Shown piece after piece: positions 1 to 64,000 of a stretch of 64,000 nt of DNA. Each line of letters begins with the position of its first letter. Position 1 is the stretch's first letter. Where the stretch lies: NCBI GenBank assembly GCA_963920575.1, contig OY986968.1, positions 27,100,129-27,164,128 of the forward strand, written 5' to 3'. Under the pieces are notes generated by a model, which had not been told where the DNA came from, ran no database searches, and saw nothing but the letters and a program-made list of their open reading frames with translations. The stretch comes from Narthecium ossifragum. Its lineage: Eukaryota; Streptophyta; Magnoliopsida; Dioscoreales; Nartheciaceae. Made by a program: the position numbers and the translations under genes.

Positions 1-93
1 ACGATTGACCGAGTCAGCAAAAAAAGGGATCGATCGGGCGCAGTTTCTTTCCACGCGGTGCTCAACGAAACACCCACTTTAGTCTCGTATGAG

Positions 94-718
94 CAGGGCC
101 GTCCTGAGTTTTCGGAGGCCCTATGCTAACTTTTAAAATGTGGTCTTTTATATTTTAATGATTAAATTTTAAACATGTAAAAACCACTTAAAAATATTAT
201 AAGCATTAAAAAAAAGAGTAAATTTATAAAAATATTTCTCACTAAAATTGTCCAAAAAAAGGTATCACTTAAACACTCCCCTTCTATCACTTTTAGAGGC
301 AAAAGTGTTAAATAAGCTTGTATACTAGTCTATGTCATCTACCAAAGTTTTTTCAATTGACAACATGTTCATCCTTTCTTGTGACATGGTTGATCGAAGG
401 CAAGACTTAATCAACTTCAACTTTGAAAAACTTCTTTCTCCATATACGACCGTAACCTATACCCACTAACCGTTCATCCTTTCTAGCAAAGAATTGTTAG
501 TGTTGAGGCTGTTGAATAGAAGAAGCTAGGGCTTGACTGCTTGAGGTTGTTGAGCTCCCGCGCTCCCTGTAAAGCAGTAATGACTGCTGAACTACCCGGT
601 ACCCTATACCCACTAACCCACCAAAGTACAAAACTATAGGGCCCTAAAAATTGACAATTTTTAAGGGGCCCTAGGCCATGGCCATGGCCTGGTGGGCCTT
701 GGCCCAGGGACGGTTCTG
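94..718 (-). mobile_element. hAT-superfamily deletion derivative
   Basis: The ends read CAGGGCCGTCC on the left and, on the complementary strand at the right, CAGAACCGTCC (9 of 11 identical). The element is flanked by an 8-bp target duplication with 7 of 8 matches (86-93 and 719-726, gtatgag in common). An 8-bp duplication and CAG-type ends are typical of hAT transposons. The interior keeps the 3' end of a transposase gene on the minus strand. The 625-bp length shows that most of the element is lost. Confidence 0.75.
265..447 (-). pseudogene. hAT transposase C-terminal (dimerisation) fragment
   Basis: Read on the minus strand, this stretch contains the motif GERSFSKLKLIKSCLRSTMS followed by QERMNMLSIE, the signature of the C-terminal dimerisation region of plant hAT transposases (TTF/ZMYM1-like type). 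The frame continues to NTFASKSDRRGVFK and a TGA at 265-267, but a TAG at 325-327 interrupts it. The catalytic domain is missing, so the fragment cannot encode an active enzyme. Its orientation defines the element as minus strand. Confidence 0.75.
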
Positions 719-1043
719 AGTATGAGGGGCCTTATTTGAGCCCTACTTCATTCTTGTATTATAAGTAAGGGTGAACACCTATTAAATGTTAGCGAAATCC
801 ACATCAAGCCGTCCTCTCACGAACCTCCCAAACAGGGCATGCTCCCACTGAACGCTCTTTTCTACCTCCTCCGGATCAAAGATGACCTTGTCTGGCAACC
901 TCTTCTCGATGCTTCCTACCTCCTCTTGGGTCACGTATGTGTGGGTACTATCTCCTCCGGTGATAGCAGCCCAGGAGCGAGAAGAGCGATGATCTCCCCA
1001 TTCCTGCCGCGGGTTTACGGGGCTCTTCGGCTGGGAAGCAGCT

Positions 1044-3978
1044 TGTGAGGACCCGTATACAAATTAGGGACTTTTATGCAAATGCTACTTCATAAGGGGG
1101 TCTTTAGCAAAAAGGCCACTTATCTTATATCTAACCTAAACTAACTAATGAGATAACATAACCCTAAACTCTATTCCCTTCTTCGTCGCGTTCTTCTCCT
1201 GCCGCCGCCCGTGAGGAGGAGAGGGGATCGACGCCGTCGCGAGCAGTGCCGCCGGCGGGGAGGATCTTCACCGGCTGGAGGTTAGCAACCTCCTTCTATT
1301 CCCTCTTTCCTTACCGCGTCTTTCTCCCTCTCGTTGCGATCTCCTTCGACGGATTTCCTTGGATCGGCTTGCTTGGTGGTTTGATTCTGAGTGGATCGGA
1401 TGGAAGTTTCTTGAGTAACTTAGCTTCCCTCTTGCTTTGTTTTGGATTAATGCAAGTTGGTATGGATCTTTAGATTTTCCTTTGATCGTTTGGCTTGAGT
1501 TTTTCTTTGATCGATTGATTTGGTTGGAGTTCTTTTGTTAGATCTGATGGGATTTCTTAGCTCAGTTCATGCTTTGCTTTGGCTCCTCCCTTCCCCTCTT
1601 AGTTATTGTTGATTCGCTGGTGTGGTATCGGGTGATTTTTCTCTCATTGGGTTAATTTCTTTGGATCAAGTCCTTCTAATTGAGTAATGAGAACGGTGGA
1701 TTTCGAAGGTTGTAATGCATGGATGTTTGGAGTTATTTTCTTTCTCTGGACTGGTTGTTTTCGGGGATGCACATAGGGTGTTCGAGGAATTTCTTCATTG
1801 TTGCAGAGCCGATTGTTCCTCTCTGCTTTAGATTGTTGCCGGGCCTGTTATTGGATTTGGACTCTTATGTCGTTCCTCCCCTCACCTAAGTCTTTACTTC
1901 ATTGATTTGATTCTTTTTGTTCTTGTTCATAGCTGGATCGGGTTGCTACGATTGGTTGATTCCTTTTTGGATCATGTTTTCCTCCCTGTTTATGTTAACT
2001 ATTGGATTATCTGCGAGCTTTTGGAATTCTATTTCGTTAACTCTGTTCTTGGGATCTGATCTGAGGATTTCTTGGCCGATGGGCATTGGGTGCTTGTAGC
2101 TCTTTTCTGTTGTTATTGGCTGTCTCCTAGGAATGCAAGTAAGGTGTTTGTTGATTTGCTTCTTTGCTGCAATGGCCTTGGCTGAGATCGATGAGTTGCA
2201 TTGTGGCAGCTTCTTCTCTGTTTGGGTGTGTTTATGGGATCTTTTGCCAATCTATGGAGTTCTATTTCGCTGCCCTGTTTTGGATCTAGACCAGAGGATG
2301 TTGGTCGTTGGCTTTTGGTTGCTTGTAGGTGCATGAACTTAGATTGCCTTCGTTGAGTTGCTCTCTTTCTCTTAATGCTTGTAATCCAATAAATCTCTCT
2401 GGTGGAGCATGATCTACAGCAGAGGAAATTAGAGCACGTAAGGTGCTTGATGAGTTGCTTCCTTACTGCTCTTAAGCTGGATCAATTTAGTTGAGTTGGT
2501 CTGGGTGGCTGGTTGGCCCGAGTGTTTTGTTTAAGGGTATGAGATTGGGTTAGCTGGATAATTGAATTGGATGTATTCTTTGTTGACAACAGAGGAAGCT
2601 GAGGTGTAATTGCTGGGAGCTTGTGGCTGGGGAGTTGTAGCTTGTTTCTTTGCTATCCGAGGTAGGTGGACTATCCAGATGCATACCTGAAACTAACTAT
2701 GATAACTGTCATAAATTGTGGATGATGTGTAGATAAATATCTCAGGTGATGCTCAGGCTGGTAATTCTATGCTGATTACATTATAGTTATTTTGTTTACG
2801 TGTTCTGTTATTTTGCTTGAATTGTAGAATTGTTGTTTGATCCATTCTCGTGGAAGATTATGGTTGTCTGTGATGTGTTAGCTATGGCTAATGGTGGTTG
2901 TGCATATTAATGTGATGTGGAAGTGCTTATTTGTATGTATGTGAATTACTTTCATGTTTGGATGATCTGTGATTAGATACAATCCTGTGGTGCTTAGGAG
3001 TTGTACTTAAATGCTGGTACTGTATGGTTGTGTTGGTCATGTGTGCTACGGTCTGGTGATGTTCAAATTAAATATGGTACAAGAACGCATTGCACGGGTC
3101 TAGGCCGGGGTCGGGTCTAGGAACTCGCGATCGAGGCTACGGGTGGACGTGGTCCCCGTGATCGATCGGGGTTTTGAGAGAATGTTTATGAAATCCAAAT
3201 TGGATAAGAGAACTAGTTGCTATTGTTCGAGAATCGATTGATTCTCTGGAACCTTAGTCTTAGCAGCTATTGGGAGGTAGCCTAATGTCTGCTGGTCGAC
3301 GCCAGTCTAGCTGTGCCCACAGTTGGCAGGGTAGTGTCCCGGACTGTGGTGGAGAGCGAGCTGTGCCCACGGTTGGCAGGGTAGTTGCCCGGACCGTGGT
3401 GGAGAGCGATGGGTCGATTGCGAGCTTGGGCTTAGGTTGTGACTTCCCTTGAGCTAAGACTTAGGCGCCAGATTGCATCGCATATTTATGTTGGTTGTTA
3501 GTTAGTTTCTTGTATATCATTAGTTAGTCTCCTACTGGGCTTTTTGCTCACCCCTACTTTTGCAGGTTCTTCAGGTGATGACGGCCGAGTTTGAGATCGT
3601 TGGAGGATTCGATATTGGATCCATTTATTTTATTTCATTTCCTTCATTTGAGAGTTGTAGTGACATTGGGATTATGAGATTTGATTAATGATTTGATTCA
3701 TGCATTCAGATTCAGAAATTTGTAATTAAACAATTGAAGTCGGTATTTGGATTAGATTGATTCATGTTATTGAAATCAGAAATTTGTAATAAATTATTAG
3801 GTTGTTCAGGAATAATTTACTGCATTGTGAATCAGTTATCTGTCAGGGTGAGTATACTGTATTGTGATGGTTTATATTATGATGTTGAGAGCAGGTTAAT
3901 TATGTGGTGTTAAGTGTAGAACAGGTTTTCCTCACGTCCCGTGGTCGGGGTGGGTATATCCCGGGGCGGGGCGTGACA
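1044..3978 (-). mobile_element. Solo LTR, about 2.9 kb (probably Ty3-gypsy)
   Basis: The element begins TGTGAGGACCCG and ends GGCGTGACA, so it has TG...CA ends. It is flanked by a 5-bp near-duplication (cagct 1039-1043, cagtt 3979-3983). Removing it rejoins the LINE ORF1 frame, which supports an insertion with these exact ends. No coding frame is visible inside. Read on the minus strand it starts TGTCACGCCCCG, a start I associate with LTRs of the Del/Tekay chromovirus group; this lineage call is tentative. The T-rich interior and the stretch near 3540-3590 look like intron or leader sequence but support no gene. Confidence 0.6.
3311..3410 (+). repeat. 50-bp tandem duplication inside the LTR
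   Basis: Two consecutive 50-bp units (3311-3360 and 3361-3410) both start ctgtgcccac and end with ggtggagagcga plus one base. They differ at about five positions. The repeat lies inside the long LTR. Confidence 0.85.
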
Positions 3979-4052
3979 CAGTTTCTCTCCTGAACCGTGT
4001 ATCCTCGCCGCCCTCATGCACCCGGTTCTCCGCTTCCTCTATCAAACTGTAC

Positions 4053-5210
4053 GTGCGGGGGCGTTGGGTGTTTTGGAAGTTAGTTTTCAATTCACACCCT
4101 GATGAGGAAGGTGACAGGATGACATGGTCACGAGCTACTAATGGGAAGATCTCCTCCAACTCAGCATATCTTATGCTAGATGAACAGAGACATAAGCCGG
4201 AGGTGGGAGAAGGCCAAAAGCTCAGATGGGAAACAATCTGGAAAGGACCGTTCGGCCCCAGGGTGCGTACCTTCCTATGGAAGCTCGGCCATGGGAAGGT
4301 GCCAACAATGGATGCTCTGTTCAGAGCAGGGGTGAGTGAAGATAACATATGCCCAAGATGCAAAAAAACAGAGGAGTCTGTGCATCATATGCTATTCCAG
4401 TGTCGTGACTCCCAGGAAGTATGGGCAAGGTTATTCGGGAATGATCTGGAGATTAAACGGAGGAGAGGATGGGAGAACTGGAGAGAGCTGCTCGACTCGA
4501 ACAACAGATCGGAAGCTTTGAGATTCAGGAAAACCAAACTGGGATATGGTGCATGGATGATCTGGAAAAACAGGAACAACGTCGTCTTCAATGGCCGTGG
4601 TGATCCTCCGGGCGCGCTGGCTAGATCATTTCTGTGACAATCCAAGGAATGGGAGATGAAAGGGCGAGGAAGCAGGAGGAAAGGGGCCGACTCCCTATCA
4701 CATCGACAGGGGATCTCTGTTATCCAATCGGACGGGGCATTCTGTTCGAGCACCGGACTCGCCGGCTTTGGCGCCATCTGCAGGAACGAGGAAGGAGAAC
4801 ACGCCTGGGAGATAGAAGCAGGAGGCTTTGCCATCGATGCCAAGGATGCGGAGCTTACAGCTATGGGACTCGCCATTGAGGAAGCAAAAAATAGAGGCAT
4901 AAGGAGAATGCTGTTTGAGACCGATGCAAAGGACTTGGTTGAGTGCATGCATGGCAGAAGAAGGTGGCCATGTGATATCAGAGAACGGCTTCAACAACTC
5001 TGCTTAGCCATTGCCTCGTTTGAGGAAGTGCATCTCAAGTTCATTCCCAAAGAGGATAACGGAGAGGCGGACCGACTTGCGAAGGCGGGCGCAAAGAAGG
5101 CAGCTCAGTTTTGAGGACTGGTGTCTTGGTGTTAGGGTTCTAAACCCGGTTTTGTTGTATTTTGTTTCCCCAGCTTAGGTGTCCTCACCTTAGGTCTCAA
5201 TTCGTCAAAA
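4053..5210 (+). pseudogene. LINE ORF2 3' end: zf-RVT and RNase H domains
   Basis: The frame from 4053 encodes the zinc-finger-like region that follows reverse transcriptase in plant L1-type LINEs (RTFLWKLGHGKVPTMDALF, then ICPRCKKTEESVHHMLFQC). A single in-frame TGA at 4635-4637 separates it from an RNase H-like domain ending at 5114. RNase H acidic motifs are visible: QSDGAF, DAELTAMGLA, FETDAKD and NGEADRLAKAG. The reverse transcriptase and endonuclease are absent. A short A-run near 5203-5210 fits the 3' end of the insertion. Confidence 0.85.
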
Positions 5211-5442
5211 AAAGAGATACAGAAATAGGTAGAAAGCAATGTATTCCATTACCCATTGCAACTCCTTTCTCCACAAGATTTGATCGAGGAAAATATTGCA
5301 TGACAACATAATTTATTTCATTTGATAATATGATCAAGGGTAAAATTAATATATGTTAGTACAATGTAGTTTTGGTCAAGTTTCAAATAAGACCTTATCT
5401 TTTTAAAAAATTAAAAATAAATAATATATATATATATATATA
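5211..5442. other. AT-rich spacer with a (TA)n run
   Basis: No gene is visible here. The stretch ends in a TA microsatellite (about 5421-5441) directly before a Helitron-like 5' end. Confidence 0.6.
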
Positions 5443-5829
5443 TCAACCTTATAAGGAGCAAAAACGGTTACAACCGTTTATCTCCTATTAGTTTATTTAC
5501 ATGTATATTTTCCTAAGTTAACTTTGTATATTTTTATCATCTTCTCTAGGTTAGTTTTAAATATACATCCTTATAATCATAAGGCATGAGATTAGTTTTA
5601 AATATACATACTTATCTACCTTATAAGATCCAAGGGTAGTTACTTTTATGACTCATCATCTGAGTCATAAACTTATACACACATGGCATACACGTGGCAT
5701 ACACGTGGTATAAAATTATAATTAAATAAACAAAAAAAAGGATAGTGGCCGGCTGATGTGACATAAGTTATAATAGAGATAGTGGGGGGGGCAGTTAGGC
5801 GTGCCAGGTGGCACGGGCCCACCACACAT
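5443..5829 (+). mobile_element. Non-autonomous Helitron-like element, 3' end mutated
   Basis: It starts TCAACCTTATAAGGAGC after an A. It ends with the hairpin region GTGCCAGGTGGCAC followed by gggcccaccac, but the expected terminal CTAG has become acat. An internal boundary TCTACCTTATAAGATCC at about 5613 matches the start of the shorter element at 9460-9668, so this copy is composite. No coding capacity is present. Confidence 0.65.
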
Positions 5830-6596
5830 GCCTCCTTTAATTGTTACAGATTTCAATTTCTTTATGGCTTGAGGGGTCAGTATTAGCTCCCTCCGTTGAT
5901 CTTTAATTTCATTGGGACTGAGTTGTTTAATAATATGTTGGCTCCCCAAATCTAGGATTCGATGATTGTTTGTGCAGGATTTGGCTGTCTGATCTGAAGT
6001 CTAAATTCCAAGGATGGTCATTTTTAGAGCATATGTTACACCCTTTCTTTGTTTCTTTCTGTCTGATCTGAAATCTAAATTCCAAAGATGGTCAGTTTCA
6101 AATTTGTTTGAATCCCTTGAAACTTGCTAAAACGAATTCTGATCGTATTATGAACTTTTCTGCCCATGTATATCTTCATTTAACATGAAACTTCCAATTA
6201 GTTCATTGTCATAATCTCCATTGCCTATACACTATGCCCATTTCTCATTGACTAACAGATCATTTTTGCTCATGGAGTTGTTTGGTAAAGAAAATTGGAG
6301 AGAGATCAAATTGGCTAGTTTCAAAAAAATTGGTCTAATTTTATGGTGTTTGGATGGCAACGTCGTCTCCTCCTTAATGCAGACAATAAAAGTTGGACCA
6401 GAGTCACCCCAAAACAAAATGATGTAAAATTATACATATAAATTTTTAATCTTGTCTTTTAATGCGGACTATGAAAGGGGGGCTTTTTTCCGGAGTCAAG
6501 TCAATCATACATATCATTTATAAATTGTGTCTTTAATCTTAGACTAGGATGGGAACCCAAAGATCATCATCTCACGCAGTGCATACACGATCAATG
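5830..6596. other. AT-rich intergenic DNA
   Basis: I see no gene here. Two short related stretches (around 5990-6020 and 6061-6090, both containing ctgatctgaa and tctaaattcca) form an imperfect local duplication. Confidence 0.4.
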
Positions 6597-7180
6597 TTAT
6601 ATTACATCATCATCAAAAAATATGAGGTTGCAATGTGCTATAAAGACTTGGAATCTTTTTTCTTCAGAGAATTAAGCTCGACGACGACAAATAGAACACA
6701 TCAAAGCTAGAGAGCGATTGAAAGACTTGGAATTTGGAAGTGTGTACTACAATTTCTGTTTTTTTTGTTTTAATAGTTCAGCCCAAAGGCTAGTATATAG
6801 ATAAAATTACTGCAGACCGTCCAAGGTTGGTAGGGGGTAATATAATCATAAAATAGGTCTCGGGTTCTATTCCGCAAAAAATCAGAGGAAAGGGTTATGA
6901 TATGCCAAAAGCAAATATGGAGGGTCCAAATCCACAAAAAATTCTAATAAAAAACTACAATTCCTACCATTATTCCACCGTTTCCAACCAAATACTTTTT
7001 CCTTATTGCAAGCACTTAATACTGATTTATGCTTACTTTTCAACCAAACACCAAAAGTTGAATAACTTTACCCCCATTAATCATCCCAACTTTTCTAGCC
7101 CCAAATAATTGTATTTAGGGAATAAGCAATTCTAGAATACGACAAAAAATAAAATTTTCATAATTAACATAACTAAGATT

Positions 7181-7432
7181 ATTTTTTTTATTTTTTTTTG
7201 AGTAAGTCAGCCAAAAAATGGCTAGTTACAAGGAAGAAACTACATAACTAGGGAAACGGACAAAAAGGAAAATTTACAGGAACTTCAGATCCAGAAGCAA
7301 AGACCCAACAGTGACTCCAGCGCATATCTTTACCAAGCATAGCGAGATAATCCGCATCACGAACTCGATCTAGTTGCACAGATCTGAAAACAACTGCTAG
7401 AAAGCGCGCCGCCATCCCACATATATCTCTCA
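7181..7432 (-). mobile_element. 5'-truncated LINE insertion
   Basis: The insertion is flanked by the 12-bp duplication ataactaagatt (7169-7180 and 7433-7444). The paralogous site near 20563-20574 has a single copy and no insertion. A T-rich left edge shows a poly(A) tail on the minus strand. The minus-strand frame contains VFRSVQLDRVRDADYLAMLG, which resembles the end of a LINE RNase H domain. This is a 252-bp dead copy. Confidence 0.8.
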
Positions 7433-7603
7433 ATAACTAAGATTATGTTTATTGAATATATACCTTGAACGATAAAAACTATATTCATTTAATGATGTGA
7501 CGAGATAAAAATACAAATATTTTCTTTTTTTACAGAACGAGGATAAAAAAAAGAGAAGGATATAAGAAAATTACTTCTTATCCCATAGGGCTCGTTTGTT
7601 TCA

Positions 7604-8171
7604 TCAACCTTATAAGGAGCAAAAACGGTTACAACCGTTTACCTCCTATTAGTTTATTTACATGTATATTTTCCTAAGTTAACTTTGTATATTTTCCTAA
7701 GTTAACTTTGTATATTTTTATCATCTTCCCTAGGTTAGTTTTAAATATACATCCTTATAATCATAAGCCAGGAGATTAGTTTTAAATATACATACTTATC
7801 AACCTTATAAGGAGCAAAAACGGTTACAACCGTTCTCCTTCTATTAGTTTATTTATATGTATATTTTCCTAAGTTAACTTTGTATATTTTTATCATATTC
7901 CCTAGGTTAGTTTTAAATATACATCCTTATAATCATAAGCCAGGAGATTAGTTTTAAATATACATACTTATCTACTGTATAAGATCCAAGAGTAGTTACT
8001 TTTATGACTCATCATCTGAGTCATAAACTTATACACACATGGCATACACGTGGTATAAAATTATAATTAAATAAACAAAAAAAAGGATAGTGGCTGATGT
8101 GGCGTAAGTTATAATAGTGATAGTGGGGGCGGGCAGTTAGCCGTGCCAGGTGGCACGGGCCCATCATCTGG
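7604..8171 (+). mobile_element. Helitron-like composite element 1 of the array
   Basis: It starts TCAACCTTATAAGG at 7604 after an A, with further 5' ends at 7799 (TCAACC) and 7971 (TCTACT). It ends at the hairpin CCGTGCCAGGTGGCACGG and ctgg at 8168-8171 (a mutated CTAG). The three 5' ends with one 3' end suggest nested or read-through copies. There is no coding sequence. Confidence 0.7.
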
Positions 8172-8761
8172 TCAACCTTATAAGGAGCAAAAACGGTTAC
8201 AACCGTTTTCCTTCTATTAGTTTGTTTACATGTATATTTTCCTAAGTTGGCTTTATCATATTCCCTAAGTTAGCTTTATCATCCTTATCAATACTTATAT
8301 CAACCTTATAAGGAGCAATAACGGTTACAACCATTTCCCTTTTATTAGTTTATTTACATGTATATTTTCCTAAGTTAACTTTGTATATTTTTATCATATT
8401 CCCTAGGTTAGTTTTAAATATACATCCTTATCAACCTTATAAGGAGCAAAAACGGTTACAACCGTTTCCCTTCTATTAGTTTGTTTACATGTATATTTTC
8501 CTAAGTTGGCTTTATCATATTCCCTAAGTTAGCTTTATCATCCTTATCAATACTTATATCTACCTTATAAGATCCAAGGGTAGTTACTTTTATGACTCAT
8601 CATCTGAGTCATAAACTTATATACACATGGCATACACGTGACATAAAATTGTAATTAAATAAAGAAAAATAAAGGATAGTGGGCTGATGTGGCGTAAGTT
8701 ATAATAGAGATAGTGGGGGCGGGCAGTTAGCCATGCCAGGTGGCACGGGCCCACCACCTAG
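8172..8761 (+). mobile_element. Helitron-like composite element 2 of the array
   Basis: It follows the preceding 3' end without a spacer. Helitron-type 5' ends occur at 8172, 8300 and 8431 (TCAACCTTATAAGG) and at 8559 (TCTACCTTATAAGATCC). One 3' end is present: hairpin CATGCCAGGTGGCACGG, then CTAG at 8758-8761. The internal units share a body rich in ttcctaagtt and ttatcat. It is non-coding. Confidence 0.7.
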
Positions 8762-9459
8762 TATATTATAAGGAGCAATAATGGTTACAACCGTTTCCCT
8801 TATATTAGTTTGTTTACATGTATATTTTCCTAAGTTAACTTTGTATATTTTTATCATATTCCCTAGGTTAGTTTTAAATATACATCATTATATAAGGTTG
8901 ATTGATAGGAACCCAGTAGTGGGTCGAGCCAGACGGCCGAGCCACGTCATGAGTAGTTTGGAGTCATGTCGTAGGATAAGTCAGTCTTTGGGGTCATATA
9001 TGTATTAGTCAATTAGGAGTTGTGATTGAGTCAAGTGTAGGTATGATTGATTTAGGTTGGGTGTGAGCCCAAGTCTGTTGTTAGTCGGGTTGGATATGAG
9101 CCATTCGTTAGACGGCTACACATCCAACGGCTATGATGTTATCTAGGTATTTGAGAGTCCTAGGGTTTCTATATGCCTCTCTATAAATAGGAGGCAAGAG
9201 TCTGTAGTCCAGTCATTCAGAGAATCAATCATACCTACACTTGACTCAATCACAACTCCTAATTGACTAATACAGATATGACCCCAAAGACTGACTTATC
9301 CTACGACATGACTCCAAACTACTCATGACGTGGCTCGGCCCTCTGGCTCGACCCACTACTGGGTTCCTATCATTGATCCATTAATCAAATTCGGTTTTTA
9401 TAACCGAATCACCCATTAACTTGATGGTTACCCTGCCAGGTGGCAGGGGGTCCACCTAG
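8762..9459 (+). mobile_element. Helitron-like element 3 of the array, carrying a palindromic insert
   Basis: The start TATATTATAAGGAGC is a decayed 5' end. The 3' end is the hairpin CCCTGCCAGGTGGCAGGG followed by CTAG at 9456-9459. The same family, with its own 3' sequence ttataaccgaatcacccatt, occurs on the minus strand at 60205-60436. A 470-bp element with TG...CA ends (8903-9372) is inserted in its middle. Confidence 0.65.
8903..9372. mobile_element. 470-bp foldback element with TG...CA ends and 5-bp target duplication
   Basis: The element begins TGATAGGAACCC, ends GGGTTCCTATCA, and is flanked by exact copies of ttgat (8898-8902 and 9373-9377). Its two arms (about 8903-9052 and 9223-9372) are inverted copies with about two mismatches in 150 bp. 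The middle contains a TATA-like CTATAAATAGG near 9181. TG...CA ends and a 5-bp duplication fit an LTR retroelement (solo LTR or TRIM), but such long inverted arms are unusual for an LTR. No protein is encoded. Confidence 0.7.
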
Positions 9460-9668
9460 TCTACCTTATAAGATCCAAGGGTAGTTACTTTTATGACTCA
9501 TCATCTGAGTCATAAACTTATACACATGACATACACGTGGCATACACGTGGCATAAAATTATAATTAAATAAACAAAAAAAAGGATAGTGGATGATGTGG
9601 CGTAAGTTATAATAGAGATAGTGGGGCGGGCAGTTAGCCGTGCCAGGTGGCACGGGCCCACCACCTAG
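9460..9668 (+). mobile_element. Minimal 209-bp Helitron-like element
   Basis: This is the cleanest copy. It starts TCTACCTTATAAGATCC and ends with the stem CCGTGCCA/TGGCACGG, then gcccaccac and CTAG at 9665-9668, followed by T. TC at the 5' end, a 3' hairpin and terminal CTRR are the hallmarks of Helitrons. It abuts the previous element head to tail. The empty site in the paralogous segment confirms the right border. Confidence 0.8.
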
Positions 9669-11420
9669 TGGTATTATAAGTGGGATATGATTAGTAATCA
9701 TATGGACTTCACTTTATCCCATATTTGGTGTGATTTTAAGCATGAGATAAATAATCCCATTGGGACTCTATATAACATGTACATGGGATAAAATAATCTA
9801 AAGGGGAGGTGGGATATGTATTCCCATGAGATAAGATCCATTGGATTAAAAAATAAAAAAATTTAAATACTTGATTAAATCTTCTCCCATCTTATCATTT
9901 GTCTTACTGAGATAAGAGTTTAACCCCTCACATCATCTTATGGGAAAATATATCTCGGGATATAATTTTTCGGGAGATTATATCCACCCATGTCATGTCT
10001 TGCGAAACAAACGTGGCCATAGTGTTTTGGAGCGGGGGCGCATTCTAAATACACAATATGTTCAATTTTTATTTTACATCCAGGCGTTGTTTTTCCTTCT
10101 TTTTTTAAATATGTCATTTTAGTAGAGAATCCTTGGCCATAAGTATGTGATTCCAAACTTATAAGCAAAGATTTCAAATGCAAATGACCTGATTTGTAAT
10201 TATCGAATTTGGTGGGCCTGTAATTGATTGCTACTGTACGCCCTATAGTAACAAATCTCAACCACAAAAAAATTGGGCATTGATAGCTGACAGATTGTGC
10301 ATCGACTATTGAGAGTAAAAACTTTTTAAAAGGAGGATAATGATAGTAGAAAAATAGGAGGATAATTTGATCCAAGCCATCAATACACAAATCATCATGC
10401 AATAGCAAATCAATTACAAGCTTTGATTTGATAAAACACAACCCAAGTGATCGAGAAATATTCTCCAATTTTTTCATGACTTAGGATTACTTCTCCCACT
10501 TGTTTAACATAGTAATATCTTGTCTTAAAGAAGTGAAGAATATTGGATAGTTGATGTGAAGAATGAGATATAACTCACTTTTTAATATAATATTATGGCC
10601 ATTTACGTGTATACTCTTATTAGGGGTGTGCAACGGGTCGGGTCACAGGTAAATGGGTGCGGGTCGGACCCGACCCGTTAATTATGCACACCCTTGTGAC
10701 CCACTCATTAACCTGCTATTTTTTAACAGGTAAACGAGTTAACATGTAAATGAGTAAACATGTACTGGTTAACTCATTTAACCTACTATTTTTTCAGGAT
10801 TCTAGGATGATTTCTCAACCTTATTCAGATCTCTAATTAGCCACATTCCAAAAAAAAAAAGCTAAAACACACACTATTTGCTTGAGTACAACATAAGAAG
10901 GTAACAGTATTGATATTTCAGGACTGAAAATAATTTCAGCATACATATCATGAAATATAAAACAGTATGGCAAGAGACATGACCAATAGTGGGTTAGGGC
11001 ATGGACGCGAGTGGAGTGGGTCACTGGGTCCACAGGTTCAGTGAGATAGTGGGATGCTACGCTGATAATAATGGGTCATTGTGTTGAGTCAGCGGGTGAC
11101 TCGGGTTGGACCATATGTCATTTTTCAATGATTTAATCCTCTAAAATTTTATCTATATGTGATCAAATTTTTATCATATTTTAGCGACTTTCCTAATTTG
11201 TGTGATTCCTGTATAATTAAGTTCTATACAACATAATTAGCGATCGCTTTAGAGTAACTACGCGGGTTAAACAATAAAAACCATGCCCCTACCGTTTGGG
11301 TGTTTTTATCTTGGATTATAGCTTAAAAAATTTATGGAATTAGTCTCCATGGGCTCCTATGATGAAGATTCAATTTTCAAACAATTAGTGTAAAACACTA
11401 ACTAATTTTGCATTAGGTGG

Positions 11421-11594
11421 ATGAGGAGGTGTACAACATTGGTGCTAGAGAAGGCTACAGAAGCAGTGTATGATGTCACGAGTCTTCACCAGACTCCACA
11501 CTCAGACACCCCGCCAGAATTAGAAACAGTACCAACTGATGCCAAGAAACCTGGTGGATGTAATCCCTCCCGGGCAAGTAGTAGTTTAGTTTAG
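11421..11594 (+). CDS. Unrecognised 57-aa open frame, possible captured exon
   Basis: An ATG frame runs from 11421 to a TAG at 11592-11594 and encodes a polar peptide (contains LEKATEAVYDVTSLHQTPHS). A splice-acceptor-like ttttgcattag precedes it at about 11407-11417. It resembles no family I know. It lies about 330 bp upstream of a Helitron-type 3' end on the same strand, so it could be a gene fragment carried by that element. Chance cannot be excluded at this length. Confidence 0.2.
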   Translation: MRRCTTLVLEKATEAVYDVTSLHQTPHSDTPPELETVPTDAKKPGGCNPSRASSSLV

Positions 11595-11902
11595 AAGAGA
11601 TGCTTTGTATATATATTTGCCTTTCTATCAACAATTAGAGAATGATTAAAGTGACCAGTAGCATCCATTTGTGCATGGACAACCTCTCTAAGTTTTCTTT
11701 TGCTTTTAATATTTGGCTTACTATTGTAATGGAAGTTGTGTATATGTAAATCTTCATTTTTATTTTCCCATTTTTGTAGATTATAAAATTGTTGTAGCTC
11801 ATTCATATGTTATCAATCCAAAATGGTGGCAATGTTTCCATCACCATTGTGTCCAGATGTCCGTGCTAGGTTATATAACGAAAAAAACATGATCAAATTT
11901 AA

Positions 11903-11929
11903 ACCGTGTCTTGCACGGGTTCACACTAG
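11903..11929 (+). mobile_element. Helitron 3' terminus (5' end not located)
   Basis: A stem-loop CCGTG-tctt-GCACGG is followed by gttcacaCTAG and then T. This is the usual Helitron 3' end, of a family different from the array at 7.6-9.7 kb. I could not place the matching 5' TC end. The stretches 11137-11420 and 11595-11902 otherwise show no gene. Confidence 0.5.
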
Positions 11930-12170
11930 TGTGTGTATATATATATATATAATTGTTCCAGGTTTCACGTCATGTAGCAACCTCGATCGATTTATTTTAG
12001 ATAAAACACACACAGGCAAGCATACAAAATGCTTTTTTAATTTTATATCCACACACGCGAGACACAGACCTTTCTTTTTTCCAATGTGAGAGAGAGCCCC
12101 ATGCATATATCATGTATTCGCTAGCAGAATGCTTCTGATCTGGACGTTGAACTTGAGTTTCGTGGGCTAG

Positions 12171-13217
12171 CTAACGAGGAGGGCATCCATAATAAGCTGA
12201 GCAACCTCTGCCGGGTGGGTGTTGGGGAACAGAGGGTGGGCCGGGTAGAGGGCATCCATTATAAACTGTGCAAGGTCTGCCGCCGGGATTGCCATTGCGA
12301 ACAGCGGGTGGGCTGCGTAGAGGTCCAATTCCCACCTTGTATCCAATACTCTTCTCGTCTTCACTGCTCCCTGCACCAATTTGATGACGTCATGCACGGT
12401 CACCAAAAAAAAAACAAAGAAAGAAAGAAAACAGATAGAGAATGAAAAGAAATGATGGTATATATCTCGTTCTTTCTAGTCAATTGTGTTGGACTTGATC
12501 CAATCTGTCCACATAAGGTGGACCACATTCACAACAAACCAAGTTTAAGTGATTCATAAGGTTTAAGAGTTCAAGATCTATTCAAATCCTGATTTGAAAT
12601 GATATGTCAGTTGTATTGTGATAACCCGTATATTTAAATATCTTAACAGGAGATATTCCTTGATGGGTTAGGATTATCTATATGTTATTATAAATAGGGA
12701 CTTGGTTCTCTCTCGGCTACATACGGTTTTAGGGTTCCCCATCTACCACACATACGGAGTAGTCAGGGAGTGGAAACCAAGAATCCTAAATCTCTGAGAT
12801 CAAATCATCTCAAAAAGAATTTAGCGATGTCGAGTATGTTTTTATCGCATAAAGTTTCAGATCTGCATGTTTGATGTATGTAGATCTATATGGTTTTATT
12901 CCATGAATTGGTGTCTTAATATATATACATGTTATCAATTATTTGGCTCGGGGAATCAAACATAAAAGAAAGAAAACAAGCTGAGAAGATCAGATGGAAA
13001 AAGAAGAAGAAGAAGGCAAATTCAGTTCAATTCTCAACATGACCTTTTGCTTGTGGGATTGGAGATATGGTGATGAATTGATGATGAGGATATAGATATA
13101 TATACCAGCTGTTGAGGTTGTGTTTGGCAATTCCCCAGCAGCCATGGCGTTGCGGATGTATAAACTGGTTGAAAACAGCAAGACAAAGTAGAACATGATG
13201 GTGGCTCTCCTCAGCAT
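12171..13217 (-). CDS. Small secreted four-cysteine peptide precursor, two exons (RALF-like?)
   Basis: Exon 1 is 13217-13106 and exon 2 is 12370-12171, with a GT-AG intron of 735 bp; the 312-nt CDS encodes 103 aa. Residues 1-28 form a signal peptide (hydrophobic core IMFYFVLLFSTSLYI, then NAMA). The mature part has four cysteines in two C-x5-C pairs, GRPCTVYNGCP and GRGCSAYYGCP, which look like an internal tandem duplication. The IGY motif and a C-terminal RGCS-x4-C recall RALF peptides, but the full RALF pattern and its processing site are absent. I infer an extracellular role. Exon 1 is conserved in two other copies in the window, which supports the start at 13217 over an upstream ATG at 13286. 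No homologue is certain. Confidence 0.6.
12487..12914 (+). mobile_element. Probable Ty1-copia LTR remnant in the peptide-gene intron
   Basis: The stretch starts TGTTGGACTTGATCC and has a TATA-like TATAAATAGGG near 12689. It ends near ttccatga, followed by attggtgtc, which resembles a primer-binding-site start. The right end is uncertain and no exact target duplication was found. It is placed inside the intron between the two peptide exons. Confidence 0.4.
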
Positions 13218-13306
13218 CTTCTTATTTGCATACAAATTAAGCTTGCTAAATTGTACCACGTTCAGTAGAAGATGGATGAAGGCCAATGAACAGCTGGGAG
13301 AGCCTC

Positions 13307-13315
13307 TTTATAAAG
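13307..13315 (-). promoter_or_regulatory. TATA box of the small-peptide gene
   Basis: TTTATAAAG (symmetrical core TTATAA) lies about 90 bp upstream of the chosen ATG at 13217. The same block, including gggagcctctt before it, precedes exon 1 in the copies at 30.96 kb and 37.27 kb. Confidence 0.55.
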
Positions 13316-13559
13316 ACCAAAGGAAGGGATGTTGTGTGGATGTACTTAATCGTGGAATATGCCACAAGTCATGGCTTGAATGAGTCCACAAAAGCCACAT
13401 TTTTTCTTTGGCATGGTATTGAATCGCTGGTGTTTGTGCTAGCGATGGATCGTGAGAGATCTTGGATATTAGCCATAGGATGATTACCCGGTCCGTGATT
13501 ACCCGGTCCAGACCGGGTATCACCTCCTACCCGGGGCGGGCCGGGCCGGATGGACACCC

Positions 13560-13800
13560 TGAAGGGGAATGATTCCTCAGCACAATTGTAGCTGGGAGAG
13601 ATTGCATCATTATATAAGAGAAGGTGTACAGCTGTACTCTAGGAGATTGCCTAGAGGAAACTAACCAAAGAAACAGGGATCTATACATATCTATGAGATA
13701 CATTGAGATCTATACATATCTACGAGATACACTAAGATATTGTCATATCTTTAGAATTAGTAGATGATTCTAATTGATTGCCAATCATATCTACACCATT
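13560..13800 (-). repeat. Copia 3' LTR
   Basis: On the element's own strand it begins TAATGGTGTAG and ends CCTTCA. The polypurine tract GAGGGGGGG lies directly upstream on that strand (about 13801-13812). It carries atatct/atctatacatat-type short repeats and a TATATAAG box. Confidence 0.85.
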
Positions 13801-14955
13801 ACCCCCCCTCAAGAGAACCGTGGATGCAGGAGAAACGGAGAGCTTGCTTCGAAATAGAACAAATAAATGTTTGGGAACATTCTTGGTGAAGACATCAGCG
13901 AGTTGCAGCTCGGAAGGAACGAATTGCAAACAGATGACCCCGCTAGCCACCAGCTCCCGCACAAAATGGTAATCAATTGCTATATGCTTCGACCGAGACC
14001 TGGTGACAGGATTAGAGGCCATGAAGATCGCACTCTTACTATCACAAAGAATACGGGGTGTCGTAGACGAAGGAAGACAAAGGTCACGAAGTAGTTGCGC
14101 AAGCCATGTAACCTCTGCAGCTGTGAAGGCCAGAGCTCGATACTCAGATTCAGCGCTAGAACGGGCTACAGTAGTCTGCTTCTTGGCGCTCCAAGACACG
14201 AGATTGCGACCAAGAAAAACAGCATAACCAGAAGTCGACCTTCTAGTATCCGGGCATCCTGCCCAATCAGCGTCGGAATATGCCAGCAATTCATGAGGAG
14301 AGGTTGCGGAAATACATAAACCATGATCGTATGTACCCTTAACATATCGAAGAATGCGTTTGATGGCCCGATAATGCTCAGCTGTAGGGGCGTGCATGAA
14401 TTGGCAGACCGCATTAACACTGTGCGAGAGATCCGGCCGAGTGATTGTTAAGTATTGAAGGGCACCAGCAAGCGATCGAAAGAGAGTGGGATCTTCAAAA
14501 ACAGCTCCATCAGAAGCCAGATGCTCTCCAACAACAGACGGTGTAGCAATAGGAGCACAATCGGACATATTGGCACGTTCAAGCAAGTCTTTGGCATATT
14601 TGGATTGACTTAAGAACATGCCTGTCTTTGTGCGTTGAACCTCAATGCCAAGAAAGTAATGGAGATCGCCAAGATCTTTCATAGAAAATTCATGACTAAG
14701 TTTGGCAATAAGAGAATGAAGCAGTGAGGGAGAGCTACCAGTGATGACCATATCATCGACGTAAAGGAGAAGATAGATAGTCCCAAGCTTTGTGTTGTAC
14801 ACAAAGAGAGAGGAATCGGCTGGACTAGAGTGAAACCCAAGTTTGAATAGAAAGTTGCTGAACCGTTCAAACCATGCTCGAGGGGCCTGCTTAAGGCCAT
14901 ATAACGCCTTCTGAAGACGACAAACATGATTAGGATGGCTAGGATCGACATAACC
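13801..14955 (-). pseudogene. Copia pol: reverse transcriptase C-terminal half and RNase H
   Basis: This frame carries the catalytic YVDDMVITG motif, the FLGIEV region, and an RNase H domain (YSDADWAGC, SSAESEYRA, LCDSKSAI, ADVFTK). The coding frame proper ends at about 13808. It is out of frame with the upstream pol segment; the break is a one-base loss in a C-run near 14955, just after the codons for MEQPP. As it stands the enzyme cannot be made as one polypeptide. Confidence 0.85.
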
Positions 14956-16328
14956 GGGGGCTGCTCCATGTAGACCTCCTCGCCAAGTTCGCCATGTAAG
15001 AAGGCATTCTTAACATCAAGCTGACGTAATGACCATCCAAATGTTGTAGCAATAGATAGAATGACGCGGACAGTGGCAGGGCGTACCACCGGGCTAAAAG
15101 TGTCGGAAAAGTCTAAACCAGGCACCTGGGTGTAGCCCTTGGCCACCAAACGCGCCTTATAGCGCTCCACGGAACCATCAGAGTTGAGCTTCATTTTGAA
15201 AACCCAACGACAGCCGACAACGTTGTGAGAGTTAGGCCGCGGAACCAAAACCCAAGTGTGATTTTGATCAAGGGCACGTATCTCCTCATCCATAGCACTT
15301 AGCCACTCAGAGTGCCGGGCAGCAGATCTGAACCCCTTGGGCTCCTTAATAGACAGAAGAGACTGATACAACGGAGTACGAGGTAACACACACAAAGCAT
15401 AAGGGGCACGAGACTTTACAATCCCGGCTTTGCCTCGGGTGACCATGGGATGTGTATTGACAGCTGCTGGCGGGTTTGGAGCAGGTGGGGTAGGCGTAGG
15501 TTGCAGAGCAGGACCAGGAGGTAACGGAAGCACAGAGCTATCAATACAAGGCAAGCATGGAGGCTTGTGCTTCGTGGGCTGAGCAACCGGAGCTGCAGGA
15601 GAAGATACACTAGGAAAAATAGCTGAACAGTCAGGGAAACTAACAAGATCAGCATGATATTTGGAGAGATCAGGAACTTTCTCAACAAAAGGAAACAAAG
15701 TCTCATAGAATAAGACATGTCGAGAAATAAAAATATACTGTGTATTTGCATCCAGGCAGCGATAACCCTTATGAAGGGGACTGTACCCAAGAAAAATACA
15801 CGGTGAAGAACGAGGAGATAGCTTATGTGGGGAATGATCTCGCAAATATGGAAAACATAAGCACCCAAAGGTGCGTAACATGGAATAGGGAGGAGATTTA
15901 CCGTAAAGCATGGAGTAGGGAGTACTGCCGTCAAGAGCTGGTGTTGGCATGCGGTTGATGAGATAACTCGCTGTAGAGAATGCCTCAACCCAGTAAGTGA
16001 GTGGGACATGCGAGTGAAACATCAGAGTAAGTCCGGTTTCAGTAATGTGGCGGTGCTTACGCTCAGCGGTACCGTTCTGGTTATGCGTATACGGACAAGA
16101 TATACGGTGAATAATGCCACACGCAGCCAAGTGAGATTTGAATGAATTACTAGTAAACTCAGAACCCCCATCACATTGGAATTGTTTAATAGATGTGGAG
16201 AATTGATTTTCGACAAGGCGCTGGAAACGCAAGAAAACATCAAAGAAATCACTCTTACGCTTCAAAGGATAAAACCAAGTATAGCGGTTGTAGTCATCGA
16301 TGAAAACCACAGTACCGAAATCCTCCAT
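14955..16328 (-). pseudogene. Copia pol: integrase core and reverse transcriptase N-terminal part
   Basis: The frame encodes the rve integrase core with visible catalytic residues ([35 protein letters not shown]), a CFLGYSP-like C-terminal region, and the start of reverse transcriptase ([33 protein letters not shown]). It is separated from gag by frameshifts near 16320 and 16455. Confidence 0.85.
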
Positions 16329-16396
16329 AAGAGACAGTTGGAGATGGTCCCCACAAGTCAGAGTGAATTAATTCAAGAGGATTAGAGCTATGATGT

Positions 16397-17836
16397 TCAC
16401 GAAGAGAGAATGGTAAACGATGGCTTTTGCCCAAACGACATCCAACACAGTTTCGAGTCATGATCCTTTAAACAATCTAAAAGACAGATAACACCTTTAT
16501 TATTCAAAGACTCAAGGATTCGAAAGGAAGGATGTCCTAGCCTAGCGTGCCATACATGAGAGGAGGCACGCAGAGCAGTAGAACGAATAGAAGATAAAAA
16601 AACAGAATGAGAGCGATCAAGCACATAGAGTCCGTCATCAACGCATCTACCGGTGGCCAACACCGCTCCCGTTGACAGATCCTGCACGGTAAAACCAGAG
16701 GAAGTAAAGGTTACTGAGCAATGATTGCCATGAGTAAGTTTACTAATAGAGAGAAGGTTCTTGGTAAGGCCAGGAACCACAAGAACATTGGATAACAGTA
16801 AAGAACTAGAGGGAACGATAGAAGAAATGGAACCAGTTTGCGAAATGGCTAAGGATTGGCCATTCCCAACATACACACGGTCAGTACCCGAGTAGGCCGC
16901 GGAATGATCGAGCCCCGAGTCATCAGGTGTCATGTGTGCAGTTGCCCCAGTATCAGTGTACCACTCGGAAGGAGGCGGATCCTGCAGAGAAACAGAGGAC
17001 AAGGCTTCAACAATGTTAGCAGACTTGTCCTTCTTCTTGTAGCGCTGCCAACAAGTACGAGCGGAGTGCCTGTCTTTGCCACAGATTTGACATTTAGTAT
17101 CCGACTTGCGCTTCGGCGGAGGACCATCAGATCGGTTATTGTAGGCGTTGGACACACCCTTGGACGGCTTGCTATTGCCGCGGGGACCAGAGAAGGAGCC
17201 ACTGCGGTGAGCAGTAAAGGCAGCGTTCTGAGAGACAGAACCTTCCAAGGAGCGCATGAAGATATCATGACTAATAGCCTTGGGCACCAAATCTGCAAAG
17301 GAAGGCAGAGGACATTGGGACATCATAGTAGTGGAGAAAGATGCAAAATCACCGCCCAGGCCGCGCAGGAACCAGTGTAATTTGTCAATAGGATCCAACG
17401 GCCGGCCAATAGCGGCCAATTGATCACAGCCGGTCTTGAAGATCCGAGCATACTCCGCAACAAATCGAGAGCCTTTCTTCAGTAGTTGGAGATCATCTTT
17501 CAATTGGATCTCGCGCGCTTTCGATATGTTAGAGAAGGAAGCTTCAAGAGCCAACCAAGCCTCTCGAGACGTAGTCGCCCCGAGAATCTCACCCATCGCC
17601 TCTTCAGTCAAGGAAGAGTAGATGAGACTCAGCAACGTCTGATCCGTTGCACGCCATTGCTGAAAGTCTGGATTCACCACATCGTTGCCGGATTGATCTT
17701 TGACAGTCGCAGCAGGAACCGGGAAGGAGCCATCAATGAACTGGAGAAGATCTTGGATGGTCAACAGGGGAAGAAACTGACTTTTCCACAGCAAGTAGTT
17801 GGAGGAGCTAAGTTTGACGGTAACCATATGAACCAT
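16397..17836 (-). pseudogene. Copia gag, CCHC zinc knuckle and protease
   Basis: This frame starts with MVHMVTVKLSSSNYLLWKS, a UBN2-type copia gag. It carries a CCHC knuckle (CQICGKDRHSARTC) and an aspartic protease motif (WYTDTGATAHM). It ends in the pre-integrase zinc region (HVWHARLGHPS) and then runs out of frame near 16455. The start lies about 90 bp inside the 5' LTR border, as expected. Confidence 0.85.
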
Positions 17837-17902
17837 GGTGCTTAGAGGAAAGGGAGATGGAAGAAGAGGAAGAGGCCATATGGATCAAGGAGGGATGTGA
17901 GT

Positions 17903-17923
17903 CTCGTTAGACGTCTGATACCA
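17903..17923 (-). other. Copia primer-binding site
   Basis: Immediately inside the 5' LTR the minus strand reads TGGTATCAGACG, close to the initiator-Met-tRNA complement TGGTATCAGAGC used by most plant copia elements. Confidence 0.75.
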
Positions 17924-18165
17924 TGAAAGGGAATGATTCCTCAGCACAATTGTAGCTGGGAGAGATTGCATCATTATATAAGAGAAGGTGTACAGCTGTA
18001 CTCTAGGAGATTGCCTAGAGGAAACTAACCAAAGAAACATGGATCTATACATATCTATGAGATACATTGAGATCTATACATATCTACAAGATACACTAAG
18101 ATATTGTCATATCTTTAGAATCAGTAGATGATTCTAATTGATTGCCAATCATATCTACACCATTA
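17924..18165 (-). repeat. Copia 5' LTR
   Basis: On the element's strand it begins TAATGG and ends CCCTTTCA. It has about four mismatches to the 3' LTR. With the caccc duplication as border the ends are TA...CA rather than TG...CA; one or two bases of ambiguity remain because of the neighbouring tgta. Confidence 0.85.
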
Positions 18166-18177
18166 CACCCCTAGGCT

Positions 18178-18775
18178 ATATTTTTATCTTTTTAACTTCA
18201 TTTTTATTTTATTTTAATTTTGTTTTTATCTTTTTAACTCTATTTTCATCTTTTTAAATGCATTTTCATCTTTTTAAATGTATTTTTATATTTTTCAATT
18301 CATTTATATCTTTTTTAAATGCATATTTATCTTTTCAAATTCACTCCTATCCTTTTAAATGCATTTTTAGCTTTCATGCATTTTCATTTTTTTAATATGT
18401 ATTTTCACTTTTTCAAATTCATTTTTCATCTTTTAAATGCATTTTTATCTTTCCTGCATTTTCATCTTCTTACCTCCATTTTTATCTTTTTAACTTTATT
18501 TTCTTCTTTTAAAGTCCATTTTCATCTTTTTAAATGCATGTTCATTTTTTTAAATTCATTTTCATATTTTTAAATTCATTTTTATCTTTCTTGAATTTTC
18601 ATCTTTTTAGCTCCATTTTTATCTTTTTTAACTTTATTTTTATCTTTTTAACTCCATTTTCATATTTTTAAATGCATTTTCATATTTTTAAATGTATTTT
18701 CATCTTTTTGAATATATTTTTATCTTTCTTGTATTTTCATCTTTTTAACTCAATTTTTATCTTTTTAAATGAGAA
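18178..18775. repeat. Degenerate T-rich minisatellite
   Basis: About 600 bp consist of variants of ttttcatctttttaaatgca, with period near 20-30 bp and drift between copies. The open frame it contains (18319-18573) is a by-product of the repeat. Confidence 0.8.
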
Positions 18776-18989
18776 TAAATGGTTTAATGTAATCAACAAA
18801 GATGAAAATGACTCGAGGGAAAAAGAAAGACCAAAATGACTCAAGGACGGCAACAGCATCCGCCGGCCAAGGAAATCGATGTGTTCGATGAGGAAGAGGC
18901 TGCTAGGAGATTTGTCCCTAATTGCTCTAGTAGTATGTGTTCTTCCTAGTGGAGAACCAAGCCCTTGGGCTTAACTGTTCAAAAAAAAG
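18776..18989. other. Unassigned spacer
   Basis: I see no gene. It holds a short block, ggacggcaac(a/c)gcatccg and on to ggccaaggaaatcg (about 18845-18878), that recurs at about 29657-29690. Confidence 0.4.
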
Positions 18990-19350
18990 AAGAAAGCATT
19001 CCATTGCGCATGACAATAGCAAAAAATCTATTATCGAGAGTATCATGCAATCAAAGATTCCACCAAGTCTTCCGACTAGTCTTTTTTCCACGAGAGCTGT
19101 CCCCTTCATTACGCTAATTAATGCAAAAACGATAGGTCTGGCTGCATGCATTGGAGGGTTATGAAATCTTTATAAAGGATAGTTGGAATGCCTTTAATAT
19201 CAGCAAGAAAACATATCCACAGCAGTACAGCACGTCCGTCCTAACTAGTACCAATGGAAGTGCTCCCTCATCTTCGCAACTTAGGAATACTTCTCCTCCT
19301 TTGCTTACACCTCTAGACTCTTGGTCCTCAATTTGTAATACGTCTCCTCC
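18990..19350 (+). pseudogene. Duplicated promoter and first ~90 bp of the LRR receptor kinase at 24.0 kb
   Basis: The segment parallels 23763-24130: shared blocks include cattccattgcgcatg, gattccaccaagtcttcc, cgataggtctggctgcatgc and the TATA-containing ctttataaaggata. It then reaches an ATG at 19254 that begins the same signal-peptide coding sequence. Homology ends after the codons for LDSWSS. Only the 5' end was copied or kept, so it encodes no receptor. Confidence 0.85.
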
Positions 19351-19360
19351 TGATTTGTAA

Positions 19361-19800
19361 TGATCAAATTTGGCGGGCCTGCAATTGATTACTATTCTAT
19401 GGCCTATAGTAGCGAATCTCAACTATCAAATTGTGCATCGATAGCTGACAGAATGTGCATATATCGATTATTGAGAAGCAAAACTTTAAAGTAGGTGAGA
19501 AAATGATGCATGGTAGAAAAATAGGAGGATAATTTGATCTCAGCCCCCTACCTGGAAGCACAAATCGTCCTTCCTACAATACCAAATCAATTACAGGCTC
19601 CGATTTGATAAAACTCAACCCAAGTGAAGGAGAAATAATCTCCAGCTTCTTCATGGCTTAGGATTACTTCTCCCACTCGTTGTCAGGAGTACGTATAGTG
19701 ACATCTTGTGCTAGGGAAGTGAAGATTGGATGGTTGATGTGAAGTATGTGGTATAGCTCATTCTCAAATATTTTGAGAGAAAATTAAAAACAGGATACCA
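19361..19800 (+). repeat. Older, diverged third copy of part of the segmental duplication
   Basis: It aligns with 10190-10590 and 21270-21680 (shared blocks gcgggcctg/ggtgggcctg, aggaggataatttgat, cttaggattacttctcccac) with many substitutions. It directly follows the LRR-kinase 5' fragment, just as the 22.2-23.7 kb copy precedes the full kinase gene. Confidence 0.7.
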
Positions 19801-19989
19801 GTTGTGGTTGCAGATGAAAAGTGAACTCCAAACTTTTTATTACACGATCGATCCGTCATTCAAAGACCAGAAACTCAGCTAGTTTCTGAACCTGCTCAAT
19901 TTTTTCTCTTCGGTTTTTTGCAACCAACCATACATGCATATAGAATGACTGACAGAAAAGTGACACTTCTCCTCTTTCAGTTTTCAATA

Positions 19990-22193
19990 TTATATTACAT
20001 CATCATCATAAAATATGAGGTTGCAATGTGCTATAAAGACTTGGAATCTTTTTTCTTCAGAGAATTAAGCTCGACGACGACAAATAGAACACATCAAAGC
20101 TAGAGAGCGATTGAAAGACTTGGAATTTGGAAGTGTGTACTACAATTTCTGTTTTTTTTGTTTTAATAGTTCAGCCCAAAGGCTAGTATATAGATAAAAT
20201 TACTGCAGACCGTCCAAGGTTGGTAGGGGGTAATATAATCATAAAATAGGTCTCGGGTTCTATTCCGCAAAAAATCAGAGGAAAGGGTTATGATATGCCA
20301 AAAGCAAATATAGAGGATCCAAATCGACAAAAAATTCTAATAAAAAACTACAATTCCTACCATTATTCCACGGTTTCCAACCAAATACTTTTTCCTTATT
20401 GCAAGCACTTAAATACCGATTTATGCTTACTTTTCAACCAAACATCAAAAGTTGAATAACTTTACCCCCATTAATTATCCCAACTTTTCTAGCCACAAAT
20501 ATTTGTATTTAGGGAATAAGCAATTCTAGAATACGACAACAAATAAAATTTTCATAATTACCATAACTAAGATTATGTTTATTGAATATATACCTTGAAC
20601 GATAAAAACTATATTCATTTAATGATGTGACGAGATAAAAATACAAATATTTTCTTTTTTGATAGAACGAGGATAAAAAAAAAGAAGGATATAAGAAAAT
20701 TACTTCTTATCCCATAGGGCTCGTTTGTTTTATGGTATTATAAGTGGGATATGATTAGTAATCATATGGACTCCACTTTATTCCATATTTGGTGTGATTT
20801 TAAGCACGGGATAAATAATCCCATTGGGACTCCATATCACATGTACATGGGATAAAATAATCTCAAGGGGAGGTGGGATATGTAATCCCATGAGATAATA
20901 TCCATTGGATTAAAAAATAAAAAAAGTTTAAATACTTGATTAAATCTTCTCCCATCTTATCATTTGTCTTATTAAATATGAGATAAGAGTTTAACCCCTC
21001 ACATCATCTCATGGGAAAATATATCTCGGGATATAATTTTTCGGGAGATTATATCCACCCATGTCATGTCTCGCGAAACAAACGTGGCCATAGTGTTTTG
21101 GAGGGGGGGCGCATTCTAAATACACAATATGTTCAATTTTTATTTTACATCCAGGGGTTGTTTTTCCTTCTTTTTTTTTTAAATGTCATTTTAGTAGAGA
21201 ATCCTTGGCCATAAGTATGTGATTCCAAACTTATGAGCAAAGATTTCAAATGCAAATGACCTGATTTGTAATTATCGAATTTGGTGGGCCTGTAATTGAT
21301 TGCTACTGTACGCCCTATGGTAACAAATCTCAACCATAAAAAATTGGGCATTGATAGCTGACAGATTGTGCATCGACTATTGAGAGTAAAAACTTTAAAG
21401 TAGGAGGGTAATGATAGTAGAAAAATAGGAGGATAATTTGATCTCAGCCATCAATACACAAATCATCATGCAATAGCAAATCAATTACAAGCTTTGATTT
21501 GATAAAACACAACACAAGTGATCGAGAAATATTCTCCAATTTTTTCATGACTTAGGATTACTTCTCCCACTTGTTTAATACAGCGATATCTTGTCTTAAA
21601 GAAGTGAAGATCGGATAGTTGATGTGAAGAATGACATATAACTCTCACTTTTTAATATAATATTATGACCATTTACGTGTATACTCTTATTAGGGGTGTG
21701 CAACGGGTCTGGTCACACGGCCATAACTCCCACATGTTAATTTTGCACACCCTTATGACCCGCTCATTAACCTGCTATTTTTTAACAGGTAAACGGGTTG
21801 ACATGTAAATGGGTAAACATGTGCTTGTTAACTCGTTTAACCTGCTATTTTTTCAGGATTCTAGGATGATTTCTCAACCTTATTCATATCTCTAATTAGC
21901 CACCTTCCAAACAAAAAAGCTAAAGCACGCTATTTGCTTGAGTACAACATAAGAAGGCAACAGTATTGATATTTCAGGACTGAAAATAATTTCAACATAC
22001 ATATCACGAAATATAAAACAGTATGGCAAGAGACATGACCAATAGTGGGCTAGGGCATCAACGCGAGTGGAGTGGGACACTGGGTCCACCGGTTCAGTGA
22101 GATAGTGGGATGCTATGCTGAAAATAATGGGTCATTGTGTTGAGTCAGCGGGTGACTCGGGTTGGACCATATGTCATTTTTCAATGATTTAAT
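19990..22193 (+). repeat. Segmental duplication, copy 2 (empty-site reference)
   Basis: This is the uninterrupted counterpart of 6597-11137. It lacks the LINE at 7181-7432 and the Helitron array at 7604-9668. Sequence identity is high, with scattered single-base changes and short indels. It shows no functional gene. Confidence 0.85.
20717..21089. mobile_element. Intact TIR MITE (paralogue of the one at 7588-10018)
   Basis: Ends GGGCTCGTTTGTTT and, reversed, GGCCACGTTTGTTTCGC are bordered by ata on both sides. The undisturbed Helitron target A|T lies at 20732-20733. Confidence 0.6.
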
Positions 22194-23680
22194 AAAACAC
22201 AACCCAAGTGATCGAGAAATATTCTCCAATTTTTTCATGACTTAGGATTACTTCTCCCACTTGTTTTTTTTTTGATTAGTTGAGCCCGTAGGCTAAATTT
22301 ACATCAAACCAGCCAAGACATCCATGCCATCGGCCGGAGTCCAGTTAAACGGAGCTCCGCCACCATCTCGCAATACCATCAGCCCTAGCATTACAAGATC
22401 TAGGAAAATGTAAAAACAGAGCAGACTCCAACAACAATACCTCCTTCCATATATTCCTGGCCGTTGGCTGCACCTCCTCTGGCCAAACTCGAAAACCATT
22501 CACAATTTGCACCGCGATGATTGAGTCAGACTCAATGACAACCTTCAGAAATCCCTGATCTTTGCAGAAAACCAACCCTATCTCAATAGCCAACATCTCT
22601 GTGTACAAAACAAAGCATGCCTGAACTGGCACCCCCACTGCCCAAAGGACCTGATCTTGCGCATCAACACACACAGCACTCACCGCCGCCTCCCCAGATC
22701 TCTGATCATAAGCCCCATCAACCTGCACAACAACATTTTTCATCCCCGACACTGCCACATTCTTCCCTTTCTTCTCATTCTAAATTCCACAGCCTGACGA
22801 CGGATCCTCCGGACCAAAACATTCGCCGACTCGCCTTGCCCTTCAAATACAATCTTGTTTCTATCTTTCCAAGCAATCCATACTCCATAACATATAATGG
22901 TCTTCAGCGCCCTGGCATGAGCTTGGCCTGAAGAAGCAAATAAACACTGCCATAAATCCTCTGGACTTGCAGCCAGTCTTGGCATGCTCTCATCTACAGC
23001 AATTGCAGCAAAAATCCTCCGTATCAGTGGGCATTCGAGAATGGCATGGAAGATAGTTTCAGGACCTTGCCTACATCTTGGACACTCCCGGTCCAGGGCG
23101 CCGCAGTACCTCCAGAGAGTCTCCCTTACAGCCAGCTTCCCATGAAGAATTTTCCAGACAAATTGGCGGACTCAGGGACCCGCTGGCAGCCTCCAGATCA
23201 AGCTCCACCTCTCATCACAGTCACTATTAGCAACCCCCCTCCTTGCCAGAAAACAATATGCAGAGGCTATTGTAAGATATCCTGTGCTATCAAAAGCCCA
23301 ACGAATCTTGTCCCTCCTAACAACCTGTGTCTGCAAGATTTTCCCCACCATAGAAGGATGACAACATATACCCAACCTATCAAGGTTCCAGCCTTGTTGA
23401 GTCAAAAAATCTCCCACCAAAGCATTATCAAGCCCACTAGCATCTTATAAACCAGGGCTTCTTCCTATAAGCTTGTCATCCAACCAGACATCATATAGAA
23501 AACTAATCTTGCTATTCTCCCACGGCACACAAACCAAACCTTCTCCCACTTGTTTAATATACTGATATCTTGTGTTCAAGAAGTGAAAATCGGATAGTTG
23601 ATGTGAAGAATGAGATATAACTCTCATTTTTTAATATAATATTATAGTCGTTTACGTGTATACTCATATCCCTTCCAAGC
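22194..23680 (+). repeat. Tandem partial copy of the duplicated segment, split by a LINE
   Basis: 22194-22266 and 23540-23680 together match 21502-21690 (aaaacacaacccaagtgatcg..., ...gtttacgtgtatactc). Between them lies the LINE insertion 22267-23539. After 23690 the sequence becomes the promoter region of the LRR kinase gene. Confidence 0.75.
22267..23539 (-). mobile_element. 5'-truncated LINE with RNase H domain
   Basis: A 16-bp target duplication (cttctcccacttgttt at 22251-22266 and 23540-23555) flanks the insertion. The poly(A) tail shows as a T-run on the plus strand at the left. The minus strand encodes the zf-RVT region (CDERWSLIWRLPAGP, then YGVWIAWKDRNKIVFEG) and an RNase H domain (VQVDGAYDQRSG, TEMLAIEIGL, VIESDSIIAV, NARADGIARW; 22758-22345). 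Stops break the upstream frame. It is dead but structurally well preserved. Confidence 0.9.
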
Positions 23681-24836
23681 ATAGACGACTTGACTTAAGA
23701 CAATGTACACCCTTTTTTCTCCCCTGAATTCTCCACGTACCCAAGTAAAGTATTATCGAAATCCATTCCATTGCGCATGGCAATAGCAAAAATTCTATTA
23801 TTCAGAGTACGTATCATGAACACTTGATTTCATACCATCATGCAGTCAAAGATTCCACCAAGTCTTCCAAATAGTCTTTTTTCCATGAGAGCTGCCGGCC
23901 CATTCTAACCCCTTCATTACGCTAATTAATGCAAAAACGATAGGTCTGGCTGCATGCATGCATTGGAGAGTATGAAATCTTTATAAAGGATAATCGGAAT
24001 GCCTTTAATATCAGCAAGAAAACCCAACCCAATACCTGGTACCAATGGAAGTGTTCCCTCCTCTTCGCAACTTAGGATTACTTCTCCTCCTTCTTTGCTT
24101 ACACCTAGACTCTTGGTCCTCGATTCGCGCTTCTGCTGATCCTATCTTCGACAGCTCTAATGCCGACCGACTTTCCCTCCTCTCTTTCAGATCACAACTA
24201 TCCGACCCTGGTGAAGCCTTAAACTCCTGGAACAACAAATCACTCCATCACTGCCATTGGCTTGGTGTAACCTGTGGCCTTCGACACCTTCGAGTCACAG
24301 CATTAGACCTGGAGAACCTGAACCTTATTGGGCCTATATCGCCATCCATTGCCAACCTCACATTCCTTAGACGACTCCACCTCCCCAACAACCACCTCCA
24401 AGGAAGCATCCCAAGAGAAATAGGCCAGCTCTTTAGGCTCCAAAATCTCAACCTCAGTATGAACTCTCTTCAAGACGAAATTCCTGCCACCCTAGCACTC
24501 TGTTCCAATCTCCAAGCAGTAAGTCTGAGGGACAACATGCTTGGCGGTGAAATACCATCCAATCTCAGCAAATGCTTAAACCTCCAAACTCTCAGCTTAG
24601 GCGACAACATGATTCGAGGAGAGGTACCTGCATGGTTGGGCACCCTTCCAAAGCTGGAGATATTGTTCCTTGGCAACAACAATCTTACAGGCAGCATCCC
24701 TTCAAGCCTAGGGAGCAGCTCATCACTTGCTTACATCAATATCTCGGGCAATCACCTGACAGGAGATATCCCACCTTCCCTGGGGAACAGCTCCTATCTT
24801 GGAGTTCTTGATCTATGGAACAACAGTCTCAGGGGG

Positions 24837-25052
24837 GACATCCCTGCTTCTCTCGGCAGCAGCTCGTCGATTGCTTATGTCAACCTATCATTCAACAGTC
24901 TCAGTGGGGACATCCCTGCTTCTCTCGGCAGCAGCTCGTCGCTTGCTTATGTCAACCTATCATTCAACAGTCTCAGTGGGGACATCCCTGCTTCTCTCGG
25001 CAGCAGCTCGTCGCTTGCTTATGTCGACCTATTTTTCAACAGTCTCAGTGGG
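24837..25052 (+). repeat. Three near-identical 72-bp LRR units
   Basis: Units 24837-24908, 24909-24980 and 24981-25052 each encode one 24-residue LRR (contains LGSSSSLAYVNLSFNSLSG). They differ at only a few bases. The periodicity is exactly one LRR, so each copy keeps the frame. This points to recent unequal exchange or slippage in the ectodomain. Confidence 0.9.
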
Positions 25053-25758
25053 GACATCCCTCCTTTTCTGGGTAATTGCTCATCCCTCTATCACCTTGAT
25101 CTAGCAGCAAACAATCTGACAGGAGAGATCCCACCATTCTCTGGCATCTCGTCTCCCCTTCAATTCATTGGTCTCTCGACAAACTCTCTTTCAGGGAGCA
25201 TCCCACCTTCATTAGGGAACCTCTCTTCCCTCAACTATCTTTATCTTGCTGAAAACCATTTGCAGGAGAGCATTCCACACAGCCTGAGCAATATCCCCGA
25301 ATTAGTAGAGCTGGATTTATCCATTAATAGCCTATCAGGAGAGGTTCCTCCATCTCTCTACAATCTCTCCACGCTTACTTACTTGGGTGTCGGAGATAAC
25401 AATCTCTTCGGTACACTTCCACAAGACATTGGCTATACTCTTCCTAATCTCAAGCATCTCATCATGCGATCGAACCGGCTTGAAGGGTCCATCCCTGTTT
25501 CCTTGTCCAATGCTTCATGGCTTGAAGAGCTTGACCTCGGTGACAACACGTTCACTGGATTAGTGCCTCCCAGCCTGGGATCACTTCAGAACCTACGTGT
25601 GTTGAACATAGGATGGAACCAGCTCCGTGAATGGAGTTTCCTCGATTCTTTAACCAACTGCACCCTTTTGGAGAGACTGTACCTCTATGACAATAAGCTT
25701 GCCGGCACGCTGCCTAAGTCAATAGGTAACCTTTCAACGCACCTTGAGTGGTTAGTGC

Positions 25759-27153
25759 TAGGGGTGGCAATTCGGGTCGTGACCCGCGAACCCGATCCGA
25801 CCCGATCCGAAATAAACGGATTCGGGTTGGGTATAATCGGGTTCGGGTCATAAACGGGTCGACCCGTTTATGACCCGCGAATAAACGGGTCGGGTTGGGT
25901 TGACCCGTCTAACCCACGGGTTAACCCGTTAACCCATTTATCTACCCTTACAGCCTTTACCTACCCCCTGTTAGGCTGTTACCTACCCTGTCCACCCTTC
26001 TCCTCCACTCTCAGGTCTCACCCTCTCAGGCTCTCACTCTCACGGTCTCTCCCTCTCCTCCACCCTTGCCTGAGGCAACTCCCCCCGCCGGCCCGCCGCC
26101 CCGCCGCCCCGCCGCCTGATCTCCCTCTCCCACCACTCCTCTCAACCTCTCCTCCTCCCTTGCCACGGCCTCCGCCTCCGCCCCCCACTCCTTCGGTCCT
26201 TCCCGTCGCCGTCCTCCACGGCCTCCGCGAGGTACCGCCACCGACCACGAAGCCACGACCTCCAGGCTCCAGGACCTCCACGACCTCCCCGGCCGCCGTC
26301 CTCGACCTCCAGGACCTCCCCGGCCTCCGCGACAACCACGACCTCCAGGCTCCAGGACCTCCACGACCTCCCCGGCCGCCGTCCTCGACCTCCCCGAGCC
26401 GAGGTCGCCTCAGCCACGACCTCCAGGACCTCCCTGGCCTCCGCGATAGCCACGACCTCCAGGCTCCAGGACCTCCACGACCTCCCCGGCCGCCGTCCTC
26501 GACCTCCCCAAGCCCGAGGTCGCCCACGACCGCCACCAACCACGACCGCCACCGACCTCCAGGACCTCCACGGCCTCCGCGGCTCCGCCCCCCACTCCTT
26601 CCCGTCGCGGCGTTGCCGTCCTCGACCTCCGCGAGCCTCATATCCGGTCAGATCCGCCCAGATCCGGCCAGATCCGGCCAGATCCGGCCAGATCCGGCCA
26701 GATCCGCCCAGATCCGGCCAGATCCGCCCAGATCCGGCCAGATCCGGCCAGATCCGCCTCAGATCCGGCCAGATCCGCCTCAGATCCGGCCAGATCCGGC
26801 CAGATCCGGCCAGATCCGGCTAGATCCGCCTCAGATCTGGCCGTTTCCCTGCCAGATCCGGCCAGATCCGGCTGTTTGCCAGCCAGATCTGGCCGTCGGC
26901 ATCGCTCGCGCCGCCTCTCCCTCGTTGGCGGTGGCGGGTTGTCGTGGCGGGTCAACCCGAACCCAACCCGACCCGTTTAATAAACGGGTTAGACGAGTCG
27001 GGTCGGGTTGACCCGTTTATATATGGGTCGGGTTTGGGTTTACAAACCTGACCCGTTTAATAAACGGGTCGGGTTCGGGTTTGGCCTTTTGTTAAACGGG
27101 TCAGTGTATGACCCGACCCGAACCCGACCCGTGAACCCGAATTGCCACCCCTA
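25759..27153. mobile_element. Non-autonomous hAT element in the receptor kinase exon
   Basis: The 1395-bp insert has perfect terminal inverted repeats (TAGGGGTGGCAATTCGGGT at the left, its complement at the right). Exact 8-bp target duplications gttagtgc lie at 25751-25758 and 27154-27161. Subterminal regions are packed with cgggt/acccg motifs. The core is GC-rich and repetitive and encodes no transposase. Perfect ends imply recent movement. Confidence 0.95.
26259..26880. repeat. GC-rich minisatellites inside the hAT element
   Basis: Two arrays are present. The first (26259-26510) repeats a block containing cacgacctccaggctccagg and tcctcgacctcc about three times. The second (26646-26880) is a run of the 10-mer agatccggcc and variants. 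Long open frames on both strands here arise from the repeat and are not genes. Confidence 0.85.
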
Positions 27154-29201
27154 GTTAGTGCTGGGAAAGAATAAGATATCTGGGGGTATTCCTGACGAGA
27201 TTGGTAACCTTGTCAACTTAGCCCTTCTATTCCTGGATGAAAACCTTTTTACTGGCAACATTCCAGCCACCATGGGAAACCTTCATAGGCTGAATTCGCT
27301 GTCTATGTCTAAAAACAAACTTTCAGGCCATATTCCCTCTTCTCTGAACAACCTTGTTCTGCTAACAGAGCTCTATTTGGAAGAGAATGAGTTAAGCAGC
27401 GTCCCTGATACTTTAGGGAGTCTGACGAGTTTGGGATTTCTGAACCTTTCACATAATGCACTCACCGGAACCATACCCACTGAGCTCCTCAGCCTCTCAT
27501 CCCTCACAATATTCCTTGATCTATCCCACAATTCTCTAGCTGGTTCTGTGCCAGTTGATGTGGGTAGATTAGTAAACATTGGAAGATTGGACGTCTCCAA
27601 TAACCAATTGTCAGGTGAAATACCTCCTAGTCTTGGTTCTTGTCTGCACTTGGAATCCCTGCATATGGAGGGTAACTTCTTTGAAGGAAGCATCCCTCCA
27701 TCTTTTGTGGAACTGAAAGGTCTTTTGGAGCTAGATCTTTCACATAACAACCTGTCAGGGGAAATTCCTAAGTTCCTGGAGAACTTCCAGCTGCAGTATC
27801 TCAATCTGTCCTTCAATGATTTGGAGGGAAAGGTGCCAAGTGGTGGTGTCTTTGACAATTCAAGTGGATTTTTCGCCCAAGGAAACAACAAGTTATGCTC
27901 AGACAACACAATCTTGGGGCTATCATATTGTCCAAACCATGATCCGAAGAAACAAAGCTCCCATGCACTACTTACAGTGGTGGTACCTATCATAGGTGTG
28001 GCTCTAATCTTATCGCTCTCTTTGTTCTGCTTTCTCTGGTGGAAGAGAAGTAAGAAAGTGGCACCTCTTACAGATTTGAAATATAACTATCCAAAGATTT
28101 CATATGCTGACATCCTCAAAGCAACCAATGGCTTCTCATTATCCAACTTAGTTGGCGTCGGAAGCTTTGGTTCTGTGTACAAGGCAACACTGGAAAACAT
28201 ACCCAAGATGGTCGCCGTGAAGGTACTCAATCTTGACCAAAGAGGAGCTTCGGCGAGCTTCTTGGCGGAATGCAAAGCTTCAAGAAACATCAGACACCGG
28301 AATCTTGTGAAGATCATAAACTTATGCTCAACATTGGATTCTGGAGGTAATGATTTCAAGGCTCTAGTTTATGAATACATGCCCAACGGGAGCCTAGACA
28401 AATGGTTACATAGAGAACTCCATGGCTGTGGAGAGTTGAAAAGGCTGAGCTTAACTCAACGGCTAAAAATAGCCATCGACGTTGCCTCTGCATTGGAGCA
28501 TCTCCATCATTACTGCACACCGCCGGTTGCTCATTGTGATCTGAAGCCAAGCAACATTCTTCTTGACCATGACATGGTGGCCCGTGTGAGTGACTTTGGA
28601 TTAGCAAAGATGCTTTCCAGCTCTACATCATCCATGTCGGGGACTTCAACGAGCCTCATGGGTCTCAAAGGATCAATTGGATATGTTCCACCAGGTAAAT
28701 TGCATACTTCCAGATGACTTATTCATAGGCTTTTACAAGCAAAATATTAACATTTGTAGCACATTCGAAATGCATAAAATGACTGCAGAGTATGGAACGG
28801 GGAGCAGGATATCCACCCAAGGAGATGTATACAGTTTTGGTGTTGTTCTACTAGAGATGTTGACAGGGAAGAGGCCTACAGATGACATGTTCAGAGATGG
28901 CCTAAGCCTTTACAGGTTTGTGGAGATGGCTTTTCCACACAGAATCGAAGAGATTTTGGATCCACGAATATTACCAGACGAAGGCGAGGAAGCCAACGGC
29001 GGCATGCGAAACAACAGTATGGATTGGCGGAGAACGCTGAGATGTGCGTTCTCATTAATCGAGATCGCGCTGTTATGTGCAAAGGAATCGCCAAAGGAAC
29101 GAATGGAGATGCAAGATGTCGCTTCCGAACTCCAAAAAATCAAGGACATATTTTCCACGCCTGACGCCTCAGTAAGGGTGGAAATTCAGAGCACAAATTA
29201 A

Positions 29202-29739
29202 ACATATATAGCATATGATTCCTCTCCTATTATATTAATTATATGGTGCTTTCTCCTCCCTTGTAATGAACATTCCTAGCTAGTACTACTTTTGGTGCAT
29301 GTTCTGATATTTTGAATCTCTTATAAGAACAATGTTATATATATATATATATATTGAGGGTGAATCGCCATATTCAGCTATTTCTATAGAACTGATTTCT
29401 CTTGGAATGGATTCGAATTCCCAATTAATTGTTCGCCAAATGAGAATTTCCCAAGTTAAACCCACTAAAGGAGGGGCATTTGCTGCTAATGTGTACAACC
29501 CATCGACGACGATCTCGATATAGAACTTCTAATGAAATGATAAAATTTAGATTTTTTTTAGCAGGATATACAAGCAAACCGGGAAAGAAAAAGGTTAGCG
29601 CGAGAGAGAACAAATACCCACTTCTGTTTGAATTGAATTAGATCCGGCTCCTTCCCGGACGGCAACCGCATCCGCCGGCCAAGGAAATCGGGAGACTACT
29701 AAACATCAGCAAAACTTCACCCTTAATTTTCACACACAA
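29202..29739. other. 3' flank of the kinase gene and unassigned DNA
   Basis: The first part should hold the kinase 3' UTR. A (TA)n run follows near 29335-29352. No gene is recognised in the rest. Confidence 0.4.
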
Positions 29740-29830
29740 AACTTGCTAGATTGTAACACGTACGTTCAGTAGAGGGCGTGGATGAAGCCAAATGAATGAT
29801 CTAGCTAGGAGGGAGCCTCTTGAAAAAGAA
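29740..29830 (-). pseudogene. Relic of the small-peptide gene promoter
   Basis: The blocks aaacttgctagattgta, cacgtacgttcagtag, gatgaagccaaatga and gggagcctctt match, in order, the 5' UTR and promoter of the peptide gene (13225-13310). The TATA box is lost and no exon follows. It is a fourth, decayed trace of that family. Confidence 0.55.
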
Positions 29831-29892
29831 AGCAAGGGAGAGCATGGATTTTTATAGCAATCTTTGATGTGTTTGATATTAATTTACAAGTC

Positions 29893-30240
29893 ACGATTGA
29901 CTGAGTCAACAGGCATTGGACTAGCCTGTTGGCTAGATGACGAGACCCCGACATGGACACTCTCTGAAAGTGTTGTAGCCACCGGCTGTGATGAAGCGGA
30001 ACTATTGACGATTGGGAGAGGGCTGATAGAGGCGGTGGTGAGAGGAATTAAAAAGGTCATTATCGAGTCAGATTCGAGGAACCCTATCAACTTCATCAAT
30101 GGGAGAGAGGTATGGAGGGTAGAGCTGCAGCCGGTGCTCCGGAAAATCTGGTGTCTGAGTGCTAGCCTAGGAGGAGTCATATTTGTCCATATTCCTTGGG
30201 TTTCGAATGTTGTTGTAGATGATCTCGTTCGCCGAGCTCG
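29893..30240 (+). pseudogene. LINE RNase H fragment
   Basis: The frame contains the RNase H-like series GLACWLDDE, DEAELLTIGRGL, VIIESDSRN and VFVHIPW-like IFVHIPWVSN, typical of the end of plant LINE ORF2. No reverse transcriptase is attached. It runs into an unrelated block at 30236. Confidence 0.75.
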
Positions 30241-30781
30241 GAGATCTGAGTCGGACCCCATCCGTCCGACTCAGATCTCCGAGCGACCCCGACCGTCGGA
30301 TGTGCCTAACTTTCGATCCGGGTGTCCGATCAGGGCGTGCGATCAGTCGAAACGACCGGCTCGACGAGCCCGTCAAGAATCATCGGAGATCGAAGATCTC
30401 TCCATGACCTTGACCTCCGAATCTCCAAATTCCTTTTCGTTTGGCTTTAAATTTAGTTTTTGTGAAAAACTTTCCCTTTTAGGCGGTTTGTTCGGGTCCT
30501 TTCTATTTTTGGCAAATTTCCTAATTCTAGTAGGTTTTCTCCTATTTGAATTCTGGGTTTAGTACTTGGATTCGGATATGATGTTTGAGTCCATGTTTTA
30601 GTTGGTCTGGTCTTCCCTTAAACCTATAAAAGAAGGTCTTAGGGTTTGTAAAGGAGAGTTTTGGATGATGAATAAAATTAGGGTTTTTTTGGTTTCTCCC
30701 CCTTAAGAAATCTGGTTATCTCTCCTATAGAGAGGTATGGTTGTCTCTCCCATAGAGAGGTCCACGTTACCCTGCGCCAGG
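30236..30781 (+). mobile_element. LTR-like fragment starting with a 21-bp perfect hairpin
   Basis: The stem 30236-30256 pairs perfectly with 30264-30284 over a 7-nt loop. Further on, a TATA-like cctataaaag (about 30624) and an end in ...ctgcgcca resemble an LTR. The right edge cuts exactly into exon 1 of the small-peptide gene copy. No second LTR or clear target duplication was found. Confidence 0.35.
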
Positions 30782-31181
30782 TTGTGTTTGGCAATTCCCC
30801 AGCAGCCATGGCGTTGCGGATGTATAAACTGGTTGAAAATAGCAAGACCAAGTAGAACATGATGGTGGCTCTCCTCAGCATCTTCTTATTTGCATAGAAA
30901 TTAAGCTTGCTAAATTGTACCACGTTCAGTAGAAGGTGGATGAAGGCCAATGAACAACTGGGAGAGCCTCTTTATAAAGACCAAAGGGAGGGAGGTTGTG
31001 TGGATGTACTTAATCGTGGAATATGCCACAAGTCATGAATTGAATGAGTCCACAAAAGCCACATTTTTTCTTTGGCATGTTGTTGAATCACAGGTGTTTG
31101 TGCTAGCGATGGATAGTGAGAGATCTTGGATATTAGCCATAGGAGTCGAAGTCCAGCATTAATCCTATGTCTATTTTCCAT
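30782..31181 (-). pseudogene. Small-peptide gene, copy 2: promoter and truncated exon 1
   Basis: The minus strand from the ATG at 30881 encodes MLRRATIMFYLVLLFSTSLY and on to AAGELPNTT, nearly identical to exon 1 of the gene at 12.2-13.2 kb. The upstream region to about 31181 (TATA box near 30971) is also conserved. Homology stops at 30782 where foreign DNA begins, so the splice donor and exon 2 are lost. In its place the frame runs on into unrelated codons. Confidence 0.85.
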
Positions 31182-31935
31182 ACATGTTGAACCTTCTCAG
31201 TGAGTTCTCTTCTTCTGCTTATACCAAGACTTCCCTCATACCATTTACTGATGACTTAGATCATTTTGAATCTCATTCTCAAAGATTTTATTGATTATTA
31301 TGTACTGGAAAATTCTCATCATTCCAATGAGTTTCAAAATGTTTTTTGTAATTGTTGGTATGATGGTAAGCTTTGGTATGAGACAAATTGAACTCCAATT
31401 CAATTTCTTATTTTATTCTCTTAGCTACCTAGATATAATGATCACATCAACTAGCTCCTTCACCTTCATGACATATATAGCGAGTTTAGTATTTTCTAAT
31501 TACAATAGTTGAGTTTATAGTTGGAATTTGGGCCCTCCTATATATATTTTCATGTCTTAACAATTGAAATCAAACAACTAGCAATGAGTTGAACACTAAT
31601 AACTGCTAATGAATTCAACATTAACCAAATTAATGCGCAAAAAATTCGATCTACTTTGTCCAGATTCCACGTCATTAATTAATTCACTTAAGACTTGTTA
31701 ATTTCTTTATGGCTCCGGAGTCCTTTATTGGTGGTCAGACCTGCAAGCCAATCTTTTAATATGTAGACGTACTTACGTGTAAGATCGACGGAAGGCTTGA
31801 AGAAGAAAGACATACATACATATATCTGATCGAGGATTTCAGCATAGATGGATCACATCTAACATTAATTGTCTGGTATTCAAATATCGAGAAAAAAAAA
31901 GAAAGGAGAAAATAACATACATACGCAACTGAGTC
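31182..31935. other. Upstream flank of peptide copy 2
   Basis: I see no gene. The block atgtctattttccatacatg and following ttgaacctt (about 31169-31195) recurs near 37726-37755 upstream of copy 3, so the duplicated unit extended this far. Confidence 0.4.
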
Positions 31936-34100
31936 CAGGGGTGAGCAGAACCGAACCGAACCCGAAAAACCCAACCGAACCGAATTAGTTCGGTCCATTC
32001 GGTTCGGTTCGGTTCTGGCATGTACGAAAACTTCGGTTCTCGATTCGGTTCGGTTCTTGAAAAAAAAGTTCGGTTCGAGTCAGAACCGAATAACCCGACT
32101 ACCCATTAACCCGTTAACCCAGACTATCCACTAACCCAAACTACCCATTAACCCGATCTGCCTCCCTCCCGAGTCCCGACGCCGCCTCCTCCCTAAGACC
32201 CTAACCCTAAGACCCTAACCCCAACGCTGCCTCCTCCCTCTCTTCCAAGCTCTCTCCGGCTCTCCCGATCTGGCAAGTGGTGATCGCTCCGATCGGCATC
32301 AACCAGGCAACGCCGATGATGCCCTAAGGTCCCCAACGCCTCCTCCTCAGTCTCTTCCAAGCTCTCTCGGTCTCTCCCAACATATTCTTAGCAAAGCTCA
32401 CAGATCCGAAGGAGAACGAGGGCAACCAAGCAACCGAAGAGAACGGAGGTGCTTGTGCAACTAGGTACAACGGGATCTGCATGCTTTGTGGATTTCATTT
32501 ACATGAAGATCAATCATCTATCTTCTTTCTTTTTTGATTACTGTCCCCACAGCTGTTTGCTAGATTGGAAATTTTTTGGTGCACATCTGACTTAGTCTAG
32601 TGCAATTGCAGTCCGAGAAATTTTTTGGTGCACATCTTCTTTCTTTTTTCTTATCTTTTCAGGTTTTTGGTCCCAAATTTTAGTTTTCTGCTTGATTGAC
32701 ATATACTCATGCAAAACCTTGTATTTCAATCCATAGTTTTATACTTGATTGACATATACTCATGCAAAAATTTCAGTTTTCGTCATTCCTCTCTTTGAGG
32801 CAATTGTATATGTTGGGTCTTATGCGATGTCTTAATCATGATGACTGGAAACTTGCTCTATTAATATCATTGGATTTCTTGTGCCATTATTTATGTAGGA
32901 ACTAACTAGTATACTTCTCTATTGGTTGGGCATAGGGATTTATGACCAATTCTTCAGTGTACCCATCCTAGAATGTACGGGTTAATTATTGTGAATCAGC
33001 AGATCTTACTGAATTTCAGTTTGAAATGCATCCATGACTTGAGGTTATGTCTTGATTGATATGCTACTCTAAATTTCAAGGTTCGAAGTTTTGAGACTGT
33101 TTTTTTTTTCCCTTTTCCTCTTAATTATCAGATACATTTTCTACTAAGAATTGAACTTACTCTTTATGATTGGGAACATTCATCAATGGTGCATTAAAAT
33201 GGATCATGCTGCACACATGATAGCTTATCAAGCATCTTCTGTTCAGCATTGACCAATATTGCATTAAAATGCTATCGTTGTTTACCCTGCGGACAGTCAT
33301 CATAGCTTAGTAAAGCATATGTTGTATAGCCCTGGCCAATAGTGCATTAGAATGCTACAGTCATATACTCTGTTGATAGTCATCACTTATGATATACAAT
33401 TGCCAAATGTGATATTAAAGCATCCTACTTTGTAGTTTGTACTGAAGTTGCTGGTTGTATTGCATTGAAATGAAATACATGAAGTGTTGACAATCATCAC
33501 TTACTGAAGTTGCTGGTGGTCTTAAAGCATCCTATCCAGGATAATGCATCTCATTACTCAATCAGTCTTTTTTATGCATGTTTTGCTATGAAATGAAAGG
33601 TTCCCCAGGTTCTGAAGTTGATGTCTTTCTCTGGGAAACTGAAAGTAGATCCAATCCACCAATATGAGATATATGAAGTGCACTAATTTCAGGATTTTCT
33701 CATGCTTGGTTGTATTAATTTCTAATGTAATGGAACAATATGTGTAATCTTGATGATTATGGTTCGGAATTTCGGATTTTTTGTTTGGAAATTTCAGGAA
33801 GTGTATTAATTTCAGGAAGTATTAATTTCAGGAACAATGTGTGTAATCTCATGCTTGGTTGTATTAATTTCAGGAAGTGTATTATGAAGTGTATTAATTT
33901 CAGGATTTTTTGTTTGGAAATTTCGATTCGGTTCGGTTCCAATTATTTTGGAACCAAAAATTTCGGTTCGGTTCAGTTCGGTTCCAATGTTAGTTCGGTT
34001 CGGTTCCAATGGTAGTTCGGTTCGGTTTGATTCTCTAAAAACTGGACCGAAAAAAATTTGGTTCTTCGGTTCTGGACCGAGAACCGAATGCTCACCCCTA
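31936..34100. mobile_element. Non-autonomous hAT element, 2.17 kb
   Basis: Ends are CAGGGGTGAGCA and, reversed, TAGGGGTGAGCA. Exact 8-bp duplications actgagtc flank it (31928-31935 and 34101-34108). Subterminal DNA is rich in cggttcggttc/gaaccgaaccg. The interior has a GC-rich leader-like stretch (32160-32470) and AT-rich DNA but no transposase frame. Confidence 0.9.
33690..33915 (+). repeat. Irregular repeats of gtattaatttcagga
   Basis: About six copies of (g)tattaatttcagga, some within longer duplicated blocks (tgtgtaatct, catgcttggttgtattaattt), lie near the right end of the hAT element. Confidence 0.75.
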
Positions 34101-34276
34101 ACTGAGTCCACTGATAATATTATAAATTCAAGGCGAAATAGAATTTTCGAATCCGTCACAATTCACAGTAGTACTGCAGCTCTTCTTCTTTATCCTCACA
34201 GAGAGACACACACACACACAACAGACCTTTCTTTATACGAGTGAGGAGAGAGAGAGAGGTGGCACATACGTAAATA

Positions 34277-34464
34277 TCTATTATAAAAAGATTCAGTGCA
34301 TCCTATTAAACGAATAGATATGTCCGATCAAAGTTAAGTCTAGATACATCAGACGATTAAGATAAAATCATATGAAAAGTGACCATTATCATATAGTTAG
34401 AAGAGAGATGATGATTAGTGGGAGATGGTGGTTATCTATGCCACCCGGCACGGGAGCCGCCTAG
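34277..34464 (+). mobile_element. Helitron-like element
   Basis: It starts TCTATTATAAAAAG after an A, and ends with the stem TGCC-accc-GGCA, then cgggagccgc and CTAG (34461-34464) followed by T. It interrupts sequence matching the 3' flank of the peptide gene at 12.0-12.15 kb. Confidence 0.65.
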
Positions 34465-34574
34465 TATATAATGTATTTCCCAGCAGAGCGCTTCTCTGGA
34501 CTTTTAACCGGGGTTGGGCCAAGGAGTCACGTAATTTAGGGTCAGCACCCTAGATTACGTCACCCATGGGCTTG

Positions 34575-37203
34575 TCACCGATGAACTATGGGATTTTGGT
34601 TGCCTGTAGGAGCAGAAGGAACTGGAGAGCCACCTCTGTAACCCAAAGCCCTGTGCTCCATACCTACAACAACACAAAGTATGCATGCATGCATCACGCA
34701 TGATTAGATTTACTGAACACTTGAAACAACTCTATAAGCCCCCGTTTGGCAACGACGGTAAGAACTGGGAACCCCATTCTTACCCCCAAACGTCATGGGG
34801 TTAAGTTTTTGAGTTAAATATGAAAATGGGGTTAGGCTTCTCTCTCTCATTTACACCTATCACATGTATTCGAATATTATTTTGATGATGCCAATATTTT
34901 TTTTACATGATGTGGATCAATTATGGACTAACACGTAGCATGTGAGACCCACATATATTAATATTTTATTATAATAATATGTTATTGATATTATTTAATA
35001 CACCACGCATAGGAAATTGTTTTTACGTCCATTGATTTTTTTACGTGCTTCTAAAAATACATGCAAATATTTTTATGATGGGATAAAAATGTCTATGTGC
35101 GTGGTAACATTTTTTGTGCGTGTTTGTTTTTTTATGGGTAAATATTTTTTTATGCATTTTATTAGCCCATAAATATTTTTATGAGCGTATAAAAACTTTT
35201 GCGCACGCATAATATTTTTTTTATATGCGTATTGTATTAAATAATATTATTCATATGTTATTATAATAAAATATTAAATATAAGTGGGTCCACATGCCAC
35301 ATGTCACATCATGATTGGTCTACTTCATGCAAAAGTATTTTATTTTATATTTATTTTCATAATAAATATTAAAATATTTATTATTATATTAATATAAGTG
35401 GGTCCGCATGGGGATGCATTAATGTATACAAACATTATTTTACATTATTTTAATAATAAATATTAAATTTTATTATTATATTAATATAAGTGGGTTCGAA
35501 TGGGGATGCATTGATGTGTACAAAACATTATTTTATATTATTTTAATAATAAAATAATATTATTATATTAGTATAAGTTGGTCAGCATGGGATGCATTGA
35601 TGTGTACAAACATTATTTTATATTATTTTCATAATAAATATTAAAATATTATTATTATCAACCTTATAAGGAGCAATAACAAAAAGCTATGACCAACCTT
35701 CGAACCCTGGACCACCTACGGGTCAACACAGCCATCTAACCAGACAAACTACATTGAGTTTGTTAAAATTTTATATTAACAATAACTAAAAACTGTGCCA
35801 GGGGCACATGTGAGTGCTAGTATTAATATAAGTGGGTTCGCATGTGGATGCATTGATGTAATATTATATATTTTATACACTTCACGTACAAACATTTGAA
35901 TTAACTTAATAATTAATTCAAATGTTACAATCTTAACCAACTAGCATACCCAAATATTATATATTTTTTACACTTTACGTAGATATATTTAAATTAATTT
36001 AATAATTAATTTATATATTATAATCTTAACTCACGAGCTTATCTACTATTATAATATTAAATATTTTATATATTTTTTAATTCTTATCCTTATCCAAAGC
36101 TTAACCCACTAACTTACCCATGTTTCTAACCCAAACGTCAAAAATGGATTAGGTATACCTCCATTTCTTATTCTCACTTTTTTACCCCTAATCTCCCTTA
36201 GACCCTCAACCAAACGGCGGCTAATTACTTAGAAGCTAAAGAAGCAGGCTTAATTACCTCCATTGGCAAGCACTAGGTGTTGATCAGATAATTAAGAAGG
36301 CAAGCAGAGTAGCAAACAGTGTCAGAAAGTAGACGGAGAGGTGACTTTTAGTGGCTTCTGTGAGACATCAAGATTGGGGACGTTGATTTAAATTAAGGAG
36401 AAGATGAGCTTGTCCTAATCTTTGACTTGTTGACTTGGACTTTTTAAGTCTTTGCCTAAAACCAGAGTTTGGAAAGCGTGTTACTATGGCCTTGAAAGCG
36501 TGTTACTATGGCCTTGAAAACTAGTGGAAATCTTGGATTCTTGTGTCCTTTTATTGAAAAATATTCTCCTCTATTGGAAATCATAGCCTTTTTGTTCACG
36601 GCTAGCATGAACAAAAACCCAACTAAAACTTAGAGGATATAGCTTAATTATTTTATTTTTTTTTTTCTGTTTTGTGTTTTCAGTAACTATTTTTGCAACT
36701 TATAGAAAACTTTGGCATTCCCATTAATTTTCCGCCTTGCGTAATTTCTAAGAATACTAGCTAGATAGTTAATTACCTAGCCTCCTCCATTGGCAAGCAC
36801 TAACTGTGCATATATAAAAGAAGAAGGCAAGCATATATAATTGCAAACACTGCTAATTCTAGAGGTCCGCATAGCTAAGACCCGGGTACTTTCTGTAAAG
36901 CCTGGGGTGGTTCTTCGTCCTTGTATCTATTCTTCTCGTCTTTCATTGCTCGCTGCACCAATCACTTCATGCATGCTCACAAGTCACAGCTACTATCTCT
37001 TATAATTAACCAGAGAAATGGCTCTGTGGGATATATTAATCAGAGATAAGGATAAGGATATTTATATGTATATATACTCACTCACCAGTTGAGGTGTTGT
37101 TTGGCAGTTCCTCAGCAGCCATAGCGTCGCGGATGTACAAACTGGTCGAGAGCAGCAAGGCCAAGTAGATCAACACAAGGGTGGCTGCTGATTTCGTCAG
37201 CAT
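34575..37203 (-). CDS. Small secreted peptide gene, copy 3 (divergent; possibly intact)
   Basis: Exon 1 (37203-37086) encodes a signal peptide close to the other copies (MLTKSAATLVLIYLALLL, then AMAAEELPNNTST) and ends in a GT donor. A second exon at 34663-34575 has a TAG acceptor and keeps phase; the joined CDS would be 207 nt, 68 aa. Its tail contains LGYRGGSPVPSAPTGNQNP, which loosely recalls the PVPPSAP core of IDA-type peptides. A closer homologue of exon 2 of copy 1 also exists at 36952-36850 but is shifted out of frame. The 2.4-kb intron holds a PIF-like element and a Helitron. Whether either splice form is used is unknown. Confidence 0.4.
34738..36221. mobile_element. PIF/Harbinger-like non-autonomous element
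   Basis: Terminal repeats GCCCCCGTTTGG and GCCGCCGTTTGG (11 of 12 identical, inverted) are flanked by the 3-bp duplication TAA (34735-34737, 36222-36224), as in PIF/Harbinger and Tourist elements. The 1484-bp interior is AT-rich, has internal repeats (aatataagtgggt blocks near 35280-35580) and a nested Helitron. No transposase is present. Confidence 0.7.
35658..35820 (+). mobile_element. Short Helitron-like element (163 bp)
   Basis: It starts TCAACCTTATAAGG after an A and ends with the stem GTGCC-agg-GGCAC, then atgtgagtgCTAG (35817-35820), followed by T. Its body matches the right half of 37758-38141. Confidence 0.75.
36235..36845. repeat. Imperfect direct repeat within the peptide-gene intron
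   Basis: The block ccattggcaagcacta plus flanking ttaattacct and agaaggcaagca occurs at about 36240-36310 and again at 36765-36840. A 26-bp direct repeat (gaaagcgtgttactatggcc and neighbours) lies between them near 36472-36520. Confidence 0.6.
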
Positions 37204-37757
37204 CTTTGATCAATATGTATGTAACTCGCGCGGTTCAGTAGGGAGTTTGAAGAAGGCGAATGACCAGCTGGGAGCCTCTTATAAAGACGGAAGGAAGGGA
37301 GATCGAATTGTGTGGATGTTAATTGTGATGATCATGGTTTGAATGAGTCAACAAATTAAAGCCAGATTTTTTTTTTCTTCTGGATGGTGCTGAATGAATG
37401 GCACGTTTATTTTTGGGGTGGATAACGAGAGATCTTAGATATTAGCTATAAGAGTCGAGGTTCAGATCTTAGACAGGTTCCGTTTGGCATGGGATCAAGG
37501 GGCCCTTTTATCCTCATATTTATTTTTAAATATCAAAAGTAATCATTGCTACTTTATTCATATTCCATCTATCATCATCACCCTATTTTTTTTTATTCTT
37601 ATTCCTTAATCCTATTAACCCAGAATAAGCTAATCCTGAAATCCCTTAACCCTCATTAACCAGAAATAAGCTACCCCACACGAAATGCCCCTTTAATATT
37701 TAAAAAGTCAAGGTTTCGGCCTCTACATGTCTATTTTTCAATGCTGAACCTTTTTCA
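37204..37757. other. Promoter side of peptide copy 3 and AT-rich insert
   Basis: A TATA box (cttataaag, about 37273) and promoter blocks shared with copies 1 and 2 lie at 37204-37330. The stretch 37466-37710 interrupts the homology with copy 2 and may be a small MITE. No gene is seen. Confidence 0.4.
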
Positions 37758-38141
37758 TCAACCTTATAAGGAGCAATAACGGTTAACCTGCATTAATTCA
37801 TATCCCCTAAGTTTCTTTATATATATTCTCTAAGTTTGTTTTATATAAACATGCATTAATTCATATCAACATAAGTTCTATTAATATTATCTTATGCAAT
37901 ATGCAAAGGCTTAGATTTATATTTATATTTATTTTATATATCCTAAGTTAAACTTATAATATTTTATATTTTATTGGCTATGTTTTATGGTGACAATGAA
38001 CAAAAAACTATAACCAACCTTCGAACCCTGGACCACCTACGGGTTAACACAGCCGTCTAACCAGACAAACTACATGGAGTTTGTTAAAATTTTATATTAA
38101 CAATAACTAAAAACTGTGTCAGAGACATACGTGAGTACTAG
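37758..38141 (+). mobile_element. Helitron-like element (384 bp)
   Basis: It starts TCAACCTTATAAGGAGC after an A and ends gtgagtaCTAG at 38138-38141 before T, with a decayed 3' hairpin (GTGTC-aga-GACAT). A minus-strand relative lies at 60437-60796. Confidence 0.7.
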
Positions 38142-38644
38142 TAAGTTATAGTTTGCCTCACACGACAACGCTAACGTCACTTTGCTATTTAATCGATTAT
38201 CTATTGAATTAATGGGCCGGGGGCCCAAACGACCCGTCAATACATTGTCTATATCCCGCTTCAAATTCGGATCTGCACAAAAAGAAAAAACCAACCCGAA
38301 TCCGAATCATTTATAGCAGGGCACTCGTCTCCTCCAGCACATTGTTCTGGTTTCTAGCGGCGACACCAGAGACCCCTCGCTGGTGAGTCTAAGCTTCTCT
38401 AATGGATATATCAGCGAAATTAGTAGCAAAGATAAAATAAAGAACTTGTTCTTGAGTAAAATTTCTACGATTTTTCCTTTTTATAGGTTCTCTTGGAATT
38501 AGATTATTAACCAACAACTCGGAAACCCTAGATAGTGCTAACATTCGATCGCTCAAATTGTACGAATCTTGATATATATATTATTATTGATCCATTTGAA
38601 CAGGCTTTTACGAAGGTGGAAAGGAAATAGTTCAAGTGTGTGGT

Positions 38645-41545
38645 ATGGAAAGTAAAGAGCCAGCTAGAAAGCCCTCATCTTCGAAAAAGAAGAAGGGTCT
38701 TGAGATACAGGGTTACCCAGTTGAAGGGCTATCGATTGGAGGGCAGGAAACTTGTGTGATATTTCCAAGCCTCAAGATGGCCTTTGATATTGGCAGATGT
38801 CCGCAGCGAGCTATCTCGCAGGATTATCTCTTCATCTCCCATGGTCACATGGACCACATTGTAAGGATACCTTATACCTCTTTCTTTGCATCGGGAGGCT
38901 TTCTTTTGATGTAATGCCTCGTATTTGAATGTACCTTTTGAGATTTGGAAGTAAGAATGCTTCTAGCCAACAGAAATGATGGTTCTTGGTTATATTAGAT
39001 TGTTGTGTAATATGTAATTCTTGCATTGCATCCTTGTATATGATTCAACTAGATCTTGTTTGTAACAAATGTGATTGATTTCGATAGAAGAAGGACTTTC
39101 TTGCAGTGTGAAGTCTTTTGTGCATGTTTTCACTCAAGCTTCACTTTATTTGATGAATTTTATGGTCCCATTTGTTGCCTCTGTTTCAGGGAGGACTTCC
39201 CATGTATGTTGCTACTCGAGGTTTATATAGTATGAAACCACCAACTATATTTGTTCCAGTAGCCATCAAAGACCACGTAGAAAAGTTATTTGAGGCTCAT
39301 AGGGCGATGGACCAATCTGAACTGAAACACGAGCTGGTCATTTTGGATGTAGGTAAAATTCGATCTTTGCTCAGATAGCTGTCGAATATCTGGATTGTTG
39401 TAGCATTTATCGACGTAATGATGCATTTCTGTGATTACTTTTGAAGGAGACGAGTTTCGGATAAGGAAGGACCTTAAAGTGAGAGCTTTTAGGACATACC
39501 ATGTAATTCCGAGCCAGGTGATGATTATAGGTCACTGTGTTGGTTTCTAATTGATTGAAGTAATTGTGCTTAACACATCATCCCTTCCTTTTGAGCATAT
39601 ATAAAGTTGAGCAATTTTGCAGGGTTATGTAATATATTCCATTAAGGAGAAACTGAAGCAAGAATACACTGGCCTGACAGGGAATGAGATCAAGAACTTA
39701 AAACTATCAGGTGTGGAGGTCTGTCTTAGCTGACACTGACTATTAACTGTGTCAGGACCTATTTCTGGTGTCTACCTTTTGACCAGCCTTGAAGAATTTG
39801 AGTGTAATGTTTCCATTGTCTCTTGTTTTTTTGTGGTAGCAGATCACTAATACAGTGACATCACCCGAGGTCGCTTTTACAGGAGACACTATGTCGAATT
39901 TTATCATTGACCCGGACAATTCTGATGTTTTAAAAGCACGTGTTCTTGTAATGGAGGTATTTACCAGCTCTCTTAGCCCCTTGATTTGGTATGTTTGATC
40001 TCACTAATACTGTATATTCTTGGCGTGTTAAATTTCTTTTGTACCATTCTTGCAGTACATATCCTTTTTTATCTATCAACTATCAAGGAGCTTCATTTAC
40101 AATGCCAATTGCCTTTTAGCTATAGAGTTGTTTATATTTCAAAATTGTATCGGTTGCCATATTCTGAAGGTCAAAATTGTATTAGTTGCCATATTCTGAA
40201 GGTTGGGAGCCATGGCTTCTTCCTGTGTGATTGTATATAGTTCTGAAGTACTACAACATCTAGTTGGGAAGTTATCTTGTGCTCTGGTGCTACAAACTGG
40301 CTAAAAATTCTTACGCTGCATTGGAACAATTGTTCTGTTCTATAGGTCTTTACATTCGTGAATAATTTCATAGTGAAAGTTCTAGAATTATGACAAGAAT
40401 CATATTGACATGCAAATATTCTTGCAAGTAACATCTTCTTGTGCTTTGGTTCGATCATGGTCATCCAGACAGAGATATTGTAAAACTCTTGTAGTCATTT
40501 AGCATAATTTTTATGCTTATTCATTAGCTACCGCTGTGACATGATTTAGATCTGTTGTCTTTGTTGTCAAATTTCATGCAGTTACATAAAGCATTATAGA
40601 TATTTATTTGAACTATCATGCACGAGGTTAACCATCTTTTAGAGACGAAAAATACGTTACATGCAAAGGCTAAGGTCCTGAAACTTCTTTTTGGTGATGG
40701 ACAATGGAAGACTTGTTACTCTCCAACTCTAAGCACATCCCAGCATGTCTGCTACCATGCTTTGTTCTTTTTGCCCTTTTTCCCTCCACTGCTGGGTTAC
40801 ATAGATCAGCTCTTCAGAGCTTCTTTACAGGAATTGGATGTGTTCATCTTTATCCTACTCTCTGACTTGATGAATACTACTAACTTCGTATTTTCACTTT
40901 AATTCCTTAGAGCACTTTTGTGGACGATGCAATGACAACTGAGCATGCAAGAGATTATGGTCACACCCATTTGTCCGAGGTTGCTTGTTCAAATTCTATT
41001 TTTATTCCAAATCATGAATCAGAGTCCTTTGTTATGACTCATTGGTTCCTGATTATATTACTTGTCTTCCGCAGATAGCTAGTTATGCAGACAGGTTTCA
41101 CAACAAAGCAATCCTGCTGATCCACTTTTCAGCTCGCTACCATCCATATGTAAATTACCTATTCTTCTTTTTCTTTTTACTGCAAAAGTTGGTGTCCTAC
41201 TCCTAGGTGCTCAAGGTACTCGTTGTAAAGCATGTTTTCTTAGGGGTTAGGTACTGGAGGTTGAAGATAAATTTCTCATGATTTACACTATCCATCAATT
41301 TAGAATTTACATACATGCAAGTTTCTTTTGCTGTTCAGGATTTCTTTTTCCTAAGCACTTCTTCCTGCTTGGGCGCTTGTCATATTGAGTTTCTGGTATG
41401 CACTTCGTTTTGTGCATTATCTTCGTATGTTTCTAATATTTGCTTCCTTGTCTAATGCATGCTTCTTCAGGAAATTGAAGCAGCGATTAGTAAACTGCCC
41501 CCACCATTTGCAGGTCGAGTTTTTGCCCTGATGGAGGGTTTCTGA
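38645..41545 (+). CDS. TRZ1: tRNase Z, short form (tRNA 3'-end endonuclease)
   Basis: Eight coding exons join in frame: 38645-38860, 39190-39352, 39447-39517, 39623-39718, 39843-39956, 40911-40979, 41075-41149 and 41471-41545 (879 nt, 292 aa). All introns are GT-AG. The metallo-beta-lactamase motif HGHMDH is at residues 66-71; later ligand regions are VAFTGDT and LIHFSARY. The length and the end GRVFALMEGF match plant short tRNase Z. The enzyme cuts tRNA precursors after the discriminator base. No transit peptide is evident, so a cytosolic TRZ1-type protein is likely. The start codon was chosen as the first ATG in frame; a 5' UTR intron (donor near 38382, acceptor near 38602) is probable. Confidence 0.95.
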
Positions 41546-42316
41546 TGAGTGGCAGTCTCATGATGGACTTCAAAACTTGTTTGCCAGTTCTATTGGGAAG
41601 ATTGGTCTCATTATTCTTGCTGCTTGCTCTCTCGGATATCACAGCCATTTGTTTGTGACCAGCAAATTTCAGATCATTGGCTCTGTTTCTTTAAAAATTT
41701 GAATCCACCAATTTTTACATTACGAAGCGGAGCAGGACGGAAGCAGCAAGCCAAGTTGTCGGACAGAAGTTTTTATTCACCAGTTCATCTGCACCTCAAA
41801 TCTACACAACTATAAAGAAAGCCAGAACCTCACTGGATATAAGGCTTTTGTGGCCTGAACATTCTGAGCGCTGCAAACTATGCAATCGCCTACATTTGTA
41901 GAAGTTTGTTTTGATTTTACTGATATTATGTTGCATCTCTATATATATTTCAGTACACCATTTCATCCAATTGTAAATCTTGTTTTTTGTTTGTGCTACA
42001 ATGAAGCAGTTGCACTGACGGGATACATATGGGTACTGTCTTGTGGTTCTAATCTTGTTGGCGCTAACCCTCCACGGTATTTATGCGATGGTATCGGATC
42101 TTAAATTTCAGATCCGATTAGCTCCTAAGTTGGTTCCCAGCCGATGGGCCTATTAGCTTTGGGTTGCATGCGGGCCAAGTAGGCCTGCGAACTAAAGGAA
42201 GTGATCCATGGGCCCGCTCCATGGGTGAGCCCTCCAACCGACCCCGGCTCATCGATATCTCTCTCGATCTTGACGCAGAGAGCTGAGAAGTCCCCAGACC
42301 ACACGAGTCAGTCCCC
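41546..42316 (+). promoter_or_regulatory. tRNase Z 3' flank and CLPR1 promoter region
   Basis: The two genes are head to tail with 771 bp between coding regions. The first part should be the tRNase Z 3' UTR; the last 200 bp are GC-rich and precede the CLPR1 start. I see no other gene. Confidence 0.5.
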
Positions 42317-45300
42317 ATGGCCATGGCGACCTATCTCAGCGTTGGCTCCTACCCTCTGGAACTAGGGTTTCATCCTACTCTCTCCAAGAACTCGAATCCG
42401 CTTTCCTTCGGAGCGCGTCGAGTTCCCTTCTTGAATCCTTCGCCGAGAAAAGCGATCCGGGTATGCGCCTCGGCGTCCGAGGACGCCAGCTGGTACGACC
42501 ACATACCCAACCAATTCCGAGAGGAGAATCTCAAAGATGGATGTGAGTCCCTTCTTTAGCTTGTTTGTTTCCCTTCGAAATGTTCTTTATTTCGTCCTTT
42601 TTCTTTCTTGGTGTTTTTTTTATCGGCATGTGATGGTCGATGTAGTTTCTGGTGATATATGGGTACAATTAGAAGTCTAATGAGAGGTCATTGCGTCCGA
42701 TGGTTCGGTATGCAAGCCATAGACATCTTTGGGTGTTGGTTTTTGATATAAAGATTGAGTTGGGGTTCTTCAATTGGCTATGTTGTTTTCTTGATTCAGT
42801 TATAAAGATATATCATAAAAACTTATTCGGTTTTTTGATTGGAATAATTTATTTCTTTTGTCTTTTGGTGCAATGCTTGGTTAGCATACTAGGTCATCAT
42901 GTTGTTGAAGATGGGAATGGATTTAAATTGGAGGAAGAGAAACAGAATTGTTTCTTCTTTGGAGATATTTTTTTAACTGTTATGTATGTATTGTTAGGTG
43001 AAATGACAAACTCAATCCACATTCTTCTTGGCACTGAAGGCTTTTGGCGTATTTATTTGTATGGGAATACTAACTTGATAATATTTTCCAGTGTTGGTAT
43101 GAGGGACTTTTAGAGTAGATGGCAGGATTTATCTTGGGTTTAGGATGAAAAGGTTGTCACGCCTGATGTTTTAGGCTAGCTATGTATAATTTCTCTTCTT
43201 TTACGGGCCTTCTTTTAAGATAGACTTAAAGCCTGGGATTATATATTTTTTAAAATTTTGCCCTGGAAAGGTCTGATATAAATTGTGCTAATATGATTTC
43301 TTTTCTGTGATTTTGGTCCTCCCTTTTCCCGTTTTATGACCTTGACATTTTCAGTGTCTTTTGTTACATCTGAAGCTGATATGCACATTAGGGAAGGCTG
43401 CATTGTCACCTGGATATGGTCATGCAGCAGTCTTCTAACTGAGTTGTGAACCGATGTGCTTTGTAAAGATGTATGCCTGCTTGTTTTGAGTAATGGCTTT
43501 GAGTGTTCCTTTTTCCTCGTTATGCAGTGATGGACAATTTTAAAAGTGTTCCCAGATACCTCTATGGCCTTAATGATTCCCAGATGGACATGTTCATGAC
43601 AGAAGATAGCCCCTTTCGTCGGCAAGCAGAAAAAGTCACAGAGGTCAAAGCTAATTTTTCCATAATGTACTATTTGTGAATGGAGTCATAGACAATAGTT
43701 TGCTTAAGGTTTTGATGAGAGAGTAGTTCATATGTATAACTGAAACTGAATTCGAAGTTAGTGTTTCATCTATGTTTCTTGTTCTACATATTAAAAGGTT
43801 CTATGATCTCATTTGCTTTGGTATGGTAACAGGATAGTATCTCATCTGCAAGGAATTACCTTGACAATGGAGGGATGTATAGCTTATCAGGTACGAAGGA
43901 TGGCCCATCAAAGTATAGTATGAGCATAAGCATGTATCGTGGAGGAGCCCGGGGATATGGAAGGCCCAGAACTGCACCTCCAGACTTACCGTCTTTACTC
44001 TTGGATGCTCGAATATGCTATATTGGCATGCCTGTAAGAGATTACTAATGAGTCATTCTCTTCATATTTGCAATTTGATCTTGCTAGTTTTTGTGTAAAA
44101 GCTATTCATGATATTTTTTGCTCCATGTTAACAGATAGTCCCAGCAGTCACCGAGCTCATTGTTGCTCAACTTATGTGGTTGGATTATGATAATCCCTCG
44201 AAACCGATATACTTATACATTAATTCACCTGGGACTCAGGTAAGTACCAGTCACTAAACTGCTAATTTTTCCTGCTTTCTATGTCTCCTGAGGCAACTGA
44301 AGTCTTGCATTGATACACATACTGAATTAGCACCTACATGTCGTCTCCAGAATGAAAAGATGGAGACCGTTGGATCTGAAACTGAGGCATATGCTATTGC
44401 TGACACTCTAGCTGTAAGTGTACTCGTCCAGTCCTATTGGTGTTTCCTACTCTAATGTCCAAGTATACTCTTGACTGCTGGGTGGTCCTTTTGTTATGCT
44501 TAAGTCATTATAAACACCCTCTTATCTAATGATTACTTACATGCTATCTCGTTGTTTTGGAGTGGTCTCATTACATAATCCAATTAATTAGTTAATGTTA
44601 AAACTTCACTGCTGCCTTGAATGGATTATGTTCTTGAAATGCATAGTTTACATGTCTTTTTGGGGGCAATTGGCAGCCCGATATCAGGTGATGGCCTCTG
44701 ATGGCTGTGGGCATCACTGTCCTGAATCTTAGTGTAAGCCAATGTGCATCAGCCAATACACAGCCAAACATTCCTTTAGTTACGCATAAGATAGATGCTT
44801 TCCTAGTGTAGATGATGTTATCCCGTTTGATATGGCCCCTCAAAGACCATTCTTCCATTTGATTTTCATGTCACCAGGTTAATACCTTTTTGGATAATGG
44901 TTTGAGAAGTATCAAGGCTCGTGAATCCATTGATCTCCTAATATTGTCTCTACAAATAAAAAGCATTTACAATTTGGTTACACACCTTTGAAAAGTGATT
45001 GCCAGAGATAAAAAAAATACAAGTTCTTATACTGTTACATATACTTGTTTGTTGCATGGAAGGTCTAATATTGCATGTTCGCTGTTTCTGAGAGAGAAAT
45101 CTGCTACTCATTACTATCTTCCAAATCTCAAGTAAGATGGCTTGCCAGATGTGAGCTTGTGTTGAAGTTTCTTGGTAGTGTCTGGGCAGTGGACTCTGTT
45201 CAGCCGCTTGGAGTTGTTTTATGTCGCTTAGTATCAAAAGTCATTGAACATGCTGGAAGAATCACTGTTAATTAAAGTATTATTTCTTCGTGTTTCAGTA

Positions 45301-46027
45301 CTGTAAGTCCAAAGTGTATACGGTGAATTGCGGCATGGCATATGGTCAGGCAGCAATGCTCTTATCTCTGGGTGCTAAGGGATACCGTGCTCTGCAGCCA
45401 AATGCCTCCAGTAGGTTCCTATTTAGTTTTATTTATTGTTATTGTGTATGCTATCTTTACTTGTAAGTGCTATAACAACTAGTTAATGTATTGCAGCAAA
45501 GCTATATCTGCCTAAAGTCAACAAATCAAGTGGGTCTGTCATTGATATGTGGATAAAGGTGACCCTCTTTAAAACATACCTAGATAAAAAAAATGGAAGA
45601 ACTTCATACTTCCTCACATTTTATGTTCCTTTCTTCTTTTTGTTGACAACTGTTCTTGCAATATCATTTTGTCCAGGCAAAAGAGCTTGATGCAAACACC
45701 GACTACTACATTGAATTGCTAGCTAAAGGGATTGGAAAACCAAAGGAAGAGATTGCAAAAGATATCCAGCGTCCTAAGTATTTTCAAGCACAAGAAGCCA
45801 TTGCATATGGAATTGCAGATAAGATTATTGACGCACGAGATGCTGCTTTTGAGAAACGGGTAATATGTCTATACTTGCTTGAGCTTTTATTTATTCATAG
45901 TTTTCTTGTGTTGATATGTCACTAATGTCTTTTTGGCCAGAACTATGACGAGTTGCTAGCTCAATCAAAAGCCATGCGAAGGTCGGCTGGAGCTGGTACG
46001 CAGACAGCTCCATCGGGATTTAGATAG
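42317..46027 (+). CDS. CLPR1: Plastid Clp protease subunit ClpR1 (catalytically inactive ClpP homologue)
   Basis: Nine coding exons join in frame: 42317-42542, 43528-43643, 43833-44033, 44135-44239, 44351-44413, 45299-45410, 45497-45558, 45677-45859 and 45941-46027 (1155 nt, 384 aa). The N-terminus is a Ser/Arg-rich transit peptide. Diagnostic stretches are NFKSVPRYLYGLNDSQMDMF, MYRGGARGYGRPRTAPPDLP and NEKMETVGSETEAYAIADTL, which match ClpR1. The ClpP serine position is replaced (CGMAYGQAAM) and the ClpP histidine motif is KLYLPKV, so it is non-catalytic. It belongs to the ClpP1/ClpR ring of the chloroplast stroma. The gene looks intact. Confidence 0.96.
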
Positions 46028-46563
46028 GCACAAATCGTGACGCAGTTTATACATTAACAGGGTGTATATGCCCCTAAGACGTCTACAACGAATATTTGCC
46101 TTGGGAGAAAGAACATGGTAGATACAGGCATATAGGCTGAGTTGGCCGTCTATTTATGGCCTGAGATGGCATCAGCGTTGGAACTTAAACCATGAGCTTG
46201 TACACAGGAAAGGAGTTCAAATGGAACCAATTTACAAGCAGATTTGTAAAAGAGGAGTTACGCTGACTACTCTATTTTAGATTGCTGTCCTAGTATATGT
46301 GTAGTGTTGACCATACATTGGTCCATATGATGTAGAAAGTATTACTTTGAAGTATATAGTTGGTGGCCTTCAAAATCAGTTGCTTTGTGATCTGTAGTCT
46401 TTTTTCCCCTTATATTCTTTGTTGAGCATATGGTTCGCAAGGCTTTGCATGCGGAACTCTTTGATGGTCCGTGGTTTTGCAGGTCTACTACCATTCTAAT
46501 TGAGGCGTTTGTTTCTCTTGTAAACAGTGGTAAAATTTGCTCTTCCAATCACCTGTTGCTGAA

Positions 46564-46607
46564 GGGTGCGGCTATCCGCACCACCGTTTCGACTCAACAC
46601 ACCACAT
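46564..46607 (+). repeat. MULE left TIR
   Basis: 44 bp identical to the inverted right end. It begins with a self-complementary hairpin, GGTGCGG-ctat-CCGCACC, and ends ...caacacaccacat. Confidence 0.95.
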
Positions 46608-47106
46608 CATTTTTCATACCCAAAAGACCCATTGGTGATATGTCCAAACTAACCTTCTGAAATACAATACACCACAAAACCTAATCTACCATAAGATTTA
46701 TTTCTCAATACACCATAACATCACATCTTCTCCTACCTCTAACCATCATTTTCTCCTTCTCTTATTACCGAATTTTCACCTCCAATCCCTAACCATCTCC
46801 TCCCTCCAAGCCCTAGGTCTTCAAGTTACTCACTCCCCCTCCCTCCAAGCCCTAGGTCTTCAAGTTATTCTATCTTCTTTCTTATCCTCCAACACATTCA
46901 CATTATACTCCAAACCATCTCCTCCAACCTTAGGTTTTCAACTCACACAAGCCCTCCCCATTATACATTGTCAATCCAAGGTGTCTTAGGTCGAAATGGA
47001 TGGAGAAGACGAATGCTGGAGCGAAGGAGACGAGAAAAGGCGCTCAAAAAATATACATTTCCTTTTCTCTTGTTTTTTTTTTGTCCTTCTCGGATCGCGT
47101 TTTGAT

Positions 47107-47296
47107 CGGTAGTATCAGACCGACAGAAAACGTCAACGTATCGGTATGTAGAACCCGATACTTTGGCTTAATGTACCGGTAACATAATACTGATTAGTAT
47201 GCTATGTATACCGAGACGTATCCACCGAAACTATAGCTTTATATACCGGTAAAATGGTACCGATTCATACGTTAGTATACCGGTACCATGGTACCG
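47107..47296 (+). promoter_or_regulatory. Dyad cluster A (CGGTA-N6-TACCG), upstream of the transposase
   Basis: Perfect 16-bp dyads lie at 47247-47262 and 47281-47296. Decayed ones start at 47107, 47142, 47177 and (weak) 47212. Starts are 34-35 bp apart throughout. The cluster sits between the left TIR and the first transposase exon, where a promoter and transposase-binding region are expected. Confidence 0.8.
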
Positions 47297-47330
47297 ATGT
47301 GAACACAGTGTTGGCTACCTGCCTTACTAA

Positions 47331-50103
47331 CTCTTTGCTTACATTCATGAGCATGTTTCTACTGATGCGAGCGGTGTAGGAGCTATAATTACTCACGACT
47401 ACACCTTGGAATTCACGACCAGTACGGTATGTTGTTTAATCGCTATATCTTGCCGGACGACAACTAGGTCTAAACTTCATTAACATAATTCTTATTGTTT
47501 GGTTATAGATATTTCAAAGTCGACAAGCACTTGTCCAATGGGTACAGACAGTTGGGAGGCAGAATGGGCTGGTGATTGTGACAAAAAATTCAGAGGCCGG
47601 GGGGTGTGGTAGAAAGCCGAGGATTACCTTGGCATGTGAGCGCAGTGGAGAGTATCGGAAAACTGTGAAGAAAGATGATAGCGGGAAGAAAAAATTTGCC
47701 AATCGAAAGAAAAAATCCATCGACTCCGGGACGAAGAAGTGTGGATGTCCTTTCAAGCTTCAGGGTGTGAAGCTTGTATCTGATGATGATTGGATGCTAA
47801 GAGTTCTTTGCGGAGTCCACAATCACTCCCATGCGGATCACCTCGAGGGTCACTCGTTCGCGGGAAGATTATCTGCTGAACAAAATGATATGGTGGTTAC
47901 GATGTCAGCAAACCTAGTGAAGCCACGGCAAATCCTGAACACTATAAAGCAACAAGATCCTGAAAACGTATCCACCATGAAGACCATCTACAATGTACGC
48001 CAAAGGAATAAGGTGATTGAAAAGGCTGGGAGATCAGAGATGCAGCAACTATTGAAGCATCTAAATGAGTTTGGATACGTTGAGTATCATACGGTTCGAG
48101 AAGACACAGACGTTGTGAGGGACGTATTCTGGGCACACCCTGTGTCTATTGATTTAGTCCGTGCATTTCCCGAGGTGTTGATTATAGATTGCACCTACAA
48201 GACCAATAGATATCGACTTCCACTGCTAGAGATTGTTGGCGTCACGTCGACGAGTATGACATTCGCCGCAGCTTTTGCCTACATGGAGTGTGAGAAGGAG
48301 GACAGGTACACATGGGCTTTGAAAATATTAAGGATATTGTTGGAAGGATGCCCAATGCCACGCGTTGTGGTGACAGACCGAGAACTGGCTTTGATGAACG
48401 CTATCAGCTCGGTCTTTCTGGAGTCCAAAAGCATGCTATGTAGATGGCATATCCAAAAGAACGTAGAGCTCAGCTGCAAACACATTTTCGAAACTGCAGA
48501 TAAAGCCGACTTGTTTATGACAATGTGGAAATTGGTTGTAACTGCATCTACCGAGGAGGAGTACAAGAAACACTTGGAGACACTAGAGACATCTTTTTGC
48601 GGTTACCCAGCAGCTTCTAAATATGTTCGGAAATCGTGACTGGATGGCTTCAAAGAATTGTTCGTCAGTGCTTGGACTGACGAATATATGCATTTTGGCA
48701 ATCACACTACAAACAGGGTAGAGAGTGCACATGCCAAGTTAAAGAGGCATCTCGGGGCATCCAGCTGCAGTTTTGACACATCGTGGGCTACTATTCACTC
48801 CCTGCTTGAGCTGCAACACTGTGATATCAAAGCCTCCTTTGAGAAGAGCAAATACATTGTGCATCACAGTTTCAAGCCGGCCATCTTCAAGGAGCTGCGA
48901 GGCTTCATTTCAAAGAGTGCTCTTTTAATAGTTCAAAAAGAATCTGAGAGGGCCAATGAGATCGGTGCGGATAAGTTCGCATGTGGTTGTACAGTCCGAC
49001 GCACACATGGCTTGCCATGTGCCCATGAGATCGCCAACTACAAGCTTGATTGCCGCCCCATACCCCTAGAATGCATACATCACCATTGGCGAAAGCTTGA
49101 CTTGTCGGCTACACCAGCCAATGAAATCCCAAAACTTAAGTGCCAAAATGCTCTAGAACTCTTGGAAAACAAATTTCTAGCTCAGAATGAGGCAGGAAGA
49201 ATGCATTTGCTGAAGAAAATGTATGAGCTAGCAGAACTGCAGTCTAGTTATGTTCTTGAGCCAGAGGTGAAGTTGAGGACCCGCGGTCGACCAAGCGCTA
49301 AGGAGAAGAAGTTGATGCTCTCAACACAATGCGACCCATCCGCCTTTGAGTATGCACCTTCGTTCAAGGACAGTAACTCACTAGAGGAAACTCCTCTACA
49401 TGTTAGTCCCATATCTTGCATGAAACCAGAGAAGCCTGATATAGTCAAAAAAAAGCGTCCAAAGGAGAGAGTGCTAAGGGCTCGGACAGCCGCTCCGCTG
49501 GGCTATCTTGGCGAGTTTCCAGAAGGGTTGACAAAATATATTAAGCATGTTAAGGATGTTGCATCAGATGGTAACTGTGGCTTTAGAGCGATAGCCGGGC
49601 TATTGGGCTACGGCGAGGACAACTGGGCCCAGGTGAGGAACGATCTTATCAATGAGTTGCGTGATCACTTCGAGGGCTACCTTAAGTTGTTTGGGAATGA
49701 AAAGCGTGTTCACGAGCTTATGTACTCATTGTCGTTTCTTGAAGACAACCCTCTACCCGATCGATGGATGACCATGCCGGACATGGGTTATATTATTGCA
49801 TCACGATACTCGGTTGTCCTACTCCACATCTCCAGAAGACAATGCGTGACCTTACTGCCACTTTGGACAGCAGCGCCCCCGAAACCGGCACGGAGGATCA
49901 TCGCAATCGGGTTCGTAAACGGAAATCACTTTGTTCAACTCCACATGCAGCCTGGATGTCCAATGCCACCAGTAGTCAGCAGCTGGGCTCGATATCGAGA
50001 TGCTTGTGCCATTGGATGGGATTCCTATAACGATGAGATAGAAAAATTTGGGTTAATCGTGTCATCAAATGTTGCTACAACGGACACCATAGATCTTGAA
50101 TGA
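47331..50103 (+). pseudogene. MULE transposase fused to an OTU protease domain; one in-frame stop
   Basis: An exon ending at 47426 (open from 47331, no ATG seen) splices across 47427-47508 to a frame open from 47509 to 50103, except for a TGA at 48637-48639. In order: a FAR1/WRKY-GCM1-like zinc-binding region (FQSRQALVQWVQTVGRQNG; KCGCPFKL; GVHNHSHADH), a DDE core (IIDCTYKTN, VVTDRELAL, NRVESAH for the likely E), a SWIM finger (CGCTVRRTHGLPCAH), a linker, and an OTU domain with DGNCGFRAI (Cys) and NGNHFVQLH (His). The transposase cuts and joins element ends in the nucleus; the OTU part is a ubiquitin-type cysteine protease fold. The stop falls between the second D and the E, where a tryptophan codon TGG would fit. 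Confidence 0.9.
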
Positions 50104-50264
50104 AAATTTGGGTATTAATGTCTTATATGATTTTCAATATGAATATCTTGTCTGGTTGTAAACATTGTGTTCCAAACATTGTATGAGTATCTTGTATGGT
50201 TGTAAACATTGTGTTGCAAAGGGTTGCTTCATACTCTGTTTTTTTTTATTAAGTACGCAACTAT

Positions 50265-50826
50265 CGGTACCCAAGTACCGATAATAACCTAGACACATAT
50301 CGGTACCATACTACCGGGTTTATACGCGACAATATCGGTAATTAGATACCGTTACAAAGCCAATCAAGTAAAACAAACACTGTCTCGGTACTCACTCTTC
50401 CGAACAATGAAGCATTTTATCGGTACTATACTACCGATACAACATGGAATCAAAGGCAGGCGTAAGCTGCGTTGTATCAGTAGTATAGTACCGATAAAAT
50501 GCTTCACTGTTCGGAAGAGTGAGTACCGAGACAGTGTTCGTTTTACTTGATTGGCTTTGTAACGGTACTCACGCTTCCGAACAGTGAAGCCTTTTATCGG
50601 TACTCTACTACCGATCAAACAAGGAATCAAAGGCAGGCGTAAGCTGCGTTGTATCGGTATCATAGTACCGATAAAATGCTTCACTGTTCGGAAGTGTGAG
50701 TACCGAAACAGTGTTTGTTTTACTTGATTGGCTTTGTAACGGTATCTAAGCACCGATAGTGTCGGGGATACATCCGGTAGTATGGTACCGATATGTATAT
50801 TGGTTGTTAACGGTACTTGGGTACCG
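50265..50826. promoter_or_regulatory. Dyad cluster B, between the two MULE genes
   Basis: Eight perfect CGGTA-N6-TACCG sites start at 50265, 50301, 50336, 50421, 50598, 50655, 50775 and 50811; near-copies start at 50478 and 50740. Many starts are 35-36 bp apart, with two gaps of 57. The region follows the transposase stop and precedes the end of the PMD gene, so it is 3' to both. Confidence 0.85.
50367..50745. repeat. Duplicated inverted repeat between the MULE genes
   Basis: A foldback of about 85-bp arms (50367-50455 against 50481-50563, loop with ggaatcaaaggcaggcgtaa) is followed by a second, similar foldback offset by 177 bp. Each arm includes CGGTA dyads and the shared blocks aatgaagc(a)ttttatcggtac and gcttcactgttcggaag. 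Confidence 0.85.
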
Positions 50827-51032
50827 ATAGTTGCGTACTTGATAAAAAAAAAGAGTATTTGGGAGGGAGGTTTAATTCTACATTGTAAACACATCCATAC
50901 ATTGATAACACGTCTATACATTGTAAACACATCCATACATTGATAACACGTCTATACATTGTAAACACGTCCATACATTGGATCCAATTAAGTTCATACA
51001 TTGGAAACACATTCATACTATCAATATATATG

Positions 51033-53065
51033 CTATTCTCTGGTTCGTTGTTTAGATCTTCTCTCGTAGGCGCGCTCCGTGTCAGTCTCGCCGCGGGCTA
51101 TTCTTTGATCCCGCGCCCACCTACTCCTATGGTTGTCAATGGTCAGGGTATCCATGTGCGCCACGGTGTCGTCGATGATCGTGACAATCCTATCATACTG
51201 AATTTCAAGAATTCGAAACAAATTAGACATAATATTACACGCTAGTATTTCATTTCCATTTAGAATTGCTAAAAAGTTACCTTCGCCGGTAGATAATCAT
51301 CTGCATGTTGAGCCTGAAAACTCCTCCGCTCTGGGTTTATGAGCTTCACATGAGATATGGATCGATACCAGTCATAATACCCATCCACGCAGTCATACCC
51401 ACGGAGAGCATACTCGCCCGTCCGGCATAGAGCAGTGCAGTGGCTTGGCCAATCAGCCCAGAACCGCGGCTCATAGTGGAAGGCCCTCTTGTACCCTCGG
51501 GCAGTCTCCTTGGCTCCCATGTGGAAGTGGGTTGGCCTTAGTGGGGCGGCGGGAATAGTCTGTACGATCCCGAATTGCCGAAGCACCCGATCAGGATGGT
51601 ACGGCTCGACGTGCTCCCCGCTGCTTATGGTGCCGAGGAAAAAGCTAATATCATCACGAGGGAAGGGGCCTCCTCTATGTCTGACGTATGGGTCCCACAC
51701 AACCTGCAACCATACTCATAGTAAGGGAATCAATATTTGATCACTACTGAATATATTACAAAATTCAACACGGCTTCAGACAAAGATTACAACTCACCTG
51801 ATGTCTACTCAGGGAATCAATCTGTGCGCGCCATTGTAGCAGAGCCATTTCCGGATCCTGACCTGGATCTTTGTGATCCAGCCACGCAAGAGCAGTCGGC
51901 GCGTCAACCGTGTATTCTGGGTCGGGCTGTGGCTTTATAATTACCGGGAGGTGATCATATATCCATGCCTGCATTGATTTAAAAAATGTGGGTCAGTCAC
52001 AACTATTGGTATTATATCACAAAGCAGATGTTTTTAAAAGTACGTACCTCCGCCAGAGTCAAGTATCCGCCAATTGCCCTTGTCCCCCATCGACTGGCAG
52101 AGCCAAGCATGCGATAGAGGTAGACGAGGCCGGCGGCACCCCACGCATACTCACACACGGTATCCAAGTCCGTGAGGGCAGAAAGGCAGGACACGTGAAC
52201 CTTCGACCCCGACTTGTCGCAAAAAAGGGTGCAACCCAGCAGATACATAATGTATGCCTTGACAGAGCACTCCAGGCCGACCTTGCGGAGAGTGCACTCT
52301 CTCCTCAGCCAGGTCATACTAACTGACAGCCCTCTCCCATCCAACTGGCTCGCGGCCTCTGCTTCACTGACTCCCAAATGAACCTTCATAAGCGCTTTCA
52401 GCTGGGAGACTTTCAGCTTGCACTCTTCAAGCGGCCTACCGGCGACGGGGATGCCCAGTATACGGCTCACGTCACCCAAAGTTATCGTCATCTCTCCACA
52501 GGGCAGGTGGAACGTGTTCGTCTCCGGGTGCCACCTCTCGACGAACGCCGACACCAGGGCACTGCTTATAGTCTTGTAAGAACACACCGTCAGATTTGCT
52601 AGACCGGTGGCCTCCACGGCATTCTTAAAGTCTTGCCGTTCGATGCCGTCCCATTTCAAAGTGGACAGCCCATGCGCATAAATTTTTAGTGGCCCACGCT
52701 CCTACGTTGAGAAGGGGAAAAGTGAGCAGACTTTGATATAAACACGGCATGATATAAAAAAAAACTCAGCCTTTTTTTACCGCTCCAGCCCATATCCGAT
52801 ATGCCACGTGTGTTTTGAACTCCGTCAAAACCGACCGGTCAACAGGCCCACCAGGGATGGGTGCCTCGTCATCAGACACCTCTTCCTCTTCACCAGGGCC
52901 AGCAACCATCAAGGCATCCTCTGGGATCTCCTCTGGAATCTCCTCAGGTACCGCTCTCCTCCTCCTAGCTGAGGCCGTCGGCCGGTCAACGCGGGCCGAT
53001 GAAGATGTCGATGCCGCCGAAGATGAAGAGGCTCCGGCGGGTGCTTTTCCCCTTGGATGAACCAT
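51033..53065 (-). CDS. Plant mobile domain (PMD/MAIN-like) protein carried by the MULE
   Basis: Five exons on the minus strand join in frame: 53065-52781, 52701-52048, 51968-51798, 51703-51281 and 51197-51033 (1698 nt, 565 aa), with GT-AG introns. The N-terminal 90 residues are Ser/Ala-rich, then acidic (EEIPEEIPEDAL, GEEEEVSDDEA). The PMD follows: ERWHPETNTFHLPCGEMTIT, LGDVSRILGIP, CEYAWGAAGLVYLYRMLG and on to WDPYVRHRGGPFP. PMD proteins such as Arabidopsis MAIN and MAIL1 act in nuclear gene and transposon silencing, and PMDs are common in plant transposons. Here it is the second gene of the element, convergent with the transposase. No stop or frameshift is seen. Confidence 0.9.
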
Positions 53066-53108
53066 TTAACTGTTTTGAAAAAGAAATGCAAAGATTAGTA
53101 GAGTGTTT

Positions 53109-53348
53109 CGGTATCCATATACCGGCAATTAAACGTTATTAACGGTACCTAAGTACCGGTAATAAAGCATACATAGCGGTAGTAAGGTACCGATAGTTTC
53201 CAAATAATATCGGTACCTTGATACCGAACAAGGTCTTTTCCATTCAGCAACAAACGTATTGATCGGTATCTATGTACCGATCAACAATCCTATACTATCG
53301 GTGACTATGTACCGATATTATAGAGAATCATTCGGTTGTCTTGTACCG
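53109..53348 (-). promoter_or_regulatory. Dyad cluster C, upstream of the PMD gene
   Basis: Perfect CGGTA-N6-TACCG sites start at 53109, 53143, 53177, 53211 and 53264; near-copies (CGGTG, CGGTT left arms) start at 53299 and 53333. The first four are exactly 34 bp apart. The cluster begins 44 bp upstream of the PMD start codon, so it overlaps the expected promoter. Confidence 0.85.
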
Positions 53349-53882
53349 ATTGATACGTATAAAACTGAAAGGTCGGAACCCATTGGAAAAATTTGAAAAC
53401 CTTGGAAAAAAACGCATTCGGAGAACAATGCTGCAAAACCAATGCTAGGTATGCAAAGAAAATGCATTTCATGCAACAAGAAATGAAAAACTCACTTGTC
53501 CCCTCACCTCACTCGACGGTTCTCACTCGACGGACTCGACGGAGGCGTGGGTAGCTCGCCGGCGAGGCTCTGCCGCGGGTGTAGGGAGGCTGGCAACGTT
53601 CGTGAGACACACAACTGGGAAGGTGGAGGGAGATGGTCGGGAGAGTGAAGAGAGGGAGAGACTTCGGTAGAAGAGGGAGGGAGGAAGTCTCGGTAGAAGA
53701 GGGGAAGAAGGTAGGGGCTGGAGTGGGCTGAGGGGTAGTGTAGGTATTTTGGGTTTTGTTTAGGGTTTAGGGTTTAGTGTGGTGTGGGGTTTGAGGGTAG
53801 TTTAGGTAAGTACATGTATTTTGTGTGGTGTGTTGAGTGAAATTAGGGGTTTTCAAACTTGGGCTAGGGTGTGTAGAGTAAA

Positions 53883-53926
53883 TGTGGTGTGTTGAGTCGA
53901 AACGGTGGTGCGGATAGCCGCACCCG
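53883..53926 (-). repeat. MULE right TIR
   Basis: Inverted copy of 46564-46607, 44 of 44 identical, ending GGATAGCCGCACCC next to the 9-bp target duplication. Confidence 0.95.
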
Positions 53927-54188
53927 TTGCTGAAATGACAAAGAGTTTTGAGTGTTGTAAGGTATATGCTGCTTCAAACATCCTGGGAAATGCAGCTCTG
54001 GATTAACCCGAGACAGCTTATGACCTGTAATTGAAAACTAACTTGCATTTCTAGTAACACCCTGTTTTGAAACGGACTTAAATCCAGCAAGTAGTAATAC
54101 TTCCTACAGATTCTGAGAAGTTGATGGTTTGAGTGTTTCTGCTATTAAGTTACATCTTTGGCCTTTTTTATAGCCACAAGCTGTTATC

Positions 54189-54640
54189 ATGAGATCGAGC
54201 TCTTCCAAGTTAAGAGGCATTCAGTCATTATTGAGTGGAAGCATTTGGGTGCAGTATCATAGTAACTCTGCAACGATAGGATCCTTTAGGATGGCACGTA
54301 GAGCGAGCTGGTCGCTTTCGTTGCTTCTTAGCAAGGTGGTGGGAATGGCGGAGGCTTGGAAGGTCAACGTGAAGGCGAACAGGATGTGGACGATGAGCAG
54401 CTCCATTCCATGGCAGAGAAGCCAGAGATGGTAACAATCACAAGACACTTAAAATACTAAATCATTCCTCAATTTATCATCTATATAAGCCACCTTTTCA
54501 ACATAATCGTGTCGTAATATCTTCCAAATTTTAGCAGAAGGATCGATCAAATGCTAAATTGCATGAATTCTAATCTCGTATACAATATGCAGCTTTCTCT
54601 TCAACTACCATAAACAAAAGATTTCAAAGAGTTTGACACG
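54189..54640 (-). pseudogene. 5' fragment of an LRR receptor kinase gene
   Basis: The minus strand encodes MELLIVHILFAFTLTFQAS, AIPTTLLRSN and QLALRAILKDP, close to the N-terminus of the kinase at 56.7-59.4 kb. The upstream DNA (54450-54640) also matches that gene's promoter in pieces (acaaaagatttcaa, gaatacaact). The LRRs and kinase are missing. Like the fragment at 18990-19350, it is a duplicated promoter plus signal-peptide segment. Confidence 0.8.
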
Positions 54641-55398
54641 CGAGTGATTCAATGAATACAACTCATTCACACGATGGTAACGGGTTGCAGCCCCGTCTCA
54701 TGTTAAGCCCAAAAGGCGATCTCCTGTTGCTGTAGGTAAAATCGAGGTGAGCTTTCTCACCCTAGAGTAGGATAAAGTCAATGTTTTTTTATGCATAAAG
54801 AGCTTGCTCTCTCACCTTTGGTTTAAAAATGCAACATTTGCCGGTAAATTGTTCGTAGAAATGATTGAGACTTTCGGATGTTATAATCTGGATAGCAAGT
54901 TTAGTTCTTTCTTGTTTCGATATGATTAATTCCCTCGTTTGCCGCCTCGGTTAATCTTAGGTTTTGACTTGAATGGCTAATCAGCCAGAAACCTAATGTA
55001 GCTTTTCAAACTTTGTTCTGAGCAAATATAGGGATAGGGTTCGAGTTTAATGACATGATTTGTCATCTTTCTCAGATAGTAGGATTTATAGATTCGGAAT
55101 CTGACATCTCTTGAATTGAAAGCAAGATAGTTTTCAGAAATCTGTTTTGATTCTTCTTGGTTTGATCATAAATTGACTCATAGCATTTGACTTAAAAATC
55201 CTTCATCCTCGGACCATGCAGGCTCTTGTTTAATTCAGCTTTACGAAAATTAGATCATCTTTTGAACAACCAATAACCATTTGATTGGGATTTCCTCTAT
55301 ATAGAAGACCATTATCTTTGGAATGTCCTTAAACTCAAACAATAAACCCCAAATACTAGCATCTAGCATTTGGTAAACAAATAAGAGATACAACCATA
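54641..55398. other. Intergenic DNA downstream of the minus-strand kinase
   Basis: No gene is recognised. The right part should hold the kinase 3' UTR. Confidence 0.4.
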
Positions 55399-58300
55399 CT
55401 AACTATTAGTTTCTTTGCTGATACCAAGAATCGCATCTCGAGCTGCATTCATCTCCTTGATGACATTTCCAGTCTCCATTCGGCTTCTTGGATCTTCACT
55501 TGAACATGAAAGACCTATTTTGATCACCGAAATTAAGCATTGCTGCTCTTCGATCCCAAAAGTATTTCTGTTTTCGATTTGGCCTTCAGCATTTTGTATA
55601 TCCTCTCTCAAGATGAGACCGGAATCCACTATATCCATTACTCGTTCAGGAAAGGCTGCCTCCACATATTTGTGAAGGCTTAGACCATCTTTGAACATGT
55701 CACTAGTAGGCCTTTTCGCTGTGAACAACTCTAGCAGAAGGATTCCATAGCTGTATATATCTCCATGAGTTGAGGCTTGGCCACCCATGGCATACTCTGT
55801 AATCCATAGGAGTTCAAAAGTAAATTTTTGGAGTGCTCACAAAGGCAATAGCAGAACTCAGACATAAATGAATAACGTATTGCACAAGAGATAGAAAATT
55901 GGATTTGAGTGCAAAAGCGTATAATCGATCCTAGAAATATTTCTCTGCTATGTTTAGCTATTAGAAGCAGGTTCATTCCACCGAGAAATGTATGCTCTAT
56001 ATTGTAGTTTACCATTAGATTGGCGTCGGGTTGTAGAACAGATGTCTTGTATGAGCAACCACAGATCTTCTTCAATCTAATTACTGACCTTGCTATTGGT
56101 CGGACTTTCACTTGCACTTTGCATGATTGATTATAGCACTGGACGGCATACTGGGAGAAAAAGACTGATAGTTCTTATCATGAAATTCTTCTATAGTTTA
56201 GTTTTTTCCTCATCTAAACAACCCTATTTGGGATAGTTGTAACCGTTTTCTTCTTCCTTTCTTCTTTAGTTTATATTGTTAGCTACTAACTCTTATCTGG
56301 ATGGAATCAATATGATTTAGTAGATGACTGTCATTAGAAGGATACAATGTGTTAACTCCAGTAGAAAAATCCCGAACTATATAACAGGTGGTCTTGGTAG
56401 TACACAGACAGAGGCATAGCTTCAAAATCGCTGTGTATATCAATATATTGCAAAGTCTGCAAATATATTCTAGCTCAAAAAGCGCGACAAAGGCTGGGTA
56501 TTTGTACACATCTTATAAGCTTTTAAACATATTTTTCTTTTGCTAGCAAAAACCTCAAACTGTTAGTCATTCGCTCATTTATTATGATTTTTAAATACCT
56601 TTGTCCACATAATGAACGTAAATCACAGCAATCTATCTCGTATTAGAATGCAGAACTGTAAGAAGTTGCAATGAATGTGAATAAGCATGCATTAGAACCA
56701 AGAAAATGCAAGGCATGTACCTGGAGCAACATATCCAATGGTTCCTCTTATTCCCATCGACATGGTAGACTGTTCTCTTGACAAGGAGCCCTCTTTTGAT
56801 AAAAACCGTGCTAAACCAAAGTCACCTACATGTGCGCACATTTCTTCATCAAGAAGAACATTGCTTGGCTTCAAATCACAGTGAACAATTGGTGTCTGCC
56901 CAAGGTGATGGAGATAATCTATTGCAGAAGCCACATCAATTGCTATGTTCAACCTCTGCAGAAGGCTTAAAGCCCTCCAACCAGAATCTAAGACCGGATC
57001 TGGATGCAACCACCTTTCAAGACTTCCATTGGGCATATACTTCAGCACTAGAGCTTTGAAATCGTTGCCCCTGTAATCTACACTAGAACATACTGTCAAG
57101 ATCTTGACTAGATTCCGGTGCCGGATGTGTCTCAAGGTTTCACATTCGGCTATGAAACTCTTCCATGCACCCTTTATCTGAAGGTTCAATACCTTCACTG
57201 CAACTGCACTTTCATTGGAGACCATGAGTCCCTTATACACCGAACCAACACTTCCTACTCCAATCAGATTAGATGATGAGAATCCATCAGTAGCTCTTAG
57301 CAGTTCAGCATAGGAGATCTTGGCAAATTGATCCTCAATCGACAATTCAGATGCAGGTTTCCTCTTTCGATTCTTCTTCCAACGTAGCACGGCAAGCACG
57401 ACAACTGCTATGATTATACATAGAACTGCAGTCAGAATAGGGATAAGTACTTTGAGTGCAAGATCCTTATCTTTCCTGACAGGAACTTTTGTATAGCATG
57501 CAGATAAACTCAAGTTTAGGCCGTTCCCACATAGCTTCTCGTTTCCAATAACTATAACTGCACTTGCATTTCTGAACACACCCTCTGCGGGCACTGCACC
57601 CTCAAGGTTGTTGAATGATAAATTTAGAAGCGTCAGAGAACTTAAGCTTTGGAAGGATTGAGGGATTTCTCCAGACAGGTTGTTGCGCGAGAGATCTAAC
57701 TCCACCATGCCTTTTAAATTGCTCAATGACTGGGGGATGGCTCCTTGGAAAAAGTTGCCTTCCATATATAGGTACTCCAAACTCTGACAATCACCCAGAC
57801 TGCTAGGAATTTCACCAGTTAGCTTGTTATTTGAAACATCAAGGGTACCAAGATTTTTCAATATACTTACTTTCAAGGGCAATAACCCAGTAAAGTAATT
57901 ATGCGATAGATTAAGTACTGTTGCCAGAGAAGGGAGGCTAACAATCTGTTCAGGGATAGCACCACTGAGCTGATTCTGAGAGAGATCCAACTCCTGCAAG
58001 CTCTTCAAGTTTCCAAAGCTTGAAGGTACGGTTCCATTCAGGAAATTGCTTTGCATGTGAAGCTGATTCAGGTTTGTGAGATTGCCAATGGTATGTGGGA
58101 TTTGTCCAGTAAATCTGTTTCCTTGCAGCTCCAACAAATGTACCTGCTGCAGTCCGCCGATCGCCGGCGGAATGGCGCCTGTCAAATTATTGTCATTTAA
58201 TTTGAATATTGTCAGATTGAATAGATTTCCAATTGCAACAGGTATGCCCCCTGAAATATAATTCCATCCCATGCGGAGGTGGTTGAGACTTGGTGGAAGA

Positions 58301-59421
58301 TTGGCAATGGAGATAGGCAGATTGCCACCGAAGTTGTTGTTTTCAAGGCCCAGCTCCTGTAAGAAGCTGCAATTCATCAGAGAGGTGAAGAAACTCCAGT
58401 CGCTGTCCTCCCTTGCTTCGAGCTTGTTACCGTCGAGATTAAGCCAGCCAAGATATACTAGACTTCCTAGATTGGCCGGCATTTTGCCACTGAAACCATT
58501 CATCGTGATATCAAATTCAATGAGATTGGAAGCATTTGATATGGAATTTGGTATCTTTCCCTCAAACTGGTTTTCATACAGAAGAGCTCTCGTCAAGTTT
58601 GGAAACGAGTAGAAGAAATCGGAAGGCAGAGTTCCGGTGAACTGATTGTTACCAATGGAGATTACCTGCATGGCTGAGAGATTGTAGAAAGAAGAAGGAA
58701 TATTGCCTGATAGCTTGTTGTTGTACACCTGAAACACCTTCAGCTTCCTGAGCTTGCCTAAGCTCTCCGGTATGCTTCCCTCCAATTCAGCCTCCTGGCA
58801 AGTGATGCCGAAGAGTAATGACATGTTGCCGATGGAATCAGGGATGGTGCCCGTGAGGTTGTTCATGCCGAGGTTGAGTGCCCTCATATTGTAGAGGGAG
58901 CCTATATCCCTTGGTATCTCTCCGGTAAGCAGGTTGTCCCGCAGACTAATCCTCAGGAGGCTGGACAACTGTGTCAGAGTGGCCGGAATCTTCCCCTCGA
59001 GAGAGTTGGCGGCCAGCATGAGCTCTTGCAGCCTCCTCAGGCGGCCGATCTCCGGCGGTATGGGTCCCCGGAGGTTGTTGTTGGGGATAAAGAGCGATTC
59101 GAGGAAGGTGAGATTGGCAATGTAAGGTGAGATTGGACCATCGAGGTTGAGGGAGATGAGAGCCAATTCGGTGACCCTGTCAGGGTGGCGCCGGCCGCAG
59201 GCGACGCCGAACCAGTCGCAGTGGTGGAGGGTGGTGTTCTCCCAGGAGGATAGCGTTCCATTGGGATCCTTTAGGAGGGACTTGAAGGCAAGTAGAGCGA
59301 GCCGGTCGGTTACGTTGCTTGTGAGCAAGGTGGCGGGAATGGCGGAGGATTCGACGCCGGAGGCTTGGAAGGTGAAGGCGAACAAGACATGGATGACGAG
59401 AAGCTCCATGGCGAGCTCCAT
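55399..59421 (-). CDS. LRR receptor kinase, subfamily XII (XA21/EFR-like), intact
   Basis: Exon 1 is 59421-56721 and exon 2 is 55796-55399, with a 924-bp GT-AG intron at the place usual for this family (between GYVAP and EYAMGG). The CDS is 3099 nt, 1032 aa. It has a signal peptide (VIHVLFAFTFQASGV), LRRNT (LHHCDWFGVACG), about 21 LRRs, a membrane segment (IPILTAVLCIIIAVVVLAVL) and a kinase with IGVGSVGSVYKG, VAVKVLNLQ, VHCDLKPSN (non-RD) and VGDFGLA. The family perceives microbial or other ligands at the plasma membrane. The ligand here is unknown. A second in-frame ATG four codons downstream (59409) could also serve as start. Confidence 0.96.
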
Positions 59422-59900
59422 GGCGAAGAAGACAGCGGTAACAATCGCTCAATTTTAGGGGTGGCGAATCTTGGCCAATTCTTATCTACATAGCCAGCCA
59501 CCTTTCAATATATCATTATATATATAGAGTCTCATGTATTTTTTTTGTATCTTTAAGCATGCAAGTGTTTCCTAAAACTAGCTTGAAGACAAAAGATTTC
59601 AAGAGATGTACACGCCAAGGACACATATGAATCAACGAATACAACTTATTGTCATGTCTGTAACGTGATTAAATGTCAATGAGCCTTTTACTGCTTCAAT
59701 TCAGTGTACGCTTACCTTTTATTTGAAGTAGTTAGGCCTGTCTATTGGGGGGGACCCTCGGTGGCTGGAAAGCTATCAAACAAAAAGTTAAAAGTAATGA
59801 TATGCGTCCCATCGGTAGGTGTGGACATCCTACCAGCTCTCTTTATATGTCAAGCAAATTACAAATATAACTATAACATATGTATTATAGATACATTATG

Positions 59901-60186
59901 AGATTTTTTTTTTTTGTCAAATAAGATTCCTTATATTCACTTTCGACACTTTAAGACCTATACCATGTTTTCTTGTATAATAGGATCCAAAACAAAAAAT
60001 ACATGTATAATTATTGATTATACACGTATCATATGTACGCATATCATTATTGGTTATACGCGTATTCGTTTATACGTGTGTTCGTTACGTGTATTTTTTA
60101 TTAGGGTCTTATTATGCAAGAAAACATGATATGAGGTCTTAAAATGCAAAAAGTGAATTTTGAAGGTCCATTTTGGCAAAAAATCC
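59901..60186. mobile_element. Mutator-type MITE with long inverted arms
   Basis: A 10-bp flanking duplication, atacattatg (59891-59900 and 60187-60196), brackets 286 bp. The ends are inverted copies over about 75 bp with mismatches (gattttttgccaaaa against atttttt...gtcaaat; gaaaacatgatatgaggtct against agacctataccatgttttc). The middle has short tandem motifs (tatacgcgtat, tatacgtgt). A 9- to 10-bp duplication fits the Mutator group. Confidence 0.65.
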
Positions 60187-60204
60187 ATACATTATGTATA
60201 TACA

Positions 60205-60436
60205 CTAGGTGGGCCCTTGCCACCTGGCAGGGTAAACCCTAAACCCTAACCATCAGGTTAATGGGTGATTCGGTTATAAAAATCGAATTTGATTAATGAA
60301 TTAGTATGAATACTATATAAGGTTGATTGTATTAGATTAGTATATTATAACTATATAATAGATATAACTGTATGAATTAAATCAACTTTATAAAGGGGCG
60401 ATTATGCATAACCGTTTTTGCTCCTTATAAAATAGA
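60205..60436 (-). mobile_element. Helitron-like element, minus strand, distal copy
   Basis: On the minus strand it starts TCTATTTTATAAGGAGC at 60436 and ends with the hairpin CCCTGCCAGGTGGCAAGGG, then cccacCTAG at 60205-60208, followed by T. It is the same family as 8762-9459. It directly follows the neighbouring element head to tail. Confidence 0.75.
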
Positions 60437-60796
60437 CTAGTACTCACCTGCAAAGTTTTTAGTTATTACTAATATAAAATTTTAACAAACTCCTTGTAGT
60501 TTGTCTAGTTAGACGGCTGTGTTGACCCATAGGTGGTTCAGGGTTCGAAGGTTGGTCGTAGCTTTTTATTCACTGCCACCATAAAACATAGTTAATAAAA
60601 ATATAAAAATATTATAAGTCTAACTTAGGGTATATAAAATAATATATAAGTCTTAGCATAAGATAATATTAATAGAACTTAGGTTGATTTGAATTAATGC
60701 AGGTTTATATAAAGCAAACTTAGGGAATATATATAAAGAAACTTAGAGGATATGAATTAATGCAGGTTTAACCGTTATTGCTCCTTATAAGATTGA
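60437..60796 (-). mobile_element. Helitron-like element, minus strand, proximal copy
   Basis: On the minus strand it starts TCAATCTTATAAGGAGC at 60796 after an A and ends gtgagtaCTAG at 60437-60440. It is related to 37758-38141. The next element begins at the very next base. Confidence 0.75.
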
Positions 60797-61287
60797 TAGA
60801 CACATCTATATTAAATTACGTGGGTGGTGGGTGGGTTACTCATGCTATGGCTAAACCCCCATCCCCTCTCTCTATATTCAACTCCTATTCTTTGATTATG
60901 ACATGTCATATGACTCATATTTCACATCTCCTCTATCTCTATATTCAACCCATATTCTTTGGTCATGATACGTGACTCATATTTCACGTCATAAAATCTT
61001 CTCTTTTATAATAAAATAGATGAGCACGAGTAACCACCATCCCCACTACAACACCCTCAACATCCCTCCCAAACTAATTTCCCAAAACACCCCTCCCAAA
61101 TTCTCAAATGCCCTGAAATCCCCCCACCCAATAACCCTAGTCCCCCCCCCCCACCCAATAACCCTAGTTGGCGGTTGCGATTGCACCACATGGTTGCAAT
61201 CAGTCCCACCACGTACGGTGTGGTTCTCCACACTCTTCTAGGCGGGACGCAGATCATTTTCCATCGAACAAAAGGTCACACATATTA
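60797..61287. other. Unassigned, C-rich tract
   Basis: No gene is recognised. A duplicated block cccacccaataaccctagt occurs twice (about 61125-61142 and 61153-61169) around a C-run. Confidence 0.4.
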
Positions 61288-61420
61288 TTTTATTTTTTTG
61301 ATTAATTGAGCCCAAACAAGGTTAGGCACCGGTTATAAGAGAGTAATAAAAAACCAAGTTGCACGACAACTAAACAAAGGAAAGTCGTGAGAAGTCTCCA
61401 GATCCCAATACAAAGACCAG
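61288..61420 (-). mobile_element. LINE 3'-end remnant
   Basis: A T-run followed by gattaattgagcccaaacaagg matches the reversed tail of the LINE at 22267 (gattagttgagcccgtagg). The borders are not defined. Confidence 0.45.
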
Positions 61421-61463
61421 TGTTGGTTAGGTACTGGTTTTAAAATGTGTAAGTTGGCTACAA

Positions 61464-62482
61464 ATTATGTGCACATAGAGTCCAAGCCTCAACTGAAATA
61501 GTAGATGTTTCGCACCAACGTGGCGGAGAGTAGTCATATAAGACGTTTGTTTCAAGAATTAGGATAAGAGAGGATATAATATTCCGTGGGAATATCTCCC
61601 GAGAGAGAACATCTCCTTAGATATATTCTCCAGGTTTTTTTTTTTGTTTTTTTATGAGTTGAGCTCGAGAGCTATAGATTATTTACAGTAAAAATGTCAG
61701 GGCCCTAGTCCCTGTCCTGCTGCCAATGAAAACTGGTGCAATTAATTCTGCACCACTTGGCAACTCTGTCAGCCATGACATTAGTAAATCTAGGAATAGC
61801 TAAACTATGATGTTATCATAACCTAGCATCAGCTTCCAAATATCCTTCGCGAGAGATATATTCTCCAGGTTGACTTCTTCTTTTATGTTCGAAAAACTCA
61901 AAAAAGTTATAAAAATGATGTTAGTTATTCGAAAAACTCAAAAAAGTTATAAAATGATGTTAGTTATCAAACTATGGAGGGTAATTAATATCATTGCACG
62001 CAAATCCGATCTTTTCTCTTTTCGAAAGAACATCTCCCACGCACCCCAAATGGGATTATCTAACCTCCTGTGCATGGCATATGATCAACTCCCAACGGGA
62101 TTATTACTCTCATTTTCAAAATGTCTACTAAACATAGGATTAGGTTGGTCAACGGGAGTGGTTCTCACTGTTCAGATCCAAATACCACGGAACGTGCCCA
62201 GTGATAGAACCAGGATGAGATTTAAGGGGGTGAAATCTAAAATAAAATGATCAATTTTTTTCTTCTTTTAAGTAATGCAAAAGTTAATTTAGAATTACAA
62301 TATCGAACATTAAAGAATAAAAATAATATAAATATTAAAATACATGTGCCGTACTATGTGCTGTGATTGAGAGGTGGAAGTTGGATCCTACGCTTTTGCA
62401 TTTTTTTTAAACGTTGTAAAATAACTTTAACACGGAAATGATGTATATTAATTATGTGCACATAGAGTCCAAGCCTCAACTG
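61464..62482. repeat. 32-bp direct repeat 987 bp apart
   Basis: The same 32 bp (attatgtgcacatagagtcc and on through aagcctcaactg) occur at 61464-61495 and 62451-62482. Between them lie the LINE at 61637-61853 and AT-rich DNA. The origin is unclear. Confidence 0.7.
61637..61853 (-). mobile_element. Very short 5'-truncated LINE
   Basis: An 18-bp duplication, agatatattctccaggtt (61619-61636 and 61854-61871), brackets the insert. A T-run at the left is the poly(A) tail on the minus strand. The minus strand keeps AIPRFTNVMADRVAKW, the end of a LINE RNase H domain. Confidence 0.85.
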
Positions 62483-62559
62483 CAAATCCTCCTCGAGAGC
62501 TAGAGATATATTCTCCCGTTTAATAGCTCGCCAGGTTAGGGAATTTTCACTGTCTTTCC

Positions 62560-63127
62560 TTCCCAAACCCCCCTCATCTCCTCCCTCCTCCTCGACAACG
62601 CCAATCCTCCGGACGGATGCCTCGGTTCGTGGTGGAGCCGCAGGGCTTGGAGCTGCCCTCTTCCCGGATGGAGTCTCCGTTGCTTGGACCTGGAAGGGCC
62701 GGTGTCGGGTTAACTCCATCGTTGAAGCTGAGCTATGGGCGATGGGAAGGGGACTGCAGGAGGCGTTTCATCGGGGGAGTGTTAAGATCATTTTGGAATC
62801 TGACTCGCTGCTAGGAATTGGCTACGCCTCCGGCCGTTTCTGCTGGCCTAGGGACCTGGTTGAGGTTCTCAAGGCAGTCTGGAGGATCGCGGCTAATTTC
62901 CAAAGCGTCTTCTTTGTGCACATACCACGGGAGTTCAACACCCTCGCTGATTGCTTGGCCGGCTCCTCTTGGCATGATAACTCGTTGTAATTAGCACTCC
63001 GTAGACTAGAGTTGTATTCTAACGGGCATTGTTGCCTGAACTGTTTGTGGTGTGTTCGGTCTTTCCCGAGCTAACCACCGTCATTCCCTGTACCGCAGCC
63101 CTTGGCTTAACTAAGCAAAAAAAAGTA
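62560..63127 (+). pseudogene. LINE RNase H domain and 3' tail
   Basis: The frame ending at 62990 holds the RNase H-like series TDASVRGGAAGLGAAL, IVEAELWAMGRGL, IILESDSLLGIG and VFFVHIPREFNTLADCLAG, then a stop. The 3' tail ends in an A-run at about 63117-63125. No reverse transcriptase is attached, so it is a 5'-truncated copy. Confidence 0.8.
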
Positions 63128-64000
63128 ATACTTTACCCTCCACCCCTCGAACGACTGTGAGTTGGTATAATATCTTCCATATCGGGTACATTAATAGAAT
63201 TATCGACACAAAGTTTTGACTTCTTCCAAAAATTTATTTCATTTTGTCGCCCTCAAATCATGCAATCGTTCCTTCACTACTCCAAATTTATTTCATAGCA
63301 CATTAACTATGTCTTGATCCTTTCACTGCATACATGTGACAATTCATTCGTAATTCCCATTATATTCCTCATCAAATATATAATGAATACAATCTCAAAG
63401 CTTTTATCTTATCCATCAAAATCATAGTCATGGATCTTTGTTCTGACTGAACTCTATCATTATATTCCTCATCAAATGCATAGTGAATACAAACTCAAAT
63501 TTAATGAATTAATTAAGCGAGACAGTCTATTACTAATTTAATGGTTAGAGGCCAACATTTGGGAGGTAATAAAATTAAAGGACTCACCCTACCAGCTCAA
63601 TAATCTAAGCTAGATTGAGGACAAAGTTCTTGGACTCTTCTATATTAGCTGGAAGCATAGTAACGTCGGTGGACAAGGTTAAAGGAATATGCAATTATTG
63701 AAGTGGTTAGTTAGATTACTTTTTGTCCTAACTCTAAATCATGCATTAAACCTGTAGACTTTGATGTTTTTTAAGTTTTATGAATGGTGGTTAAGTTGAT
63801 TAAATCAGAACAGAGCCATGATTGGTTGCTCAGTTTTGGCCCTTTCATTCCTCTGTTTTGCTCTGTTTTTCTAAGTAATCTTGATTGATGTCCTTTTGAT
63901 GCATATCATTATTGTTTTGAACAGCTACAAGATTACCAACTATCAGCAGTTCTAAGAGGCACATGGAGATTGATAGAATTGAGAGTCCATTGCTTGCAAA
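63128..64000. other. AT-rich DNA without a recognised gene
   Basis: A diverged direct repeat of about 42 bp (containing attatattcctcatcaaat and gaataca) occurs near 63357-63400 and 63450-63500. A splice-acceptor-like tttgaacag at about 63916-63924 is followed by open frames to the window end, too short to call. Confidence 0.35.

Follow-up and report, generated by a model that had tools for sequence, protein, structure and literature searches.

Palindromic dyad arrays in a PMD-carrying MULE of Narthecium ossifragum as candidate docking sites for the element's own protein

A MULE with three blocks of dyads

The window, the whole 64-kb stretch of Narthecium ossifragum DNA that was analyzed, contains a 7,362-bp MULE carrying three non-coding dyad blocks (Table 1). 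The element was assigned to the MULEs by a PF10551 match in a Pfam scan (E 2.2e-24, 86.2 bits against a cut-off of 27.6) and by its 44-bp terminal inverted repeats (TIRs), which are 100% identical and flanked at both ends by the 9-bp target-site duplication (TSD) GTTGCTGAA. Genome-wide, the first 19 bp of the TIR have 81 exact forward and 69 reverse matches, with 0 for the control. Ten short or deleted copies were fetched, these being the convergent TIR pairs with a separation of up to 4.41 kb within the first 100 entries of a list of 150 places; eight have a perfect 9-bp TSD, one matches at 8/9 bases and one has none. The longer TIR pairs are represented by the window element and element F. 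For the neighboring kinase, the 120 matches listed reach at most 58% identity, with Musa proteins.

Table 1. Positions of the element's features in the window
Feature	Position	Strand	Remarks
Left TSD, 9 bp, GTTGCTGAA	46555..46563		seen by eye
Left TIR, 44 bp	46564..46607	+	100% identical to right copy
Dyad block 1	47107..47296		5 dyads, 2 perfect; 5' of transposase
Main transposase exon	47509..50103	+	
Dyad block 2	50265..50826		10 dyads, 8 perfect; between convergent 3' ends
PMD gene, 565 aa, 5 exons	51033..53065	-	hand-made prediction; exons 53065-52781, 52701-52048, 51968-51798, 51703-51281, 51197-51033
PMD exon 2	52048..52701	-	belongs to VANC21-like predicted fold
Dyad block 3	53109..53348		7 dyads, 5 perfect; begins 44 bp 5' of PMD start codon; conserved in 29 sister copies
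Right TIR	53882..53925	-	
Right TSD, 9 bp, GTTGCTGAA	53926..53934		seen by eye

The transposase combines a FAR1-like region and an OTU-like C-terminus, both below the Pfam cut-off, with a MULE domain. The interval listed is the main exon only, and it is interrupted by a single in-frame TGA (48637-48639); therefore, the window copy cannot make the full-length protein. The introns of the PMD gene are GT-AG, its reading frame is open throughout, and its product scores 141.6 bits against PF10536 (Pfam cut-off 34.9). Across 29 sister copies, pN/pS of PMD exon 2 is 0.36.

A preliminary description had reported about 22 CGGTA-N6-TACCG dyads in three blocks, 5' of the transposase, between the genes and 5' of PMD, and our recount agrees on both number and layout. 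Fifteen dyads are perfect, six have one arm mismatch (starting at 47107, 47177, 50478, 50740, 53299 and 53333) and one, at 47142, has two. All 21 dyads with zero or one mismatch in the 64 kb lie within the element, whereas 100 dinucleotide shuffles gave 0.44 +/- 0.66, with a maximum of 2; at exactly two mismatches, the window holds five dyads, only one of them inside the element. When spacers of 0 to 30 bp were scanned, the 15 perfect inverted pairs fell at the spacer of 6 bp described earlier, and the only other spacers with perfect pairs, 26 and 27 (two each), reflect the arms of neighboring sites. Conserved arms around a free spacer were likewise borne out, at 1.69 bits per column for the arms, 0.38 for the spacer and 0.15 for the far flank. 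The palindrome proved to be longer than first described, namely 22 bp of the form TATCGGTA-N6-TACCGATA, with outer bases 64-86% conserved. Inside the blocks, 12 of 19 start-to-start distances are 34-36 bp. Block 2 sits in a 208-bp, 91% inverted repeat (50236-50443 / 50648-50855) and a 177-bp tandem duplication, and its ten sites are therefore not ten independent events. Arm conservation holds when the left arm of block 2 is used alone (1.66 bits, compared with 0.34 for the spacer and 0.18 for the far flank).

Constraint and genomic distribution of the dyads

Sister copies gave the same picture of conserved arms and freer spacers. In 29 copies, arms diverge at 37 of 1,995 cells (1.85%), spacers at 88 of 1,191 (7.4%) and linkers at 240 of 2,640 (9.1%), which makes the arms 4-5 times slower to change than the other two classes. 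Counted by position, the contrast is weaker (26/70 vs 70/134 variable positions; p 0.054 by Fisher's test and 0.004 by a rank test). The dyads of sister elements were located by the core TCGG-N10-CCGA with at least 7/8 matches, a procedure that favors that core; when inverted 4- and 5-mers were counted without this bias, frames of the same palindrome ranked top in each of the six elements covered. The regular spacing of dyads, with 59 of 115 intervals of 33-36 bp in six elements, together with the duplications in block 2, would suit arrays that are a functionless by-product of tandem repetition. This origin seems very doubtful to us, as the slower change of the arms in sister copies argues against it, and so do the 12 outer-block sites, whose arms are 90% alike compared with 34% for spacers and 30% for linkers.

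Each dyad could also be folded as a DNA or RNA hairpin with an 8-bp stem and a 6-nt loop, acting for example as a cruciform or a source of small RNA. Block 2 is itself a large inverted repeat, and the imperfect dyads at 47177 and 53299 would retain a G-T wobble pair. However, covariation was tested in six elements and not found: the summed count was 592 complementary pairs against 588.7 expected with re-dealt partners, and 4 of 60 column tests reached 0.04 or less, about chance level. Moreover, none of the seven imperfect window dyads has Watson-Crick pairing restored on the opposite side, and the constant loop length also speaks against hairpins, which we regard as a highly improbable explanation.

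The dyads had further been described as restricted to the MULE. This stands within the window but fails genome-wide, where perfect dyads number 6,732 and matches to the reversed control pattern 378; because arrays are present elsewhere in the genome, the dyad is not private to the element family. In six sampled clusters, the DNA fetched contains neither a PMD nor a transposase match; five (L050-L054) were chosen by eye, non-randomly, within the initial 2.9 Mb of contig 1, and the sixth (L002) came from the genome-wide count. L050 and L051, the two examined closely enough to classify, are short elements. Around one copy of the B elements, 29 kb contain a single match to the window's transposase, a FAR1-type ORF of 26% identity that lies past the final dyad block and may be a gene of the host. 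Clusters lacking such matches fit hitch-hiking, but they also fit, as do the dyads 5' of both genes, a host transcription factor whose ordinary promoter or enhancer elements have been copied by many elements. We consider such a factor unlikely. One dyad block lies between two 3' ends, which argues against it; we know of no plant factor that binds the TATCGGTA-N6-TACCGATA palindrome, which also counts against this reading; and a single host factor leaves unexplained that the motif differs between subfamilies within one genome, A, B, C, D and F on one side and E on the other.

PMD rather than transposase as the candidate binder

The subfamilies also bear on which protein of the element might bind the dyads. 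MULE transposases bind element ends, and this favors sites for the transposase, used in transposition or self-regulation, as do the weak FAR1-like region of the protein and the presence of dyads in every fetched element where a related transposase was found. The D lineage, however, combines an E-type transposase with an A-type motif; in this one lineage, the motif change agrees with PMD and not with the transposase. The lineage test comprises one discordant lineage of two copies, and from this single informative lineage comes the finding that motif and protein diverge jointly among related families, as in VANDAL elements and VANC. Two further E-side PMD groups share about 71% and 67% identity with E.

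The distribution of dyads within and among copies also argues against transposase sites. The TIR has no dyad, and in D no block of at least three dyads occurs over the 4.2 kb that were fetched upstream of the transposase. Element F counts instead against sites for PMD, as its blocks of at least three dyads lie 5' of the transposase and in the middle, with none 5' of PMD. All seven short copies with the family TIR are free of dyads (L058 has one 7/8 core match and no dyad at zero or one mismatch); six have a perfect TSD and have therefore moved, and L057 is without a TSD. The dyads are dispensable for transposition, as these copies show by computation. Binding by the transposase is thus quite improbable in our judgment, and PMD as the candidate binder is supported indirectly.

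A protein of predicted VANC-like fold and its putative role

The earlier description had offered as a resemblance the VANC proteins with which VANDAL MULEs of Arabidopsis counteract silencing (Hosaka 2017, PMC5735166; Sasaki 2023, PMC10398659), and the PMD protein lends this parallel support: its predicted fold matches the VANC21-DNA crystal structure, and its profile aligns with DUF1985-like proteins. The remaining folds matched were not informative. PMD itself scores 20.1 bits against DUF1985, below the Pfam cut-off of 35.1, and a DUF1985 match at E <= 0.01 occurs in 11 of the 46 sequences of the PMD alignment (best 1.1e-4); DUF287 is absent from the matches to PMD exons 1, 2 and 4 in a Pfam scan at E <= 0.1. 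Neither the PMD profile nor the DUF1985-like protein of a D element matched any PDB sequence, so the direct link between PMD and VANC21 is one of fold only. The latter protein gave 1,525 candidates in the protein collection, none at E <= 0.001. PMD and VANC are too distant for sequence search. The resemblance nevertheless appears to stem from common ancestry of the proteins, and retention of the DNA-contact residues does not follow from the shared predicted fold.

Starting from the arrays, their constraint and the VANC21-like predicted fold, all established by computation, we propose with moderate confidence that the element's own PMD protein docks on the dyads. A PMD dimer would bind each 22-bp palindrome, one subunit per TATCGGTA half-site; the protein would fill the arrays 5' of each gene as well as those in the 3' region that the genes share; and array-bound PMD would counteract host silencing in the manner of VANC proteins on VANDAL elements. 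We infer direct binding of PMD to the dyads, its putative dimerization is read from the DNA alone, and anti-silencing, rather than plain activation, is the presumed outcome.

As described for VANDAL and VANC in the papers cited above, a MULE-borne protein of the same fold (here predicted) is accompanied by short motifs in dense arrays in the non-coding parts of its own element, the motif varies between related families, and an unrelated element can bear it (AT9TSD1 in the VANDAL system). In contrast, the protein here is a PMD and not a DUF1985 protein by the Pfam cut-off; the sites are 22-bp palindromes with a fixed spacer, instead of the 9-base sites in one-directional arrays of VANC21; and the element has 44-bp TIRs and a putative anti-silencing function. 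MULEs of angiosperms that carry PMD have been described (Ikeda 2017, PMC5418596; Dupeyron 2019, PMC6446971), and the element resembles them in that a PMD gene, often antisense, accompanies the MULE transposase. Ikeda et al. (PMC5418596) speculated that captured PMD serves anti-silencing; neither a target motif nor a PMD-VANC fold relation enters the relevant passages of these two accounts.

The host PMD proteins MAIN and MAIL1, which share the PMD domain (PMC7156037, PMC9899485), promote silencing (PMC5418596, PMC7156037), in which they differ from the proposed function, and this role counts against an anti-silencing PMD. A 'DOWN' promoter motif, CATGCAGTTT in the MORC1 promoter, has been proposed as possibly recognized by MAIN/MAIL1 (PMC7156037, PMC9899485), and it differs from the dyad. 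In the relevant passages, the same two papers state the chromatin contact of MAIN/MAIL1 as unknown; the role of the plant mobile domain is likewise left open in the cited literature, where anti-silencing is speculation only. Now that the predicted fold can be matched to VANC21-DNA and a 22-bp candidate site is seen to track the PMD lineage, both questions become reducible to a gel shift. We tentatively suggest, as a possibility short of a probable one, that PMD and VANC (DUF1985) proteins form one superfamily of sequence-specific DNA-binding proteins. PMD-carrying MULEs would then operate a second anti-silencing system, its sites dimeric, palindromic and CpG-containing and their specificity evolving along with PMD; MAIN and MAIL1 would belong to the same superfamily and may bind their own promoter motif directly. 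The predicted fold match also points to a single DNA-binding fold common to transposon anti-silencers and host silencing factors.

Dyad arrays of the window element

A scan of the window recovered 22 CGGTA-N6-TACCG dyads, of which 15 are perfect, 6 have one mismatch and 1 has two, in agreement with the 15 perfect and about 7 near-perfect copies of the preliminary description. They fall into the three blocks described there: 5 dyads lie 5′ of the transposase, 10 where the 3′ ends of the two genes converge, and 7 upstream of PMD. The claimed restriction to the MULE held within the window, where 21 dyads at 0-1 mismatch were found (0.44 expected) and all 21 lay inside the element; at two mismatches, one of five did. 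In the surrounding 379-Mb genome, however, the count reached 6,732 perfect dyads against 378 for the reversed pattern, with arrays elsewhere, so that the motif is not private to the family.

Features of the window element
Feature	Position	Strand	Description
MULE	46564-53925		7,362 bp; 44-bp identical TIRs
Target-site duplication			9-bp GTTGCTGAA, read by eye
Small palindrome at TIR start	46565-46582, 53907-53924		GGTGCGG-CTAT-CCGCACC, by eye
Block 1	47107-47296		5′ of transposase
Transposase exon	47509-50103	+	MULE domain; one in-frame TGA
Foldback	50236-50855		between two convergent genes
Block 2	50265-50826		middle
Tandem repeat, 38/19 bp (TACATTG...)	50879-50980		adjoins middle block; no dyads
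PMD gene		-	five exons; 565-aa plant mobile domain protein; open throughout, spliced by hand
PMD intron 1	52702-52780	-	
Block 3	53109-53348		5′ of PMD gene

The spacer length in use is 6 bp, as claimed. The proposed 16-bp dyad is present as a core, but alignment of the 22 sites revealed a longer, 22-bp palindrome, TATCGGTA-N6-TACCGATA. Arms were indeed conserved and spacers free, with 1.69 bits per column in the arms, 0.38 in the spacers and 0.15 in the far flanks. For the 12 outer-block sites, likeness was 90% in arms, 34% in spacers and 30% in linkers. Sites follow one another at approximately 35 bp; of 19 distances measured within blocks, 12 fall at 34-36 bp. Because the middle block forms a 208-bp foldback and includes a 177-bp tandem duplication, its ten sites are not independent. 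Read-through of this foldback would yield double-stranded RNA, which could feed silencing. A function of the dyads as hairpins is not supported, since complementary pairs numbered 592 against 588.7 expected. By our own reading, the transposase C-terminus appears OTU-like, with a Pfam match below the cut-off.

Sister copies and short copies

Searching the genome with PMD exon 2 gave 994 candidates, of which 150 were scored as matches. When block 3 of 29 sister copies was compared with the window, the greater conservation of the arms was borne out: arms differed in 37 of 1,995 cells (1.85%), spacers in 88 of 1,191 (7.4%), linkers in 240 of 2,640 (9.1%) and outer arm bases in 39 of 1,203 (3.2%). 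Variable positions in the arm contrast were 26/70 versus 70/134 (Fisher p 0.054; rank test p 0.004). Arm CpG positions differed at 2.6% and the remaining arm positions at 1.3%. Divergence was 2.1% in PMD exon 2 (pN/pS 0.36) and 5.9% in the flank beyond block 3. PMD intron 1, at 0.7%, diverged less than exon 2.

A genome search with the 19 initial bases of the TIR found 81 matches on one strand and 69 on the other, against none for the control, and ten convergent TIR pairs separated by at most 4.41 kb were sampled. Three of these measure 3.1-4.4 kb and are deletion copies in which blocks 1 and 3 survive; their duplication is perfect in two and 8/9 in one. The seven copies of 606-1,057 bp contain no dyad at 0-1 mismatch, yet six are flanked by a perfect 9-bp duplication, and their ends are 78-95% like those of the window over 42-59 bp. 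Therefore, elements with these ends have transposed without dyads, each by whichever transposase acted on it.

Association of the motif with PMD

Eleven loci from six subfamilies (A-F) of PMD-carrying elements were oriented, and at least one dyad block adjoins a PMD gene at each. In F, no block of 3 or more dyads lies 5′ of the PMD gene; in D, the 4.2 kb fetched 5′ of the transposase contain none. Frames of the same palindrome topped an unbiased inverted-pair count in the six elements tested. The E motif is altered around the TCGG core, with T rather than the A-type A outside and TT rather than TA inside, and E-type TTCGG-N10-CCGAA occurs 1,123 times genome-wide versus 307 for the control. Three transposase trees unite D with E (support 100), whereas PMD trees unite D with F (89-99) and, with outgroups, place E outside A, B, C, D and F (98), so PMD and transposase genes have been reshuffled. 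The D motif is A-type, closer by summed divergence to A (0.70-0.74) than to E (1.22-1.52). Because D combines an E-grouping transposase, an F-grouping PMD and an A-type motif, the motif thus follows PMD, as judged from one informative lineage with two copies.

Type C elements (L036, L041) carry two PMD genes each, with dyad blocks beside both. The type D elements (L042 with L047, L048, L055) are much larger and hold a PMD gene, a transposase, ORFs for an Ulp1 protease (PF02902) and a GRF zinc finger (PF06839), both above cut-off, and a DUF1985-like ORF below it; possibly, two VANC-fold proteins share one element.

Six clusters on contig 1 (L002, L050-L054) are arrays for which the 2.6-4.3 kb fetched matched neither PMD nor transposase. 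L050 (1455-1850 and 2553-2865) and L051 (1700-2055) appear to contain short elements, a few hundred bases long, that consist almost entirely of near-perfect dyads of a still longer, 26-bp form, CCTATCGGTA-N6-TACCGATAGG; many of these dyads are spaced by 28, 35 and 49 bp, and the element ends resemble GATTGGTGCACATGTCACGTG. These PMD-less arrays are compatible with hitch-hiking, without proving it, and they parallel Arabidopsis, where passages of PMC5735166 describe VANC6 motifs in the unrelated element AT9TSD1. The E-motif search also found four TTCGGTN6-10CCGAA palindromes, most TTCGGTG...CACCGAA, at 13279959-13280072 of contig C1, spaced by 33, 28 and 33 bp, perhaps a further motif type.

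A putative role for PMD

Most likely, a PMD dimer would sit on each palindrome, with half-site centres 14 bp apart, and PMD would coat the 5′ region of each gene as well as the 3′ region that the two genes share. Each half-site contains a CpG, so we would guess that the putative PMD binding could itself read methylation. Two points count against this reading: the VANC motif is one-directional whereas the window dyads are palindromic, and host PMDs, in passages of PMC5418596 and PMC7156037, promote silencing. We also drew on parts of PMC10398659, PMC6446971, PMC8756742, PMC12859917, PMC13317346 and PMC9899485. According to passages of PMC5735166, VANC21 binds motif arrays in the non-coding parts of VANDAL21, leading to methylation loss. 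By analogy with VANC21, bound PMD may keep the coding copies active, and short copies, which need no expression, would dispense with the sites.
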